Position numbers and translations under genes: made by a program. A stretch of 64,000 bases of DNA from Ruegeria sp. Ofav3-42 (GTDB lineage Bacteria > Pseudomonadota > Alphaproteobacteria > Rhodobacterales > Rhodobacteraceae). Positions 1 to 64,000 of this stretch are shown here, one piece after another (positions within the stretch are counted from its first letter, which is position 1; the number at the start of each line of letters is the position of its first letter). The DNA lies in the NCBI RefSeq assembly GCF_022347725.1, contig NZ_JAKRGB010000001.1:62001-126000 (forward strand). Direction: 5' to 3'. The notes under the pieces were generated by a model. That model was given only the letters and a program-made list of their open reading frames with translations. It did not search any database and was not told the DNA's origin.

Positions 1-383
1 AGGTACAGACCCCATGCGGTTTCGATGGTCGCGTAGGAAATTCCCTTGGCCAGAGTGATGTAAAGCGCGATGAGGAAGATGTCCGCCATGGCCAGTTTCC
101 CGAGGATGTTCAGCACGGGTTGCACACGCGGGTCCAGCAAGTCCCACTGGATCAGGGCGGTGCCGATGGTTTTTATGTAAGGAGCAAACAGGGCGAAGAT
201 GGTGACGATCAGCGCCAGAAAGACGTCCGATTTCCACAAGGACTGGAGGCCGATGATGACGCTGATCTCGCTGAGGCCGAAGATTGGGAGAAGCCCTGCG
301 CGCATCAGCGGGGCGAACCATGCGATGGGGTAGAGGATCAGCAGCGAAAGGGTGGCGAGGCGGAGAGTCATGTGTGCGTTCAT
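1..383 (-). CDS. Paraquat-inducible protein A-like membrane protein (partial, runs off left edge)
   Basis: Inner-membrane protein; only the first 127 codons are in the window. The ATG at 383 begins MNAHMTLRLATL, followed by a hydrophobic stretch (LLILYPIAWFAPL) and a second one (VFLALIVTIFALFAPY) before a conserved LGKLAMADIFLIALYI segment. This pattern matches the short PqiA-like proteins of Rhodobacterales, which are thought to act in lipid transport between membranes. It lies downstream of MlaE/MlaF-type genes on the same strand, which fits an envelope role. The Shine-Dalgarno is weak, so coupling to the small ORF ending 26 bases upstream is likely. Family call from memory of homologues; exact function unknown. 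Confidence 0.75.
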   Translation of the reverse strand, partial: MNAHMTLRLATLSLLILYPIAWFAPLMRAGLLPIFGLSEISVIIGLQSLWKSDVFLALIVTIFALFAPYIKTIGTALIQWDLLDPRVQPVLNILGKLAMADIFLIALYITLAKGISYATIETAWGLY

Positions 384-409
384 TTTTTCTGGTTTGAATC
401 GCATACGCA

Positions 410-664
410 CTATCCGTCAAAGTCAGATTTGCCCGACTTTGCTTCTTTTCTTTTTAGCTTAACAAATTCCCAAAACATAAAGATAACTAGAAGTGGGAGC
501 ATGATCTCAACTATTGCGTCCAACTGCTCGACCCGCTGCATCTCATTGTAATATTCTGGGAAAGCAAATTTCCATGCTACCAGAGGTGCAAAACACACAA
601 GTGCCTTAAGTCCCACGGAGTTAAGGGTGTAGAACTCTTTGATAAGGTTAAGAATTGCGTGCAA
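410..664 (-). CDS. Small AT-rich two-helix membrane protein, hypothetical
   Basis: 84 residues, no family recognised. It starts at TTG (662-664), supported by a perfect GGAGG eight bases upstream (complement of 673-677). There are two hydrophobic segments, about residues 18-35 (LKALVCFAPLVAWKFAF) and 52-68 (IVEIMLPLLVIFMFWEF), then a charged Lys-rich tail, suggesting a membrane hairpin with the C-terminus in the cytoplasm. Base composition is clearly more AT-rich than the neighbours. It sits between the MlaF-like gene and the PqiA-like gene, on the same strand and 26 bases before the latter. It may be a recent insertion in the lipid-transport cluster. Real gene status is inferred from the ribosome site and hydrophobic pattern. 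Confidence 0.6.
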   Translation of the reverse strand: MHAILNLIKEFYTLNSVGLKALVCFAPLVAWKFAFPEYYNEMQRVEQLDAIVEIMLPLLVIFMFWEFVKLKRKEAKSGKSDFDG

Positions 665-801
665 TTAGTTAGCCTCCAGAATTCTAGCGGTAAACATACA
701 ATGATCGCGCGGGCCGCTTTGAAGATGGGCAGACGAAACTACAATGGCAAGAAAATTATCGGAGCAAAAATTGCGGATAATACCAGTGCGCTTCTAATCT
801 T

Positions 802-1548
802 TTACCGCACCGCCTCAATCGGCCCTTCCGCACTGCCACTGATGAACTGCTCGACATAGGGATCGCCCGAGGCGTCCATCTGGCTGGCGGGACCGGTCCA
901 CTGGATGACGCCTCCGTGCAGCATGGCTACGTTGTCGGCAATCGCACGGACCGAGCTCATATCGTGGGTGATGGTCATCGCGGTGGCGCCCATCTCGGTC
1001 ACGATTTCGCGGATCAGGTCGTTGATGACACCGGACATGATGGGGTCGAGGCCGGTTGTGGGCTCATCGAAGAAAATGATCTCGGGCTCGGCGGCGATTG
1101 CGCGGGCTAGCCCCACGCGTTTTTGCATCCCGCCTGACAGTTCGGACGGGAAGCGGTCGGCGACGTCGGATTTCAGGCCCACGCGGCGCAGTTTCTCAAT
1201 CGCGATCTCGCGGGCGTATTCGGCAGGGCGCTTCAACGGGCCGCGCAGCAGGCGGAAGGACACGTTTTGCCAGACGGGCAGGGAGTCGAACAGTGCAGCC
1301 CCCTGAAACAGCATCCCGAAGCGGGCCAGAAACTTGTCGCGGTCGCCTTTGGTCGCGTCTTTGCCGTTGACGTAGATCATGCCACTGTCGGGTTTGATCA
1401 GACCCAGAATGCACTTCAACGCCACGGATTTCCCGGTGCCAGAGCCGCCGATGATGACCATCGACGTGCCTTTGGGGATCTCAAGGCTCATACCCTGCAG
1501 AACCTGATTGTCGCCAAAAGCCTTATGTACGTTCTCCATCCTGATCAT
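802..1548 (-). CDS. ABC transporter ATPase, MlaF-type (phospholipid/organic solvent transport)
   Basis: 248 residues, the usual length for the MlaF/Ttg2A family. Visible motifs: Walker A GGSGTGKS (about 34-41), ABC signature LSGGMQKR (about 137-144), Walker B with IIFFDEPTTGLDP, and a switch histidine in TITHD. It should power the adjacent MlaE-like permease in moving phospholipids between outer and inner membrane. The ATG overlaps the permease stop by four bases (ATGA), so the two are translationally coupled. The MCE-domain substrate protein (MlaD) is not in the window; it may lie beyond the left edge. Substrate and direction are inferred from family. Confidence 0.9.
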   Translation of the reverse strand: MIRMENVHKAFGDNQVLQGMSLEIPKGTSMVIIGGSGTGKSVALKCILGLIKPDSGMIYVNGKDATKGDRDKFLARFGMLFQGAALFDSLPVWQNVSFRLLRGPLKRPAEYAREIAIEKLRRVGLKSDVADRFPSELSGGMQKRVGLARAIAAEPEIIFFDEPTTGLDPIMSGVINDLIREIVTEMGATAMTITHDMSSVRAIADNVAMLHGGVIQWTGPASQMDASGDPYVEQFISGSAEGPIEAVR

Positions 1549-2327
1549 ACCGAGAAGAACACCCCTGTAAGAATGAAGTTGGCGGCCAGGATCATAATCG
1601 CGGCAGATTCGACCGAGGACTTGGTGGCCCGGCCCACGCCCTGAGCGCCCCGGCCAGAGTTCATGCCGTAGTAACAGCCCATGATGGCCGCGATCAGGCC
1701 GAAAGCGGCGCCTTTGACCAGCGACGACACGATGTCTTTGGCCTCAAGGAAGTTGACGGTGTTTTGCAGGTAAGTCGCCGCGTTGAAGCCCAGATTTTGG
1801 GTCGCGACCACATATCCGCCTGCGATGCCGATGATGTCTCCGATCCCGACCAGAATGGGCACCGTGATCAGGGCGGCCAGTACACGCGGGGCGGTCAGGT
1901 ATTTCATCGGGTGGGTCGACAGGGTGACCAGCGCGTCGATCTGCTCGGTCACTTTCATGGTGGCAATCTCGGCAGCGATGGATGAGGTCACGCGCGCGGC
2001 GATCATCAGGCCGACCAGAACGGGCCCAAGCTCGCGCACCATGCCGATGGCGACGATCTGAGGCACCACGGCCTCGGCATTGAAACGCGCGCCGCCTGCG
2101 TAGATTTGCAGGGCGAGCGCTCCGCCGGTGAAGATGGCGGTGAGCCCGACGACCGGCAGAGACAGCCAGCCGACGTTCATCAGGGCGACCAAGAACTCGC
2201 GCGGGTAGAATGGTGGCCGAAAAATGTGCGAGATCGCGTCCAGCGCGAACATCGCCACCTTGCCGAAGGTGGCGAGCAGGGACAGGACAGCGCGGCCCAG
2301 CCCACCCAGCGCGGCCAGAGGGTTCAT
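1545..2327 (-). CDS. ABC transporter permease, MlaE family
   Basis: 260-residue integral membrane protein of the MlaE/YrbE permease family. About five to six hydrophobic segments are visible, with the conserved central [23 protein letters not shown] region (about 115-135) that is the family hallmark. It partners the ATPase encoded immediately downstream (four-base overlap) and is itself coupled to alr upstream by ATGA at 2324-2327. The N-terminal 25-35 residues form an amphipathic lead ([11 protein letters not shown]) typical of the family. Predicted role: membrane channel of a lipid-transport ABC system; actual cargo not shown by sequence. Confidence 0.9.
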
Positions 2328-3358
2328 TCCACGTAACCCCGGGAATAACGTGCGCCCAGCGACGTTAGGATCTCATACCCGATCGTTCCAGCGGCTTCGG
2401 CCAGATCATCGACGGTCTGGTGGCCATTCAGGATGCGCAGGCGTTCCGGGTCTTCGGGCAGGTCGGTGACGTCGACCGTGATCAGGTCCATCGAAATGCG
2501 TCCAACCACGGGGCAGGGTTGGCCGCCGGCGAAGGCGTCGATTCCACCACCAATCGCCCGGTGCAGCCCGTCGGCGTAGCCCGCAGCGACGGTCGCGATA
2601 CGCGACGGACGGCGCGCGGTCCAACTGTTGCCGTACCCGACCGACTCACCAACTTCGACAGGACGCACCTGAATGACGGGCAGATCGACTGTCACAACCG
2701 GTTTCGCATCGGCAAACGGCATGCCGCCGTAAAGGCCGACGCCGGGGCGGCAGAATTCAAAATGGAACTCGGCTCCAAGCAGAGTACCGGCAGTCGCAGC
2801 CAGGGACCGCGGAGCAGCAACGCCTTCGGTCATTTCCCGGAAGGTCTTCAACTGCTGGCGGTTCATGGGGTGGTCGGGCTCGTCCGAGCAGGCAAGGTGG
2901 GACATAACGACGACAGGGTTCAGGGGCTCGGCCTTCGGGCGCAGTTCGGCCCAGTCCGCAGGCTCCAGTCCCAGGCGGTTCATACCACTGTCCAACTGAA
3001 TGCCAAAGGGGCGATCCGGCAATGCCTGCTGGTGGCGCAGAAACTGCTCGGGCGAGTTGATCAGCGGCGTCAGGTCGTGGTCGCGCAGCAGATCGGTGTC
3101 GCCTTCCATATGGCCCGAGAAAATGCCGATCATCGGACCGGGGCCGATGGCCTTGCGCACAGCTGCGCCTTCCTCGGCGACGGCGACAAAGAACTTGCGG
3201 ACGCCTTCCTCGGCCAGGGTCGCAGACACCGGTCCGGCCCCCAGGCCATAGGCATCGGCTTTAACCACGGCGCCGGTTTCGACATCCGTTTTTGCGTCGA
3301 GCGCCCGCCAGTTGCTGGCGAGCGCCTGAAGATTGATCGTCAAACGTGCGGTACTCAT
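2324..3358 (-). CDS. alr: Alanine racemase
   Basis: PLP enzyme interconverting L- and D-alanine for peptidoglycan. From ATG at 3358 the product is 344 residues ([10 protein letters not shown]...). The PLP lysine lies in [10 protein letters not shown] (about residue 31), and the C-terminal domain carries the catalytic tyrosine segment VGYGNSW plus [14 protein letters not shown] longer reading frame extends to a TTG at 3439 but that N-terminus does not look like the family, so I chose MSTARL; ATG at 3370 is an alternative. It lies downstream of dnaB, the arrangement I know from other Rhodobacterales, and its stop overlaps the MlaE start. Confidence 0.93.
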
Positions 3359-3555
3359 GGCACTGTTCATGACATTGGAATGCGGCAGGTCAAGGGGGTA
3401 AGCGGCGATTATCGCAATCTTGGCCGGGAAGTTGGGCAACTAACGGCCAGTCGTGCAAGGCATTGGCGAAAAAGAGGTTGTACTCTCTCGTTCGAGTCTC
3501 AACCTTGTGCTTATGTGGCGGTGTTGCAGGCCGCAGGGTATGAATCGAGGTCGTG

Positions 3556-4095
3556 ATGAATTTTACCGCTGAGAAACAGAAATGGGTCGACACATTGCCC
3601 GATCTGTTCAGACAGGTTTTTGCCGCCTCTGAAGGCGAGGATGAGGGGAAAGCAATCGGTGCGTTGGTGACGGATTTGCTGTCCACCACACCCGACGAGG
3701 ATCTGATTGCGGCCATCGCTCAAGATGGTCCCGAGCCGCTTGGATGCATCTTGTTTTCGCGCCTGCGTTTTGATCAGGATCCGCGTCTGGTGTTTCTGAT
3801 GTCACCAGTTGCCGTGCGCACGGATCGGCAAAAGTCGGGTATCGGCCAAAGGCTGATCCGCTTTGGATTGGATGAGTTGCGTCGTCACAGCGTGGATTTT
3901 GCTGTGACCTACGGCGATCCCAAATATTACTGCAAAACAGGGTTTCACCTGATTACCGAACAGTTTGCCCGCGCGCCTTTGCCCCTGAGCCATCCCCACG
4001 GCTGGCTGGGGCAGTCGTTGACAGGTGCCGAGATGGCACCCTTTGAGGGGCCATCTCATTGTGTCAGTGCGTTTAACCGACCTGAACTTTGGTAG
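3556..4095 (+). CDS. GNAT family N-acetyltransferase
   Basis: 179 residues. The acetyl-CoA binding motif A is visible as VRTDRQKSGIGQRLIRFGLD (about residues 92-111; R-x-x-G-x-G/A pattern), preceded by a beta strand LVFLMSPVAV and followed by AVTYGDPKYYCKTGFH, typical of YhbS/YjdJ-like acetyltransferases. ATG at 3556 was preferred to GTG at 3553 because GAGG at 3547-3550 gives five-base spacing. It stands alone on the plus strand, ending three bases from the convergent dnaB stop. Acceptor substrate unknown. Confidence 0.8.
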   Translation: MNFTAEKQKWVDTLPDLFRQVFAASEGEDEGKAIGALVTDLLSTTPDEDLIAAIAQDGPEPLGCILFSRLRFDQDPRLVFLMSPVAVRTDRQKSGIGQRLIRFGLDELRRHSVDFAVTYGDPKYYCKTGFHLITEQFARAPLPLSHPHGWLGQSLTGAEMAPFEGPSHCVSAFNRPELW

Positions 4096-4098
4096 GGA

Positions 4099-5589
4099 TC
4101 AGTACCCTTCGATCTCGCCGCCCTGTTGCCAGGGCTTGACCAGGTTGCCAAAGCGGGTGAACTGCGCCTCAAACGAAAGCTCCACCGTTCCGATGGGGCC
4201 GTGACGCTGCTTGCCGACGATGACTTCGGCCTTGGCGTGCAGGCGTTCCATGGCCTGCTTCCACTCTTCCATCTTTTCCAGCTCGTGATCGCCGGGCTTT
4301 TCGCGTTCCTTGTAGTATTCCTCGCGGAACACGAACATCACCACGTCGGCGTCCTGTTCGATCGAGCCCGATTCCCGCAAGTCGGATAGCTGCGGGCGTT
4401 TGTCGTCCCGGCTTTCGACCTGACGGCTAAGCTGGGACAGTGCGATGACCGGGATATTTAGTTCCTTGGCGATCGCTTTCATGCCCATCGAAATCTCGGC
4501 AATCTCGTTGACCCGGTTGTCCGCCATACCCCTGCAAAGCTGCAGGTAGTCGATCACCAGCAAGTCCAACCCATGGGTCCGCTTCAACCGACGCGCTCGT
4601 GCGGCGAGCTGCGAGATCGGCAGGGCAGGCGTGTCGTCGATGAACAGGGGGCAGGCTTCCAGTTCCTTGGCAGCGTCGACGAAACGGCGGAATTCGGCTT
4701 CGGTCATGTCACCCTGGCGGATCTTGTGGGAAGAGATTTCCGATGCTTCGGCCAGAACACGTCCGGCCAACTGCTCGGCGCTCATTTCAAGTGAGAAGAA
4801 CCCGACCACGCCGCCATCAATCGCGCCCTCAGTTCCATCAGGTTTCAGCCCGCGTTTGTATGCCTTGGCGACGTTGAACGCCACGTTGGTCGCCAACGAG
4901 GTTTTCCCCATCGACGGACGACCCGCAAGGATGATCAGGTCGGATGGGTGCAGACCACCCAGTTGCTTGTCCAAGTCGGCCAGACCGGTGGAAATCCCCG
5001 CCATGCCACCACCGCGCTGGTACGCTTCGTTGGTGACGTTGACGGCTTCTGTGACCGCCTTGAGGAAGGATTGAAATCCCTGTTCGGTCTGGCCCTGCTC
5101 GGATAACTGATAGAGTTGTTGTTCGGCCTCGACGATTTGTTCTTTCGGCTCGCTGCTAACGTCGACCCGCGCCGCCTTGTCCGAGATGTCCCGGCCCAGC
5201 CGGATCAACTCGCGCCGGATGGCGAGGTCATAGATCATCTGGGCGTAGTCATGGACCGCGAAAGCACTGATCGAAGCCCCGGCCAGCTTGACCAGATAGG
5301 CCGGGCCGCCGAGTTCCTTCAGGCCCTCATCTTCGGCCATGAAGGATTTCAGCGTCACCGGTGAGGCCAGCGCATTCTTGGCGATGCGTGTGGCCGCGAC
5401 CTCGTAAATCCGGGCATGGACCGGATCATAGAAATGTTCCGCCCCGATGATCGACGCAACCCGGTCGTACAGGTCGTTGTTGGTCAGAATCGCACCCAGA
5501 AGCTGTTGCTCGGCCTCAATGGAATGCGGCATGGTTTCGGCGTTCTGAATCTGAGCCGCCGCCTGCTCGATGCTGCTTATCTCGTTCAT
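4099..5589 (-). CDS. dnaB: Replicative DNA helicase DnaB
   Basis: Hexameric 5'-3' helicase at the replication fork. 496 residues from ATG at 5589 (MNEISSIEQ); the open frame reaches 5649 but the extra residues are Arg/Pro-rich and unlike the family. The N-terminal DnaB domain (MPHSIEAEQQLLGAIL, about 20-35) is followed by the RecA-like ATPase core with Walker A GRPSMGKTS, Walker B DLLVIDYLQL, and the H4 segment SQLSRQVESRDDKRP. No intein or frameshift is visible. Transcribed toward the convergent GNAT gene, with only three bases between stops. Confidence 0.95.
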   Translation of the reverse strand: MNEISSIEQAAAQIQNAETMPHSIEAEQQLLGAILTNNDLYDRVASIIGAEHFYDPVHARIYEVAATRIAKNALASPVTLKSFMAEDEGLKELGGPAYLVKLAGASISAFAVHDYAQMIYDLAIRRELIRLGRDISDKAARVDVSSEPKEQIVEAEQQLYQLSEQGQTEQGFQSFLKAVTEAVNVTNEAYQRGGGMAGISTGLADLDKQLGGLHPSDLIILAGRPSMGKTSLATNVAFNVAKAYKRGLKPDGTEGAIDGGVVGFFSLEMSAEQLAGRVLAEASEISSHKIRQGDMTEAEFRRFVDAAKELEACPLFIDDTPALPISQLAARARRLKRTHGLDLLVIDYLQLCRGMADNRVNEIAEISMGMKAIAKELNIPVIALSQLSRQVESRDDKRPQLSDLRESGSIEQDADVVMFVFREEYYKEREKPGDHELEKMEEWKQAMERLHAKAEVIVGKQRHGPIGTVELSFEAQFTRFGNLVKPWQQGGEIEGY

Positions 5590-5791
5590 TGCTGCTCTCA
5601 CCATCCCCTTGGGACAAGGTCCATAGCGCGGCCTTGCCCATTGGGGCAAATTGTATGTTTTCTGGGGATATTCTGTGTATATCTCCCGACCCCACCATCT
5701 TGAATTGGAAAGGGGTCAGGCGTCAACATATTGTGTGAATGCGGTCATATTTACCGCGACTGTTTCCGGTGTGAAAACAGTTTTCGTCGCG

Positions 5792-6469
5792 TCACGCTTT
5801 GTTTGCTTCCTGCCAGCCCCGCGGGTCGTTCAGGAACGCTTCGACGGCTTCAAGTGTCTCCTTGTCAAACGCTTTCTGCGCTTTGGCTTCGGCCAGCACA
5901 TCCCACCAGGTGCATAGGTGGTGCAATTGTACGCCGTTGTCGCCCAGAGTCTTTTCCGTCTCAGGGAAGATGCCGTAGTAGAAAATTACCGCCGTGTGCC
6001 CACAAGTCGCGCCGGTTTCCCGGATTGCGTCTACGAACGACAGTTTCGATCCGCCATCGGTGGTCAGGTCCTCGACCAGCAGCACGCGCTCACCTTCGCT
6101 CATCGCGCCTTCGATACGGGCGTTGCGACCATAGCCTTTGGGTTTCTTGCGCACATAAGTCATCGGAAGCGCCATGCGTTCTGCAACCATCGCCGCGAAG
6201 GGGATGCCAGCGGTTTCGCCACCTGCGATGTTGTCGAACGCCTCAAAGCCTGCGTCTCGCATCACGGTGACGGTCAGGAAGTCCATCAGGGTCGAGCGGG
6301 TACGCGGGTATGAGATCAGCTTGCGGCAGTCGATATAGGTCGGGCTGGGCAGGCCACTGGCCAGCGTGAACGGCTCGCGTGAATTGAAGTGAACGGCCTT
6401 GATCTCCAGCAACATCCGCGCGGTCAGGCGGGCGATTTCGGTGCTGTCGGGGAATGAACTGGGGATCAT
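5792..6469 (-). CDS. pyrE: Orotate phosphoribosyltransferase
   Basis: 225 residues. Joins orotate to PRPP to make OMP in pyrimidine synthesis. The PRPP-binding motif [15 protein letters not shown] (about 108-122) is clear, and an upstream [17 protein letters not shown] loop supplies the catalytic lysines. The N-terminal [13 protein letters not shown] matches the substrate pocket of alphaproteobacterial PyrE. It stands without pyrC here, between dnaB and the terminator that follows amtB, so it probably has its own promoter in 6470-6548. Confidence 0.93.
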
Positions 6470-6550
6470 GACGGGACCTCTGGGCTGAAATGACGTTGCG
6501 GGCTGATAGCCCGTCCCGCGACCCAGAGTCGAGAGGGTGCGCGCAAAAGA

Positions 6551-6580
6551 AAAGCGGACCTCACGCAGAGGTCCGCTTTT
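6551..6580 (-). terminator. Intrinsic terminator after amtB
   Basis: Perfect 11-base-pair stem (6552-6562 with 6568-6578) around a five-base loop. On the minus strand it is followed by a T-rich run (TTTTCTTTT). It lies about 30 bases after the amtB stop and shields pyrE downstream. The plus-strand side also ends in TTTT, so it could work both ways. Confidence 0.85.
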
Positions 6581-6612
6581 GCCCTTGCGGGCAAGTGGCA
6601 GCCAAGGTGGGC

Positions 6613-7794
6613 TTAGCTGCTCATGTCATAGGCACGCTCGCCGTGTACCGACAGATCGAGCCCGTTTGTTTCGGTCTCTGCGTCTACGCGAAGCGGGGTG
6701 ATCAGCGCAACCACCTTGATCAACACAAATGTGACAACTGCCGTAAAGACACCCACGATCACCAGCCCGCCCAACTGCGCGGTCCATGTACCAAGGCCGA
6801 ATGCAGCGATCATGATGGTGCCAAAGATGCCACCGACACCGTGCACGGCGAACACATCCAGCGTGTCGTCGATGTTCAGCTTGTTGCGGATGATGTTGAC
6901 GGCTTCCTGACACAAAACACCGGCCACGGCACCGATGATCAGCGCCTGCACCGGATCGACATAGCCGGAAGCCGGGGTGATCGAGGCCAGACCGGCAATC
7001 GTACCGGTGACCAAACCCACCATCGACGCTTTGCCATACCTGATGCGCTCGTACAGCGCCCAAGTCAGAGACGCTGTGGCGGCCGAGATATGCGTGACGG
7101 TCATCGCCATCGCAGCACCACCATCTGCCGCCAGTTGCGAACCGCCGTTGAACCCGAACCAACCGACCCACAGCATTGCGGCACCGACCATGACATAACC
7201 GGGGTTGTGCGGAGGAGTCGTGCGGTTGCGGCGCGGGCCAAGCACGATAGCGATGATCAGCGCCGCCAGACCTGCTGTTTCATGCACCACAATGCCACCG
7301 GCAAAGTCTCGGACGCCGATTTCACCCAGAATGCCGCCATCTGTCAGAATGCCGCCGCCCCAGATCCAGTGAACAACCGGTGCGTAACACAGCAGCATCC
7401 ACAGGCCCGAGAAGATCAGGACAAAACCATAGCCTACGCGTTCCACATACGCGCCAACGATCAGGGCCGGGGTGATGATCGCAAAGGTCATCTGGAAGGC
7501 AAAGTACAGAACCTCGGGCAGGGTACCCGCCAAGCTGTCAGCATCGACACCGTTCAGAAAGGCTTTGCCCAAACCGCCCCACAGGCCCGAGCCGCCGTCG
7601 CCAAACGCGATGGAATACCCTGCAACCAGCCACAGAATGCTCATCAAGCAGGCGATTGAGAAACAGTGCATGAAAACACTCAGCACGTTGCGGGCGCGCA
7701 CGAGGCCACCATAGAACAGGGCCAGGCCCGGCAATGTCATGAACAGGACCAGTGCGGTTGCTACTATGATCCAGGCGGTATCGGCTCCATTCAT
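6613..7794 (-). CDS. amtB: Ammonium transporter
   Basis: 393-residue, about eleven-helix ammonia channel of the Amt/MEP/Rh family. The conserved pore histidines lie in [14 protein letters not shown] and [12 protein letters not shown]. Other landmarks: [13 protein letters not shown] near the N-terminus, and [10 protein letters not shown] in the middle. The start ATG has AGGAGA ten bases upstream. The protein lacks the long cleaved signal peptide of E. coli AmtB. A PII gene (glnK) usually sits directly upstream in the same operon; here the upstream neighbour is pncC with a hairpin between, so this amtB is solitary. The ntr genes a few kilobases away are likely regulators. Confidence 0.94.
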
Positions 7795-7861
7795 CAGCCG
7801 GTCTCCTCTTCAGCTTGCGTAGCGGGCGTTGAAGCCGAGAGTGAACGGGGAAAAAAGAGGC

Positions 7862-7893
7862 AGCCCCTAAATTTGGCGCCTGTTTTAAGGGCT
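7862..7893 (-). terminator. Probable terminator after pncC
   Basis: Ten-base stem with one mismatch (7862-7871 with 7884-7893). On the minus strand a TTTTTT run follows six bases after the stem, so it could end the ispDF-pgpA-pncC transcript whose last stop is at 7946. A shorter T-run also follows on the plus strand. Confidence 0.5.
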
Positions 7894-7945
7894 TTTTGTC
7901 AACCGGTGATTAAATGGGCGTCCTAAAGCGCGTGATGCTCTAATT

Positions 7946-8422
7946 TTATGCAAGTGACAAAAGTCCCTGCGAAAGCAGCGCCAAAGCATGATCGCGTGCG
8001 GCGCGGCGGACATTGTCACGACCCAGCGCGCCAAATTCAACCGTCTCGGTAAGCGTCTGCTGGCTGTCAGAGGCCAGCCCGAAGCACACGCGCCCCTCGG
8101 GTTTGAACTCTGACCCGCCGGGGCCAGCAATACCGGTGATGGAAACCGCAAGCTGAGCGTTGGAGTTTTCCAACGCCCCGTTTGCCATTTCATGGGCGAC
8201 TTCCTTAGAGACCGCGCCATGCGCGGCCAATGTGCCTGCGCGAACGCCCAGCATCTGTTGCTTGGCCTCATTTGTATAGGTGACGAACCCTCGGTCAACT
8301 ACGGCTGAGCTGCCGGGAATATCCGTCAGCGCAGCGGTGACCATGCCGCCAGTGCAGCTTTCAGCAGTGGCAATCATGACACCTTGTGCCTTGGCGCGGT
8401 CGAGGAGGGCGGCGACATTCAT
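7946..8422 (-). CDS. pncC: CinA C-terminal domain protein (NMN amidohydrolase)
   Basis: 158 residues, a stand-alone CinA C-terminal domain. Family members deamidate nicotinamide mononucleotide to NaMN in NAD recycling. The signature ATAESCTGGMV (about 17-28) and the SITGIAGPGG motif (about 94-103) are both visible. It is the last gene of a coupled run ispDF-pgpA-pncC, with its ATG overlapping the pgpA stop (ATGA at 8419-8422). The N-terminal MoCF-like domain of full CinA is absent, as is common for this form. Confidence 0.9.
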   Translation of the reverse strand: MNVAALLDRAKAQGVMIATAESCTGGMVTAALTDIPGSSAVVDRGFVTYTNEAKQQMLGVRAGTLAAHGAVSKEVAHEMANGALENSNAQLAVSITGIAGPGGSEFKPEGRVCFGLASDSQQTLTETVEFGALGRDNVRRAARDHALALLSQGLLSLA

Positions 8423-8916
8423 AGGCCCAGAACTCCGTGCGAAATCCCCGCAAGGATCAGGACACCTATGCCGGCAAAGACGCCCGCGATTACGTCGTCC
8501 AACATGACGCCCATCGCATCGCCCTTACGATCCGCCCAGCCAACTGGACCGGGTTTGGTGATGTCGAACAGGCGAAACAGAAGGAACCCTGCAATCCAGC
8601 CGGGCCAGAGGTCGGTAATCTCGATCCCATGCGCCCATGACGGGTACGATATGGCCCAGAGGGCGATGAACTGCCCAGCAACTTCGTCTATGACGATTTC
8701 GGACGGGTCGTGATCTTCCCGTCCTGCGGTCATCACCTTGGTGGCCCACAATCCACCGAAAAATACGGCAAGCGTGGTGATGACCAGAAGGGGGAAGCCG
8801 CCGAGCGTGTGCAGTATCCACGCCAGGGGCAGGGCGGCCAGGGACCCCCAGGTCCCGGGTGCGGGGCGAAGATATCCAACGCCGCAAACCGTTCCGATCA
8901 GGCGCGCGGTATTCAT
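8419..8916 (-). CDS. pgpA: Phosphatidylglycerophosphatase A
   Basis: 165-residue membrane phosphatase that removes phosphate from phosphatidylglycerol phosphate. The motif [15 protein letters not shown] (about residues 67-81) contains the family's acidic catalytic residues; [16 protein letters not shown] is the conserved N-terminal element. Several hydrophobic segments follow. ATG at 8916 was chosen because it overlaps the ispDF stop as ATGA, whereas the track's upstream start lies inside ispDF. Coupled to pncC downstream. Confidence 0.92.
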
Positions 8917-10043
8917 GATTTCACCAGACAAGCTGTGGCCAGCGAAGCGATGCCTTCGCTGCGACCTGTAAAGCCCAGGCGTTCAGACGTAGTCGCCTTG
9001 ACCGAGACCTGATTGGCGCGCAAGCCCATAATCCGGGCCATTTCCTCGCGCATGGCAGGTGCGTGGGGGCCGATCTTGGGATATTCACAGACTAGTGTGC
9101 AGTCGACATTCGAAATGGCGTAACCCATCTGCCCGGCCAGTTCGACCGCGTGGCGCAGGAAGATCTCGCTGGCCGCACCTTTCCATTGCGGGTCGGAAGG
9201 TGGAAAGTGCTGGCCGATGTCGCCCTTCGCCAGTGCACCATAGATCGCATCGGTTACGGCGTGCATGCCGACATCCGCGTCCGAATGACCCTGAAGGCCC
9301 CGCTCATGCGGCACTTCCACACCGCACAGGATCACGTGATCACCGTCGCCGAACCGATGCACGTCGTATCCGTTGCCCAGTCTTACATCCATATCCGTTC
9401 CCAATATGCGTTCCGCCCGGGCAAAATCCTCGGGTCGGGTGATTTTGATATTATCGGCGTCGCCAGCCACGATGGCCACGTTCAATCCTGCGGCTCGCGC
9501 GACTTCCACGTCATCTGCCGCTGCACCCGGATGGGCCGTGTGCGCTGCGACAATTGCGTCGTAGTGAAAGCCCTGTGGAGTTTGCGCGGTGAACAGGCCG
9601 CTCCGATCCTGCGTTCCCGTCACGACGGCACCGTCACCGGTCCAGAGTGCATCGGTCACAGCCAAACCCGGCGCGGCGGCTGTATGCGTGGTCAAAGCGT
9701 TCAGAACATCCTGAATGGTCTGACCGCTGACACAAGGCCGGGCAACGTCGTGTATGAGGACATGTTCAACTTGCAGGCCCTTTAGGGCGCCTAACCCATT
9801 CCGCACGGAACCTGCGCGGTCACTGCCGCCTGCAGTCAACAAAAGGTCTGTGCCCGAGAACTCCTCCCACGCGGATGAATCATCTTCAGACAACACAAGT
9901 ACGATATGGTCGACCTGTCCGCGAAACCGGTCGATGGTCCAGTCCGCCACACGGCGACCAGCAAGTGGCCGCCACTGCTTTGGAACAACCCCTCCGGCGC
10001 GCAACCCGCGTCCTGCGGCGACGATGATGGCGGCGGTGGTCAT
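8913..10043 (-). CDS. ispDF: Bifunctional IspD/IspF (MEP isoprenoid pathway)
   Basis: 376-residue fusion. The IspD half (about 1-215) has the nucleotide-binding [15 protein letters not shown] and PKQWRPL, and the HDVARPCV segment. The IspF half (from about 217) shows [13 protein letters not shown] with metal-binding Asp/His, [13 protein letters not shown] and [11 protein letters not shown]. It performs the third and fifth steps of the methylerythritol phosphate route; the fused form is common in Alphaproteobacteria. ATG at 10043 has GGAGAG nine bases upstream; the longer frame to 10103 is not supported. Confidence 0.94.
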
Positions 10044-10228
10044 GTGGGCAATCTCTCCGGATGATTTGAGGCATTGTTTAGGGTGCGGTGAATGCAGAGG
10101 CAATCACCCACGTAATGCTGCACAAAAAATAGGCAAATGATGATTTTGCAGGCTTGTTTGCTGCCGTTTTGTTGTTCATATGCGGTGAATTCGATATCAA
10201 AGCCGCAACTGCCCAAGGATTAAGCACG

Positions 10229-11212
10229 TTGACTCTGCAACTCGCTGACAAAACCCTCAACCCGCCTGTGATGCTGGCCCCGATGGCCGGTATCACCGAC
10301 CGGCCGTTCCGCGATCTGGTGATGCGCTTTGGCGCGGGCATGGTCGTAAGCGAAATGGTTGCCAGTCAAGAAATGGTACAGGCCAAGCCAGGTGTGCGCG
10401 AGCGCGCGGAGTTATCCGCAGACGTCGAAAACACCGCCGTTCAACTGGCCGGGCGTGAGGCGCACTGGATGGCTGAGGCTGCCCGTCAGGTCGCCGACCG
10501 TGGCGCACGGGTGATCGACATCAACATGGGCTGCCCGGCAAAAAAGGTCACGAACGGGTACTCCGGATCAGCCTTGCTGAAAACGCCGGATCACGCGCTG
10601 ACGTTGATCGAAGCGGTGGTCGAGGCCGTTGATGTCCCGGTGACGCTTAAGACCCGTTTGGGGTGGGATGACAGCTTACTGAACGCGCCGGACGTGGCAC
10701 GCCGGGCGCAGGATGCGGGTATTCGGATGGTCACGATTCACGGACGTACCCGGTGCCAATTCTACAAGGGTCACGCGGACTGGCTCGCGATCCGGTCGGT
10801 GAAAGAGGCGGTTTCGATCCCCGTCATCGCGAACGGAGACATCGTGGACAGTGCCGCCGCGCGCACGGCTTTGCATCATTCCGGCGCGGATGGGGTCATG
10901 GTCGGCCGAGGTGCACAGGGCAAGCCATGGCTGCTGGCCCAGATGTGCCACGACCTTTATGGCGCGCAGGCGCCGGTTGTTCCTGCGAACGGCGAGCTTA
11001 TCGACATGGTGCGTGGTCACTACGAAGCAATGCTCGGCTTCTATGGTACCGATCTGGGCCTGCGCGTGGCGCGCAAGCATCTGGGTTGGTACATGGATGA
11101 GGTCGGAACTCCGGCCGCGCTGCGCCGTTCGGTTTTAACGTCTCGCGACACGGCAGAGGTCTTGCGCCTCCTGGGGGACGCGCTCAGCGGCGATGCGGAG
11201 GCAGCGGCATGA
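10229..11212 (+). CDS. dusB: tRNA-dihydrouridine synthase B (NifR3)
   Basis: FMN enzyme reducing uridines in tRNA. 327 residues if started at TTG 10229, which has AAGGA nine bases upstream and gives MTLQLADKTLNPPV; an open frame continues upstream to 10154 without support. FMN-binding LAPMAGITDRPFRDL and the catalytic cysteine in NMGCPAKKV are clear, as is MVTIHGRTR. It opens the classical nifR3-ntrB-ntrC operon of this group, overlapping ntrB by ATGA at 11209-11212, so tRNA modification and nitrogen control are co-transcribed. Confidence 0.9.
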   Translation: MTLQLADKTLNPPVMLAPMAGITDRPFRDLVMRFGAGMVVSEMVASQEMVQAKPGVRERAELSADVENTAVQLAGREAHWMAEAARQVADRGARVIDINMGCPAKKVTNGYSGSALLKTPDHALTLIEAVVEAVDVPVTLKTRLGWDDSLLNAPDVARRAQDAGIRMVTIHGRTRCQFYKGHADWLAIRSVKEAVSIPVIANGDIVDSAAARTALHHSGADGVMVGRGAQGKPWLLAQMCHDLYGAQAPVVPANGELIDMVRGHYEAMLGFYGTDLGLRVARKHLGWYMDEVGTPAALRRSVLTSRDTAEVLRLLGDALSGDAEAAA

Positions 11213-12276
11213 ACTCAGATCAAAGCATCTGGACCTCGCTGCCCGTTCCGGCCTTCATCATTGATGCCGAAGATCGGATCGCAGACGTGAATTCCGCGGG
11301 TGAGGGATTTCTGAACGCATCCCGCAAGGCGGTCATCGGACACCCGGTCTGGGATCAGATTGCCGTTGATGCGCCGCTGGAAGAGGCGTTTCTGCGCGCG
11401 CGCGAATATGGCACGCCGCTGTTTGTAAATGACGTGGATGTCGGGTCGGGCAATCGCGCGCCGTTGCAATGCGCATTGCAGATCGCGCCGCTGCTGGGAC
11501 ATCCGGGATCGATGATCATGACAATGTCCCCGCGTGAGATGGCGGGGCGGATGACACGGGGCAATACCGTAAAGTCGGCGGCGCAATCCGCGATTGGCAT
11601 GGCCGAGATGCTGGCGCATGAAATCAAGAACCCATTGGCCGGAATCACCGGCGCAGCCCAACTTTTGAGTATGAATATCAGTCAGCAAGACCTTGAACTG
11701 ACTGATCTAATTGTGGCTGAAAGCCGCCGTATCGTGAAGCTGCTGGAGCAAGTGGAACAGTTCGGGAACCTGTCGAAACCGGATTTCAAACCCGTCAACG
11801 TTCATGACGTTCTTGACCGGGCACGACGCTCGGCGCTGCTGGGGTTCGGCGCGCATATGACAATTGTCGAGGATTACGATCCCTCGCTGCCCCTGGCCTA
11901 CGGTGATCCGGATCAGCTTTTGCAGGTGGTGCTGAATCTTCTCAAAAACGCCTCCGAAGCGGCTGATCCCAAAGGGGGCACCATTCGTCTGCGGACGTAT
12001 TTTGAACATTCCTTTCGCCTGCGACGCAGTGATGGGTCGGGATATTCTCTGCCCCTGCAGATCGAAATCATCGACGACGGGCCGGGACTGCCGGACAAAA
12101 TCCGAAGCGATGTTTTTGATCCGTTCGTATCTGGCAAGGAAAACGGCACCGGCCTTGGGCTGGCGCTGGTCAGCAAGATTATCTCGGACCATGACGGCTG
12201 GATTTCCGCCGAGTCGGTTCCCGGCAACACAGTTTTTCGCCTGTCCCTCAGACGGGCGCCTCGTGACACAACGTAA
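11209..12276 (+). CDS. ntrB: Nitrogen regulation sensor kinase NtrB
   Basis: 355-residue cytoplasmic histidine kinase that phosphorylates or dephosphorylates NtrC according to PII status. An N-terminal PAS domain (about 8-110; PAFIIDAEDRIADVNSAG) precedes the HisKA domain with H137 in MLAHEIKNPLAG and an HATPase domain with N-box (LNLLKNASEA), G1 (DDGPGLP) and G2 (NGTGLGLALVSKI). No membrane segment. The start overlaps the dusB stop. ntrC follows after 40 bases containing a small GGCCG hairpin and an AAGGAG site. Confidence 0.93.
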   Translation: MNSDQSIWTSLPVPAFIIDAEDRIADVNSAGEGFLNASRKAVIGHPVWDQIAVDAPLEEAFLRAREYGTPLFVNDVDVGSGNRAPLQCALQIAPLLGHPGSMIMTMSPREMAGRMTRGNTVKSAAQSAIGMAEMLAHEIKNPLAGITGAAQLLSMNISQQDLELTDLIVAESRRIVKLLEQVEQFGNLSKPDFKPVNVHDVLDRARRSALLGFGAHMTIVEDYDPSLPLAYGDPDQLLQVVLNLLKNASEAADPKGGTIRLRTYFEHSFRLRRSDGSGYSLPLQIEIIDDGPGLPDKIRSDVFDPFVSGKENGTGLGLALVSKIISDHDGWISAESVPGNTVFRLSLRRAPRDTT

Positions 12277-12316
12277 GGCAGCTGGCCGAACGGCCGGAGA
12301 CTAAGGAGAGCACCCG

Positions 12317-13684
12317 ATGGATGGAACCGTACTCGTCGCAGATGACGACCGCACGATCCGAACCGTACTGACACAAGCCCTGACGCGGGCCGGGTGCAAG
12401 GTGCATGCGACATCCTCGCTGACAACTTTGATGCGCTGGGTTGGTGAGGGAAAAGGCGACGTCGTGATCTCGGACGTTGTCATGCCGGACGGGAACGGGT
12501 TGGAGATGCTGCCAAAGATCGCTCAGGATCGGCCTGGGTTGCCGGTTATTGTCATCTCGGCTCAGAACACGATCATGACGGCCATTCAGGCGGCTGAGGC
12601 TGACGCTTATGACTATTTGCCCAAACCTTTCGATCTGCCGGACCTGATGAAGCGCACCGCGCGCGCGCTAGAACAGAAGCAGCGCGTACAGGCGGATGCG
12701 GTTGCGCCTGCGGAAGACCGGCCCGAGGAACTACCGCTGGTCGGACGCACACCGGGGATGCAGGCGCTTTACCGGCTTGTTGCGCGGGTGATGAACACCG
12801 ATCTTTCCGTGATGATTTCAGGTGAAAGCGGGACTGGTAAGTCATTGATAGCGCGAGCTATTCACGACTTTTCTGATCGGCGCACTCTACCGTTTGTGAC
12901 CGCGACCGCCGGTGATCTGCGTGATCTGGAGGGACCTGCGCGCGTTATGGCGCGGGTGCGCGGTGGTACGCTTTTAATCGACGAAATCGCTGATATCGAG
13001 GATGAGCTTCAGGCCCGAATCGTCCGTATGATGGATACGCCCGGCGACCATGTTCCGCGTTTCATGGCGACCAGCCAATCGGATCTGAACGGGGCGATGG
13101 AGAGCGGTCGTGTCCGTCAGGACCTTTATTACCGGCTGTGCGGCGCAACCATCCATGTACCGGCGCTGCGCGAACGTGTGGATGATATCACCTTGCTGGC
13201 TGATCACTTCCTCGCCCGTGAAGAACGCGAACAGGGCATAAAACGCTGGCTTAGCCCAGAGGCCGTGGAACTGGTCCGGCGATATTCCTGGCCGGGGAAT
13301 GTAAGGCAACTGGAAAACGCGATCCGCCGATTGAGCCTGACCAGCCGGGCCGAGGAAATCTCAAGAGCCGAGGTCGAGATGGTATTGGGCAGCCAGCCCG
13401 AGGCTGAACCGGTGCTGGGCGATGGAGAACGCGAAAAATTGTCGGCCTCGGTCGCCCGCCACCTGCGCCGCTATTTCGATCTGCATGGCAATTTATTGCC
13501 ACCGCCGGGCCTGTATCAGCGCATCCTGCGTGAGGTCGAAGCCCCCCTGATAGAACAGGCACTGGACGCAACTGGCGGAAATCAGGCGAAATGTGCGGAT
13601 TTACTGGGGATCAACAGAAATACGTTGCGCAAAAAAATTACAGATCTCGATATTCAGGTGACACGGCGACGCAAACTGATGTAA
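12317..13684 (+). CDS. ntrC: Nitrogen response regulator NtrC, lacking the sigma-54 contact motif
   Basis: 455 residues. The receiver domain has phospho-acceptor D53 (ISDVVMPDG). The AAA+ domain has Walker A GESGTGKS and Walker [11 protein letters not shown], and a Fis-type helix-turn-helix ends the protein ([19 protein letters not shown]). The segment between FVTATAGDL and RGGTLLIDE is much shorter than in E. coli NtrC: the LFGHEKGAFTGA block is missing. This matches the Rhodobacter type, known to activate sigma-70 promoters without sigma-54. The frame is intact, so this is a lineage trait and not decay. Good AAGGAG ribosome site. Confidence 0.94.
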
Positions 13685-13762
13685 TATCGCCACACAAAGC
13701 GTGGCATCCGGGTACGCACCCGGCAACGACCACGAGATATGGCGGTAAGCCGCGTAAGCGGC
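13685..13762 (+). ncRNA. Folded RNA segment between ntrC and ntrY (candidate leader or processing element)
   Basis: The 99-base spacer begins at once after the ntrC stop with a nested inverted repeat: helix 1 pairs 13685-13692 with 13740-13747 (8 pairs, one G-U), helix 2 pairs 13700-13704 with 13730-13734, helix 3 pairs 13708-13713 with 13718-13723 over a four-base loop. A separate hairpin, 13749-13753 with 13758-13762, closes on GTAA, a GNRA-type tetraloop. The ntrY Shine-Dalgarno (GAGGG) and GTG follow. No T-run, so it is not a normal terminator. Function unknown; structure read by eye. Confidence 0.5.
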
Positions 13763-13783
13763 ACATCAGGATGAGGGCAGACG

Positions 13784-16072
13784 GTGGCAACCCGGGCACA
13801 GAGCGGGCTGATCGTATCGATTGATCGGTGGCGGAAATCCCGAAAACTGCGCAATATTAGCACTTTGGGGCTGGTTCTTTTGGGGCCGGTCTTGGCGCTG
13901 GCGACCTATCTGGTCATCGGTCCCTTCGATCTTGGCTCAGCAGCGCCCACGCTGCGTCTGATTCTGTTGGCCGATCTGGTTTACGTGCTGGTCGTTGCTG
14001 CGCTGGTGCTGGGACAGGTGGGCAGTCTGATCGCGGCACGACGCGCCAAATCCGCCGGGTCACGTCTGCACCTGCGGCTGATTGGGGCGTTTACCTTACT
14101 GGCACTGGTGCCGACGGTAACCGTCGCTATTTTTGCGGGTCTTACGGTGAATATCGGCCTTGAGGGCTGGTTCTCGGACCGGGTGCGGCAGGTGGTCGGA
14201 TCGTCGCTGTCCGCCGCCGAAGCCTATGAGCTTGAGCACCGCAGAGGTCTGACACAGGATGCCGTCGTTCTTTCTCGGTTCCTCGACAACGCGCGATCGC
14301 TGGATTTCTACATCTCGGATGCCGAACTGCGTGAAGTTCTGGCGCAGGGGCAATCGCAGATTCAGCGAGGCCTGCGCGAAGCCTATGTCATTGACGGGAG
14401 TGGCGAAATCAAATCGCGTGGTGATCGGTCATATCTGTTCAACTACGAAGCGCCGACACCGGAACAGATCGTTGAGGCCACCGACAATGGCCTGTTGATC
14501 ATCGCTGATTGGCAAAACAACGAATTCCGCGCACTGGTGCCGCTGCAAGCCTATTTGGACCGCTATCTCTACATCAGCCGCGATGTGGACGGTGAGCTGT
14601 TGACGCTGCTGGACGACACCAAGGAAACGGTTCAGTTTTACCAACAGCTTGAAAGTGAACGCGGTCGGGTTCTGTTCGAATTCGGCCTTTTGTATCTGAG
14701 CTTTGCCGTCATCCTGATCCTTGCCGCGATGTCGCTGGGGATGTGGTTCGCAGAACGCCTGTCGCGCCCGGTCGGACGCCTGACAACCGCCGCGCAACGG
14801 GTTGGGGCCGGGGACCTGAGCGTACAGGTCATCGAAGAGGCCAGCGATGACGAAATCGCCATGTTAGGCCGTTATTTCAATCAGATGACACGACAACTTA
14901 AAGGGCAACGCGATACGCTGCTGGAGAACACCCGTCAAATCGAACGCCGTCGCCGCCTGTTTGATTCGGTTCTCAGTTCGGTGACGTCCGGAGTGGTCGG
15001 CGTGGATTCGGATGGATGCGTCACGTTCGTGAACCGATCGGCCGAACGTCTGCTGGACTGGTCGCGCGGCGAGGAACATTTGGCCATTGGCATTGCTGTT
15101 CCTGAGTTCCTGCCTTTGTTCGAAAGCCTCAAGGCCAGCGGTCAGGAGGCGGTGCAGGGTGAGATCAAGGTGACCCGCAAGGGGCAGCTGGAAAACCTGC
15201 TGGTACGCATGGCGATCCGGCGCGGCGAGGATGGTGGTTTGGAAGGCTACGTGGTGGCCTTCGATGACGTGACCGATCTGGTCAGCGCACAGCGTATGGC
15301 CGCTTGGGGCGACGTTGCCCGGCGGATCGCGCATGAGATCAAGAACCCTCTGACACCCATCCAGCTCAGCGCTGAACGCATCAAACGTAAATTCTCGCGT
15401 AAGCTGGACGAGGAGGATTGCGACAGCCTTGAATCGATGACCGACGTGATCGTGCGGCAGACCAACGACCTGCGGAGGATTGTGGATGAATTCTCAAAAT
15501 TCGCGCGGATGCCGGAGCCTGATCGACGCGAGGAGAATATCGTCGAGCTGGTACGCGAAGCGATCTTGCTGCAACAGGCGGGACAACCTGATGTTCAGAT
15601 CGATGCGACCCTGCCGGATCAGCCCATCCTGGCGGATGTGGACGCGACGATGTTGAACCAGGCATTGACGAACCTGATCAAGAACGCGGGTGAGGCCATT
15701 GAAACACTTAAGAAAAAAGGCCCACCGGAAAACCTGAAGCCACAGATCAAAGTGGCTCTGACCAATGACGAAGCGGGAACGGTAATAACCATTGCGGACA
15801 ATGGCATAGGCCTGCCCGAGGACCGGGCGCGCCTGTTTGAACCTTATGTCACGACACGCGACGAGGGCACGGGTCTGGGCCTGCCCATCGTCAAGAAGAT
15901 CATAGAAGAACATGGCGGCGCGCTGACTTTGGAAGACGCGCCCGTATTTGATGGACAGGACCATTTCGGTGCGATGGCCGTGATCCGTTTGCCGGGGGGC
16001 AATACTTCCCAGACTGCAGCGCCACTAAAGCAGGCAATTCATACTAACAAACTGAAAGCAGGCCAAAGATGA
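13784..16072 (+). CDS. ntrY: Nitrogen regulation membrane sensor kinase NtrY
   Basis: 762-residue membrane histidine kinase of the NtrY family. Four hydrophobic segments (about 27-48, 60-85, 93-120 and 288-315) flank a periplasmic region of about 170 residues; then HAMP (FAERLSRPVGRLTTAA), PAS (LSSVTSGVVGVDSDG), HisKA with IAHEIKNPLTPIQLS and HATPase (LIKNAGEAIE, DNGIGLPE, GTGLGLPIVKK). It starts at GTG 13784 behind GAGGG. Its partner NtrX overlaps by ATGA. In related bacteria NtrYX responds to redox or nitrogen state and affects envelope genes. Confidence 0.93.
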   Translation: MATRAQSGLIVSIDRWRKSRKLRNISTLGLVLLGPVLALATYLVIGPFDLGSAAPTLRLILLADLVYVLVVAALVLGQVGSLIAARRAKSAGSRLHLRLIGAFTLLALVPTVTVAIFAGLTVNIGLEGWFSDRVRQVVGSSLSAAEAYELEHRRGLTQDAVVLSRFLDNARSLDFYISDAELREVLAQGQSQIQRGLREAYVIDGSGEIKSRGDRSYLFNYEAPTPEQIVEATDNGLLIIADWQNNEFRALVPLQAYLDRYLYISRDVDGELLTLLDDTKETVQFYQQLESERGRVLFEFGLLYLSFAVILILAAMSLGMWFAERLSRPVGRLTTAAQRVGAGDLSVQVIEEASDDEIAMLGRYFNQMTRQLKGQRDTLLENTRQIERRRRLFDSVLSSVTSGVVGVDSDGCVTFVNRSAERLLDWSRGEEHLAIGIAVPEFLPLFESLKASGQEAVQGEIKVTRKGQLENLLVRMAIRRGEDGGLEGYVVAFDDVTDLVSAQRMAAWGDVARRIAHEIKNPLTPIQLSAERIKRKFSRKLDEEDCDSLESMTDVIVRQTNDLRRIVDEFSKFARMPEPDRREENIVELVREAILLQQAGQPDVQIDATLPDQPILADVDATMLNQALTNLIKNAGEAIETLKKKGPPENLKPQIKVALTNDEAGTVITIADNGIGLPEDRARLFEPYVTTRDEGTGLGLPIVKKIIEEHGGALTLEDAPVFDGQDHFGAMAVIRLPGGNTSQTAAPLKQAIHTNKLKAGQR

Positions 16073-17478
16073 GCGACATTCTGATCGTAGATGACGAACG
16101 CGATATTCGCGAACTTGTGTCCGACATTCTGGAGGACGAAGGCTATTCAACCCGGTTGGCGGCAAACTCGGACGAGTGCATGTCGTCGATCAATTCCGAG
16201 CCGCCGGGTCTTTTGATCCTTGATATCTGGCTCAAGGACAGCCGCATGGACGGGATTGATATCCTGAAGGCGGTCAAGCGCGACAACCCCGACGTGCCTG
16301 TGGTGATTATTTCGGGTCACGGCAATATCGAGATTGCTGTCGCAGCCATCAAGCAGGGCGCCTACGACTTTATCGAAAAGCCGTTTAACATCGACCAGCT
16401 GATGGTTGTGATTCGCCGCGCAATGGAAACCTCGCGCCTGCGTCGCGAGAATGCCTCGCTCAAACGCCGCGAGGTCACAAACTCGGACATGATCGGCAAA
16501 TCGGCCTCGTTCCGCGCGATGCAAAGCCATTTGGACAAGGTCACCAAGTCGAATGGCCGCGTGATGCTGAGTGGCCCGGCCGGGTCGGGCAAAGAGATCG
16601 CCGCGCGCTATATCCACGCCCATTCCAACCGGGCCAATGCGCCTTTCGTCACCGTCAATTGCGCCGGGATCGAGCCGGAGCGGGTTGAGGAAGTGCTGTT
16701 CGGACGCGAGTCCACAGAGCGCGGGATCGAATCCGGACTGCTGGAAGAGGCCCATGGCGGTGTGGTCTACTTTGACGAGGTCGCGGATATGCCACTGGGC
16801 ACCCAGTCCAAAATTCTGCGAGTTCTGGTCGACCAGCAATTCCAGCGGGTCGGGGGTTCCGACAAGGTTCGCGTCGATCTTAGGGTAATTTCCTCGACAA
16901 ACCGAGATCTGGAGGCTGAGATCGAAGCCGATCGGTTCCGCGAAGAACTGTACCACCGTCTGAACGTCGTGCCGATTGCCGTTCCGTCGTTGGAAGACCG
17001 ACGCGAGGATATTCCGGTTCTGGCGCAACATTTTATTGAAATGTGCAATGAATCCCAGGGGTTGCCGATACGGGACATGTCCGAAGAAGCCGTGGCTTTG
17101 CTACAGACCATGACATGGCCGGGTAACGTGCGTCAGTTGAAGAACCTGATCGAGCGTGTCCTGATCCTTGGCGACGGGACTGGTCCGATCGAAGCCAAGG
17201 AACTGCCTGCGGAAGAGGAAAAAACGGATGAATCCGGTCGCGTAGTCCTGTCCGGTGCGTTGGCAACCCTGCCGTTGCGCGAAGCGCGCGAGGCGTTTGA
17301 ACGCGAATACCTGCTGACGCAGATCAACCGCTTCGGCGGCAACATCAGCCGGACCGCCAGCTTTGTCGGCATGGAGCGCAGCGCGCTGCACCGCAAGCTG
17401 AAATCGCTGGGTGTTGTGACGTCGAACAAATCAGGTGCGCGTGTTGCGCAATTGGATGAACCGGAACCGGCGGAGTAA
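16069..17478 (+). CDS. ntrX: Response regulator NtrX, without a GAFTGA motif
   Basis: 469 residues. The receiver domain has D52 (LLILDIWLKDSRMDGIDI). The AAA+ domain follows with a Walker A-like SGPAGSGKEIAARYIH, Walker B GGVVYFDEVADMP, and a Fis-type helix-turn-helix (GNISRTASFVGMERSALHRKL). After FVTVNCAGIEPERVEEVLFGRE, the expected GAFTGA is replaced by STERGIESG, so sigma-54 contact is unlikely. The Walker A also reads PAGSGKE in place of the usual GTGKE form. ATG overlaps the ntrY stop. Acts as partner of NtrY. Confidence 0.93.
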   Translation: MSDILIVDDERDIRELVSDILEDEGYSTRLAANSDECMSSINSEPPGLLILDIWLKDSRMDGIDILKAVKRDNPDVPVVIISGHGNIEIAVAAIKQGAYDFIEKPFNIDQLMVVIRRAMETSRLRRENASLKRREVTNSDMIGKSASFRAMQSHLDKVTKSNGRVMLSGPAGSGKEIAARYIHAHSNRANAPFVTVNCAGIEPERVEEVLFGRESTERGIESGLLEEAHGGVVYFDEVADMPLGTQSKILRVLVDQQFQRVGGSDKVRVDLRVISSTNRDLEAEIEADRFREELYHRLNVVPIAVPSLEDRREDIPVLAQHFIEMCNESQGLPIRDMSEEAVALLQTMTWPGNVRQLKNLIERVLILGDGTGPIEAKELPAEEEKTDESGRVVLSGALATLPLREAREAFEREYLLTQINRFGGNISRTASFVGMERSALHRKLKSLGVVTSNKSGARVAQLDEPEPAE

Positions 17479-17495
17479 TCCGCCGGGAAACAAGG

Positions 17496-17930
17496 ATGGC
17501 AAAGTCAGCAGTCACGCTTCAAATGACGTCAGCCGTTGCGGGGTATCCTGCATTTGGCCCGCGTCTTAAACGGATGCGCAGGTCGGTCGGGTACAAGCAA
17601 TCCGCGCTTGCCGAATTGTTGCGGGTTGACCAGACAACCATTTCCAGGTGGGAGAACGGTGTTCAGATCCCGGACCCGGCGGTTCAGGCAGCAGTTTTTT
17701 CGGCCCTTGGTTCGGCCAGACGAGATGACAGCGCGCTCAAGCGGCTGGTGGCGAACTCGAACGAGTGCGTCCACCTGGTGGAAGAGGCCAGCCACAAGTG
17801 CCTAGCGTACTCGACCGGTCGCGCAAAGGACTGGGAAGCCAGTCAGAATTCACTTCTGGGTGTGTCTCTTTGGCAGTTTGCGACCGATGAAATCCGACAG
17901 GCAGAGGCGGAGTTGCAGGGGGAAGGCTGA
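17496..17930 (+). CDS. XRE-type helix-turn-helix regulator with a short PAS-like tail
   Basis: 144 residues. The HTH_XRE domain spans about residues 19-70 (PRLKRMRRSVGYKQSALAEL, then QTTISRWENGVQIPDP). The remaining 70 residues (NECVHLVEEAS, LGVSLWQFATDEI) look like half of a PAS-type sensor fold, by eye only. It begins 17 bases after ntrX on the same strand and may be co-transcribed with ntrYX. AAGG immediately before the ATG is too close to be ideal; ATG at 17523 is an alternative start. Ligand and targets unknown. Confidence 0.75.
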   Translation: MAKSAVTLQMTSAVAGYPAFGPRLKRMRRSVGYKQSALAELLRVDQTTISRWENGVQIPDPAVQAAVFSALGSARRDDSALKRLVANSNECVHLVEEASHKCLAYSTGRAKDWEASQNSLLGVSLWQFATDEIRQAEAELQGEG

Positions 17931-18082
17931 TGGGATCTGCAGCACCCTGAACCCAAATCTTTCATAACTTCTGAGGCCCGGCATGATCAGATAAGGATCA
18001 GTGCGGGTCAGATCGTTTGGGAACGGTTGTATCTGTCTGATGGTACGCCGGTTCGGTTGGTCAGCGGGTCGCGGGGCAGCTG

Positions 18083-18097
18083 CGCATAATTTATGCG
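18083..18097. promoter_or_regulatory. Perfect 7-1-7 palindrome upstream of MFS transporter
   Basis: CGCATAA, one central base, TTATGCG. It lies 35 bases before the ATG of the MFS gene at 18133, where a repressor or activator dimer would bind. The cognate regulator is not obvious; the XRE gene upstream is one candidate. Confidence 0.45.
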
Positions 18098-18132
18098 TGT
18101 CCACAGATTAAAGGCACCTGTAGAACAGCCTC

Positions 18133-19308
18133 ATGACACAGCCTGTTCGCGTTTTCATTCAAGTTTTTATCCTTTGGCTGGCCGGGTTGGGCGCAGCCAC
18201 GCAGTTTGCCAAGATTGCAGTGCCCTTCGTCGATATTGGGTTGCTCTATCCGGAATACGCGGGCTCCATAGGTTGGTTGTTGTCGATCATCAGCCTGATC
18301 GGTGCGGTGTTCGGGGCCGTGTCCGGTGCGGTCACGGGGCGGGTAGGGCCCGTCAGGCTTTTGATTTTTGGCCTGCTGCTTGGCGGCGCCATCTCTTTGT
18401 TCCAATCTACGATCCCCGGCTTTTACGCGATGCTGGCCAGCCGTGTGCTCGAAGGGTTGTCCCATCTCGCCATTGTCGTCGCCGCCCCGACGCTGATCGC
18501 ACAGATCACACAGGGCAAAGCCCGGAATGCGGCGATGGTTTTGTGGAGCAGTTTCTTCGGCGTGGCTTTTGCCCTGAACGCCTGGATTGGCTTGCCGTTC
18601 ATCGATCAGTTCGGCTTGTCCGCCTTTTTCGGGCTGCATGGCGGGCTGATGTTGGCGACAGCCGGGCTGATCGTTCTGATCCGGCTGCAAGTGGACATGG
18701 GCCAACCGGAAAAGGCGCATTGGAGCCTGAAGTACATTGCTGAGGTTCACCTGCAGACTTACCGTTCGGCCTTTGTGGCCGCACCGGCGCTGGGTTGGTT
18801 CTTTTATACGCTGACCTTTGTTTCGCTGCTGGCGATCCTGCCCGGTCAATTGCCCGAGGCGACGAGGGCCTCGATTGCTGGTCTCATGCCGCTTGCGGGG
18901 ATCGTGCTGTCCTGGCTGGTTGTTCCGCTGCTGTTGAATTTCGTGTCCAGTGTCGTTGTCATCAACCTTGGATTCGGGTTGGGCATCCTAACGATTTCAG
19001 CGCTGTTTTGGGGCGCTTCTCTGCCGGTCGTTTGCATCGCATTGTTCGCAGTCTTGGGGTTGGTTCAGGGCGGCAGTTTCGCGGCAGTTCCTCAGCTAAA
19101 CGCCTCGGCCGAGGCGCAGGCGCTTGGCTATGGAGCGATGGCGCAGATGGGCAATGGTGGAAACCTGCTGGGCACGCCGCTGTTGCTTGCAATCCTGCTG
19201 CGCTCAGATGAGGCTGCAATGTTGGCTGTGGTGATATGTATTTATGCCACCGCAATTGCATTTCACCTGTGGTTTGCGTCACGGCGCAGGCAGGCCGAGC
19301 CTGTCTGA
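18133..19308 (+). CDS. Major facilitator superfamily transporter
   Basis: 391 residues with about twelve hydrophobic segments and a basic C-terminal tail. The loop 2-3 motif appears as GAVTGRVGPVRLL (about 65-78), characteristic of MFS antiporters and uniporters, and a second-half counterpart is weak. It resembles the CynX/NimT-like small MFS carriers in length and spacing, but I cannot name a substrate. It is single-gene, preceded by a 200-base gap holding a perfect palindrome, and ends six bases before the convergent lipoprotein gene. Confidence 0.8.
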   Translation: MTQPVRVFIQVFILWLAGLGAATQFAKIAVPFVDIGLLYPEYAGSIGWLLSIISLIGAVFGAVSGAVTGRVGPVRLLIFGLLLGGAISLFQSTIPGFYAMLASRVLEGLSHLAIVVAAPTLIAQITQGKARNAAMVLWSSFFGVAFALNAWIGLPFIDQFGLSAFFGLHGGLMLATAGLIVLIRLQVDMGQPEKAHWSLKYIAEVHLQTYRSAFVAAPALGWFFYTLTFVSLLAILPGQLPEATRASIAGLMPLAGIVLSWLVVPLLLNFVSSVVVINLGFGLGILTISALFWGASLPVVCIALFAVLGLVQGGSFAAVPQLNASAEAQALGYGAMAQMGNGGNLLGTPLLLAILLRSDEAAMLAVVICIYATAIAFHLWFASRRRQAEPV

Positions 19309-19313
19309 TTTCG

Positions 19314-19793
19314 TCATGTTTGACCGGGTGTGATGATCTGAAACGATCCGTCGTCGAATTTCACGTAGCAAGACTCGGTGCCCAACGGCGGCATGGTCGT
19401 TGTCCGCGCAGGCGATACCTGTGATTTAACGTTCTGCTTGCAGGGCGGCAGGCTGACCGGACGGAACCCTTTTCTGGCCATACATTGGGCCTCGACCTGA
19501 TTGCGCAGCCCCGCGTTGACGTCGACAGTATAAACCTGTCCGGGTTGCCACCAACCCGGCGAGCGATAGCAGCGCCCTCGACCATCGCAATAGGTGCGAC
19601 CGGGCCAATATGTGGGCGGGCTTTGCCGCACCTGATTGGCAACGGGAACCTCATTCACCGCCTTAACCTGGCATTGCGTGGTCTCCGACTGCGCGCGCGT
19701 GACGCTTTCACCCTCGCGGTAATACAGCGAAAGTGGGCCGGTACAGGCCGACAGGAACATCACGGGAATGAGCGGACGAAGCACTGATTTCAT
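19314..19793 (-). CDS. Hypothetical lipoprotein
   Basis: 159 residues. An N-terminal signal with lipobox (MKSVLRPLIPVMFLSAC, lipid-attached Cys17) marks it as a periplasmic or outer-membrane lipoprotein. The mature part has six further cysteines, including TYCDGRGRCYRSPGWW, GQCMARKG-like QCMARKGF and LPPCKQNV, so disulfides are likely. No family recognised beyond similar short roseobacter lipoproteins. It is divergent from trkA; the 96-base gap contains an ATGACA/TGTCAT inverted repeat. Confidence 0.7.
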   Translation of the reverse strand: MKSVLRPLIPVMFLSACTGPLSLYYREGESVTRAQSETTQCQVKAVNEVPVANQVRQSPPTYWPGRTYCDGRGRCYRSPGWWQPGQVYTVDVNAGLRNQVEAQCMARKGFRPVSLPPCKQNVKSQVSPARTTTMPPLGTESCYVKFDDGSFQIITPGQT

Positions 19794-19889
19794 AGGCTTA
19801 TCTTGCCCCAGCTTCGCGGGTATGACAATTCAATTGACCGCTATCGGGGCATCTGTCATTCAAAGATTTCAGGCAGAAGGGCCAAAAAC

Positions 19890-21266
19890 ATGAAGGTCAT
19901 CATTTGCGGTGCCGGTCAGGTCGGCTGGCAAATCGCACGTCACTTGTCGGGCGAGTTGAATGACGTAACGGTGGTGGACAACAATCCCGATCTGGTGCGC
20001 CGGGCAACGGAGACGCTGGATGTGCAGGGGATTGCCGGGTTCGCCAGCTATCCTGACGTGCTTGAACGCGCAGGCGCGCGGGACGCCGACATGATCATCG
20101 CGGCGACACATTCGGACGAGGTGAACATGGTCACCTGCCAAATGGCGCATTCGGTCTTTTCCATTCAACGCAAGATCGCGCGGTTGCGCGCGAAATCCTA
20201 TCTGCAGGCCATCCACTCGGATCTGTTTCGGCGCGACCACCTGCCCATCGATGTTGTGATCAGCCCTGAACGCGAAGTCGCCGCCGCTGCAATGCGTCGC
20301 CTGTCGGCGCCGTCCGCCTTTGATACCGAGATGTTCATGGACGGGCAGGCGCAATTGCTGGGCATTCGCATCGACGAAGAATGTCCGATCGTGAACACGC
20401 CTTTGCGGCAGTTGACGGATCTGTTTTCAACGCTCAGCTCGATTGTCGTCGGTGTACGGCGTGAGGGCACTCTGTTTGCTCCCGAATCCGAGGATCAGCT
20501 GTTTGTTGGCGATGAATGCTACGTCTTTACCAATGTCAAAGACGTGGACCGGACCATGGAGGTTTTCGGCAAGGCGCAAAAGAAACAGGACCGCGTTGTG
20601 ATCGTTGGCGGCGGCAATGTCGGGCTGGAAGTAGCGCGGACGCTGGAAGAACGTGAAAGCCGTGTGCGCGCCAAGGTCATAGAACGCGATCGTCAAAGCG
20701 CTGAGATTGCGGCCGAAGTATTGGAACGGACAATCGTACTGAACGGCGATGGGCTGGATGCTGCGTTGCTGCGCGAGGCCGGGATTGAACGTGCCGACGC
20801 GATGCTGGCGGTTACCGATGATGACCGCGCCAACTTGCTGGCCGCTGTGCGCGCCAAGGCCGAAGGGTGCGCCTTGGCGATTGCGTTGATCAACGACCCC
20901 AGCATGGTGGCTCTGATGGGGCCGCTGGGGATTGACGCCTATATCAACCCGCGCGCAACCACGGTCAGCTCGATCCTGCGCCATATCCGCCATGGGCGGG
21001 TGCGGCAGGTCTACTCCATCGGGGATGCCGAGGCAGAAGTGATCGAAGCCGAGGTGCTGTCGACCTCTCCGATGGCAGGGCAGAAGCTGCGGGACATTGA
21101 TTTCCCCGAAGGCGTTTTGGTGGGCGCGGTTCGAAAAGGCGATGAGCTTTTACGCCCGACCGGCAGCCTGCGGATCGATGAAAAGGATGTGGTGGCGATT
21201 TTCGCCATGGCCAAGGATGTGCCCGAGGTCGAACGCCTGATGCAGGTTTCAATCGATTTCTTCTGA
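19890..21266 (+). CDS. trkA: Trk potassium uptake regulatory subunit TrkA
   Basis: 458-residue cytoplasmic NAD-binding regulator of TrkH. It has two RCK/TrkA-N domains: first MKVIICGAGQVGWQIARHL with VVDNNPD, second RVVIVGGGNVGLEVARTL with a matching Rossmann pattern, each followed by a TrkA-C domain (VVGVRREG, VLVGAVRKGDEL). ATG at 19890 is eight bases after AGAAGGG; the longer frame to 19803 adds a tail unlike the family. The stop overlaps the trkH start (TGATG). Confidence 0.94.
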   Translation: MKVIICGAGQVGWQIARHLSGELNDVTVVDNNPDLVRRATETLDVQGIAGFASYPDVLERAGARDADMIIAATHSDEVNMVTCQMAHSVFSIQRKIARLRAKSYLQAIHSDLFRRDHLPIDVVISPEREVAAAAMRRLSAPSAFDTEMFMDGQAQLLGIRIDEECPIVNTPLRQLTDLFSTLSSIVVGVRREGTLFAPESEDQLFVGDECYVFTNVKDVDRTMEVFGKAQKKQDRVVIVGGGNVGLEVARTLEERESRVRAKVIERDRQSAEIAAEVLERTIVLNGDGLDAALLREAGIERADAMLAVTDDDRANLLAAVRAKAEGCALAIALINDPSMVALMGPLGIDAYINPRATTVSSILRHIRHGRVRQVYSIGDAEAEVIEAEVLSTSPMAGQKLRDIDFPEGVLVGAVRKGDELLRPTGSLRIDEKDVVAIFAMAKDVPEVERLMQVSIDFF

Positions 21267-22804
21267 TGGCGCGCGCTCGGACACAACAGATCAGGCTGGT
21301 GCAGCGGTTACCGCTGTTTCTGTTGATCTCGGGTATCGTTGCGTTGTCCATGTGGATACCAGCAATTTATGCGCTGGCGCTAGACGATCACGATACGTCC
21401 AGATCGTTTTTCTACTCAGGTTTGTTGGGGCTGTTCATTGTGACCAGCATCGCGCTGGCCTCGTCCAACCGGGTTCCGCGTCGCGGGACCTTGGGACAAC
21501 TGGCCGTGCTGCTGGCGTGTTTCACCGTTTTGCCCCTGTTTCTTGCGATTCCATTGCATGATGCCCTGGGCAACACGACCTACCTGAACGCGTATTTCGA
21601 TATGGTCAGCGCCGTGACCACTACCGGTGCGGATCTGTTCCCGGACCCGGATCGCCTTACTGCGCCACTGCACCTGTGGCGGGCGCTAGTCGGTTGGATG
21701 GGTGGCCTGCTGATGTGGATTGCAGCGGCCGCCATTCTGGCCCCTTTGTCGCTGGGCGGGTTCGAGATTACGGCGCGCGGTCAGCCCGGTCGCCCCGTTT
21801 CAGGCGTTGCCCAAAGCGAAGCGGTCGACCCGCGCGGTCGGCTGATCCGGGTAACGCGCACTCTGACACCTGTCTATACCGGGCTGACGGCCGTCATATG
21901 GATTCTGCTTCTTGTCGCAGGAGAAGAGGGGCTGACCGCCGTATGTCACGCGATGTCAACCATGGCCACGTCCGGTATTTCGCCGGTTGGGGGTCTGGAA
22001 GGGGCACAGGCGGGTATCACAGGCGAGGCGATCCTGTTCCTATTCCTGTTCTTCGCCTTGTCCCGGCTGACGTTTTCCACGGACACGGCAACGTCGGGGT
22101 ATTCCCGGCTGGACAAGGACCCGGAATTTCGGATTGGTCTGATGATTGTCGGTTTCGTCGCTGCACTGTTGTTTGCCCGCGTCTGGGCTGGTGTCCTTGA
22201 AATTGGCAATCAGTTGGAGCCGCTTCAGGCACTCGGCGTGATCTGGGGAATGATCTTCACGGCCTTGTCCTTTTTGACTACGGCCGGATTCGAAAGCGCG
22301 AATTGGAATGATGCGCAACAGCTGTCTGGCTTAGGGACTCCGGGGTTGATCCTGATGGGCCTCGCTCTGATCGGAGGAGGCGTGGCCACAACGGCGGGTG
22401 GGGTGAAGCTGTTGCGTGTTTTTGCCTTGTACCTGAACGGCGCGCGCGAGATTGATCGCCTGATCTATCCATCGTCCGTCAGCGGTATTGGCGGCGGCAA
22501 CCGGCGTATTCAAAGCGACGGGGCTTTTATCGCCTGGATCTTCCTGATGATGTTTGCCCTCACTGCGGCGCTGTTCAATCTGTTGCTGGCGGCGATGGGG
22601 TCAGGGTTCGAACAAGCCATGGTTCTCAGCGTTGCTGCGCTCAGCACCACGGGGCCGTTGATCGAACTGGCCACGGATGTTCCCATTCGACTGGTTGATT
22701 TGCCGTGGGGAGCAAAGCTGACCATGTGCGCGGCGATGGTGATCGGGCGGCTGGAAACATTGGCGATTATCGCGTTGATCACGCCAACCCTCTGGCGAGA
22801 CTGA
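21266..22804 (+). CDS. trkH: Trk potassium channel subunit TrkH
   Basis: 512-residue membrane pore protein. The four selectivity-filter loops are visible: TTTGADLFP, MATSGISPV, LTTAGFESANW and LSTTGPLIE, each following a pore helix. It forms the K+ uptake system with TrkA encoded just upstream. Its ATG overlaps the trkA stop by one base. The gene is followed by a 126-base gap before hfq. Confidence 0.93.
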   Translation: MARARTQQIRLVQRLPLFLLISGIVALSMWIPAIYALALDDHDTSRSFFYSGLLGLFIVTSIALASSNRVPRRGTLGQLAVLLACFTVLPLFLAIPLHDALGNTTYLNAYFDMVSAVTTTGADLFPDPDRLTAPLHLWRALVGWMGGLLMWIAAAAILAPLSLGGFEITARGQPGRPVSGVAQSEAVDPRGRLIRVTRTLTPVYTGLTAVIWILLLVAGEEGLTAVCHAMSTMATSGISPVGGLEGAQAGITGEAILFLFLFFALSRLTFSTDTATSGYSRLDKDPEFRIGLMIVGFVAALLFARVWAGVLEIGNQLEPLQALGVIWGMIFTALSFLTTAGFESANWNDAQQLSGLGTPGLILMGLALIGGGVATTAGGVKLLRVFALYLNGAREIDRLIYPSSVSGIGGGNRRIQSDGAFIAWIFLMMFALTAALFNLLLAAMGSGFEQAMVLSVAALSTTGPLIELATDVPIRLVDLPWGAKLTMCAAMVIGRLETLAIIALITPTLWRD

Positions 22805-22930
22805 GAATCCTCACCTTTGCTGACGCCTTATTTTTCATCTGGAATATCGGCTAACTCCACTCCATACTCGGCCAGAGGGAGCGCGTTGGTCCGCAGCGCG
22901 TAGCAAGAACAATGGCGAGATTATAAAAAT

Positions 22931-23170
22931 ATGGCTTCGGACAGACAGAATCTGCAGGACGCGTTCCTGAACAATGTACGGAAAGCAAAGGTCCCGGTCA
23001 CAATATTCCTGATCAACGGCGTGAAATTGCAGGGTGTAATCACCTGGTTCGACAATTTCTGCGTATTGTTGCGCCGCGACGGACAGTCGCAGCTGGTCTA
23101 CAAACATGCGATTTCGACGATCATGCCGTCGCAGCCGATCAGCCTGTATGAGGGCGAAGACGCCTCTTGA
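22931..23170 (+). CDS. hfq: RNA chaperone Hfq
   Basis: 79 residues, the compact alphaproteobacterial length with a short C-terminal tail. Sm1 motif: [30 protein letters not shown]; Sm2 motif: [13 protein letters not shown] (KH pair present). Pairs small RNAs with mRNAs as a hexameric ring. Linked with hflX (TGATG overlap), the usual hfq-hflX arrangement. The ribosome site is weak (CGAG). This is relevant to the candidate small RNA at 42.9 kb. Confidence 0.96.
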
Positions 23171-24441
23171 TGGAACATGACAGGACGCGCACCCGGGCTT
23201 GGGTGCTGCATCCGGAAATCAAATCAGATGAACAGCGCCGTGTCCCTGAACCGGCGCTGGAAGAGGCGGTGGCACTGGCCGCCGCTTTGCCCGATCTGGA
23301 TGTGATCGGGTCTGAAATCGTGCGCCTTCAGCGCGCCCAGCCAGGTCTTCTGTTCGGCAGTGGCAAGATCGAAGAGCTTGGCGCACGTTTCCACGAGAAC
23401 GAAATCGAACTGGTGCTGATCGACGGCCCGGTAACACCGGTTCAGCAACGCAATCTGGAAAAGGCGTGGAAGGTTAAGATTCTTGATCGAACCGGGCTGA
23501 TCTTGGAGATTTTCAGCGACCGCGCTCGCACACGTGAAGGTGTGCTTCAGGTCGAAATGGCCGCGCTTAGCTATCAGCGCACGCGTCTGGTTCGGGCCTG
23601 GACCCACTTGGAACGTCAGCGGGGCGGTCTGGGGTTTGTCGGTGGTCCGGGTGAAACCCAGATTGAGGCCGACCGCCGCGCCATCGATGACCAATTGGTG
23701 CGCTTGCGCCGTCAGTTGCAGAAGGTGATCAAGACTCGCACGCTGCATCGCGCGGCTCGGGCAAAGGTGCCTTATCCGATTGTGGCGTTAGTAGGGTACA
23801 CGAACGCGGGTAAGTCCACGTTGTTCAACCGCCTGACCGGGGCGGAAGTGATGGCCAAGGACATGTTGTTCGCCACGCTCGATCCGACCATGCGGCGGGT
23901 CGAACTTCCCGACGGCCCCGAGGTGATCCTGTCGGACACGGTGGGCTTTATCTCGAACCTTCCAACCGAACTGGTTGCAGCGTTCCGAGCCACGCTTGAA
24001 GAGGTTCTGGGCGCAGACATCGTCGTCCATGTACGCGATATCAGTCACGAGGAAACCGACGAACAGGCACAGGATGTCGAGGCCATTCTGACCTCGCTTG
24101 GTGTGGACGATGAACGCCCACGCATTGAAGTTTGGAACAAGATTGACCTGCTGAGCGAGGATGAACGCGAGGCCGCTTTTGCGCGGGCTGATCGCGATCC
24201 GTCAATCTTTGCCATTTCGGCCGTTACCGGTGAGGGTATCGAGCCGTTGCTTGCCGAGATAGCGGTCAAGCTGCAAGGCGTTCGGCACCAAGCTGTGCTG
24301 ACGCTGGGATTTGCCGAAGGCGACAAGCGCGCTTGGTTGTTCCGTCAGGATGTCGTTCGATCCGAAGAACAGACGGAAACCGGGTTTGAGATCACCGTCT
24401 TGTGGACCGACAAACAGGCGGCACAATTTAACGCACTTTGA
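23170..24441 (+). CDS. hflX: Ribosome-associated GTPase HflX
   Basis: 423-residue GTPase that splits stalled ribosomes. The N-terminal glycine-rich domain (LFGSGKIEEL) and coiled-coil region precede the G domain: G1 GYTNAGKS, G2/G3 DTVGFISNLP, G4 NKID, with the ERQRGGLGFVGGPGETQIE linker that is typical of HflX. I use ATG 23170, which overlaps the hfq stop; TTG 23167 is the longer alternative. Confidence 0.93.
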   Translation: MEHDRTRTRAWVLHPEIKSDEQRRVPEPALEEAVALAAALPDLDVIGSEIVRLQRAQPGLLFGSGKIEELGARFHENEIELVLIDGPVTPVQQRNLEKAWKVKILDRTGLILEIFSDRARTREGVLQVEMAALSYQRTRLVRAWTHLERQRGGLGFVGGPGETQIEADRRAIDDQLVRLRRQLQKVIKTRTLHRAARAKVPYPIVALVGYTNAGKSTLFNRLTGAEVMAKDMLFATLDPTMRRVELPDGPEVILSDTVGFISNLPTELVAAFRATLEEVLGADIVVHVRDISHEETDEQAQDVEAILTSLGVDDERPRIEVWNKIDLLSEDEREAAFARADRDPSIFAISAVTGEGIEPLLAEIAVKLQGVRHQAVLTLGFAEGDKRAWLFRQDVVRSEEQTETGFEITVLWTDKQAAQFNAL

Positions 24442-24459
24442 TGGGACCGCGAGACGAAT

Positions 24460-24744
24460 ATGTCAGAGGCAAAAGTTATTCTGAAAGGCCACATATCCGT
24501 ACCTGCTGATCGACTCGCGCAGGTCCGGGATGCTCTGCCCGAGCATATCGCGCTGACACGCGCTGAACCCGGCTGCCTTTCGTTCGATGTTGAGGAAGAA
24601 GCGGCCGTCCCGGGCCGGTTCAATGTCAGCGAAGTCTTTGCAAGTCAGGTGGCTTTTGACGCGCACCAAGCTCGAACCAAAGCATCCGTATGGTTCGAGG
24701 TGACCAAGGGTATCCCCCGAGACTACGCGATCACAACCGAATAA
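24460..24744 (+). CDS. Antibiotic-biosynthesis-monooxygenase (ABM/YgiN-like) fold protein
   Basis: 94 residues matching the dimeric ferredoxin-like ABM fold: GHISVPADRLAQVRDAL, EPGCLSFDVEEE, FNVSEVFASQVAFDAHQ. Members include quinol monooxygenases and heme-degrading enzymes; no metal or heme ligand is evident, so the reaction is unknown. It follows hflX by 18 bases on the same strand and ends 12 bases before a convergent gene. Confidence 0.7.
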   Translation: MSEAKVILKGHISVPADRLAQVRDALPEHIALTRAEPGCLSFDVEEEAAVPGRFNVSEVFASQVAFDAHQARTKASVWFEVTKGIPRDYAITTE

Positions 24745-24756
24745 CTGGATTTCAGA

Positions 24757-25152
24757 TTACCGCCCGTCAATCTGACGCTGATAGTCTTCGGCGTCGAACC
24801 AGCCGAGCGAGGACTGGACCTTGTTGTCGGCCGTCAGTTCCCATTCTTCCCAGCCACGTGTGACTACGTGGTTGCCGGTCTCGGAATGGTGGCCTTCTAG
24901 TGTCCAGACAAAGATGGCGTGTGTTCCAGCCCACCGGAGCATGTCGCATCGGACTTCAAGGTCCGGGAAGTCTGCGTAGAACCCGCGAGCCATATCCGCA
25001 ACAGCGGCGCGACCAACGATCGGTTCACCCCGATTTATGGTGATTTGCCCATCGGGTGCATAAAAACTGGCAACCGCTTCTGGATCGCCTGAGCTCCACG
25101 CGATTGCGTAATCGCGCGCGAGATTGTTCATCATATCCCGAATACTGGCCAT
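24757..25152 (-). CDS. NTF2-like / SnoaL-type protein
   Basis: 131 residues from ATG 25152, with GGGGG five bases upstream; the longer frame to 25239 is not supported. It has the cone-shaped NTF2-like pattern: an N-terminal helix (MNNLARDYAIAWSSGDPEAVASFYAPDG), then IVGRAAVADMARGFYADFPDLEV and a central strand with Trp (TLEGHHSETG). Such proteins are polyketide cyclases, isomerases or ligand carriers; the function cannot be inferred here. It begins a minus-strand run that includes the acylase gene. Confidence 0.7.
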   Translation of the reverse strand: MASIRDMMNNLARDYAIAWSSGDPEAVASFYAPDGQITINRGEPIVGRAAVADMARGFYADFPDLEVRCDMLRWAGTHAIFVWTLEGHHSETGNHVVTRGWEEWELTADNKVQSSLGWFDAEDYQRQIDGR

Positions 25153-25260
25153 CTGTACCCCCAAGGTCCCGAATTGTCGGCCAGCAGATCGTAGGCGAAA
25201 ACACCTGTGCGCGTCCACGGCGCGCTCAAAAAGGGGCAAGGTCCTGCCGAAGCGATGAAA

Positions 25261-27723
25261 TCAACGCGGGATCAGGTTGGTGACACCGACCGCCGCGGCC
25301 CGTGCCAGATCCAGATCCAGCGACATCGGGATGTACTCACCCCGCCGCCAAAGCTGCGCCTGATCGTCGTAGTAGCGCGACAGGAAGTGACCGGATTGAC
25401 CGGTTGCCGTGATAAAGACCGAGCTGTTGGGATCGGCAAAGTCATAAACGCCGCGATACCCTGCGCCATGCACGTTCTGGAACGGGTCGGGGCCTTCGCC
25501 TGAAGTGCGTCCGCGCAGCAGGGTGTTGTCGCCGCCGCTGGTGGATTGGCGGATGTTGACGAAGAATCGCAAAACCGGAACTGACCCCAGAACCTGGTGG
25601 TCATGCGTGGCCTGATGGGCATCGCCCCATCGCAGGGATTCCAAAGCACCGCCATATTTCTCAGTTATCCAGATCAACGCATCGTCCAGCGCCAGCCGCG
25701 CCATATCGGTACAGGTCTCCACGGGCGCGCTCTGGCGGACGTCGCACCAGACTGAGGCGCCGTCGATGTCGCGGTACACCCGTTCGATGAACAGCGGCTC
25801 GACATGTTTGTATTCGGCCGCCAGCGGTCCCAATTCGTCCGAGATCAAACGGATCTGCAGCGCGCGCAGCCACGCGGCGTAGATCAGTGGCTCGGGGAGG
25901 TGTTCGTTCATTTCACCATTCCACTCGGCCAGCAGAGACAGAGCGACCTGACGCTGGCGTTCCGGGGTGCCTTCGGGGGCCGATGCCTCGGTAAACCACA
26001 AGTCCGCGCCAATCAGCGGAAGCAGCGAGCGTGCCGTAAAGCTGACGGTATCAAGCTGTGCCTCGATAAAGCTGTCGCGAGTGTGAACTTCACGCGACTG
26101 CATAAGGCGTTCCCAGCGGTTTATGCGTTGGGTATCGCCCCATTCGTATGACACATGCTCGGGAAAGGGGCGGTCGATGATCTTGTTATTGGTGTTGCCC
26201 AGTATCCCGCCAGCAGGCGCAACGAATTCCGGATTGTCGGCATAAGGCAGTCGTCCTTGCCAGAGGTTCTCGGCAAGCCAGCCGGGTGTAGGGATGCGAC
26301 CGCGGCTTTGGTTGCGAATGTCTCGCTTGGGCATCGCGCCGATCAGCTTCATACCGATGGTGTCCTTGTCGACAAGCGACAGGTTTTGCGAGGGCGCGAT
26401 GAACAGTTCTGCCACATCAATGGCTTCGCGCACATTGTCCGAATTCATCAGCGCCATCGACGCCGTCATGGACGTGTCGCGAGGGCTGAGCGCGGTCCAG
26501 GACAGGGAGGCAACGTGTCCGGGTGGGGTGATCGTTTCCAGATCATAATGGCTGCCGGGCAGGACAGGTCCGTTTTCCGTCCAACGAAGGGTTAGGGTAA
26601 TGGGCGCCTCATCTTTGATCTCGATGATCGACGGGCGGGTGCGGAAGCGCTGGAAGCCGTCTGGCGACAGGTATTCCTCGGGGTTGTTGGGGTTCAACTG
26701 CTCGATATGAACATCCTGATCGTCCAGATAGGATGAGGTCAGCCCCCAGCCCAGACGGTCACTGCGGCCCGTCATGATTGCGGGAATACCAGGAATTGTC
26801 GCGCCGATGAGGCCGCCTTTTGCCAGTTCCAGACGTGCCAAATACCAAACACCGGGCGCAGTCAGACCCAGATGCGGGTCGTTGGCCAGAAGTGTGCCGC
26901 CGATTGCCGAACGTGAAGGTGCGGCGGACCATGCATTCGATGCCCCGGCCAGACCACGCTTGGGGAATGGCGACAACGGAGAGTCCGGCATCGGCGTGCC
27001 TTTGGCATAGCGGGGGAGGCCGGGAAACAGCATCGCGTATTCCGGCAGTGCCGCGATGCCCGGGCCTGGTACATCCGGCAGAATATCGGCCAGCCGCTCG
27101 GGATCGTTCAGCATCAGGGATGTGCGAGCGCGCAGCACCTCGTCTTTCAAATGGCCAGACAGCTGAAGGCCCATCAGTTTGATGACCGCGATGCTGTCTC
27201 CGGGCTGCCACGGCGAAACAGGCGCATTGAATAGGAACATCTCGGGTGCACCGCGTCCCAGCGCGTTTTCGTTGATCTCATCCAGACGCGCATTTACGCC
27301 TGCGGAATAGGCCCGAAGCGCAGCCTTGGTGTAATCGTCCTGCACCTCGACCGAGCGATGGGCGAGGCCGTAAAGATCAAAGCGGCGCAACAGCTTGTCG
27401 ATGGCGACCGTGCGCTTGCCGAATACTTCGGACAAGCGGCCCTGAGCCGTGCGGCGCATCACGGTCATCTGCCACAGGCGATCCTGCGCGTGGGCATAGC
27501 CCAGACCAAAAAACACGTCGGGGTCGTTTTCGGCCAGAATGTGAGGGACATTGGCGGTGTCGCGCACAATCTCGACAGGCGCGCTCAGCCCGTTGACTTC
27601 GACGGTCTGGTCATAGTCCGGCAGGGACTGGCTGGCGAGGAAATAGACAAGACCCACAGCCGCCACAGCCAACAGGACCAGACCCGTTGCAATCCGAACC
27701 AGCCAGCGAAAGACAAGACCCAT
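25261..27723 (-). CDS. Penicillin acylase family (Ntn-hydrolase) protein
   Basis: 820 residues, the usual length for acylase precursors. An N-terminal hydrophobic segment (about 8-31) acts as signal or anchor into the periplasm. The alpha-chain pattern (VPHILAENDPDVFFGLGYAHAQDRLWQM) is followed by GASNAWS, where Ser262 would become the N-terminal nucleophile after self-cleavage. The family includes acyl-homoserine-lactone acylases, beta-lactam acylases and other amidases, so quorum-signal turnover is possible but unproven. It stands alone, with a 173-base gap to the SYLF gene. Confidence 0.85.
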   Translation of the reverse strand: MGLVFRWLVRIATGLVLLAVAAVGLVYFLASQSLPDYDQTVEVNGLSAPVEIVRDTANVPHILAENDPDVFFGLGYAHAQDRLWQMTVMRRTAQGRLSEVFGKRTVAIDKLLRRFDLYGLAHRSVEVQDDYTKAALRAYSAGVNARLDEINENALGRGAPEMFLFNAPVSPWQPGDSIAVIKLMGLQLSGHLKDEVLRARTSLMLNDPERLADILPDVPGPGIAALPEYAMLFPGLPRYAKGTPMPDSPLSPFPKRGLAGASNAWSAAPSRSAIGGTLLANDPHLGLTAPGVWYLARLELAKGGLIGATIPGIPAIMTGRSDRLGWGLTSSYLDDQDVHIEQLNPNNPEEYLSPDGFQRFRTRPSIIEIKDEAPITLTLRWTENGPVLPGSHYDLETITPPGHVASLSWTALSPRDTSMTASMALMNSDNVREAIDVAELFIAPSQNLSLVDKDTIGMKLIGAMPKRDIRNQSRGRIPTPGWLAENLWQGRLPYADNPEFVAPAGGILGNTNNKIIDRPFPEHVSYEWGDTQRINRWERLMQSREVHTRDSFIEAQLDTVSFTARSLLPLIGADLWFTEASAPEGTPERQRQVALSLLAEWNGEMNEHLPEPLIYAAWLRALQIRLISDELGPLAAEYKHVEPLFIERVYRDIDGASVWCDVRQSAPVETCTDMARLALDDALIWITEKYGGALESLRWGDAHQATHDHQVLGSVPVLRFFVNIRQSTSGGDNTLLRGRTSGEGPDPFQNVHGAGYRGVYDFADPNSSVFITATGQSGHFLSRYYDDQAQLWRRGEYIPMSLDLDLARAAAVGVTNLIPR

Positions 27724-27829
27724 GAATGCCCCACAGTTTCGTGCGAAAATTTATGTGCTGAACACTACTTGAAGGCCTGACTGACCGAAAGAGGAACGCC
27801 GCAGGAACTTGGTGTTAACATGTTGAGAT

Positions 27830-27869
27830 AAAAAACCCCGCCACATCGTCGGAGGATGGGGCGGGGTTT
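27830..27869 (-). terminator. Intrinsic terminator after SYLF lipoprotein gene
   Basis: Perfect ten-base stem (27833-27842 with 27860-27869) and a run of six Ts on the minus strand, about 28 bases after the stop at 27897. Confidence 0.85.
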
Positions 27870-27896
27870 GCCGGAGGGGGGTCGTGGTATCCGGTA

Positions 27897-28469
27897 TCAG
27901 GGAATGATGCGTGTGTATTTGGTGCCTTCGACGGTGGCGCCGAATTTCAGACCGGCTTGCCCGAAAACGGCGGCCAGTACGGGTTTGCGCAATTGGTTGG
28001 TGTCGGTTGAGATTGACTCGCCGGTGGCATCGACGACATAGCCGATATCCGCCCCCGCGGTCCAACCGCTGGAGCGGCGGAAGTCATCCAATGCGTCCTG
28101 CGTCATGAAGAACAGAACATGTGCATATTGCTGCGCGCCGATCTGCAGGCCGGCGCTGCCGGAAACGGCCGAGTAATAGTCGACTGTGGCACCATTGATG
28201 CGCAGCGCACCCTGACCGTAGGCACCGCCAAAGATGAACCCGGCCTCGGTGATCAGCGGCATCACCAGCATGCCGGTGGACTTGTTGGCGATTTCGACGG
28301 TGTTGGGGTACTTGGTGAACATTTCGTTCAGCGTCACGTTCACGCGGGCGTCGATCTGGGCCGCGTTCGAATTGCCCACGCCATTGCCGCAGGCTGCTGT
28401 CACCGTCAGCCCGGCCATGCCAAGCGCAAAGCCGCGACGGTTCAGTCGGGGAGAGTTGGAACTGCTCAT
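27897..28469 (-). CDS. SYLF (YSC84-like) lipid-binding domain lipoprotein, Tat-exported
   Basis: 190 residues from ATG 28469. The N-terminus has a twin-arginine signal (NRRGFALG) ending in a lipobox TAAC (Cys27), so it is probably folded before export and lipid-anchored. The body shows the SYLF hallmarks: MLVMPLITEAGFIFGGAYGQGAL, YYSAVSGSAGLQIGAQ, and a terminal RKPVLAAVFGQAGLKFG. SYLF domains bind phosphoinositides or acidic lipids in eukaryotes; the bacterial role is unknown. A second SYLF gene lies at 56.2 kb. The upstream leader is strongly folded. Confidence 0.8.
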   Translation of the reverse strand: MSSSNSPRLNRRGFALGMAGLTVTAACGNGVGNSNAAQIDARVNVTLNEMFTKYPNTVEIANKSTGMLVMPLITEAGFIFGGAYGQGALRINGATVDYYSAVSGSAGLQIGAQQYAHVLFFMTQDALDDFRRSSGWTAGADIGYVVDATGESISTDTNQLRKPVLAAVFGQAGLKFGATVEGTKYTRIIP

Positions 28470-28498
28470 GTTTTTTCTCTGTATTAACTGCCTGGAGT

Positions 28499-28587
28499 GT
28501 CGGGTGTTCCCGATCTTGTGTGCAAGAATACGCCGATTGCGCCCGTGTGTCACGGGAAAGCTGGGCAGCCCACCTCCGCAATCGGCG
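28499..28587. other. Cluster of hairpins between hemB and the SYLF gene
   Basis: Within 89 bases there is a perfect ten-pair outer helix (28531-28540 with 28578-28587) enclosing two hairpins (28542-28547 with 28551-28556, and 28562-28565 with 28569-28572), plus two more hairpins beside it (28500-28504 with 28509-28513; 28515-28518 with 28523-28526). On the minus strand this is the hemB 3' region and the leader of the SYLF gene. No T-run follows, so a simple terminator is unlikely. Confidence 0.5.
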
Positions 28588-28610
28588 AAAAATCGCGTGT
28601 GTCTGGGGTT

Positions 28611-29609
28611 TTAGCCTTGAAGGATGCGTGCGACCGGAGGTGCAAAGTAGGTCAGGATGCCGTCACAGCCCGCACGCTTGAAGGCCAACAAACTTTCCAG
28701 CATTACCTTCTCGCCGTCGATCCAACCGTTTTGAGCTGCGGCCTGAATCATCGCGTATTCCCCGGACACTTGATAGGCGTAGGTCGGCGCTCCGAACGTG
28801 TCTTTGACGCGGCGACAGATATCCAGGTAGGGCATGCCCGGCTTGATCATCACCATGTCGGCGCCTTCGGTCAGATCCCTTTCGATCAGGCGCAGGGCTT
28901 CGTTCGAATTGGCCGGGTCCATCTGATAGGTTTTTTTGTCGCCGGTCAGCGCGCCCGACGCGCCCACCGCATCGCGGAAGGGGCCGTAGAAGGCGCTGGC
29001 ATACTTTGCCGCGTAGCTGAGGATCATGACGTTCGTGTGCCCGGCCTTTTCCAGCGCACGGCGCATTGCACCGATACGGCCGTCCATCATGTCGGATGGG
29101 CCAATGATGTCGGCTCCGGCGTCGGCCTGCGCCAGCGTCATTTTGACAAGCGCTTCGACTGTCTGGTCGTTCACGATCTCGCCATCCACTACATAGCCGT
29201 CGTGGCCGTTGATGTTGTATGGATCCAATGCGACATCAGTCATAATGGCGATATCCGGTGCCGCAGCCTTGATTGCCCGAATGGCGCGGTTCGACAGGTT
29301 GTCGGGGTTCCAGGCCTCGGCGCAGTCTTCGGTTTTCAGGGACGGGTCCGTGTACGGAAAAATGCAGATCGCGGGGATACCCAGCGCCTGCGCCTCGACC
29401 GCTGCTTTGGCGATCAGGTCAACCGAGCGGCGCACCACACCCGGCATTGAGGGAACGGGTTCTTCAATACCCTCGCCGTCACGCACAAAAACCGGCCAGA
29501 TCAGGTCGTCCGTGGTCAGGGAAGTCTCGCGCACCAGCCCCCGGATCGCGTCGGATTGGCGCGCTCTGCGAAATCGGGCCAGAGGATAAGGGGCGATGGT
29601 CGGTTTCAT
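28611..29609 (-). CDS. hemB: Delta-aminolevulinic acid dehydratase (porphobilinogen synthase), zinc-site-lacking type
   Basis: 332 residues. Condenses two ALA molecules to porphobilinogen for heme and other tetrapyrroles. Active-site lysines are K202 (SYAAKYAS) and K256 (MIKPGMPYLD). The catalytic zinc cysteines of E. coli are replaced by D125-V-A-L-D129-P-Y with GHDG, the Mg/metal-independent pattern seen in Rhodobacter and Pseudomonas. ATG at 29609 is behind AAGGAG, replacing the longer frame to 29717. Confidence 0.94.
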   Translation of the reverse strand: MKPTIAPYPLARFRRARQSDAIRGLVRETSLTTDDLIWPVFVRDGEGIEEPVPSMPGVVRRSVDLIAKAAVEAQALGIPAICIFPYTDPSLKTEDCAEAWNPDNLSNRAIRAIKAAAPDIAIMTDVALDPYNINGHDGYVVDGEIVNDQTVEALVKMTLAQADAGADIIGPSDMMDGRIGAMRRALEKAGHTNVMILSYAAKYASAFYGPFRDAVGASGALTGDKKTYQMDPANSNEALRLIERDLTEGADMVMIKPGMPYLDICRRVKDTFGAPTYAYQVSGEYAMIQAAAQNGWIDGEKVMLESLLAFKRAGCDGILTYFAPPVARILQG

Positions 29610-29728
29610 GTCGCGCTCTCCTTGAATATTCGCGCATTGGGTGGCATGAATTCCCGGTGGTCTCAAGGGTAACAATGGACGCGCCTGTGCGAAGAAGGCC
29701 CCAAGGACAGTGAACAAAGGGCTGATGC

Positions 29729-30256
29729 GTGGATTTGCACTCTTCGATCTTCGAACTCATCGACATGCGCAGCTTTTCGAATCTGTGGTATTGGATCGTT
29801 CTGGCGGTTCTGTGGTCGTCGGCAAGCCATTGGGCGATGGGGGTTCCTTACGATCTGGTCGTGCGTGCGCGTCGGGTTGGCGGACAGTCCGAACAGGATC
29901 TGCTGGACATCGTGCGGATAAACCGTAACCGGTTGCTGTACATCGTGGATGTGTCCGGACTGGTCATTCTGGCGCTGAGTTGTTTCATTTTTACCGGGCT
30001 CGCGACGCTGGGATTTTACTACGGCGTCGAATTTGCGCAGGCGGTGTTTTTACTGCTTTTCCCCGTGTGTCTCGTGACGCTTATCAATATACGTGCCGCG
30101 CGTAAGCTACAGCAGAGCGACCAGAGGTTGGAGTTTGTGACGAAGACGCTCACCCGGTGCCGAATTTACACGCAGATTATCGGCATGATCTCAATTTTGG
30201 TTACGTCACTTTGGGGTATGTACCAGAACGTTTCGATCGGCGTTCTCGGGGGATGA
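29729..30256 (+). CDS. Four-helix membrane protein of unknown function, upstream of mfd
   Basis: 175 residues with hydrophobic segments near 20-37, 69-99 (possibly two), 102-121 and 145-165, joined by an Arg-rich loop (VVRARRVGGQSEQDLLDIVRINRNR). Starts at GTG 29729 behind AAAGGG. I recall roseobacter homologues labelled as a component of a SufBCD complex; I see no motif that supports that, so the name is not used. It is divergent from hemB and 20 bases upstream of mfd, so the two may be co-transcribed. Confidence 0.65.
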   Translation: MDLHSSIFELIDMRSFSNLWYWIVLAVLWSSASHWAMGVPYDLVVRARRVGGQSEQDLLDIVRINRNRLLYIVDVSGLVILALSCFIFTGLATLGFYYGVEFAQAVFLLLFPVCLVTLINIRAARKLQQSDQRLEFVTKTLTRCRIYTQIIGMISILVTSLWGMYQNVSIGVLGG

Positions 30257-30275
30257 AAATCGGAAAGGCAAGGCG

Positions 30276-33200
30276 ATGACGGCTCCGAACCATGTGACGG
30301 TTGGCGGCGCTCCCGAAGGGTTTGACGCGCAGCTTGTGCTGAACGAGATCGCGCGCTCGGGCGGGCCGGTCTGTCATGTCGCGCGCGACGACAAGCGAAT
30401 GGAAGCCATGCGGGCGGCGCTGGCCTTTTTTGCGCCAGATATGCCGGTGTTCGTTTTTCCGGGTTGGGACTGTCTGCCTTATGACCGGGTCTCGCCCAAC
30501 GCAGATATCGCTGCAGCGCGTGTGGCGACTCTGGCGGCGCTGGTTCACCAGATGCCCGATCGGTTTGTCCTGCTGACGACGCTGAATGCCGCGACCCAGC
30601 GGGTGCCTGCACGCGATGTCCTGCGCGAAGCCGCCTTTACCGCGCGCGTAAATCAACGCGTGGATGAAACCGCGTTGCGGAACTTCCTTGTGCGGATGGG
30701 ATTCACACAGAGCCCAACGGTGATGGAGCCGGGCGACTATGCAATCCGCGGCGGGATCATCGATATTTTCCCTCCGGGCGAATCCGGCCCTGTCCGGCTG
30801 GACCTGTTCGGCGATGTTCTCGATGGTGCGCGCCGGTTCGATCCGGTTTCGCAGCGCACGACAGAAAAACTGGACGTAGTGGAACTGGCACCGGTCTCGG
30901 AGGTCATATTGGACGATGCCGCCATAACCCGGTTTCGTCAAAATTACCGTATTGAGTTTGGCGCGGCCGGTACCGATGATCCGCTGTACGAGGCCGTCAG
31001 TGCAGGCCGCAAACATCAGGGTATCGAACACTGGCTGCCGTTCTTTCACGAAAAGCTCGAGACGCTGTTTGACTATCTGCCCGGCGCGACGGTTTCGCTG
31101 GACGATCAGGTAACGCCCGCGCGGCTGGCGCGGTGGGACACGATTGCTGATCAATACGAAACGCGGCGGCTTGCGCTGGAAAACCGTTCGCGCATGGACA
31201 CGGTGTATAAGCCAACACCACCCGGATTGCTGTATCTGGATGACGCCGCCTGGGAACAGGCGGTCGGCGACCGGCGTGTGATGCAGTTCAGCCCTCTGCC
31301 ACAGGCCAGTGGCCCCGGCGTGATCGACGCGGGCGGGCGCATCGGGCGAAACTTTGCACCCGAGAGACAACAGGAAAGCGTCAGCCTGTTTGGTGCGCTG
31401 GCAAGCCATATCACCGACAAGATGGCCAAGCGGCCAGTTCTAATCGCGTCTTACTCTGAGGGCGCGCGTGAACGCCTGACTGGCTTGATCGAGGATGAAG
31501 GTCTGGCCGAAGCGATCCCCGTCACCGACGGCACGCGCATCGGCAAACGCGGTCTGCATCTGGCAGTCTGGGCGCTGGAGCATGGGTTCGAAACGCCGGG
31601 TCTGGCGGTCATTGCCGAGCAGGACGTTCTGGGCGACCGCCTGATCCGCCAGCCCAAGAAACGCCGCAAGGCCGAGAACTTCCTGACCGAAACCCAATCG
31701 CTGTCCCCCGGTGATCTGGTGGTTCATGTCGACCACGGGATCGGGCGCTATATGGGGATGGAGGTCGTCACGGCTGCTGGTGCCGCGCATGAATGCCTGC
31801 TGCTGGAATACGCCGAACAGTCCAAGCTGTACCTGCCGGTCGAAAATATCGAGCTTTTGTCGAAATACGGCCATGACGAAGGGCTGCTGGACCGTCTGGG
31901 TGGTGGCGCGTGGCAGGCGAAGAAGGCCAAGCTGAAAGAGCGTATCCGCGAGATGGCGGATAAGCTGATCCGCATCGCGGCCGAACGCGCATTGCGCAAG
32001 GCGCCTGTCATGGACCCGCCGCCACACGCCTGGGAGGAGTTCAGCGCGCGCTTCCCGTATCAGGAAACCGACGACCAGTTGCGCGCGATCTCCGAGGTGA
32101 TGGAGGACATGCATTCAGGCGCGCCGATGGATCGCCTGATCTGCGGCGATGTGGGATTTGGCAAAACCGAAGTTGCAATGCGTGCGGCTTTTGTTGCGGC
32201 CATGTCCGGAGTTCAAGTCGCCGTAATCGCACCGACCACGCTGTTGGCGCGCCAACACGCAGCTTCGTTCAAGGAACGTTTCCGGGGCTTTCCGCTGGAG
32301 GTGCGGCAACTGTCGCGCTTTGTCTCTGCAAAAGAGGCGCAGCAGACCCGTGACGGGTTGGGACGGGGAACGGTGGATATCGTGATCGGCACTCACGCGC
32401 TGCTGGCCAAGGGTATTCGGTTCAACAATCTCGGCCTGCTGATCATCGACGAGGAACAGCATTTCGGTGTTGGGCACAAAGAACGCCTGAAGCAACTGCG
32501 CAGTGATGTCCACGTCCTGACCCTGACCGCAACTCCGATCCCGCGAACGTTGCAATTGTCTCTGACCGGAGTGCGGGACTTGTCGATCATCGGGACACCG
32601 CCCATCGACCGTCTGGCGATCCGGACCTATGTCAGCGAGTTCGATGCGGTGACAATTCGCGAGGCGTTGCTGCGCGAACACTATCGCGGTGGGCAAAGCT
32701 TCTACGTGGTGCCGCGCATCTCGGACCTGCCTGAGATCGAAGAGTTCCTGAAAGAACAACTACCTGAGCTGACCTATGTCGTGGCGCATGGACAGATGGC
32801 GGCGGGTGAGCTCGACGACCGGATGAACGCCTTTTACGACGGCAAGTACGACGTGTTGCTGGCGACGACGATTGTCGAAAGCGGGTTGGATATTCCAACC
32901 GCGAATACGATGGTCGTGCACCGTGCGGATATGTTCGGCCTTGCACAACTCTACCAAATCCGGGGCCGGGTGGGACGGTCCAAAACGCGTGCATATGCCT
33001 ATCTGACCACCAAGCCGCGTCAGAAACTGACGGCCACGGCCGAGAAACGCCTACGGGTTCTGGGATCGTTGGATACCCTTGGGGCGGGTTTCACGCTGGC
33101 CTCGCAGGACCTGGATATTCGCGGCGCGGGCAACCTGCTGGGCGAGGAGCAATCCGGCCAGATGCGCGATGTGGGGTACGAGCTTTACCAATCCATGCTG

Positions 33201-33734
33201 GAAGAGGCGATTGCCAAGATCAAAGCCGGCGAGATGGAGGGGCTGTCGGACGCGGACGATCAATGGGCACCACAGATCAATCTGGGCGTGCCTGTTCTGA
33301 TCCCCGAGGATTATGTGCCGGACCTCGATGTGCGTCTGGGTCTGTATCGCCGTCTTTCGTCGCTCTCGACCAAGGTGGAACTCGAAGGGTTTGCCGCCGA
33401 ACTGATCGACCGGTTCGGCACGCTGCCGAAAGAGGTGAACACTCTGATGCTGGTCGTTCGTATCAAGGCCATGTGCAAACGCGCAGGCATTGCAAAACTG
33501 GATGGCGGGCCGAAAGGCGCAACGATCCAATTCCACAATGACAAGTTTGCGTCCCCGCAGGGTCTGGTTGAGTTCATCCAGAACCAGCGTGGGCTGGCGA
33601 AGGTCAAAGACAATAAGATCGTCGTGCGTCGTGACTGGAAAAAGGACAGCGACAAAATCAAAGGCGCCTTCGCTATAGCTCGCGATCTGGCCGAGAAGGT
33701 CATGGCCGAGAAGAAGAAAAAGGCGAAAGCCTAG
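30276..33734 (+). CDS. mfd: Transcription-repair coupling factor Mfd
   Basis: 1152 residues, full length. It displaces stalled RNA polymerase and recruits UvrA. The N-terminal UvrB-homology region ([12 protein letters not shown]), the RNAP-interaction domain ([14 protein letters not shown]), and the translocase motor with Walker [10 protein letters not shown], motif [14 protein letters not shown] and motif [14 protein letters not shown], motif [11 protein letters not shown] are all visible. The tail is Lys-rich (EKKKKAKA). It ends in a CTAG shared with the stop of the convergent gene at 33731. Confidence 0.96.
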
Positions 33735-34405
33735 TCTCCGCTGACAAAGGTGCACAGTTGCCATTCGCCAGCGTCGGACTTCACGAACGCGGCACGGTGA
33801 CCAGTCATGGGCCACAGATAGTCGCTGTGCATGTAGCCAGCTGTTCCGTCAGTCAGATAGACGCTTTGATAGTCGTTAACCTCTGAGTAGCTCGGGGCGA
33901 TGACGATCTCGTGGCTGATAAGGGCCAGTATTGGTGCGCCGCCAACGGCCGCTTTGCGCAGCGCCACGTCCTGACCCGTGACATAGAAAGCCATGTGCGG
34001 GTCCAGTGTGGCGGGCAGGGTGATCTGCCATTGATGCGGCATCCAGAACTCGCCTTCTTCGTCGAAATATCCGGGCTGGGTCAGCGTGTGCTCCAGATCG
34101 CTCCAATACCCTTCGCGGATCTTGTCCGCGTGGCGGCGATCCTGTTCCGGCAGGGTTTCCGGGTCGGGGTCAAGGTTCGCGCGCAACTCCAAAGGGCCGC
34201 CATTGCCGCCATGGCTGAGATAGATATCCGGGCAGGTATCAGCGATGACGCCTTCGATATCCCGCGCCGCAACCTTAGCCAGCAACGCCTCGCGAAAGGC
34301 CACAAGTGTTGGATCGCGGTCCGCCTCATCGACGGGCGGAAACGACTGCCGCTCGGCAAGGGCCGGGCCGCAGATCATGGCCAAAAGCACAAGGGTAAAT
34401 TTCAT
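33731..34405 (-). CDS. Secreted protein with SH3-like C-terminal region
   Basis: 224 residues from ATG 34405, the reading frame upstream being inside the TPR gene. A signal peptide is visible (MKFTLVLLAMICGPALA). The last 60 residues (VNDYQSVYLTDGTAGYMHSDYLWP and [11 protein letters not shown]) look like a bacterial SH3 domain that could bind cell wall or peptides. Its ATG overlaps the TPR stop as TGATG, so the two are co-expressed. No catalytic motif seen. The stop overlaps that of mfd in the four bases CTAG. Confidence 0.65.
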   Translation of the reverse strand: MKFTLVLLAMICGPALAERQSFPPVDEADRDPTLVAFREALLAKVAARDIEGVIADTCPDIYLSHGGNGGPLELRANLDPDPETLPEQDRRHADKIREGYWSDLEHTLTQPGYFDEEGEFWMPHQWQITLPATLDPHMAFYVTGQDVALRKAAVGGAPILALISHEIVIAPSYSEVNDYQSVYLTDGTAGYMHSDYLWPMTGHRAAFVKSDAGEWQLCTFVSGD

Positions 34406-36066
34406 CAAGTAGCCCTCATAGCGGCTTGGGCGCAGAAACAGGAGGCTCCGACAGCGCGGTCGGCACGGGCCAGTGCCAGATCGAGGCGCTGTTTTATCTG
34501 TTGGATCTCGACGGTTTCGCCGCGGGCTTTCAGGCAATCGTATAGACCCTTCAGGCTCCAGACATTGTCCGGGTGAATTGAGGCGCGGCTGAGGTTGCCA
34601 CCCAAACCCAGATCCTCACGATAGACCGCCTCTGCCTCGGCTGCGTGCCCCTGCTCGAACAGCAACGCCCCAAGCGCATGGCGCGTGGGCTGCATCCAGC
34701 CCCACGGCTCGTCGTAGGGCAGCGTGTCGTCCAGCTCGACGGAACGGCGCAGGTGGGTGTAGGCCTGCTCGTAGTTGCCATTTCGGTATTCGATTTCGCC
34801 CCGCAGCATTTCACGGGCGATTTCCAGCAGATCAACCACCCGGTTGTTGTGCAGTAGCCGGGTTTCAGGCACCCGGTCCTTGGCGGCGAGGAACAGCTGC
34901 TCTTCGGCCTCAGCCTCGGCGACCTGTCCGGTCGCGGCATATGCGACTGCGCGGGCGTAATGGGTGGTCGCCGTGACCGTGCGGTAGAGGTTTTGGTCTT
35001 CTGGCAAGGGCAGGGCTTTCGCCTCTTCCCACCGACCAAAGCGGATCAGGATATGAGGCCCCATCGACATGTAGCTTTCGAAGAAATCCGCCATGGGCGG
35101 ACTTTCCATACGTAGCATTTCTTCGGGCGTGGTGTCCCAGATCCCCTGATTGGCGCGCAGTGCGGGTTCCATCTGTCCCAGAAACAACGCGCCGTAGATG
35201 GCAAAGTGATAATTGTGCTGGCGATAGCCGGTGTAGATGTTGAACGCGCCCTCGCGCTCGTAATATTCCAGATCTGCCTCGGTGGCCTTTTCATTCCAAT
35301 AGACGACGTTGTGATAGTGCCCGCACAATACGTCGATATGCGTCGGCATGTGCACCAGATGGCCAGCATCCGGAACCAGAGTGCGCAGGACATCGCCGGC
35401 CTTCAGCGCCTTTTCCGGCGTCGGCGACATCTCCATCAGGTGAACGTAAAGATGCAGCAGGCCCGGGTGTGACATGGCCCCAGGATCGTTGGCCATCGCA
35501 TCTTCTAGCGCATTCTGTGCCTCCAGCGTCGCAGCGCCTTCTGCGGGCTGCCCGGATTTCAGGTCCCACATCTGCCAGGGGGTCAGGTTCAGCAAGGACT
35601 CTACGTAAATGGTGCGCAGATCTAAATGGTCGGGCTGTTCTACAAAGGCTGCGCGCATGGCGTCGGCAAAATCGTGGTCCCATCCGTGCATATCATCAAC
35701 CGGGTCGCGCTGTGGGTACCTTGCAGGCAGGGCGCGGATCAGCGCTTGCTCAATGGGGGTGCAATACTCGGCCAAGGTCAATGCCTGCTGAGTTGCGTCG
35801 TAGGCGAGTGCCAGTGCTTTTTGTTGTCCGCGGTCATCGCGCAGATCCCAGGGGAGGTTGTAGTTCGGGCCCGCCGCGTACGCGACGCCCCAGTGTGCCA
35901 TTGCACAATCGGGGTCAAACTCTAATGCACGCTGAAAGCACACGACTGCTTCGTCGTGGTTAAAACCGTAGGTCCAGTTCAGCCCGCGGTCGAACCACAG
36001 CTGTGCGTCAGAGGAACTGGTTGTGACAGGACAGGAATAGACGCCCAGATCGTAGTAATCGCTCAT
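34405..36066 (-). CDS. Tetratricopeptide-repeat protein
   Basis: 553 residues with no signal peptide, so likely cytoplasmic. TPR-like units are visible near the N-terminus (GFNHDEAVVCFQRALEFDPDCAMAHWG) and at the C-terminus (GNYEQAYTHLRRSVELDD, FEQGHAAEAEAVYREDLG). A His-rich conserved stretch (LVHMPTHIDVLCGHYHN) in the middle is not a standard TPR and could bind metal or a ligand. Expressed with the secreted protein downstream. Function unknown; TPR regions usually scaffold other proteins. Confidence 0.75.
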   Translation of the reverse strand: MSDYYDLGVYSCPVTTSSSDAQLWFDRGLNWTYGFNHDEAVVCFQRALEFDPDCAMAHWGVAYAAGPNYNLPWDLRDDRGQQKALALAYDATQQALTLAEYCTPIEQALIRALPARYPQRDPVDDMHGWDHDFADAMRAAFVEQPDHLDLRTIYVESLLNLTPWQMWDLKSGQPAEGAATLEAQNALEDAMANDPGAMSHPGLLHLYVHLMEMSPTPEKALKAGDVLRTLVPDAGHLVHMPTHIDVLCGHYHNVVYWNEKATEADLEYYEREGAFNIYTGYRQHNYHFAIYGALFLGQMEPALRANQGIWDTTPEEMLRMESPPMADFFESYMSMGPHILIRFGRWEEAKALPLPEDQNLYRTVTATTHYARAVAYAATGQVAEAEAEEQLFLAAKDRVPETRLLHNNRVVDLLEIAREMLRGEIEYRNGNYEQAYTHLRRSVELDDTLPYDEPWGWMQPTRHALGALLFEQGHAAEAEAVYREDLGLGGNLSRASIHPDNVWSLKGLYDCLKARGETVEIQQIKQRLDLALARADRAVGASCFCAQAAMRAT

Positions 36067-36123
36067 TGAAAATCTCCCCTCGGATTGAGGGAAGGTTAGA
36101 CTGATTCATTGGCTCTGCACAGG

Positions 36124-37332
36124 TCAGGCCGCCAGCCGGTTTTCAACACGGCCCATGTGCAGCATCAGGCTGAAACCAAGCGTGCTCATGGTCAGAATGC
36201 CCAGTGCCAGCGGGGCGATTGATCCGTCGAACAAGAGGCCAATCGGAGCCGCGATCGCAGCGGCCAGAACAGTTGAGATCGCCCCGATCACCGAAGCCGC
36301 CATACCTGCAATATGGCCCATCGGCTCCATCGCGATGGCGTTCAGGTTGCCCATCGTCATGCCCGCCATGAAGAACACGGCCGTCTGCCAACTGACGAAA
36401 ACAGCAAAGGACAAGGTGGGCGAAAGCTCTGTCGCATTTAGCGCGATGACGGCTGTTGTGAAGATGACCTGAGCGCCCAATGCCCAAGTCACGATCCGAC
36501 GCATGCCCAGTTTGATAACAAGCGCCGCGTTCAACAGGCTGGCGGACCCAGACATCAAGGCAACGAAACCGAACCAGAACGGGAAACTGTCGGCGCTGTC
36601 GTGGATGATGTCGTAGATCGGCTGTACCATGGTCAGCATGGTGAACAGCATGCCTAGGCAGAGGGTCTGCACCATAATAGACACCCGAACGGTTGGGTGT
36701 GCAAACATCTGGCGTGCGGCGTCCAGCATCAGTGGCAGGCGCAAGGGGCGACGGTTTTCCGCAGCAAGCGACTCGGGCAGACGCAGACCCATCCAAACAA
36801 CGGTGATCAGCGAGAACAGCATGAACGAGGCAAAGATGCCACGCCAGCCTGTCAGGGCGATCACGCCAGCCCCCAGCATCGGCGCAATCGCGGGCACCAG
36901 CGTGAAGATCATCATGGCGATGGACACGATGCGGGCCATTTCACGGCCCGAGTACAGGTCACGGATAATCGCCATGGCCACCACACGAGGGGCCGCACAC
37001 CCGATCCCCTGAAAGATACGGGCAACCAGCAGCATCTCGAGCGAAGAACTGGCCCATGCCGCTGCGGCGGCCACGATATACAGAACAGAACCGACATAGA
37101 TCACCGGTTTGCGGCCAAAGGCGTCGGACAGCGGGCCGGTGAAAAACGTGCCGATCCCCATGCCCAGAACAAACGAGGTGAGGATCAGCTGCGCCTTGTT
37201 GACGTCATCCGGGCTGAGCTGTGCGCCAATATTCGGCAGTGCCGGCAACATCGAGTCGATCGAAAACGCGATCGTTGCAAACATCATTGCGATAAGTGCG
37301 ATGAACTCGCCGCGAGACATGCGATTGGCCAT
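36124..37332 (-). CDS. Bcr/CflA-type drug resistance MFS transporter
   Basis: 402 residues, twelve hydrophobic segments. The motifs GPLSDAFGRKPV (loop 2-3 motif A) and the antiporter motif C region (TLVPAIAPMLGAGVI) place it in the DHA1 drug:proton antiporters. ATG at 37332 has AGGAGGG just upstream; the extra N-terminus of the longer frame contains the ribosome site and is rejected. An 8-base perfect palindrome (37345-37374) sits directly upstream, suggesting repression. Confidence 0.83.
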   Translation of the reverse strand: MANRMSRGEFIALIAMMFATIAFSIDSMLPALPNIGAQLSPDDVNKAQLILTSFVLGMGIGTFFTGPLSDAFGRKPVIYVGSVLYIVAAAAAWASSSLEMLLVARIFQGIGCAAPRVVAMAIIRDLYSGREMARIVSIAMMIFTLVPAIAPMLGAGVIALTGWRGIFASFMLFSLITVVWMGLRLPESLAAENRRPLRLPLMLDAARQMFAHPTVRVSIMVQTLCLGMLFTMLTMVQPIYDIIHDSADSFPFWFGFVALMSGSASLLNAALVIKLGMRRIVTWALGAQVIFTTAVIALNATELSPTLSFAVFVSWQTAVFFMAGMTMGNLNAIAMEPMGHIAGMAASVIGAISTVLAAAIAAPIGLLFDGSIAPLALGILTMSTLGFSLMLHMGRVENRLAA

Positions 37333-37344
37333 GGCGCCCTCCTG

Positions 37345-37374
37345 ACCTGATCGCGCTATCACGGCAGATCAGGT
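37345..37374. promoter_or_regulatory. 8-base inverted repeat upstream of Bcr/CflA-type transporter
   Basis: ACCTGATC (37345-37352) and GATCAGGT (37367-37374), perfect, with centres 22 bases apart, that is about two helical turns. It is just upstream of the ribosome site of the efflux gene. It could be an operator for a TetR/MarR-like repressor or fold as an RNA hairpin. Confidence 0.5.
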
Positions 37375-37407
37375 GGCGCTAGGTGTCTAAATGCACAGGG
37401 GTCTGTG

Positions 37408-38067
37408 CTAATTTGCAGGGGAAGCCTCAAGTTGAGATATGATCTCGGCAATCACTTTTTCCCACATTTCAGGGGGTTGCGCCCCGGGAACAGCGTGCTG
37501 ATTGGCGACGATAAAGGTTGGGACCGAGCTGACGCCCATCTGCCGGGAATGGCTGTCGCGGTTGCTGATATCCTCGCGGTCGGCGTCAGATTTCAACAGT
37601 TTCAGTACAACGGCCGCGTCCATTCCGGCATTGTCAGCGATATCGGCCAGCACCTCGTGATCACCGATATCGCGGGCCTGTACGAAATAGGCGTCGAACA
37701 AGGCGTCCACAATAGCGTTCTGTTTGCCCTCGATCCCGGCCCAGTGGATCAGGCGATGGGCGTCCAGAGTGTTGGGCGTGCGCTTCATGCCTTCGAAGTC
37801 GATCTTTAAACCAGCATTTTCGGCGTGCTCGACGACCGGAGCATAGGCGCGCACAGCCCCTTCTTTGCCGCCAAACTTACGCTCAAGGTATTCGCGGCGG
37901 TCCATGCCCGCATCCGGCATATCGGGGTTCAATTGGAACGGATGCCATTCAATGACGAACGGGTGGTCGGGGATTGCTGCCAGAGCCTTGTCCAGATGCG
38001 TTTTGCCGATATAGCACCACGGGCAGATCGGGTCGGACATGATATCAAGCTTGACGGTCTGGGTCAT
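37408..38067 (-). CDS. DsbA-family oxidoreductase, FrnE type
   Basis: 219 residues without a signal peptide, so cytoplasmic. Thioredoxin-fold motif C15-P-W-C18 (SDPICPWCYIGK) and the cis-proline loop GVSSVPTFIV are present, with an alpha-helical insertion between them as in FrnE/2-hydroxychromene-2-carboxylate isomerase relatives. FrnE proteins in other bacteria contribute to oxidative-stress tolerance. Its ATG overlaps the stop of the acyl-CoA synthetase (ATGA, 38064-38067), so the two form one operon. Confidence 0.88.
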   Translation of the reverse strand: MTQTVKLDIMSDPICPWCYIGKTHLDKALAAIPDHPFVIEWHPFQLNPDMPDAGMDRREYLERKFGGKEGAVRAYAPVVEHAENAGLKIDFEGMKRTPNTLDAHRLIHWAGIEGKQNAIVDALFDAYFVQARDIGDHEVLADIADNAGMDAAVVLKLLKSDADREDISNRDSHSRQMGVSSVPTFIVANQHAVPGAQPPEMWEKVIAEIISQLEASPAN

Positions 38068-39581
38068 TCGTTGGTCGCCTTGAAGTAGGCCGGCAGCGCC
38101 CGGCGCAGAAGTTTGCCGTTTCCGCCGGTGGGCAGTTCGGGCAGATGGATGAAGGCGCGCGGTTGTTTGTAACGTGCCAGATTTGCCTCGACATAGGTGC
38201 GCAGAGCGTTTTCGTCCAGCTTTTCCGGACCGGTATAGAAGGCGGCTATCACAAATGTGTCCTGTTTGACTTCGACAACGGCCGCCCCGACCTGTGCGAT
38301 GCCGGGGTATCTGGACAGCACGGCCTCGACCTCGACCGGAGACACCCTGTAGCCGCCCGCGTTCATCATGTCGTCGTCGCGGCCCAGATAGGTTATCTGG
38401 CCGTCAACGGCCATCGCTCCCTGATCGCCGGTCAGGAACCAATCGCCCTGCATGCGGGCTTTGGCTTCGTCCGGAGCGTTGAGATAGGTCAGCATCAGGC
38501 CAGGGTCAGACCGGTGCACGGCAATCGTACCTTCCTGACCCTGCGGCACCGGCCCATCCGACCCCAGTATCGCCACGCGACGGCCGGGCTGAGGTTGCCC
38601 CAACGCATCGCCCCGCGCCGGATGTTCCGGGCTGGAGGAAATGAAGGTCGAGCATTCGGACATCCCGTAAGCCTCATAAAGCTCGGTACCCGTCGTCTGC
38701 GTCCATCTTTCGTGAAGGTGGCGCGACAGCTTTTCGCCGGCGCACAGCCCGTGTCGCAGGTCTGGCAGGTGGAGGTCATCCGCAGAGCTCAACGCTTTTC
38801 GGAATACACCGGGTGCGGCGGCGAATATGGTTGCTTGATGTCGGCGCAATAGGGCGGGCAGGGCGTTTAAATCGGTTCCAGGTTCGGGGATCAAAGCCGT
38901 CGCGCCGATAGTCCACGGGTCCATCAACCCGGTGCCCAGGGTATACGTCCAGTTGAACGCGCCCGCATGGCACAAACGGTCGCTCTCGCGCAGACCGTAC
39001 CAACCGTCGACCATCATCTGGCGTGCCCAGATGGCGCGATGGGCATGGGCCACGGCCCTCGGTTTACCGGACGTACCTGACGTATAGACGACATAAGCCA
39101 TTCGGTCCGGGTCGCCCATTTGAAACGCGGCCGGGGGCAGGGCGCGCATCCCGGCCAAAGCGCTCAAATCAATCTGAACCGGATGCATGGCGCAGGCGAC
39201 AGCCGGGTCGCGCAGGATCGCGGCGGGCTTGAGGTCTTCGATCATGCGCGCCGTTTCGGGCTCGGTCAGCTGCGACGAAGTCGGAACGGGCACGATACCG
39301 ACAGCAATCGCGCCCAGATAGGCAACGGGGAAATCAACTGTGTTCCCCAACCGCATCAACGCGATATCGCCGGGTTTTAACCCGGCATTCAGCAGCCCGG
39401 TTCCGGTGCCAAGAATGGCCTGTTTCAGGTCGCGATATGTCCAATGCGTGGCATCCGTCGGGCCCAGAACGGACAGGGCGGTCTTGTCCGCAAGCCTGTC
39501 CGCAGAGCGTAGAACATGCGCAGCCAGATTGAATGGTGTCGGGCAGGCCGGCGGCGGCCCCTGATCGAATACAGAAAGCAT
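38064..39581 (-). CDS. AMP-dependent acyl-CoA synthetase (carboxylate-CoA ligase)
   Basis: 505 residues, an adenylate-forming ligase: AMP-binding P-loop VVYTSGTSGKPRAV (about 165-178), adenine motif YEAYGMSE, hinge LGRDDDMMNAGGYRVSP and the C-terminal catalytic lysine in PTGGNGKLLRRAL. The arrangement resembles benzoate-CoA and acetyl/propionyl-CoA ligase relatives; the acid substrate is unknown. It is divergent from an XRE-cupin regulator 65 bases away, and that gap holds direct repeats, so a regulator-target pair is likely. Confidence 0.83.
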   Translation of the reverse strand: MLSVFDQGPPPACPTPFNLAAHVLRSADRLADKTALSVLGPTDATHWTYRDLKQAILGTGTGLLNAGLKPGDIALMRLGNTVDFPVAYLGAIAVGIVPVPTSSQLTEPETARMIEDLKPAAILRDPAVACAMHPVQIDLSALAGMRALPPAAFQMGDPDRMAYVVYTSGTSGKPRAVAHAHRAIWARQMMVDGWYGLRESDRLCHAGAFNWTYTLGTGLMDPWTIGATALIPEPGTDLNALPALLRRHQATIFAAAPGVFRKALSSADDLHLPDLRHGLCAGEKLSRHLHERWTQTTGTELYEAYGMSECSTFISSSPEHPARGDALGQPQPGRRVAILGSDGPVPQGQEGTIAVHRSDPGLMLTYLNAPDEAKARMQGDWFLTGDQGAMAVDGQITYLGRDDDMMNAGGYRVSPVEVEAVLSRYPGIAQVGAAVVEVKQDTFVIAAFYTGPEKLDENALRTYVEANLARYKQPRAFIHLPELPTGGNGKLLRRALPAYFKATNE

Positions 39582-39598
39582 AGCAACTGGCTAGCGTG

Positions 39599-39626
39599 AC
39601 GACAGGTGCGTTGCAAGCACGACAGG
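39599..39626. promoter_or_regulatory. Direct repeats ACGACAGG in the divergent promoter region
   Basis: Two copies, 39599-39606 and 39619-39626, start 20 bases apart (about two helical turns). The second lies inside the spacer of the regulator's promoter. This is a natural place for autoregulation by the XRE-cupin protein and control of the divergent synthetase. Confidence 0.45.
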
Positions 39627-39639
39627 CTGCGCCTATAGA
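39611..39639 (+). promoter_or_regulatory. Predicted sigma-70 promoter of XRE-cupin gene
   Basis: -35 TTGCAA (39611-39616), 17-base spacer, -10 TATAGA (39634-39639). The start would fall at about 39646-39647, that is, at the ATG, giving a leaderless mRNA. Confidence 0.5.
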
Positions 39640-39646
39640 ATGACTC

Positions 39647-40270
39647 ATGAGCACCCAAGACCAGACATCCCTGATCCGCATCGCGCGTGACTCGGGCGAA
39701 CATACGGAAGTTGAACCGCTTGACCTCGGCGCGCGTGTGCGCGAGCTGCGAAAAGCGCGACAGTGGACGCTTGAACAGGCGGCAACGCAGGCTGGTCTGG
39801 CGCGTTCAACGCTCAGCAAGATTGAAAACGGCCAGATGTCGCCCACCTATGACGCGCTGAAAAAGCTGGCAACCGGTTTGGAGATTTCCGTACCGCAGCT
39901 GTTTACCCCGCCGCAGCGAGAGCAGGTGATCGGCCGAATGGCCGTAACGCGGATGGGCGAAGGGTCGGCACACCCCACTGCCACTTACGAACATGAATTG
40001 CTGGCTGACACGCTGACGAAAAAGCAGATGCTGCCCTATCGGGCTCGCGTCCGCGCACGTTCAATGGAAGAGTTCGACGGCTGGGTGCGCCACGACGGCG
40101 AAGAGTTCCTGTATGTTCTGACGGGGGTTGTTCGCCTGTATACCGAGTTTTATGAACCAGTTGAGATGCGCCGCGGCGACAGCGCCTATTACGACGGTAG
40201 CATGGGTCACAATGTAATCTCGGTCAGCGACGAAGACGCAATGATCCTGTGGGTGACATCACTTACTTAA
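39647..40270 (+). CDS. XRE-family regulator with C-terminal cupin domain
   Basis: 207 residues. The HTH domain (about 27-80; LGARVRELRKARQWTLEQAA, SKIENGQMSPTYDALKKL) is followed by a cupin-2 domain (about 130-205; GEEFLYVLTGVVRLYTEF, RRGDSAYYDGSMGHNVIS). Such proteins repress or activate catabolic genes, with the cupin sensing a small molecule. It faces the acyl-CoA synthetase across a short shared promoter region. No Shine-Dalgarno is visible before the ATG. The 3' end overlaps the convergent CsbD-like gene by 12 bases. Confidence 0.85.
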   Translation: MSTQDQTSLIRIARDSGEHTEVEPLDLGARVRELRKARQWTLEQAATQAGLARSTLSKIENGQMSPTYDALKKLATGLEISVPQLFTPPQREQVIGRMAVTRMGEGSAHPTATYEHELLADTLTKKQMLPYRARVRARSMEEFDGWVRHDGEEFLYVLTGVVRLYTEFYEPVEMRRGDSAYYDGSMGHNVISVSDEDAMILWVTSLT

Positions 40271-40495
40271 CGAGCGGCTAAATTCGCGGTTCAAACCTTC
40301 TGTGAACAAAAAGTCCTCAAGCTCTTCGTGGGCTTCGTTCATAGTCAGTTGGTGGCGCTCGGCCAGATACGCTTCGAAACGTTTGCGGTCCTTGCTCAAC
40401 CGCACCATGTCCTGATCCCGCAGGTTCGGAAAACGCCGTTTGGCGCGCGCATACATTGCGTCCCAGTCTTGCGTTAGATCGGTCCAGTTCAACAT
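40259..40495 (-). CDS. Small CsbD-like protein
   Basis: 78 residues. The start LNWTDLTQDWDAMYARAKRR resembles the opening of CsbD stress proteins (MNWDxIEGxWKQxKGKVK), and the middle (RFPNLRDQDMVRLSKDRKRF, YLAERHQLT) follows the same helix pattern. The match is by eye and diverged. CsbD proteins are general-stress induced with unknown function. The ribosome site (GGAAAG) is at a reasonable distance. Its promoter should lie in the 458-base gap to the right. Confidence 0.6.
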   Translation of the reverse strand: MLNWTDLTQDWDAMYARAKRRFPNLRDQDMVRLSKDRKRFEAYLAERHQLTMNEAHEELEDFLFTEGLNREFSRSLSK

Positions 40496-40953
40496 CAGCG
40501 AGCTTTCCGTATTTTAGGTTTCACAACTGCTCGGCCCGTAGTTCAGCGTACGGACGCAAAGGTAGTGACCGGGCATGACAAAATGTCGCACCTGTGTATG
40601 TTGTTTGACAGAAGCGAAATTGCCCGTTGCAGCCTACCCGCAACGGGCAAACGGACCTAAGTTTGGAGTGAGTGGAGGCCGGTCCGTGAATTCGATGTGA
40701 ATTGCACCGGACGAAGAGTTATGTTTTGAAAATCAAAGCAATAATCAGTTCGCGACGTACGCTGCAATATATGTACAAGCTATATTGCCAATACCCGTTC
40801 AGTAAAGCCTTTTGTGTAGGTTTTTTAAAAGGCTACTTGACGTAGGGTCAACGACAACATGTCGGCGCAGGTCGGAAAGAGGTCCGCTATATGCGGTGGC
40901 ATATGGCATTGTGCCGATTTCCGCCTACGCCTGTAAAGGCCGCGACTGGCTGA
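40496..40953. other. Gene-free segment with four perfect inverted repeats
   Basis: No convincing protein-coding frame. Four successive perfect inverted repeats: 40621-40630 with 40640-40649 (10 pairs), 40651-40657 with 40681-40687 (7 pairs, loop containing GGAG and GGAGG), 40764-40771 with 40781-40788 (8 pairs) and 40806-40813 with 40827-40834 (8 pairs). TTGAC-5-GTCAA is at 40837-40851. AT content is higher than around. It carries the CsbD-like gene's promoter region and the 3' end of the peptide-binding protein gene; a structured RNA is possible. Confidence 0.4.
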
Positions 40954-42768
40954 TTACTCTTCGTACCACCAGACCTGCGGCATGTATTCCGGCCCATCGC
41001 CATAAATCGGCAGAGTCTGCGGCTGTTTAAGCTCTTTGGCATGGGCGATCCGTCCCACATCGAAGTTCCAGATCGGAATGACATAGCGTCCCGCGGTCAG
41101 AACGCGATCAAGGGCGCGGGTCGCCGCAACAAAATCCTCATGGCTTTCCGAAGCAAGCATCGCGTCAATCAAACCGTCCACAGCGGGTGAGGTGACACCC
41201 ATCAAATTGCGGGTGCCCGGCGTGTCCGCATTTTCGCTGCCCCAGTACAGGCGTTGTTCGTTGCCTGGTGACAAGGACAGAGCGCGGCGGAAGAATGTCA
41301 TGTCGAAATCCAGCTCGGATGTTCGTCCGGTGAATTGGGCACTGTCGACCTGTTCTATTGTCACCTGAATACCAAGACGCTCCAACGCGCGCGAGTAAAT
41401 CTCGATAGCCGTCTGACTCTCGGTGTCGCCTTGTTGTAGCAACACGGTCATCGTGAAGGAATCGCCATTTTCGTTGCGCAGTATACCGTCTTGAATGGTC
41501 CATCCCGCGTCAGCCAGCAGTTTGGTCGCGGCCCGGACATTGGACCGGTTCCGGGCAGATCCATCGCCTTCCGGCAGGGTGTATCCCTCTAGCGCTCCGG
41601 GCGGCAGATCGTCTTTGAAGGACAGCAGCAGCTCTTCGACGCGCCCGGTAGCTGGGCCAGGCTGCATGGCCAGATCCGAGCCTGAGAAATAGGATGTGAT
41701 ACGCGGTTGTGCGTCACCCGTGATGGTGTCGTTGATAAACTCGAAGTTAAAGGCCAACATTAACGCTTCGCGAACGCGCCAGTCGTCAAACGGAGCCCGA
41801 CGTGTATTCATCACGAACCCGGTCATGCCCGAGGGCTTGCCGTGCGGGATTTCGATTTTGATGACGTCACCGCTTTGAACGGCCGGGAAGTTGTATTGTG
41901 TGGCCCATTTGTCGGCGTTGAATTCGCGCACGGCGGTCAGTTCTCCGGCTTTGAAGGCCTCGAACAGAACGGTGCCATCGCCGTAAAATTCGATCCGCAT
42001 CTCATCCAGATTCATGGTGCCGCGGCGGAAGGGGATGTCGGTGCCCCAATAATCCGGATTCCGTTTCAGGTTTACGTATCTGCCAGCCTCATAGCTGTCG
42101 ACGACATAAGGGCCGGTGCCGACCGGAATGTCATGCAGCCCGGCATTGGCGAAGTCTTTTCCTTCCCATTGGGCTTTCTGCAGGATTGGGCGCATCCCCG
42201 CAATAAGGGCAAGTTCGCGGTCAGGCTCGTTAAAGGTGATGCGCACGGACCTAGGTCCGGTTTGTTCGATGCTGTCAATTTTGCCCCACAGACCGCGATA
42301 TCGCAGATGGCCTTCGGTGCCCAACGTCTCATACGACCAGATGACATCGTCGACAGTCACCGGGGTGCCATCCGAGAATCGAGCGTTTTCCCGGAGCGTA
42401 AATTCGACCCAGGACCGGTCCGGAGCAGTCTCAACTGATTCGGCTAATAGCCCGTAAAGAGTGAAAGGTTCGTCCCAGGATCGGCCCATCAGGCTTTCGT
42501 GGGTCCAAAACCGCAATTGCCACGGAGAGCTGCCTTTTTGCACGAACGGGTTCAAACTGTTATAGCCGCCGGTATTCCCGAAAACGACGTTCCCACCTTT
42601 TGGCGCATCCGGATTGGCGTAGGGCAGAGACACAAAATCCGGTGGTAGCGCCGGGTCGCCATACATAGCTATGCCATGGGCCGATTCTGCATGAGCGATG
42701 GAAGTGCTCAAAAGGGCAGTGATTCCCGCAATCCAAGGACGTACGGGGCGTAGAAAATCGGGGCTCAT
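40954..42768 (-). CDS. Extracellular peptide-binding protein, family 5 (YejA-like), orphan
   Basis: 604 residues. A signal peptide is clear (cleavage after AHA, about residue 27). The SBP_bac_5 pattern is present: GGNVVFGNTGGYNSLNPF, DGTPVTVDDVIWSYE, RYVNLKRNPDYWGTDIP, long oligopeptide-binding lobes. It most resembles YejA, which feeds an ABC importer for peptides or microcin C. The permease and ATPase genes (yejB, yejE, yejF) are not adjacent; the 458 bases downstream are non-coding. A minus-strand promoter is visible upstream. Confidence 0.85.
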   Translation of the reverse strand: MSPDFLRPVRPWIAGITALLSTSIAHAESAHGIAMYGDPALPPDFVSLPYANPDAPKGGNVVFGNTGGYNSLNPFVQKGSSPWQLRFWTHESLMGRSWDEPFTLYGLLAESVETAPDRSWVEFTLRENARFSDGTPVTVDDVIWSYETLGTEGHLRYRGLWGKIDSIEQTGPRSVRITFNEPDRELALIAGMRPILQKAQWEGKDFANAGLHDIPVGTGPYVVDSYEAGRYVNLKRNPDYWGTDIPFRRGTMNLDEMRIEFYGDGTVLFEAFKAGELTAVREFNADKWATQYNFPAVQSGDVIKIEIPHGKPSGMTGFVMNTRRAPFDDWRVREALMLAFNFEFINDTITGDAQPRITSYFSGSDLAMQPGPATGRVEELLLSFKDDLPPGALEGYTLPEGDGSARNRSNVRAATKLLADAGWTIQDGILRNENGDSFTMTVLLQQGDTESQTAIEIYSRALERLGIQVTIEQVDSAQFTGRTSELDFDMTFFRRALSLSPGNEQRLYWGSENADTPGTRNLMGVTSPAVDGLIDAMLASESHEDFVAATRALDRVLTAGRYVIPIWNFDVGRIAHAKELKQPQTLPIYGDGPEYMPQVWWYEE

Positions 42769-42809
42769 TTTGGAAACAATCCTGCTCTGGCCTTATTTTG
42801 TTGGGATTC

Positions 42810-42838
42810 ATCGTAGCGATGATTTTTCATATTTTCAA
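42810..42838 (-). promoter_or_regulatory. Predicted promoter of the peptide-binding protein gene
   Basis: On the minus strand: -35 TTGAAA (complement of 42833-42838), 17-base spacer, -10 TACGAT (complement of 42810-42815). It is back-to-back with the candidate small-RNA promoter, the two -35 boxes only nine bases apart. Confidence 0.5.
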
Positions 42839-42847
42839 ACTTTTAGC

Positions 42848-42876
42848 TTGGACGAAGGCGCGGAATTGCTTATAAA
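42848..42876 (+). promoter_or_regulatory. Predicted promoter of candidate small RNA
   Basis: -35 TTGGAC (42848-42853), exactly 17 bases, -10 TATAAA (42871-42876). Expected start near 42883. Confidence 0.6.
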
Positions 42877-42882
42877 GGTTCC

Positions 42883-42957
42883 ACTGCTCGATAGGTTTCT
42901 TGCCTGTATGAAACCTGCCTCAATAACTTAACGCCCGCTTCGTGCGGGCGTTTTTTT
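42883..42957 (+). ncRNA. Candidate trans-acting small RNA, about 75 nt
   Basis: A good promoter leads into a short segment with no open reading frame, containing one hairpin (42893-42899 with 42910-42916, perfect 7 pairs) and, after a single-stranded CAATAACTTA-like stretch, a strong intrinsic terminator. This is the usual layout of an Hfq-dependent small RNA. The GC-rich terminator and T-run cannot serve an upstream gene, since the neighbour is transcribed away from it. Alternatives: attenuator leader of bdhA. Not matched to any named RNA. Confidence 0.6.
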
Positions 42958-42958
42958 T
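42931..42958 (+). terminator. Strong intrinsic terminator (end of candidate small RNA)
   Basis: Perfect 8-pair stem (42931-42938 with 42944-42951), five-base loop and eight consecutive Ts. Confidence 0.9.
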
Positions 42959-43061
42959 GTGCGGATTTGGCTCCGGATGTGCCGTCCGAATGTTTCCCCG
43001 TTTTCTTTGCAGGTGCAGCATGGCAGTGTGTCGTCAAACTGGATTTTGAAGGAGTTCGGCC

Positions 43062-43835
43062 ATGAGCCTTTCGGGAAAAACAGCCATCATCACCGGATCA
43101 AATTCGGGCATCGGATTGGGGGTCGCGCGTGAATTGGCCAAGGCTGGCGCGAACGTCGTGCTGAATTCCTTTACCGACCGCGACGAGGATCACGCCCTGG
43201 CCGCCGAGATCTCGCAAGAAACCGGCACCAATGCGCGCTATATCAAAGCCGACATGTCCAAGGGTGATGAATGCCGCGCTCTGATCGAGCAGGCCGGGGC
43301 TTGCGACATTCTGGTGAACAACGCGGGAATTCAGCATGTCGCGCCCATCGATCAGTTTCCGACCGACAAGTGGGATGCGATCATCGCGATCAACATGAAC
43401 TCGACCTATCACACTATGGCTGCTGCTCTGCCAATGATGCGCGCGGCCGGGTGGGGGCGGATCGTGAATATCGCCTCGGCGCATGGTTTGACGGCATCTC
43501 CGTTCAAAGCAGCTTATGTCGCGGCCAAGCACGGGGTCGTGGGGATGACCAAGACTGTGGCGTTGGAAACGGCGCAGGAACCGATCACCTGCAATGCGAT
43601 ATGTCCTGGCTACGTGTTGACGCCTCTGGTCGAAGCCCAGATCCCGAACACGATGAAGGAGTATGGCATGAGCCGCGAGGACGTGGTTAAAAACGTCCTG
43701 CTGGAGCGTCAGCCATCGAAAGAGTTTGCCACGGTTGAGCAACTCGGCGGCACCACGATCTTCCTGTGCTCAGATGCGGCCGCACAAATCACCGGGACCA
43801 CGATTTCAGTGGATGGCGGTTGGACGGCTTTGTGA
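43062..43835 (+). CDS. bdhA: D-beta-hydroxybutyrate dehydrogenase
   Basis: 257-residue short-chain dehydrogenase that oxidises 3-hydroxybutyrate to acetoacetate in PHB and ketone-body use. NAD site GSNSGIGLG (about 11-19), NNAG motif, catalytic Ser in IASAHGLTASPFKAAYVAAKHG with Y-x-x-x-K. The long C-terminal LTPLVEAQIP segment is diagnostic of BdhA. AAGGAG sits at good spacing. It precedes the patatin-like gene on the same strand, a pair I know from other Rhodobacterales. Confidence 0.9.
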   Translation: MSLSGKTAIITGSNSGIGLGVARELAKAGANVVLNSFTDRDEDHALAAEISQETGTNARYIKADMSKGDECRALIEQAGACDILVNNAGIQHVAPIDQFPTDKWDAIIAINMNSTYHTMAAALPMMRAAGWGRIVNIASAHGLTASPFKAAYVAAKHGVVGMTKTVALETAQEPITCNAICPGYVLTPLVEAQIPNTMKEYGMSREDVVKNVLLERQPSKEFATVEQLGGTTIFLCSDAAAQITGTTISVDGGWTAL

Positions 43836-43836
43836 G

Positions 43837-43890
43837 GTTTCACAGGGGCTCTGCCCCCGTACCCCCGGAGTATTTTGGAAAAGGTGAAGG
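43837..43890 (+). repeat. Single copy of Rhodobacterales GC-rich intergenic element
   Basis: Between bdhA and the patatin gene lies GGGGC-TCT-GCCCC (hairpin 43845-43857) followed by a run of Cs, then GGAGTATTTTGG and AAAAGGTGAAGG. I recognise this as the widespread intergenic repeat of Rhodobacteraceae. I saw only this copy in the window. Its 3' end supplies the ribosome-binding purines of the next gene. Confidence 0.55.
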
Positions 43891-43896
43891 GGCGGG

Positions 43897-44925
43897 ATGG
43901 TGAAACGGATCAATCTGGCATTGCAGGGTGGCGGGGCGCATGGGGCTTTTACCTGGGGCGTTCTGGATCGGCTACTGGACGAAGAGGATGTCGAGGTCGC
44001 GGCGATTACCGGAACTTCGGCCGGGGCTCTGAATGGGGCCGCGTTTAAGTCCGGGATGGTTCACAACAGGCGCGACGGGGCGCGGGCGAGTCTGGACGGT
44101 TTGTGGACCCGCATGGGCGCAGTTGGCGACATGCGCCTTGCCAACTGGATGCAGTCGCTGGAGCCCGCTCAGATCGCGCAGGCGATGGAATATTCGTTGC
44201 CTTTCTCGGTCGGCGATGCCTGGTCGCGTCTGGTGTCGCCTTACGCCTATGGTCCGTTCTATCGCAACCCGTTGGAACCGGTCGTGGACCGGTTCAACTT
44301 CGATGAAATCTGTGCCGATGAAGGGCCGCAGCTGTTTGTCTGCGCGACCTGTGTGCGCAGCGGTAAGATCCGCGTATTTACCGGAGATGAGATCTCGACA
44401 GATGCCATTCTGGCTTCGGCCTGCCTGCCGAACCTGTTCCAGGCGGTTGAGATCTTTGATCCGAAGTCTGGCCGGACGGAGGCGTATTGGGATGGTGGTT
44501 ATACCGGCAACCCGGCGCTGTATCCTTTGTTCAACGCGGATTTGCCCGACGACGTGGTGATCGTGAACATCAATCCGCTGGAACGGGACGAGGTGCCGAA
44601 AACGCCGCAACAGATACAGAACCGGATCAACGAGATCAGCTTTAACTCGTCCCTGTTTCGTGAACTGCGGGCGATCAGTTTTGTTCAGCGTCTGTTGGCG
44701 GAGGGTAAGCTGAAGGCCGGAGAGATGAACCGGGTTCTCGTACATATGATTGCGGATGATGAGTTGATGAACGAGCTTTCGGTTGCGACGAAAACAGTTC
44801 CGAACCCGGTAATCCTGCACAAACTAAAAGATGCCGGACGTGCCGCCGCGGATAGGTTCCTGTCGGAAAACAAGGATGATCTCGGCGCGCGCAGCACCGT
44901 CAACTTGCCCGAGATGTTTGGCTGA
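43897..44925 (+). CDS. Patatin-like phospholipase
   Basis: 342 residues. Patatin catalytic dyad: S41 in GTSAG and D199 in DGG; oxyanion motif GGGAHGAFTWG at about 11-21. Hydrolyses acyl esters of phospholipids or, in some bacteria, PHB granule-associated lipids. Following bdhA suggests a link to PHB metabolism, but that is inference from position. Its stop abuts the stop of the convergent DUF502 gene (TGATCA). Confidence 0.88.
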   Translation: MVKRINLALQGGGAHGAFTWGVLDRLLDEEDVEVAAITGTSAGALNGAAFKSGMVHNRRDGARASLDGLWTRMGAVGDMRLANWMQSLEPAQIAQAMEYSLPFSVGDAWSRLVSPYAYGPFYRNPLEPVVDRFNFDEICADEGPQLFVCATCVRSGKIRVFTGDEISTDAILASACLPNLFQAVEIFDPKSGRTEAYWDGGYTGNPALYPLFNADLPDDVVIVNINPLERDEVPKTPQQIQNRINEISFNSSLFRELRAISFVQRLLAEGKLKAGEMNRVLVHMIADDELMNELSVATKTVPNPVILHKLKDAGRAAADRFLSENKDDLGARSTVNLPEMFG

Positions 44926-45603
44926 TCACTCGGGCGGTTGCGTCGGGTCTTTTTCGTTGGGGTAAACAAGGCCCGCAGAAATCACCAGTTTCGCGGCGTC
45001 TTCGATGGACATGTCCAATATGATCACGTCCTCAGCCGGAAAGAACAAAAGGAACCCGGACGTCGGATTGGGTGTGGTCGGAACGAATACACCCAGCAGG
45101 CCGCCACTGGTTTCTGCCCGATCGCTGACTTCACCCTTTGCTGTGGTGGAGACAAAGCCAATCGCCCATATGCCCCGGCGCGGGTATTGGATCAGGCAGG
45201 CTTTTTCAAAGGACCGCTCGGTCTGTGCAAACACGGTTTCCGAGATTTGCTTGATCCCGGAGTAGACAGACCGGACAACGGGCATCCGGCTCACAAGGCT
45301 TTCAGCAAAGTGGATCAGGGACCGACCCAGAATACCCTTTGCAATCCAACCGACTATGACGGTGAAGGTCAGGAAGATGACGACGCCCACGCCACGCAGG
45401 TTAATGCCGACATATTCCTGAGGCTGGAACTGCTGAGGTATAAGCGGCAGCACCGCGCTGTCGATCCAGCCGACGACCGACCAGATCAGCCAGATCGTCA
45501 GCCACACCGGTGCAATGACCACAATGCCTGTCAGGAAAGACGCACGCAGCCGGGACAGCAGACCCGGGCGGCGATGCGGTTCTTCGTCAAATGGTGTGTT
45601 CAT
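44926..45603 (-). CDS. DUF502 family membrane protein
   Basis: 225 residues, two or three hydrophobic segments (about 18-45 and 68-90: TGIVVIAPVWLTIWLIWSVVGWI, GVVIFLTFTVIVGWI). The conserved SVYSGIKQISETVF, LIQYPRRGIWAIGFVS and FVPTTPNPTSGFLLFFP motifs are those of DUF502. The function is unknown. It is transcribed alone; the stop abuts that of the patatin gene. Confidence 0.88.
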   Translation of the reverse strand: MNTPFDEEPHRRPGLLSRLRASFLTGIVVIAPVWLTIWLIWSVVGWIDSAVLPLIPQQFQPQEYVGINLRGVGVVIFLTFTVIVGWIAKGILGRSLIHFAESLVSRMPVVRSVYSGIKQISETVFAQTERSFEKACLIQYPRRGIWAIGFVSTTAKGEVSDRAETSGGLLGVFVPTTPNPTSGFLLFFPAEDVIILDMSIEDAAKLVISAGLVYPNEKDPTQPPE

Positions 45604-45670
45604 TGCGGTCCTGAGCGGTTTTCTGCCGAGTTAGTTAAGCAGTCCGGTGCGTAGGTACAATAGGTTTATC

Positions 45671-46585
45671 TCAATCGGTTCGGTTGGACAGGGCCCGTGC
45701 AATTCCGGCCGCCAGTCGCGCATTGTTACGCACCAAGGCGATGTTAGCCGTCAGCGAACGTCCTTCTGTCTGCTCGTAGATTCGTTGCAGCAGGTAGGGC
45801 GTGACACCTTTGCCGCTGATACGGTGTGCGTCAGCGTCAGCCTGGGCCGAGGCGATGATCGGGGCCAGTTCCTCGGCCGGGATTTGATCCTCGGTCGGTA
45901 TGGGGTTGGCGACCAGTTGACCGCCCGGAAGACCAAGCGCGCGGCGTGTTGCGTGGGCCTTGGCGATATCGTCTGCGCTGTCCATGCGAAGCGGTGCGGC
46001 ATAGGCCGACTTCGCAGACCAGAAAGCCGGGAATTCGTCCTGTCCGTATGCGATGACCGGAACGCCCAGCGTTTCCAGAACCTCTAGCGTTTTGGCCAGG
46101 TCGAGGATGGCTTTGGCACCCGCAGCCACGACCGTTACCGGGGACTGCGCCAGCTCGTGCAGATCGGCCGAGATGTCAAAGGTCGTCTCGGCGCCCTGAT
46201 GTACACCGCCAATGCCGCCAGTGGCGAAAACCTCGATCCCGGCGTAATGCGCGGCGATCATTGTGGCCGCGACCGTCGTCGCGCCGGTTCCGCCGGTTGC
46301 CATACAGGCAGCCATGTCCGCACGGGACAGCTTGGCGACGCCCTGAGCCTGGCCCAGCGATTTCAGCTCATCGGCCTCAAGACCGACGTGCAGCTTTCCT
46401 TTGATCACGGCTATAGTAGCCGGGACTGCGCCTGCGTCGCGGATGTCCTGTTCGACCTGTGCCGCCACCTCGATATTCTGAGGGTAGGGCATCCCATGGG
46501 TGATGATGGTGCTTTCCAGCGCAACGATGGGTTGGCCTGCGTCTTTGGCGGCGCGGACCTCGGCGGAATATTGAATGTCGATCAC
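45671..46585 (-). CDS. psuG: Pseudouridine-5'-phosphate glycosidase
   Basis: 304 residues. Splits pseudouridine 5'-phosphate into uracil and ribose 5-phosphate. Family landmarks: ALESTIITHGMPYPQN at the N-terminus, VALESTII with catalytic Glu, ATGGTGATTVAATM, ATGGIGGVHQGAE, and GQDEFPAFWSAKS. It is the second gene of a psuK-psuG pair; the ATG overlaps the kinase stop (46582-46585). Lets the cell salvage pseudouridine from RNA turnover. Confidence 0.92.
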   Translation of the reverse strand: MIDIQYSAEVRAAKDAGQPIVALESTIITHGMPYPQNIEVAAQVEQDIRDAGAVPATIAVIKGKLHVGLEADELKSLGQAQGVAKLSRADMAACMATGGTGATTVAATMIAAHYAGIEVFATGGIGGVHQGAETTFDISADLHELAQSPVTVVAAGAKAILDLAKTLEVLETLGVPVIAYGQDEFPAFWSAKSAYAAPLRMDSADDIAKAHATRRALGLPGGQLVANPIPTEDQIPAEELAPIIASAQADADAHRISGKGVTPYLLQRIYEQTEGRSLTANIALVRNNARLAAGIARALSNRTD

Positions 46586-47475
46586 AGTGGGGTCTCTCCG
46601 GATACGTATGTTGCGGCGGCGTTCAGAGCGCGGGTCAGAGCCTCTGCGCTGGATGCTCCGCCGGATTCTGAGGCGATATGGGCCGCCATGAATGTGTCCC
46701 CCGCGCCGGTCACGCGGGTGACCAGAACGGACGGGGGTGTTTGGGTCAAAATCTCGTCAGCATTGCCAACGGTGGCCGAGTTGCCGCCATCCGTGACCAG
46801 CACGCGCAACGCGCCGCGATCCAGCAGGCCCTTCGCGGCCGACTCGGAATTCGCGAATTCGCGTTGGCACAGAATGCCGGCCTCTTCGAGATTCACATAC
46901 AATGTCGCACGCGCATGTTTCAGGAACGGCAGCAGACGTTCGGCCTTGCCGGGCGAGGCCGGGGCCACGCGTAAATCGGCGCGGGCAAAGGCGGGGCTTT
47001 GGGCGATTTCCTCAAGCAGGTTCAGTGTCAGGTTACCGTCCAGCGCGATCGGTCCGTTGAAGGGGGCGTTTTCAAACCCCAGCGGCCCGTGCATCAGTGG
47101 TCGCAGTATCTTGGCCCCAGCCGCCTCAAGTGAATGGGCATCGGCAATGGCAGCAATCAGGCCATTAGCACCTTCTACGGCCATATAGCGGTCGGTTGGC
47201 AGATCCTGCGAGCGGTAGATGTGGTCCGTCACCATCCCCAGCCGGGCGCAGGCATTGACCAGTTCATCGCCCTCGGGGTCGCGGCCGATGGCTGTCAAGA
47301 GGGTAGGTGTCATGCCAAAGCGCACAAGCGTCATGGCAATGTTCATGGCCACACCACCGGGCAGCCGGGTAATCCGCCCCGGCACGTCCGAGCCCTGCCG
47401 CATGGCGCTGGCAGACCTGCCGATCACGTCCCAAAGGACAGAACCGATGCAAAGAATGTCGCTGTTCTGAGTCAT
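46582..47475 (-). CDS. psuK: Pseudouridine kinase (PfkB family)
   Basis: 297-residue PfkB sugar kinase. Signatures: N-terminal PGGVAMNIAMTLVRFG (motif 1) and the C-terminal VTRVTGAGDTFMAAH with the catalytic Asp. The pairing with psuG indicates pseudouridine as substrate. ATG at 47475 lies 54 bases after the ThiE-like gene's stop on the same strand, so joint transcription with it is possible. Confidence 0.85.
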   Translation of the reverse strand: MTQNSDILCIGSVLWDVIGRSASAMRQGSDVPGRITRLPGGVAMNIAMTLVRFGMTPTLLTAIGRDPEGDELVNACARLGMVTDHIYRSQDLPTDRYMAVEGANGLIAAIADAHSLEAAGAKILRPLMHGPLGFENAPFNGPIALDGNLTLNLLEEIAQSPAFARADLRVAPASPGKAERLLPFLKHARATLYVNLEEAGILCQREFANSESAAKGLLDRGALRVLVTDGGNSATVGNADEILTQTPPSVLVTRVTGAGDTFMAAHIASESGGASSAEALTRALNAAATYVSGETPL

Positions 47476-47529
47476 GTCGTCGTCATGCCGCAGCCCCGGC
47501 GCGGGTGCAAGGGTTAACGCTCACACGGT

Positions 47530-48150
47530 TCAGCGCATCGCGTCGGTCAGACCTGTCAGCGCCGCCACAGGGTCATCCTGCGACCAGATTTCTTCGCCGA
47601 TGCCAAAGAAATCGGTACAGGGTGTCAGACCACGGATCAGGTCTGGCGTCAGGCCGCCTTCGGCGACAACCGGCACCTCGATCATCTCGGACCACCATTG
47701 AAACAGGTCACGCTCGGCGGTTGTGCCGTCGCCCAAAGTTGACGATCCGACCGGACCGAAGGCGACGTAATCCACACCCGCTTCTCCAGCGGACATGCCG
47801 TCATGGCTGGAGGCCCCGCAAAAGCTGCCGACGATTGCGTCAGCACCCAGTTCTTTCCGCGCAGCTCGAACGGAACGCGCCGCGTCGTCCAGATGCACGC
47901 CGTCCAGCCCCAAACGCTGTGCCAGCAATACATGGTTCGAGATCACAAGTGCCACGTCCCGCGCATGAGCTACTTCACGGCAAGCATCGGCGGCGCGGGC
48001 GATGGTGTCTTCATCTCCGCCAGCCAGTGCCAGACGGATACAGGCGATTTCGGCACCGTCCAGCACGCCGGCCAAACGGTTGGGAAAGGTGCTCAGCTCG
48101 ATGGTCGGAGGCGTGATCAGGTAAATCTGTGGCTGCTCGGGGGTGTCCAT
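47530..48150 (-). CDS. Thiamine-phosphate synthase-like protein
   Basis: 206-residue TIM barrel of the ThiE/TenI family. Visible elements: YLITPP at the start, HLDD-type GLDGVHLDDAARSV, SFCGASSHDGMSAGEAGVDYVAFGPV, and VAEGGLTPD. The pyrophosphate-binding residues near VHLDD differ from classic ThiE (the usual Gln-Asp after HLG is changed to DD), so it may be a ThiE or a TenI-type isomerase. No other thiamine genes are near. Confidence 0.72.
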   Translation of the reverse strand: MDTPEQPQIYLITPPTIELSTFPNRLAGVLDGAEIACIRLALAGGDEDTIARAADACREVAHARDVALVISNHVLLAQRLGLDGVHLDDAARSVRAARKELGADAIVGSFCGASSHDGMSAGEAGVDYVAFGPVGSSTLGDGTTAERDLFQWWSEMIEVPVVAEGGLTPDLIRGLTPCTDFFGIGEEIWSQDDPVAALTGLTDAMR

Positions 48151-48303
48151 TGGCGCGTCCTTCGCTTTCAGTCTTTTGCGCGGTTTAGCGGATTGCGGCG
48201 GGGAAGCAAACTTTTATGCCCGTTTCGGGGGTAAATGAAGGCGTGGACGGCTTGCCCTGCGTTTGCGCGCGGATTAGAGCAGGCGGAACTTTCGGAGACA
48301 GCC

Positions 48304-49047
48304 ATGCCCAGCGACAAATCTCAGCCCTCATTCGTGCTTGTGCGCCCGCAGATGGGTGAAAACATTGGTGCCGCCGCGCGGGCTATGTGGAATTTCGGGC
48401 TGGACCGGATGCGGATCGTGGCGCCGCGCGACGGGTGGCCGAACCCCAAGGCTGTTGCGATGTCCAGCGGGGCCGGGCGTTTGCTGGATGAGGCGCAGCT
48501 ATACGACGATCTGGCGGGTGCGCTGTCTGATAGCACCTTTGTCTTTGCCACCACGGCGCGGCAACGGGGGCTGACCAAACCGGTCTACAGCCCCGAACGT
48601 GCAATGCAGTTGGCCGCTGAAAAGGTCGCCTCGGGCGAGAAGGTCTGCGTTTTGTTTGGGCCTGAACGCGCCGGGCTGGAGAATGAAGATATCGCCAAGG
48701 CGAACGCCATCATCTCGGTTCCGGTGAACCCGGAATATGCTTCGCTGAACCTTGGGCAATGTGTGTTGCTAACCGCCTATGAGTGGATGCGTCAGACCGG
48801 GGACGTGGTGCATGAGGCCACAGATCTGGGCAAGGGCGACTGGGCCACAGGCATCGAGGTCGAGAAGCTGGTCGAACACTATGAAGACCGGCTGGAAGAG
48901 GCCGGGTTCTTTTACCCGCCTGAAAAGGCCGAAGGCATGAAGACGAACCTGCGCAATCTTTGGTCACGGATGCGCATGACTCGGGCCGATGTGCAGATGC
49001 TGCACGGGATCATGCGGCAGATGGTCCGCTGGAAAGACAAGGGCTGA
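48304..49047 (+). CDS. trmJ: tRNA (Cm32/Um32) methyltransferase, TrmJ-like
   Basis: 247 residues from ATG 48304, with GGAG upstream; the upstream in-frame extension is discarded. It is a SPOUT methyltransferase: RPQMGENIGAAARAMWNFGL at the N-terminus, VLFGPERAGLENEDIAKAN and VPVNPEYASLNLGQCVLLTAYEW form the knot and cofactor site. It would 2'-O-methylate position 32 of tRNA. It is divergent from the ThiE-like gene. Confidence 0.88.
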   Translation: MPSDKSQPSFVLVRPQMGENIGAAARAMWNFGLDRMRIVAPRDGWPNPKAVAMSSGAGRLLDEAQLYDDLAGALSDSTFVFATTARQRGLTKPVYSPERAMQLAAEKVASGEKVCVLFGPERAGLENEDIAKANAIISVPVNPEYASLNLGQCVLLTAYEWMRQTGDVVHEATDLGKGDWATGIEVEKLVEHYEDRLEEAGFFYPPEKAEGMKTNLRNLWSRMRMTRADVQMLHGIMRQMVRWKDKG

Positions 49048-49109
49048 GGCTGGACCTATGTTCCGCTTCACCCTAGCTTGCGACGAAATCCAAGGCACAA
49101 GAGGACAGC

Positions 49110-50255
49110 ATGAGCGGTAAGCGCAGCATCTTCGAAGACGTCTCAGACACAGAAAAACAACAAGCCGTTCAGCCGGGCATGATTGACCGCGGTCGCGGAG
49201 GCGCGCGCAAGGCTATTCGCGCCTGGCTTATGATCCTGTTTGCACTTGTGGTCGTGATGATCGCCGTGGGCGGGCTGACCCGCCTGACCGATAGCGGGCT
49301 GTCGATCACCGAATGGCGGCCGATCACCGGAGCCATCCCGCCGATGAGCGAGACCGACTGGCAGGCCGAGTTCGACAAATACAAGCAGATCGACCAGTGG
49401 CGCATCCAGAACCAGTGGATGGAGCTGGGCGATTTCAAATCCATTTACTGGTGGGAATGGGGTCACCGCCAACTGGGCCGCGTGATCGGACTGGTTTGGG
49501 CCATCGGGTTCTTCGGATTTCTCATTGCTCGGAAAATTCCCGTCGGTTGGACCAGCAGGCTTTTGATCCCGGGTGCTCTGGGTGGTGTTCAGGGCGCGGT
49601 CGGTTGGTGGATGGTCGCCTCGGGCGTGACTCAGGGCGAGGGGATGATCGCGGTTGCAAGCTATCGTCTGGCAATCCACCTCGGCCTCGCGTTTGTAATC
49701 CTTGGGTTCCTCGCCTGGTACATCTTTATGCTGGGCCGCGAAGAGCGTGACCTGATGCAGGCCCGGCGCGCGAAAGAGGCGCGTCTGTTCTCACTATCCA
49801 CCGGCCTGATGCATTTCGCCTTTTTACAAATACTCATTGGCGCGATGGTGGCCGGGATCGACGCTGGCCGGTCCTATACCGATTGGCCGCTGATCGGCGG
49901 ACAGGTCTTGCCGCCCGACGCGTCGATACTGGAACCGATGTGGCGGAACTTTTTCGAAAGCCCCGGCCTGGTTCAGTTCATCCACCGTTGCGCGGGCTAT
50001 CTGTTGTTTGCATTCGGCGTGGTCGTCTGGCGTCGTGGCAGCACCAGCGCCCATCCGCAAACGCGCTTTGCCTTAAACGCGGCCTTTGCAGCGTTGTCGC
50101 TACAAGTGGTGATCGGCATCCTGACAGTGGTCTACGGAGCGCCGTGGCAGATCGCCATTTTCCACCAGTTCATGGCCGTTGTCGTCTGGACATTGATCCT
50201 GCGCGCCCGCTTCCTGACAGCTTACCCAATCGCAACCTCTCTGCGCGGAGCCTGA
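49110..50255 (+). CDS. ctaA: Heme A synthase
   Basis: 381-residue eight-helix membrane enzyme of the COX15/CtaA type, hydroxylating heme O to heme A for cytochrome aa3 oxidase. The four heme-ligand histidines are seen in WEWGHRQLGRVIG, LAIHLGLAF, QFIHRCAGYL and IFHQFMAVVV. The alphaproteobacterial form has a longer N-terminus (VGGLTRLTDSGLSITEWRPITG). Starts behind AGAGGAC. Ends five bases before the carboxypeptidase start. Confidence 0.93.
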   Translation: MSGKRSIFEDVSDTEKQQAVQPGMIDRGRGGARKAIRAWLMILFALVVVMIAVGGLTRLTDSGLSITEWRPITGAIPPMSETDWQAEFDKYKQIDQWRIQNQWMELGDFKSIYWWEWGHRQLGRVIGLVWAIGFFGFLIARKIPVGWTSRLLIPGALGGVQGAVGWWMVASGVTQGEGMIAVASYRLAIHLGLAFVILGFLAWYIFMLGREERDLMQARRAKEARLFSLSTGLMHFAFLQILIGAMVAGIDAGRSYTDWPLIGGQVLPPDASILEPMWRNFFESPGLVQFIHRCAGYLLFAFGVVVWRRGSTSAHPQTRFALNAAFAALSLQVVIGILTVVYGAPWQIAIFHQFMAVVVWTLILRARFLTAYPIATSLRGA

Positions 50256-50260
50256 TACCA

Positions 50261-51730
50261 ATGAGTGCTTACAAAGACCTGATGGCGTTCCAACGCGAAA
50301 CGTCGGCCCTTGGGCAGATTGCCGGACGGTTGGGCTGGGATCAGGAAACGGTGATGCCGCGCGGTGCGGCCGCGCAGCGCGCCGAAGAGATGGCTGCGAT
50401 CGAGGCAGTGTTGCACGCGCGTCGTTCCGACCCTCGGGTTGCAGACTGGCTGGAACAGGCCCGTGCCAAGGATGAGGTCGAGCAGGCGCAGCTACGCGAA
50501 ATTCGCCGCGCCTATGATCGCGCGGTCAAAGTTCCGGCGGATCTGGCCACGGCCATCGCGCGTGTCACGTCGGCCGCACAAGGCACATGGGCGCAGGCCC
50601 GCGCCGATGAGGACGTCGCAGCCTTTCTACCCGCGCTCAGCGAAGTCGTCGCTTTGAAGCGAGAAGAGGGCGCAGCGCTCGCGCAGGGCGGAGACATCTA
50701 CGACGCCATGGTCGAGGATTATGAGCCGTACACGACCGGAACTCAGATCGCAGAGATTTTCGATCAGATGCGCCCGCGTCTGGTGGCATTGCGTGCGGCC
50801 GTGCTGGATAAACCCGCACCGCCTGGTCTGACCGGTAGTTTTGACGAGCTGGTCCAGATGAGGTTGTCGCAGAAACTTGCCGTCACCTTCGGGTATGACC
50901 TGAACACCGGTCGCATCGACAAGGCCGTGCATCCGTTCAGCTCGGGCAGCGGCCTGGACGTTCGGATCACCACCCGTACCAGCGAGACCGATCCGTTCAA
51001 CTGTTTCTATTCGACCATTCACGAGGTCGGCCATGCCGCCTATGAACAGGGCATCGACCCTGACTATGCGCTGACACCGCTGGGGCAGGGCGTGTCGATG
51101 GGCGTGCATGAAAGCCAAAGCCGGATTTACGAGAACCAGTTGGGCCGCTCTCGCGCCTTCACAGGCTGGCTGTTTGGACAGATGAAAGACGCATTTGGCG
51201 ATCTCGGAATAGCAGATGAAGATGCATTCTACGCCACGGTAAACGGTGTCCATAACGGCTATGTCCGAACCGAGGCCGATGAGGTGCAGTACAATCTCCA
51301 CATCATGCTGCGCTTTGATCTGGAGCGCGCGCTGATGGCCGGTGACCTGCAAGTCGCGGATCTTGAGGCGGCGTGGAATGAGCGTTTCAAGGCAGACTTC
51401 GGATACGCGATCGACAAGCCATCAAATGGGTGCCTGCAGGATGTTCACTGGTCGGTGGGCTTGTTCGGATACTTCCCGACGTATTCGCTGGGCAACGTCT
51501 ATGCCGGATGTTTGCATCAAGCGCTGCGCAACGCTGTTCCCGAACTGGATGGTCAATTGGCCGAAGGTGACACTTCTGGGGCGACCGGCTGGTTGCGTGA
51601 GAAAGTACAGCAATTTGGCGGACTTTATGCGCCGCGCGATGTGATCGAACGCGCGAGCGGAATGGAGCCCGGACCCGAACCGCTGCTGGAATACCTGGAA
51701 AGCAAATTCGGCGATCTCTATCGGTTGTGA
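50261..51730 (+). CDS. M32 family carboxypeptidase (Taq carboxypeptidase type)
   Basis: 489 residues from ATG 50261 (MSAYKDLMAFQRETSALGQ). The open frame extends back to 49883 within ctaA but that part is not coding. Zinc motif H254-E-V-G-H258 (TIHEVGHAAYEQG) with downstream Glu in MGVHESQSR. Removes C-terminal residues from peptides in the cytosol. GGAG lies eleven bases upstream; likely co-transcribed with ctaA. A terminator follows. Confidence 0.92.
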   Translation: MSAYKDLMAFQRETSALGQIAGRLGWDQETVMPRGAAAQRAEEMAAIEAVLHARRSDPRVADWLEQARAKDEVEQAQLREIRRAYDRAVKVPADLATAIARVTSAAQGTWAQARADEDVAAFLPALSEVVALKREEGAALAQGGDIYDAMVEDYEPYTTGTQIAEIFDQMRPRLVALRAAVLDKPAPPGLTGSFDELVQMRLSQKLAVTFGYDLNTGRIDKAVHPFSSGSGLDVRITTRTSETDPFNCFYSTIHEVGHAAYEQGIDPDYALTPLGQGVSMGVHESQSRIYENQLGRSRAFTGWLFGQMKDAFGDLGIADEDAFYATVNGVHNGYVRTEADEVQYNLHIMLRFDLERALMAGDLQVADLEAAWNERFKADFGYAIDKPSNGCLQDVHWSVGLFGYFPTYSLGNVYAGCLHQALRNAVPELDGQLAEGDTSGATGWLREKVQQFGGLYAPRDVIERASGMEPGPEPLLEYLESKFGDLYRL

Positions 51731-51738
51731 TGTGAAAG

Positions 51739-51765
51739 GCCGCTTTTTCCAGCGGCTTTTTCTTT
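51739..51765 (+). terminator. Intrinsic terminator after M32 carboxypeptidase
   Basis: Six-pair stem (51739-51744 with 51751-51756) followed by TTTTTCTTT, nine bases after the stop. Confidence 0.85.
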
Positions 51766-51805
51766 GCCTCGACTGCCCTTTCTTGGGGCATTCACGGAAA
51801 GCGAG

Positions 51806-52663
51806 TTAGAATTCTATGGGAACAAACTGCGCTGTCACCCAAAGCGTTGCAATCAGCAGCGCATACGTGCCGACCACCCATGTCACCATTCGGGCCGACG
51901 ACAGCGTGTGCATTTCCATCATACTGTGTTCGTTCATCTTCATGTCTTCTTGAGGCATCGCGCCCATTGGTCCCTCAGGGGATCGATGCCCTAATGCAGG
52001 CGCCGGTCCATCGGCCCCCGGAAGTGTCATACACCCATGCTTCAAATGGCGGGCGACCAACCACCAGTTCATGGGGAATGCGATTACCGCACCAACAACT
52101 GTAGCCAGGCTCATTCTGAACCAAAAGTCCGGGGTAAGCGGGTCTTCGGACCCTGGCCAAAGTGCAGCCAGTATCACCATTGTCGGGATCATCCCGGTCA
52201 TCACGAAATTCATGGACACGGTTTCCGCGAATATTGTTTTGCGAACGGCCTGAGCATAGCTGCCAAACATGGGCAGCATCATCAGAGCCTGGAATATGAA
52301 AAGGCCTGAGATGAAACCGAAACTATATTCCACGAGTATGTCCCAGCCATTTGGCAGCGCAAAGAAATGCAGCAGAATAGCCGCCACAATGATTCCGGTT
52401 GCGTCGCCGGCAACGCAGTGCATTTCGCTGTTGATACCCTGCTTCCACGTGGCTTTGGTGAATTGATCATGGCCGCCCGGAAATGGGCGCCGGCAGGCCA
52501 ACAGGTAAAAGAACAATCCGACTGGCCCGGTATATAGCGTTACAAGAATCCATGCCGCCCGCTGAACCCAACTTGTGACGCCGTTCGAAATCGAATCCCA
52601 CAACACGAACAACACACTGACACCAGTAAGTAGAAACCAGACAAGCATAGCTCCGTTAAGCAT
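51806..52663 (-). CDS. DUF4396 membrane protein with Met/His-rich loop
   Basis: 285 residues, about six to seven hydrophobic segments. DUF4396 features: CVAGDATGIIVAAIL, FISGLFIFQALMMLPMFG and a MNFVMTGMIPTMV segment. Residues about 206-252 form a soluble loop rich in methionine and histidine (H206, H209, C211, H226, then MKMNEHSMMEMH at 241-252), as in copper-handling proteins. No other metal genes are near. Start ATG has GGGAG seven bases upstream. Metal role is inference only. Confidence 0.75.
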   Translation of the reverse strand: MLNGAMLVWFLLTGVSVLFVLWDSISNGVTSWVQRAAWILVTLYTGPVGLFFYLLACRRPFPGGHDQFTKATWKQGINSEMHCVAGDATGIIVAAILLHFFALPNGWDILVEYSFGFISGLFIFQALMMLPMFGSYAQAVRKTIFAETVSMNFVMTGMIPTMVILAALWPGSEDPLTPDFWFRMSLATVVGAVIAFPMNWWLVARHLKHGCMTLPGADGPAPALGHRSPEGPMGAMPQEDMKMNEHSMMEMHTLSSARMVTWVVGTYALLIATLWVTAQFVPIEF

Positions 52664-52796
52664 CAGTAGTCTCCCACGATGAGGGGTTCAGGATTTTCAT
52701 GACGTTAGCATGGTTTTCCCCAGTTCCGAGCAGTTTGGATTCCGCTGCCTACTTAGGACATCCCGGGCGGATTTAGAGATCGGTCGGAGATCAAAC

Positions 52797-52831
52797 AAAA
52801 AAAGCCCCACAGCGCATCGCGCTACGGGGCT
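52797..52831 (-). terminator. Intrinsic terminator after gyrA
   Basis: Long stem (52803-52815 with 52819-52831, one mismatch) and seven Ts on the minus strand, about 20 bases after the gyrA stop. Confidence 0.9.
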
Positions 52832-52852
52832 ACTTCTTCGGTAAATTTGGAT

Positions 52853-55585
52853 TTACTCGGCGTCTGTCTCGTCCTCATCGCCCTGATCAGCGATCCAGGC
52901 GACGCTAACGACCACTTCGCCTTTGCCGGTGTTGAACACCTTCACGCCGCCCGCCGAGCGGGACCGGAAGGAAATCCCTTCGACCGGCACTCGGATCGAC
53001 TGTCCTTTGGACGTCGCCAGCATGATCTGGTCCTCAATATCGACCGGGAAAGATGCCACAAGCTCACCACCGCGCATCGCCTTGTCCATGGCGGCCACGC
53101 CCATGCCGCCGCGACCCCGCACCGGGTAATCGTGGCTGGAGCTCAGCTTGCCAGCGCCGCCAGCCGTGATCGTCAGGATCAGGTTCTCGGCCGCCGACAT
53201 TTCAGCGTAGCGCTCTTGCGGCAGTACACTGTCGGCATTGCCTTCGTCCTCATCACTGCCGGTATCATCGGTGACGCCGGCCATCAGACGGCGCATCTTT
53301 AGGTAGGCCGCGCGTTCATCCGAAGAAGCTTCGAAATGGCGGATCACCGACATCGACACCACACGGTCGCCGTTGCTCAGCCTGATGCCGCGGACGCCGG
53401 TGGACTCGCGCGAGTTGAAAACGCGCACATCTGTGGTACGGAAGCGGATCGCGCGACCCGAGTTAGTGACCAGCATCACGTCTTCATCCTCGGAACAGAT
53501 GCGCGCGTTAACCAGCTGGACATCCTCGGGCAACTTCATGGCGATCTTGCCGTTGCGTCGGACATTGGTGAAGTCCGACAGACGGTTGCGACGTACGTCG
53601 CCTGCACTGGTGGCGAAAACGATTTGAAGGTTTTCCCATTCTTCGTCCGGCACATCCACGGGCATGATCGCCGCGATGGAAACACCGGTCGGGATGGGCA
53701 GGATGTTGACAATCGCCTTGCCCTTGCCGGTCCGGCTGGACTGAGGCAAACGCCAGGTCTTGAGCTTGTAGACCATGCCTTCGGTAGTGAAGAACAGCAG
53801 TTGCGTGTGGGTGTTGGCCACAAAGAGGTTGGTGACCACATCCTCTTCCTTGGTCTGCATCCCAGACAGGCCCTTGCCGCCGCGTTTTTGCGCCCGGAAA
53901 TCGGCCAGCGGAGTACGCTTGATGTAACCGCCCGAGGTGACGGTCACGACCATATCTTCACGTTCGATCAGGTCTTCGTCTTCCATGTCGCCGGACCAGT
54001 CGACGATCTCGGTACGACGTGGAACAGCGAATTGCTCGCGAACCGCACGCAGCTCATCACCGATGATCGACATGATGCGCTCGCGCGAGGACAGAATATC
54101 CAGATATTCCTTGATCTTAGCTGCCAATTGCTCCAGTTCGTCCGTGACCTCCTTGACACCCAGTTGGGTCAAACGCTGCAGGCGCAGGTCGAGGATGGCG
54201 CGGGCCTGAACCTCGGTCAGGTTATAGGTGCCGTCGTCGTTCATCTTGGACAGAGGATCGTCGATCAGGCGCAGATAGCCCTCGATCTCGGCCGCTGGCC
54301 AGCGGCGGGTCATCAGCTTTTCGCGCGCCTCGGCGGCATCGGCCGACGACCGGATCGTGGCAACGACTTCGTCTACGTTCGAAACCGCAACCGCCAGACC
54401 ACACAGGATGTGGCTGCGTTCCCGCGCTTTGCGCAGGTCATAGGCAGTGCGGCGGGCAACGACATCTTCGCGGAAGTCGATGAATGAGGTCAGGAACCGG
54501 CGTAGTGTCAACTGCTCGGGGCGGCCACCGTTCAGCGCCAGCATGTTGCAACCGAACGAGGTCTGCATAGGTGAAAAGCGGAACAATTGGTTCAGAACCA
54601 CTTCGGGCGTTGCGTCCCGCTTCAATTCGACCACGACGCGCACGCCGTTGCGGTCGGATTCGTCCTGCACGTGGCTGACGCCCTCAATCCGCTTTTCGCG
54701 AACCGCCTCGGCGATTTTTTCAATCATCGACGCCTTGTTCACCTGATAGGGGATCTCGTCCACGACAATTGCGTAGCGGTCCTTGCGGATCTCTTCGACG
54801 CGAGTCTTGGACCGGATGATGACGCTTCCGCGACCCTCCAGATACGCTTTACGCGCACCGGATCGGCCCAGCATAACGCCTCCAGTCGGAAAATCGGGAC
54901 CGGGGACGTATTCGATCAGTTGCTCGGACGTCAGATCCGGATCGTCGATCAGCGCCAGCGTGGCGTCGACAACTTCACCCAGGTTATGCGGCGGGATATT
55001 AGTCGCCATACCCACAGCGATACCGCCGGCACCGTTGACCAGCATATTCGGGAAGCGCGCGGGCAGGACGGTCGGCTCTTTGTCCTTGCCGTCGTAGTTG
55101 TCCTGAAAATCGACCGTCTCTTTTTCGATATCGGCCAGCAGGGACGCAGCGGGCTTGTCCATGCGCACTTCGGTGTAACGCATAGCCGCCGGGTTATCGC
55201 CGTCCATCGAGCCAAAGTTGCCCTGACCATCCAGCAGCGGCAGCGACATCGAGAAATCCTGCGCCATCCGCACCAGAGCGTCATAGATCGCGCTGTCGCC
55301 ATGTGGGTGGTATTTACCCATCACATCGCCAACCGGACGGGCCGACTTGCGGTACGCCTTGTCGTGCGTGTTACCCGTCTCGTGCATTGCGTAAAGGATG
55401 CGGCGGTGTACCGGTTTCAGCCCGTCGCGCAGATCGGGGATCGCGCGGGACACGATGACCGACATCGCGTAATCGAGATACGAGGTCCGCATCTCGGATT
55501 CGATTGAGACCGTCGGACCGTCGTAAACAGGGCGCTCCGGTGGGGTTTCATCCATGTTTTCAGGAATTTCTGGCGTATCGCTCAC
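52853..55585 (-). CDS. gyrA: DNA gyrase subunit A
   Basis: 910 residues, full length. The breakage-reunion tyrosine is Y137 (AAMRYTEVR). The quinolone-resistance region has S98 and D102 ([12 protein letters not shown]), i.e. wild-type residues. GyrA box QKRGGKGL lies at the start of the beta-pinwheel C-terminal domain, and the tail is acidic. Introduces negative supercoils with GyrB. Monocistronic with its own terminator. Confidence 0.96.
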
Positions 55586-55778
55586 GTAAACTGCCCGTTT
55601 ATTGTGCTGGGTCTATATCTTGTGGATGCACCTTATCAGACCCGGCACATAAGGTGCAAGCAAGCAACGATTTTGCGTGCGAAAAACCCCGGTAACACCA
55701 GAGTAACATATTGTTAACTAAGGATTAGGGGGATTTCGTGCTATGCTGAAGAGACCTTGCAATAAACTGGAGGTCTGC

Positions 55779-56048
55779 ATGGAGCAAAGCGAAACGGAAC
55801 TGATGCTCAAGGGGTACGGGCTGACGACTGCGGAATTTTTCTATCACATGCCCGACTATATTCACGTCCTCAACACATTCATCTGGCAGGATTACGACCT
55901 TGCGCCGGATCATCCCAAACTGTTCGATTTTATTGAATTCTGGCAACGCGAGATTGATGGACCACTGCATTCCGTGCGGTTTACGCACCGCAAGATGATT
56001 GCGCCCGGAGAATGGCGCAACGTAGTGGGTGAGTTTCGGGTGAACTAA
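55779..56048 (+). CDS. usg: Usg family protein
   Basis: 89 residues from ATG 55779, chosen for GGAGG five bases upstream. The conserved block GYGLTTAEFFYHMPDYIHVLNTFIWQDYDLAP and the ending LHSVRFTHRKMI with GEFRVN match the alphaproteobacterial Usg family, sometimes named after a tryptophan-operon neighbour, without proven function. No trp genes are near. Divergent from gyrA. Confidence 0.8.
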   Translation: MEQSETELMLKGYGLTTAEFFYHMPDYIHVLNTFIWQDYDLAPDHPKLFDFIEFWQREIDGPLHSVRFTHRKMIAPGEWRNVVGEFRVN

Positions 56049-56153
56049 GCACCTGAGCGGGTTTCTCAACCTGTCTAAGCAAAGACCCTTATACTTTTTT
56101 TGCACATTGGGTAACGTGTCTGCCAAGTCATTGGTCACATACGGAATCCCAGG

Positions 56154-56849
56154 ATGCCCAGAGTTTTATTGTTTGCCGCAGCCGTTCTTCTTGGTGGACC
56201 TGCTTCTGCCGAAGGCGTTCTCGACAAAATCAAGAAAGGCGCGGAAAACACTGCGGGCGCTATTGGGCGCGGGGCAGAAAGTGTTGGTCAGACGATCGAG
56301 AAGGGCGCGACTGCGGTCGACGAAACGCTCACGTCCACGTCCGACCTGCTGTCGAATGAAGCCACGGCCGAAGAAACCCGTGCCAAGCTGGATGTCATGG
56401 CCTCAGAGGTGTTGGCGCAATTGTTGGAGGAAAACCCCGAGGCGCAGGCGCTTTATGACGTCAGCGCGGGGTATGCTGTCTTTGATTCCCGAAAGGTAAC
56501 GGTGTTTCCGGTCTCGGCCGGTTACGGTCGCGGTGTCGCGGTAGACAAGGAAACGGGCCAGCACACTTACATGAATATGGGGACTGGCGGAGTTGGTGCA
56601 GCCATCGGGATAGGCGGGTTCGAGACCAGATTCGTGATCCTGTTCGAAACGCAGGCGGATTTGCAGCAATTTATCACTTATGGCTATGACGCCACTGCGG
56701 AATCCGGCGCCATGTACGGGGAAGAACGCACCGACGAAACGCTCAGGTTCACGAATGGTCGATCTTTCTTTGTGCTCAGCAAAAAGGGCTGGCGCGTCTC
56801 GGCCGGGGCCTCGGGTACCAAGTACTGGAAATCACCCGAACTGAACTGA
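56154..56849 (+). CDS. SYLF (YSC84-like) domain protein, secreted
   Basis: 231 residues. Signal peptide MPRVLLFAAAVLLGGPASA is followed by an Ala/Gly-rich, probably helical stalk (KKGAENTAGAIGRGAESVGQ), then the SYLF fold: YDVSAGYAVFDSRKVTVFPVSAGYGRGVAV, FVILFETQADLQQFI, RSFFVLSKKGWRVSAGASGTKYW. It resembles the protein at 27.9 kb in family but not in export mode (Sec versus Tat). Its stop abuts that of the convergent radical SAM gene (TGATCA). Confidence 0.78.
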   Translation: MPRVLLFAAAVLLGGPASAEGVLDKIKKGAENTAGAIGRGAESVGQTIEKGATAVDETLTSTSDLLSNEATAEETRAKLDVMASEVLAQLLEENPEAQALYDVSAGYAVFDSRKVTVFPVSAGYGRGVAVDKETGQHTYMNMGTGGVGAAIGIGGFETRFVILFETQADLQQFITYGYDATAESGAMYGEERTDETLRFTNGRSFFVLSKKGWRVSAGASGTKYWKSPELN

Positions 56850-57803
56850 TCAGCCCGAGCAACTTGCCCCGCCCAAAACGCAGAACTTGGCGCAATGGGG
56901 GTGGTTCAGGTGAACGTCGGCTTCGGCTTCGGCCAGGGTCGTGCCCAATTCGAATTCCGGCTCATAGGGCAGCAGGGTGCAGGCCAGAACAGCAGGTCGA
57001 TCCGCGCCTTTGCGTTTGACCACCATGCGCGCATTGGAACACATCACCTCGGCGGGAGATTTGTTCAGAATTCCCCAGCAAGCTGTTGTGATTTCAGGAA
57101 CTTCGACAGTTTCGTCCATCTCTGGGAACAGAACGGTCTGGCCCGGATTCTGTGCGTCGATGTCAAAGCCGTGCTGTTTGAAAAAGGCATCATACCCTGC
57201 GCGGCTTTCTGCGTCGGTATCCCCCCAGACCGTGCGGCCCGCGATGGCTAAATTGAAACCGTTGTCGCGCAACCACTCCATGCCGGTGACTGTCTTGTCA
57301 AAGCTGCCTTTGCCGCGCTCTTCGTCGTGCAACTCGGGTCGGTAGTGGTCGACCGAAACTCGCAGGGTCAGTTTATCACCATAGCCGTTCTGCAGGTCCA
57401 GAAGTCCTTCGCGCATTTTGCGACGCATCATCGGTTGCATGGCATTGGTCAGAATCAGAACCTCGTATCCCCGCTCCAAAGCCGCGCAGGTCATGTCAAT
57501 CATTTCGGGGTTCATGAAGGGCTCGCCGCCCGTGAAGCCAATTTCGCGCACAGGCCAGTTGCGCTCTTCGATCTGGTCCAGATAATCGCGGACTTCTTCA
57601 GCGGTAATATAGACCAGCGCGTCGTTGGTCGGACTGCTGGCTATGTAGCAGTTGACGCATTCGATGTTGCACAAGGTGCCGGTATTGAACCACAACGTCT
57701 CAGGATTGTTCAGCGCAACGGAGGCGCGGGTTTGTCCATCTGCTGTCACCAATTTGTTCTGAAACTTGCCGATATTGGCAGTGTGAGGCGCGTTGTCTTT
57801 CAT
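56850..57803 (-). CDS. Radical SAM protein with unusual C-terminal cysteines, target unknown
   Basis: 317 residues. The [4Fe-4S] SAM motif is C45-x3-C49-x2-C52 (LCNIECVNCYIAS), and GGEP (92-95) completes the SAM site. The C-terminal part has six more cysteines (C242, C255, C275, C304, C308, C315), suggesting an auxiliary cluster domain like SPASM or Twitch. Enzymes of this architecture modify peptides, sulfatases or small molecules; I cannot name the substrate. No small peptide gene with matching motif was noticed nearby. Stands alone on its strand. Confidence 0.8.
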   Translation of the reverse strand: MKDNAPHTANIGKFQNKLVTADGQTRASVALNNPETLWFNTGTLCNIECVNCYIASSPTNDALVYITAEEVRDYLDQIEERNWPVREIGFTGGEPFMNPEMIDMTCAALERGYEVLILTNAMQPMMRRKMREGLLDLQNGYGDKLTLRVSVDHYRPELHDEERGKGSFDKTVTGMEWLRDNGFNLAIAGRTVWGDTDAESRAGYDAFFKQHGFDIDAQNPGQTVLFPEMDETVEVPEITTACWGILNKSPAEVMCSNARMVVKRKGADRPAVLACTLLPYEPEFELGTTLAEAEADVHLNHPHCAKFCVLGGASCSG

Positions 57804-57837
57804 TCCGGTATCCGGTTCCTTGAAGTCATCCTCTGAT

Positions 57838-57863
57838 TTAACTGTTCGACTTGGGATAGTTAA
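57838..57863. promoter_or_regulatory. Inverted repeat upstream of zwf
   Basis: TTAACT (57838-57843) and AGTTAA (57858-57863), perfect, in the 162-base divergent gap between the radical SAM gene and zwf. Operator candidate; no regulator known. Confidence 0.3.
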
Positions 57864-57965
57864 GTAAGGCAGGACCGACCTGACAGAGTTTTGATGATGG
57901 GAATTTCGGCGTGATTGGTTGCGCTAACATTGGACATGCCCTTTCGGGCAAGGTAAGGAAAAGTC

Positions 57966-59420
57966 ATGGTTTCTCGCGTCATACCCGTTGATCCGTTCGA
58001 TCTCGTCATCTTTGGCGGGACCGGGGATTTGGCGCAGCGCAAGATTCTGCCTGCCCTGTTCCGGCGCTTTTGCGCGGGGCAATGGGCCGACGGCGTGCAA
58101 ATCGTCGGTGCGGCGCGAACCGAGTTTGACCGGGAAGGATTTCGGGGCGTTGTAGCTGAATCATTGCGTGCCCACGCGGCGGCGCAGTGTCAGGACAAAG
58201 GCGCGTTGCGCGCGTTTTTGGACCGTGTCGATTATGTGAAGCAGGACGGCTATTCGGATGAAGGGTGGGACCAGCTTGCCAACAAGCTGAACCAGGACCG
58301 GGTGCGTGCATTCTACTTTTCGGTCGGGCCGCGCCTGTTCGGTCCTTTGGCCGAGCGGATCAAGGCAAATGATCTGGCGACGCCAGATACGCGCATCGTG
58401 GTCGAAAAGCCGTTTGGCCATGATCTGGACAGCGCGAAGGCCTTGAATGCAACGCTGGCCGCGCATTTCAGCGAGAGCCAAATCTACCGGATCGATCACT
58501 ATCTGGGCAAGGAAACCGTGCAGAACCTGATGGCGGTTCGGTTCGGAAATATGCTGTTCGAACCTCTCTGGAATAGCCAATACGTTGATCACATTCAGAT
58601 TACTGTGGCGGAATCCGTAGGAATCGACGGGCGGGAAGAGTACTATGAGCGCGCAGGTGCCATGCGCGATATGATGCAGAACCACCTGATGCAGTTGCTC
58701 TGCCTGATCGCGATGGAGCCACCGGCGAAGTTTGACCCGGATGCGGTGCGGGACGAAAAGTTGAAGGTCATCCGGGCCTTGGATCAGGTCGAACCGCATC
58801 ACATTGTACGCGGACAGTTCGATGGCGGTGGCAACGCACCGGGCTATCGTGAGGTCGTGGGTAATCCACGCTCGACCACTGAAAGTTATGTTGCGCTGCG
58901 GGCGCATATCAGCAACTGGAGGTGGGCGGGTACGCCGTTCTACCTGCGCACGGGCAAGCGGCTGGTGGCGCGGTCTTCGGTGATCAATGTGATGTTTAAG
59001 GACGCGCCGCATTCGATCTTTGGCGAAGAGGCCGGGCGCCACGCCAATGTCCTGTCGATCCGGTTGCAGCCGAACGAAGGCATAACGCTGAAGGTGACGA
59101 TTAAGGAACCGGGACCGGGTGGGATGCGTCTGGTCGACGTGCCCCTGGACATGAGTTTCGCCGAGGCCCTGGGGCCGGAAAATCAGGACCCGCCAGACGC
59201 CTATGAACGGCTGGTCATGGACGTGATACGGGGCAATCAGACCCTGTTCATGCGCGGCGATGAGGTCGAAGCCGCATGGGCGTGGACCGATCCGATCATA
59301 GCGGGCTGGCAGGCCCGTGGTGACGTACCTAAACCCTATGAAAGTGGCAGCACAGGTCCGGGCGACGCCGAGCTGCTGATGAAACGAGACGGTCGCCGCT
59401 GGCAAGGAATTAACCCATGA
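57966..59420 (+). CDS. zwf: Glucose-6-phosphate dehydrogenase
   Basis: 484 residues. First step of the Entner-Doudoroff and oxidative pentose phosphate routes. NADP site DLVIFGGTGDLAQRK; active-site RIDHYLGKETVQNLMAVRFGN; both match the family. Overlaps pgl by ATGA. With pgl and pgi it makes an operon for glucose-6-phosphate oxidation typical of the Roseobacter group, which lack full glycolysis. Confidence 0.95.
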   Translation: MVSRVIPVDPFDLVIFGGTGDLAQRKILPALFRRFCAGQWADGVQIVGAARTEFDREGFRGVVAESLRAHAAAQCQDKGALRAFLDRVDYVKQDGYSDEGWDQLANKLNQDRVRAFYFSVGPRLFGPLAERIKANDLATPDTRIVVEKPFGHDLDSAKALNATLAAHFSESQIYRIDHYLGKETVQNLMAVRFGNMLFEPLWNSQYVDHIQITVAESVGIDGREEYYERAGAMRDMMQNHLMQLLCLIAMEPPAKFDPDAVRDEKLKVIRALDQVEPHHIVRGQFDGGGNAPGYREVVGNPRSTTESYVALRAHISNWRWAGTPFYLRTGKRLVARSSVINVMFKDAPHSIFGEEAGRHANVLSIRLQPNEGITLKVTIKEPGPGGMRLVDVPLDMSFAEALGPENQDPPDAYERLVMDVIRGNQTLFMRGDEVEAAWAWTDPIIAGWQARGDVPKPYESGSTGPGDAELLMKRDGRRWQGINP

Positions 59421-60088
59421 AGATTCAGGAATATGCCGACCGCGACATGCTGGCCATCGACGTCGCAAACGCACTGGCCGGAGAGTTGGAGTCCGCCCTG
59501 CTGCATCACGACATGGTCTCGTTGGCCGTGCCGGGCGGCACTACTCCGGGGCCTGTGTTTGACGGGCTTTGTGCGGCGGATCTGGAATGGGACCGCGTGC
59601 GGGTTCTGCCTACGGATGAACGGTGTGTTCCGGGTGATAGCGAAAGGTCGAATGAGCGTCTGATCCGGGAACGCCTGCTGACGAATCGGGCCTCGGTCGC
59701 CGAGTATGTTCCGCTGTATCTTGAAAGTAAGGAACCCGATGACGTGCTGCCAGAGATCGAAAGCCTGATCAATCCGGTGCTGCCGTTGTCGGTTCTGGTG
59801 TTGGGGATGGGCGAAGATATGCATACCGCCTCATTGTTTCCGGGGATGGATGGGCTTGAAGCGGCCTTGGACAGCCACGCGCCAACCCTCGCAGTCGCCC
59901 GGACCGAGACGCAGCCCGAAGCGCGTATTACGCTGACCGCGCCGGTGCTGGATGGTGCACTGTCCAAGCACCTGATCATCTATGGGGCCGCCAAACGCGA
60001 CGCGTTGGAAAGGGCCATGTCCCTGCCGCCGGAAGAGGCCCCGATCGCCGCTGTGCTGAGTGGCATTACAGCTCATTGGGCGGAGTAA
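59417..60088 (+). CDS. pgl: 6-phosphogluconolactonase
   Basis: 223 residues. Hydrolyses 6-phosphogluconolactone. Family motifs [35 protein letters not shown] and [16 protein letters not shown] are all visible. It is coupled to zwf by overlap and followed by pgi after five bases. Confidence 0.94.
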
Positions 60089-60093
60089 TACAG

Positions 60094-61704
60094 ATGGAAC
60101 TGAGCCCTCTCAAAACCTTGGCGTCCGACGGTCAAAACCAGACCATTCTGGACCTGTTCGAAAGCGATCCGAACCGCGCGCAGGGCTATTCGGCCTCGAC
60201 CGGTGATCTTCTGTTTGACTACTCAAAAACGCAGATCAACGGCGATGTCCGCGGCGCATTGATCCGTTTGTGCGACGAGGCCGGACTGGCCGAGCGGCGC
60301 GAGGCGATGTTCACCGGGCAAAAAATCAACGAAACCGAAGGGCGCGCAGTGCTGCATACGGCATTGCGCAATCTGGATGGCGGCCCGGTCGAAGTGGATG
60401 GGCTGGACGTCATGCCCGATGTGATGGACACGCTGCAACGGATGCGGGTCTTTGCCGAAGAGGTGCGCGGCGGTGCGGTTTCAGGGGCAGAGGGCAGCTT
60501 TACCGATGTTGTGAATATCGGCATCGGTGGCTCGGATCTGGGGCCGGTCATGGCAACGCACGCGCTGGCGCCGTATCACGACGGGCCACGGCTGCACTAT
60601 GTGTCTAACGTGGACGGTGCGCACATCGCGGACACGCTGCGCCAGCTCGATCCGACTCGCACTCTGGTGATTGTCGCGTCGAAGACATTCACGACTATTG
60701 AAACCATGACCAACGCCCGGACGGCCCGGGCCTGGATGGAGGATGGCGGCGGCGATCCGACCAAACAGTTCGCTGCCGTATCCAGCGCTCTGGACAAGAC
60801 GCAGGCTTTTGGCATCCCCGAGGACCGGGTCTTCGGCTTTGCCGATTGGGTTGGCGGTCGATATTCAGTCTGGGGTCCGGTTGGCCTTCCGGTGATGATC
60901 GCCGTCGGATCGAACGCATTCGACGCCTTCTTGCGAGGCGGGCAGGCGATGGATGTGCACTTCCGAGCTGCCGATTGGGCCGAGAACATGCCGGTCATGT
61001 TGGCTCTGGTCGGCGTCTGGCACCGTCAGGTCTTGGGCCATACCAGCCGGGCCGTTCTGCCTTATGATCAGCGCTTGCTAAGGCTGCCAGCGTATTTCCA
61101 GCAGTTGGAGATGGAATCGAACGGCAAATCCGTCGCCATGGACGGCAGTGATTTGGCCATGCCGTCCGGGCCTGTTGTCTGGGGCGAACCGGGTACGAAT
61201 GGCCAGCATGCGTTCTACCAACTGATCCATCAGGGCACTGATGTGATTCCCTGCGAGTTCATGGTGGCCGCTGAAGGGCACGAACCCGAGCTCAAACACC
61301 ACCACCGCCTTCTGCTGGCCAATTGCCTCGCCCAGTCCGAGGCGCTGATGCGTGGCCGTTCTTTGGATGAAGCGCGGCAGCGGATGGCTGACAAGGGATT
61401 GGAAGGTGCTGAATTGGAACGGCAGGCGCGTCACCGCGTGTTCCCGGGCAACCGTCCATCGACAACGCTGATCTACCCGAAACTCACGCCCTTTGTGCTG
61501 GGGCAGATCATTGCCCTTTATGAACATCGCGTTTTCGTAGAAGGGATTTTGCTTGGCATCAACTCATTCGACCAGTGGGGTGTGGAGTTGGGCAAGGAAC
61601 TTGCCACGTCGCTCGGCCCGATCGTGGACGGAGACGAAAGCGCGTCCGGCAAGGACGGTTCGACTGCGGCTCTTGTTGCTTACGCAATGCGCCATCGGGA
61701 TTAA
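60094..61704 (+). CDS. pgi: Glucose-6-phosphate isomerase
   Basis: 536 residues from ATG 60094; the track's TTG start at 60076 is inside pgl. Interconverts glucose-6-phosphate and fructose-6-phosphate. Signatures: [40 protein letters not shown] and the C-terminal [13 protein letters not shown] and [12 protein letters not shown]. Third gene of the zwf-pgl-pgi run; feeds fructose-6-phosphate back into the oxidative pathway. Confidence 0.94.
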
Positions 61705-61751
61705 TAAGGCGTTTTTCGGCAGTCTGTCGCAAGGGCAGGCTGCATTCTCTT

Positions 61752-61764
61752 ATTGTCAGACAAT
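61752..61764. promoter_or_regulatory. FadR-type (GntR family) operator-like palindrome
   Basis: ATTGTC, A, GACAAT: the core TTGTCAGACAA fits the consensus TNGTNNNACNA of FadR-subfamily GntR regulators. It lies about 128 bases before the ATG of the acyl-CoA ligase at 61892, within its probable promoter region. Confidence 0.5.
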
Positions 61765-61891
61765 TAAATGATTGGCAGGGTCTGTTCTTAGGGAACCCCT
61801 GAACATCCCGTAACGCGAACGCGGGTTAATGTGTTCAGGCTGGCAGACGGCGCTGCCGCACAGACGTGGCGCTGACATAGGGAGGATGCCC

Positions 61892-63511
61892 ATGCTGGGA
61901 CAGATGATGACGCAGCCTTTGCTGATCTCGTCGCTGATAGATCATGCCGAACGCTATCATGGCCAAACCGAGATCTACTCGGTCGAAACCGATGGTTCGG
62001 TCACGAAAACCAACTGGGCAGAAGTGGCGAGAAACGCCCGAAAACTGGGGTCCGCGCTGACAAAGTTGGGTCTGGAGCCGCAGGATCGCGTCGGCACGTT
62101 GGCCTGGAACAACCGGCGGCATCTTGAAATCTACTATGCCGCTTCTGGTGCGGGCTTTGTGTGCCACACGGTCAATCCGCGCCTCTTCCCAGAGCAGCTG
62201 ACCTATATCATCAACCACGCCAAAGACCGGGTTCTGTTCTTTGACGCGACCTTTATCCCTCTGGTTGCCGCCCTGCGCGAGCATTTGACCGAGGTTCGCC
62301 ATCTTGTTTTGATGGGGCCGCGCAATGAGGACGCCATTGCCAAAATCCCGGGCGTCGAATTCTATGACGAACTGATCGAGACCGGGGACACCGATTTTCA
62401 ATGGCCCAGCTTCGACGAAAACACCGCGTCGAGCCTTTGCTATACCTCGGGGACGACGGGTAATCCCAAGGGTGTGCTATATTCCCACCGTTCGACCGTT
62501 TTGCACAGCTTCGGATCGAATACCCGTGACGTAATCGGGTTTTCGGCTATGGATGTCGTAATGCCTGTGGTTCCGATGTTCCATGTGAACGCGTGGGGAT
62601 CACCTTATGCATGCGCCATGTCAGGCTCGCGCATGGTGCTACCGGGTCCGGGGTTACATGGCGAAGCGCTGGTGAATCTGGTCGACACCTATGGCGTGAC
62701 GCTCGCCATGGGCGTTCCGACGATCTGGCAGGGGTTGCTGGCCCACGCCGAGAAGTCTGGCAGTAAACTGGCCAGCCTGAACCGCACAGTTATCGGCGGC
62801 GCGGCTTGCCCGCCGTCAATGATCGAAACGTTCCGCGATACCTACGGAGTGGACACTGTCCACGCCTGGGGAATGAGCGAAATGAGCCCGCTGGGGACCA
62901 CAAACCAGCCTATGGCCAAGCACTTCGATCTCCCGCAAGACGAGCAGCACAAGCTGCGCGAAAATCAGGGCCGCCCGCCATTTGGCGTAGAGCTGAAAAT
63001 CGTTGATGATGACGGCAATGATCTGCCTCATGACGGTGTTACTCAGGGCGACCTGTTGGTGCGCGGGCACTGGGTGCTGGACAGCTATTTTCAGATGCAG
63101 GATGAAGAACTGCTGCAGGATGGCTGGTTTGCCACCGGAGATGTCGCCACTTTGGATCCTGACGGCTACATGACGATCCGCGATCGCTCCAAGGATATCA
63201 TCAAGTCCGGTGGTGAGTGGATCAGCTCGGTCGAATTAGAAAACATCGCCGTCGCACACCCGAAACTCGCCACAGCGGCCGTCGTGGGCGTGCCGCACCC
63301 GAAATGGGACGAGCGTCCGCTACTCGTGGCAGTCAAAGCCGAAGGCGAAGACCCGACCGAGGGCGAATTGCTGGCCTTCTTCGACGGCAAAATCGCCAAG
63401 TGGCAGGTGCCCGACAAGGTTGTCTTTGTGGATGCATTGCCGCTTAACGCGACGGGCAAGGTTCTCAAACGAAATCTGCGCGCGGATTTCGAAGATGCCC
63501 TGACGGGCTAA
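61892..63511 (+). CDS. Acyl-CoA ligase of the DmdB (3-methylmercaptopropionate-CoA ligase) type
   Basis: 539 residues from ATG 61892 behind GGAGG at six-base spacing. AMP-binding P-loop LCYTSGTTGNPKGVLYSHRS, MFHVNAWGSPY with the Trp noted in DmdB substrate binding, HAWGMSEMSPLGT, hinge RDRSKDIIKSGGEWISS and catalytic Lys in NATGKVLKRNL. Length and N-terminus (MLGQMMTQPLLISSL) closely follow Ruegeria DmdB and its paralogues, which also act on medium-chain acids, so MMPA is possible but not certain. Confidence 0.82.
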   Translation: MLGQMMTQPLLISSLIDHAERYHGQTEIYSVETDGSVTKTNWAEVARNARKLGSALTKLGLEPQDRVGTLAWNNRRHLEIYYAASGAGFVCHTVNPRLFPEQLTYIINHAKDRVLFFDATFIPLVAALREHLTEVRHLVLMGPRNEDAIAKIPGVEFYDELIETGDTDFQWPSFDENTASSLCYTSGTTGNPKGVLYSHRSTVLHSFGSNTRDVIGFSAMDVVMPVVPMFHVNAWGSPYACAMSGSRMVLPGPGLHGEALVNLVDTYGVTLAMGVPTIWQGLLAHAEKSGSKLASLNRTVIGGAACPPSMIETFRDTYGVDTVHAWGMSEMSPLGTTNQPMAKHFDLPQDEQHKLRENQGRPPFGVELKIVDDDGNDLPHDGVTQGDLLVRGHWVLDSYFQMQDEELLQDGWFATGDVATLDPDGYMTIRDRSKDIIKSGGEWISSVELENIAVAHPKLATAAVVGVPHPKWDERPLLVAVKAEGEDPTEGELLAFFDGKIAKWQVPDKVVFVDALPLNATGKVLKRNLRADFEDALTG

Positions 63512-63531
63512 GTGCCTGATATTGTTGTGAA

Positions 63532-63606
63532 TGGCTCCGGCGGTAGGGATCGAACCTACGACCAATTGATTAACAGTCAACTGCTCTACCGCTGAGCTAC
63601 GCCGGA
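63532..63606 (-). tRNA. tRNA-Asn (GTT)
   Basis: Minus strand. Cloverleaf can be read directly: seven-pair acceptor stem TCCGGCG/CGCCGGA, D-arm with GGTAGA, anticodon loop CTGTTAA with GTT, T-arm with GGTTCGATCCC, and encoded 3' CCA. 75 nt in length. Confidence 0.97.
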
Positions 63607-63617
63607 ACGGTTCGCGC

Positions 63618-63647
63618 CGTATAGCAACCTGTTTCTGCGACGTCCAG
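63618..63647 (-). promoter_or_regulatory. Predicted promoter of tRNA-Asn
   Basis: Minus strand: -35 CTGGAC (complement of 63642-63647), 18-base spacer, -10 TATACG (complement of 63618-63623), about 12 bases before the mature 5' end. Confidence 0.5.
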
Positions 63648-63687
63648 AGGGTGCGGCACATTTTTTTGGGATGAAAAAACGAACCAA

Positions 63688-63703
63688 GTTTCGGTGCCGA
63701 AAC
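63688..63703. other. Perfect hairpin in the gap right of tRNA-Asn
   Basis: GTTTCGG-TG-CCGAAAC. On the minus strand a TTTTTT run follows about ten bases later, so it may be a poor terminator for the gene ending at 63841. Nothing else is seen between 63650 and 63840. Confidence 0.35.
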
Positions 63704-63840
63704 CGCGATAAGTAAGTGTGCGCTGATTCCGCGATTCCGGCGCGAACCAAAGTCGTCGAACTCAAGACCTGGACGTCATCAATTCGCGGCCCCAGGCGCT
63801 AAATCAAGGCGTCAAAACAGGGGTTTTCTGCTAGGACGCT

Positions 63841-64000
63841 CTAGGGGCATCTATACGCATCGCCTGAAACAAAGGTCCCACCATCGCTGGTCGAGCTTTG
63901 TGTCAAAACGAACCCATTGCCACCCATCGAGGCAACAGCGTTGCGCATTTTATTCTGCGCGCTTTCTGCATCCATCGGTGTGTCAAAGCCAAAAAGCTCC
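63841..64000 (-). CDS. C-terminal end of a small DUF4156-like protein (partial)
   Basis: The last 53 codons lie in the window; stop TAG is at 63841-63843 and the start is beyond the right edge. Readable residues: DAESAQNKMRNAVASMGGNG then FVLTQSST and GDAYRCP at the end. The A-x-N-K-M-R-N ... GGN ... GDAYRC pattern resembles DUF4156 lipoproteins (YjeI-like), of unknown function. It was not in any track; frame chosen because it is open to the edge. Confidence 0.55.
   Translation of the reverse strand, partial: ELFGFDTPMDAESAQNKMRNAVASMGGNGFVLTQSSTSDGGTFVSGDAYRCP

Follow-up and report, generated by a model that had tools for sequence, protein, structure and literature searches.

The closest described system is StsR (RSs0827), a small RNA that acts in trans; the passages available describe it only in Rhodobacter sphaeroides. 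According to these passages, StsR is an orphan intergenic RNA of 72 nt (PMC8307010) that depends on RpoHI/HII (PMC8307010, PMC11354728), is induced by iron limitation and prolonged singlet oxygen stress (PMC3413700, PMC3688512), and pairs with the UpsM/dcw 5' leader; rpoE has been reported as an additional target, without being a defining feature. In that species, the pairing with the leader is described to expose it to RNase E and to lower dcw mRNA, and growth and division slow. Another report, in its available part, gives the dcw leader a length of 268 nt, places its terminator 84 nt ahead of mraZ and presents such a long leader as a feature of Rhodobacteraceae (PMC5089854). UpsM (RSs0682) is derived from this leader and is the target in the pair, whereas the small RNA analyzed here would be the regulator.

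In this study, we analyzed a window of 64,000 nt (the whole stretch of DNA considered) from Ruegeria sp. Ofav3-42, for which an earlier note had proposed a self-contained small RNA gene equipped with both a promoter and a terminator. The sequence strongly supported this proposal. The features used below are as follows (window coordinates unless a contig is named).

40954..42768, minus strand: divergent neighboring gene for a family-5 solute-binding protein (PF00496, E 3.3e-72)
42835..42846, plus strand: conserved A/T-rich box TCAAACTTTTAG directly upstream of the -35 element, a possible UP element or activator site
42847..42876, plus strand: predicted promoter CTTG-N-TATAAA, fitting part of the published RpoHI/RpoHII logos
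42883..42958, plus strand: predicted StsR-like small RNA (from fold and conservation) of about 72-76 nt, that is, 68 nt and part of the eight-T run
42884..42890, plus strand: nt 2-8 (CUGCUCG), a possible second contact with CGAGCAG of the dcw leader
42892-42899/42910-42917, plus strand: stem of hairpin 1, with the loop UUGCCUGUAU at 42900-42909
42901..42917, plus strand: nt 19-35, complementary to the dcw (mraZ) 5' leader at G000:C33:135827-135843
42930..42958, plus strand: intrinsic terminator, whose stem is kept while the stem sequence varies by genus (read from the alignment)
43062..43835, plus strand: bdhA, 3-hydroxybutyrate dehydrogenase (TIGR01963 above cut-off), starting 103 nt past the T run

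All elements that had been proposed for the transcription unit were found as located: TTGGAC at 42848-42853, a 17-nt spacer, TATAAA at 42871-42876 and an A at 42883, from which transcription would start. The body of about 75 nt with its hairpin was also present, and the 76 nt from 42883 folded at -26.3 kcal/mol compared with a shuffle mean of -14.1 (z -4.75), with none of 200 dinucleotide shuffles folding as well. The terminator proved to be as claimed, with a stem at 42930-42952 and eight Ts at 42951-42958, which gives an RNA of 68 nt up to the T run and 76 nt to its end. Since terminator-like sites are common in the surrounding 6 kb (10 versus 6.1 in shuffles), the terminator alone is weak evidence; it is conservation that is decisive, and on this ground we regard the small RNA gene as real. 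A micro-ORF (MKPASIT-stop, 42908-42931) starts inside the hairpin. The first five codons coincide with the fixed RNA core, but the end position varies, with a stop within 12 codons in only 66 of the 114 listed loci; thus, it is probably not translated.

The promoter had been described as near-consensus. Its elements are indeed present, but this description was overstated for sigma-70: TTGGAC agrees with TTGACA at three of six positions, and the TTGGAC/TATAAA promoter was absent from the list produced by a sigma-70 promoter scan of the surrounding 6 kb. Among the matches listed, the fixed -35 place carried TTG in 103, CTTG in 95 and TTGAC in none of 116 named loci, and a per-position table of the listed named loci gave T, A, T and A of the -10 element at 98, 99, 94 and 93%, respectively. 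The features reported for RpoH promoters, in the available part of the source, are C-37, TTG at -36 to -34 and A-12, together with T-9 for RpoHI and with C-14 and T-13 for RpoHII (PMC3441632). When the register was counted from a start at the base after 42883, C-37, TTG, T-13 and A-12 fitted, but T-9 and C-14 mostly did not, being found in 12% and 15% of loci, respectively. The promoter appeared to fit the RpoH register better than sigma-70, and control of the RNA by RpoH seems likely. The box TCAAACTTTTAG is kept in most family members, and CAAACTT occurred within 60 nt upstream in 96 of 116 named loci among the matches listed.

The RNA is an ordinary kind of object and was very highly conserved. 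In DNA searches, the stretch was present in each of the 36 other genomes sampled from the genus and in 289 of 295 genomes of the family sample (288 of 294 genera, own genome included); among 24 genomes from elsewhere in the class, a 25-nt piece of the terminator was all that one contained. The earlier note had called for a covariance search in related Rhodobacterales, and a model made from 54 sequences gave a match in all 390 genomes of an order-wide sample, covering 139 genera, all listed as Rhodobacteraceae. When 289 genomes of the class were sampled, scores of 105-107 bits came from the four members of the family and scores of 25-29 bits from eight other genomes, and 277 gave no match; the eight non-family scores are at the level of weak second matches within the family. 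Thus, matches outside Rhodobacteraceae were found only at chance level. Six family genomes lacked both a DNA match and a covariance-model match. They consist of 70-530 contigs each, four of them are less than 90% complete, and mraZ was present in five, with a leader site of at least 12 nt in four and of 16/19 in the fifth (G193). Because these genomes are fragmented, yet most of those with mraZ keep the leader site, the missing RNA is likely an assembly gap. Extra model matches in some genomes were weighed as second copies; these were weak (23-32 bits) and were not counted as paralogues.

In the best 28 loci of other genera, 42890-42919 was 100% identical, 42920-42959 was 95-99% identical and 42960-42989 was 14-26% identical. 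We also compared at least 118 named loci picked by an exact 22-nt core, 114 of which had enough sequence: among the matches listed, the whole 40-nt 5' part was identical in 114 of 114, with 22 of these nt fixed by the selection of loci and the other 18 free to vary. Of 26 primary matches chosen for low score, absence or extra matches, 19 were read; the exact 40 nt were present in 14 and altered in five. Loci in which this core is naturally changed (L258 of genome G089, L245, L243, L255 and L257) are rare and should be useful for testing which bases matter.

Comparison with known RNA families gave no other identity. At the gathering threshold, Rfam found only a tRNA in the whole window, and no family of release 15 reached its cut-off at the small RNA. 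A permissive search returned Leu/Trp leaders (26-27 bits), suhB, Hrs13 and others, all below their cut-offs and with the alignments shown resting mostly on the terminator. MmgR (suhB, RF00519) is alike in having about 77 nt with a hairpin and a terminator, and the alignment was full-length; however, it scored 24.9 bits against a gathering threshold of 41, and the similarity was mostly in the terminator. The Paracoccus RNA 'intergenic 134' (Gaimster 2016) was also considered; we claim no identity with it, as the homology reported for it, to Mesorhizobium and Streptomyces, is at odds with the present RNA. In the available part of a paper on small RNAs of Ruegeria pomeroyi (PMC4809877), intergenic RNAs are given without coordinates, so no match was made.

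The surroundings of the gene invite two other explanations. GcvB is a small RNA that acts on transporter mRNAs. The earlier note had suggested such control of an ABC transporter, and the divergent binding-protein gene does adjoin the RNA in 107 of the 113 listed named loci whose flank spans 400 nt or more; hfq, which the note had also claimed for the genome, was found in the window at 22931-23170 on the plus strand (Pfam Hfq, E 6.9e-34), and an Hfq step for the RNA would be plausible. In addition, nt 2-7 (CUGCUC) could pair with GAGCAG in the leader of the binding-protein gene in this and several other genomes. However, the best pairing at the start of this gene had an energy of -14.1 kcal/mol, which 17 of 60 shuffles equaled or surpassed, and only two of 30 binding-protein leaders reached p<=0.05 (leaders taken at a fixed distance from the RNA in 30 of the at least 118 named loci, with 19 shuffles each that kept base composition, not dinucleotides). 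The RNA core was also unchanged in the six listed loci where the binding-protein gene is not the neighbor. For example, the RNA lies near an Lrp/AsnC-type regulator gene in L092, between S1-domain (rpsA-like) and CBS-domain genes in L076, and, in L099, with an mfd-like gene on one side and DUF502 and Indigoidine_A genes on the other; since the latter two are relatives of the window genes at 44926-46585 (40% identity for the second), the L099 neighborhood appears rearranged rather than wholly foreign. SorX, likewise a small RNA acting on a transporter mRNA (PMC8307010, as far as the available text goes), and GcvB differ from the present RNA in that transporter mRNAs are their targets, and here no transporter pairing exceeded chance. 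A GcvB-type identity was rejected on this ground and on a model score of 13.8 bits against a gathering threshold of 42. Because pairing with the transporter gene was no better than chance, the transporter suggestion is left unsupported, and a GcvB- or SorX-like control of the divergent gene is very unlikely. As a separate observation, the leader side of this gene (42770-42799) was 78% conserved across genera in the best 28 loci, and this conservation of its 5' region suggests that the divergent gene may have its own promoter or leader control.

The other explanation, a leader or attenuator of bdhA, which the earlier note had set against its own proposal, would have transcription start at 42883 and be regulated at the terminator before bdhA. 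The gene is on the same strand, 103 nt separate the T run from its start codon, which lies within 450 nt downstream in 80 of 105 listed loci, and both the Leu/Trp leader scores and the micro-ORF starting within the hairpin might recall an attenuator. Yet bdhA was farther away in eight and not found in the available stretch in 17 of the 105 listed loci, where the RNA core was intact; the leader-model alignments have the weakness noted above, and the micro-ORF lacks a constant end. Such a leader is therefore unsupported, and we consider it the least probable of the explanations weighed here, with hardly any chance of being correct. Since the core persists without the binding-protein neighbor and without a nearby bdhA, the RNA is to be read as an autonomous gene. 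Among candidate pairing partners, bdhA of the own genome (10 of 60 shuffles pairing as well) and rpoE, both in the own genome (35 of 60) and in five loci of a Rhodobacter-like genus (8 to 52 of 60), behaved like the binding-protein gene, with predicted pairing no better than chance.

A different result was obtained for the dcw leader. In the own genome, nt 19-35 of the RNA matched G000:C33:135827-135843 at 17 of 17 positions, and mraZ is at 135200-135631 on the other strand of this contig; thus, the leader RNA made from the dcw operon carries the complement of nt 19-35. The site precedes mraZ by about 190 nt and lies on the 5' side of a strong terminator, so that a long terminated leader like UpsM is also present in this genome, and the order of site and terminator resembles that of UpsM in the available part of its description (PMC5089854). 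In a first set of genomes, mraZ was located in 29 of 30 (own genome included), and 28 of these 29 leaders had at least 10 nt of perfect complementarity, at the region of the RNA loop and 3' arm; the sole leader of this set without a site was that of Jannaschia sp. LMIT008 (L207). A second set comprised 21 family genomes chosen for a divergent or missing RNA, 20 of which had mraZ, and 16 of the 20 leaders again reached at least 10 perfect nt. The exceptions were G193 (16/19 with mismatches), G089 (RNA core and site both eroded), G068 (imperfect pairing) and G077 (leader ending at a contig edge). Overall, at least 10 perfect nt were found in 44 of 49 family leaders, compared with none of 49 on the opposite strands of the same 500 nt and none of four outgroup leaders. 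The opposite strand across whole 3-kb loci reaches 8-11 nt; thus, a 10-nt match alone is unconvincing, and it is the shared place that convinces.

Duplex energies pointed in the same direction. With 24-nt windows, the local duplex in the own genome was -30.9 kcal/mol versus -19.9 (sd 2.1) for shuffled leaders, with none of 60 as good, and opening the leader site costs about 2.5 kcal/mol. In nine further genomes with a divergent RNA or leader, six (G287, G351, G068, G114, G064 and G227) beat all 25 shuffles, which kept base composition but not dinucleotides, whereas the duplexes of G655, G161 and G453 were not stronger than all 25. For G068 and G227 (the latter with the window placed on the site), the values were both -32.8 versus -20.0 kcal/mol, with sd 2.4 and 1.9, respectively. 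Coevolution in G089, whose changed RNA has a 10-nt match to its own leader, was considered but is not claimed, as 6 of 40 shuffles, again keeping base composition only, were as good. Taken from these sequence comparisons, the dcw leader is the predicted partner of the RNA.

A second contact might also exist. In 25 of 29 leaders, the complement of nt 2-8, CGAGCAG, followed site 1 within 90 nt, an order that a two-part duplex would require; none of the other 45 7-mers tested was found there in more than one of the 29. A chance complement is nevertheless possible because that leader stretch is conserved anyway; our own estimate of this chance is about 5%. The stretch GCGAGCAGACATCCCCCCAGGTGGCGCGCGC downstream of site 1 is near-invariant in most of the 29 leaders (e.g. 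L188 and L180).

On the other strand, outside the window (L305 866-1494, G000:C33), the region upstream of the dcw leader contained a DUF1127 ORF and, after it, three RNAs resembling CcsR1/ar14 (30.6-48.8 bits, under the gathering threshold); this arrangement is similar to ccaF1-CcsR of R. sphaeroides. The names RSs0680 and RSs0682, if they mark neighbors, presumably place ccaF1-CcsR beside UpsM in that species, and the likeness would then favor the StsR reading.

With the gene, its conservation, its complementarity to the leader and the conservation of that complementarity observed computationally, we consider that the element is most probably an orthologue of StsR, with a probability of roughly 0.87, judged from the published description of StsR. 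Both are orphan intergenic RNAs of about 72 nt; the one is RpoH-dependent in print and the promoter of the other fits the RpoH register in part, and pairing with the UpsM/dcw leader in print corresponds to computed complementarity here. By sequence, a short terminated RNA with its own predicted promoter and a match to the leader were both found, whereas the rpoE pairing near the start reported for StsR was not supported in the own genome. The present RNA also differs in coming from Ruegeria, and it was compared with StsR by published description. Against orthology are the missing site in L207, the eroded core and site in G089, the three of nine divergent genomes without a duplex above all shuffles, the absent RpoHI -9 T and mostly absent RpoHII -14 C, and the unsupported rpoE pairing. 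The description-based likeness and the failure to reproduce rpoE targeting could also be explained by a distinct small RNA that has UpsM/dcw as a common target with StsR. However, the RNA agrees with StsR as published, in the passages available, in its length, its predicted RpoH-type promoter, its position as an orphan between genes and its predicted UpsM pairing; as it also occurs across the family samples (289/295 and 390/390), a distinct RNA seems quite improbable.

If the StsR reading is correct, an RpoH-type sigma factor would turn the RNA on under stress or in stationary phase, and its hairpin loop UUGCCUGUAU would meet AUACAGGC in the long dcw 5' leader (UpsM region). As the leader carries the same GGUUUC as the 5' arm of the hairpin, pairing could then spread into the stem, with the leader displacing this arm, to give about 17 continuous pairs, and the tail of nt 2-8 might bind the leader a second time farther along. 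Leader cleavage by RNase E, lower dcw mRNA and slower growth and division would be expected in Ruegeria as in R. sphaeroides; transcription, the sigma factor, the Hfq and RNase E steps and this physiological effect are what we infer for Ruegeria. A broader and more tentative idea, which we think possible though rather less probable than its opposite, is that stress is coupled to division by a two-part RNA switch made up of StsR and the dcw leader, ancestral and shared across the family, in which the loop nucleates, the leader invades the stem and the invariant 5' tail clamps the second CGAGCAG. If this were true, the 40 nt would have remained unchanged because of a double contact common to nearly all Rhodobacteraceae.

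Near-universal presence in the samples, conserved pairing and a possible second contact were not found in the available passages on StsR, and our results suggest that the StsR-UpsM pair may be near-universal in Rhodobacteraceae. The conserved core, the pairing sites and the natural variants provide material for a covariance family. An orphan prediction beside a transporter gene would thus become a testable link between stress and division in marine Rhodobacteraceae.
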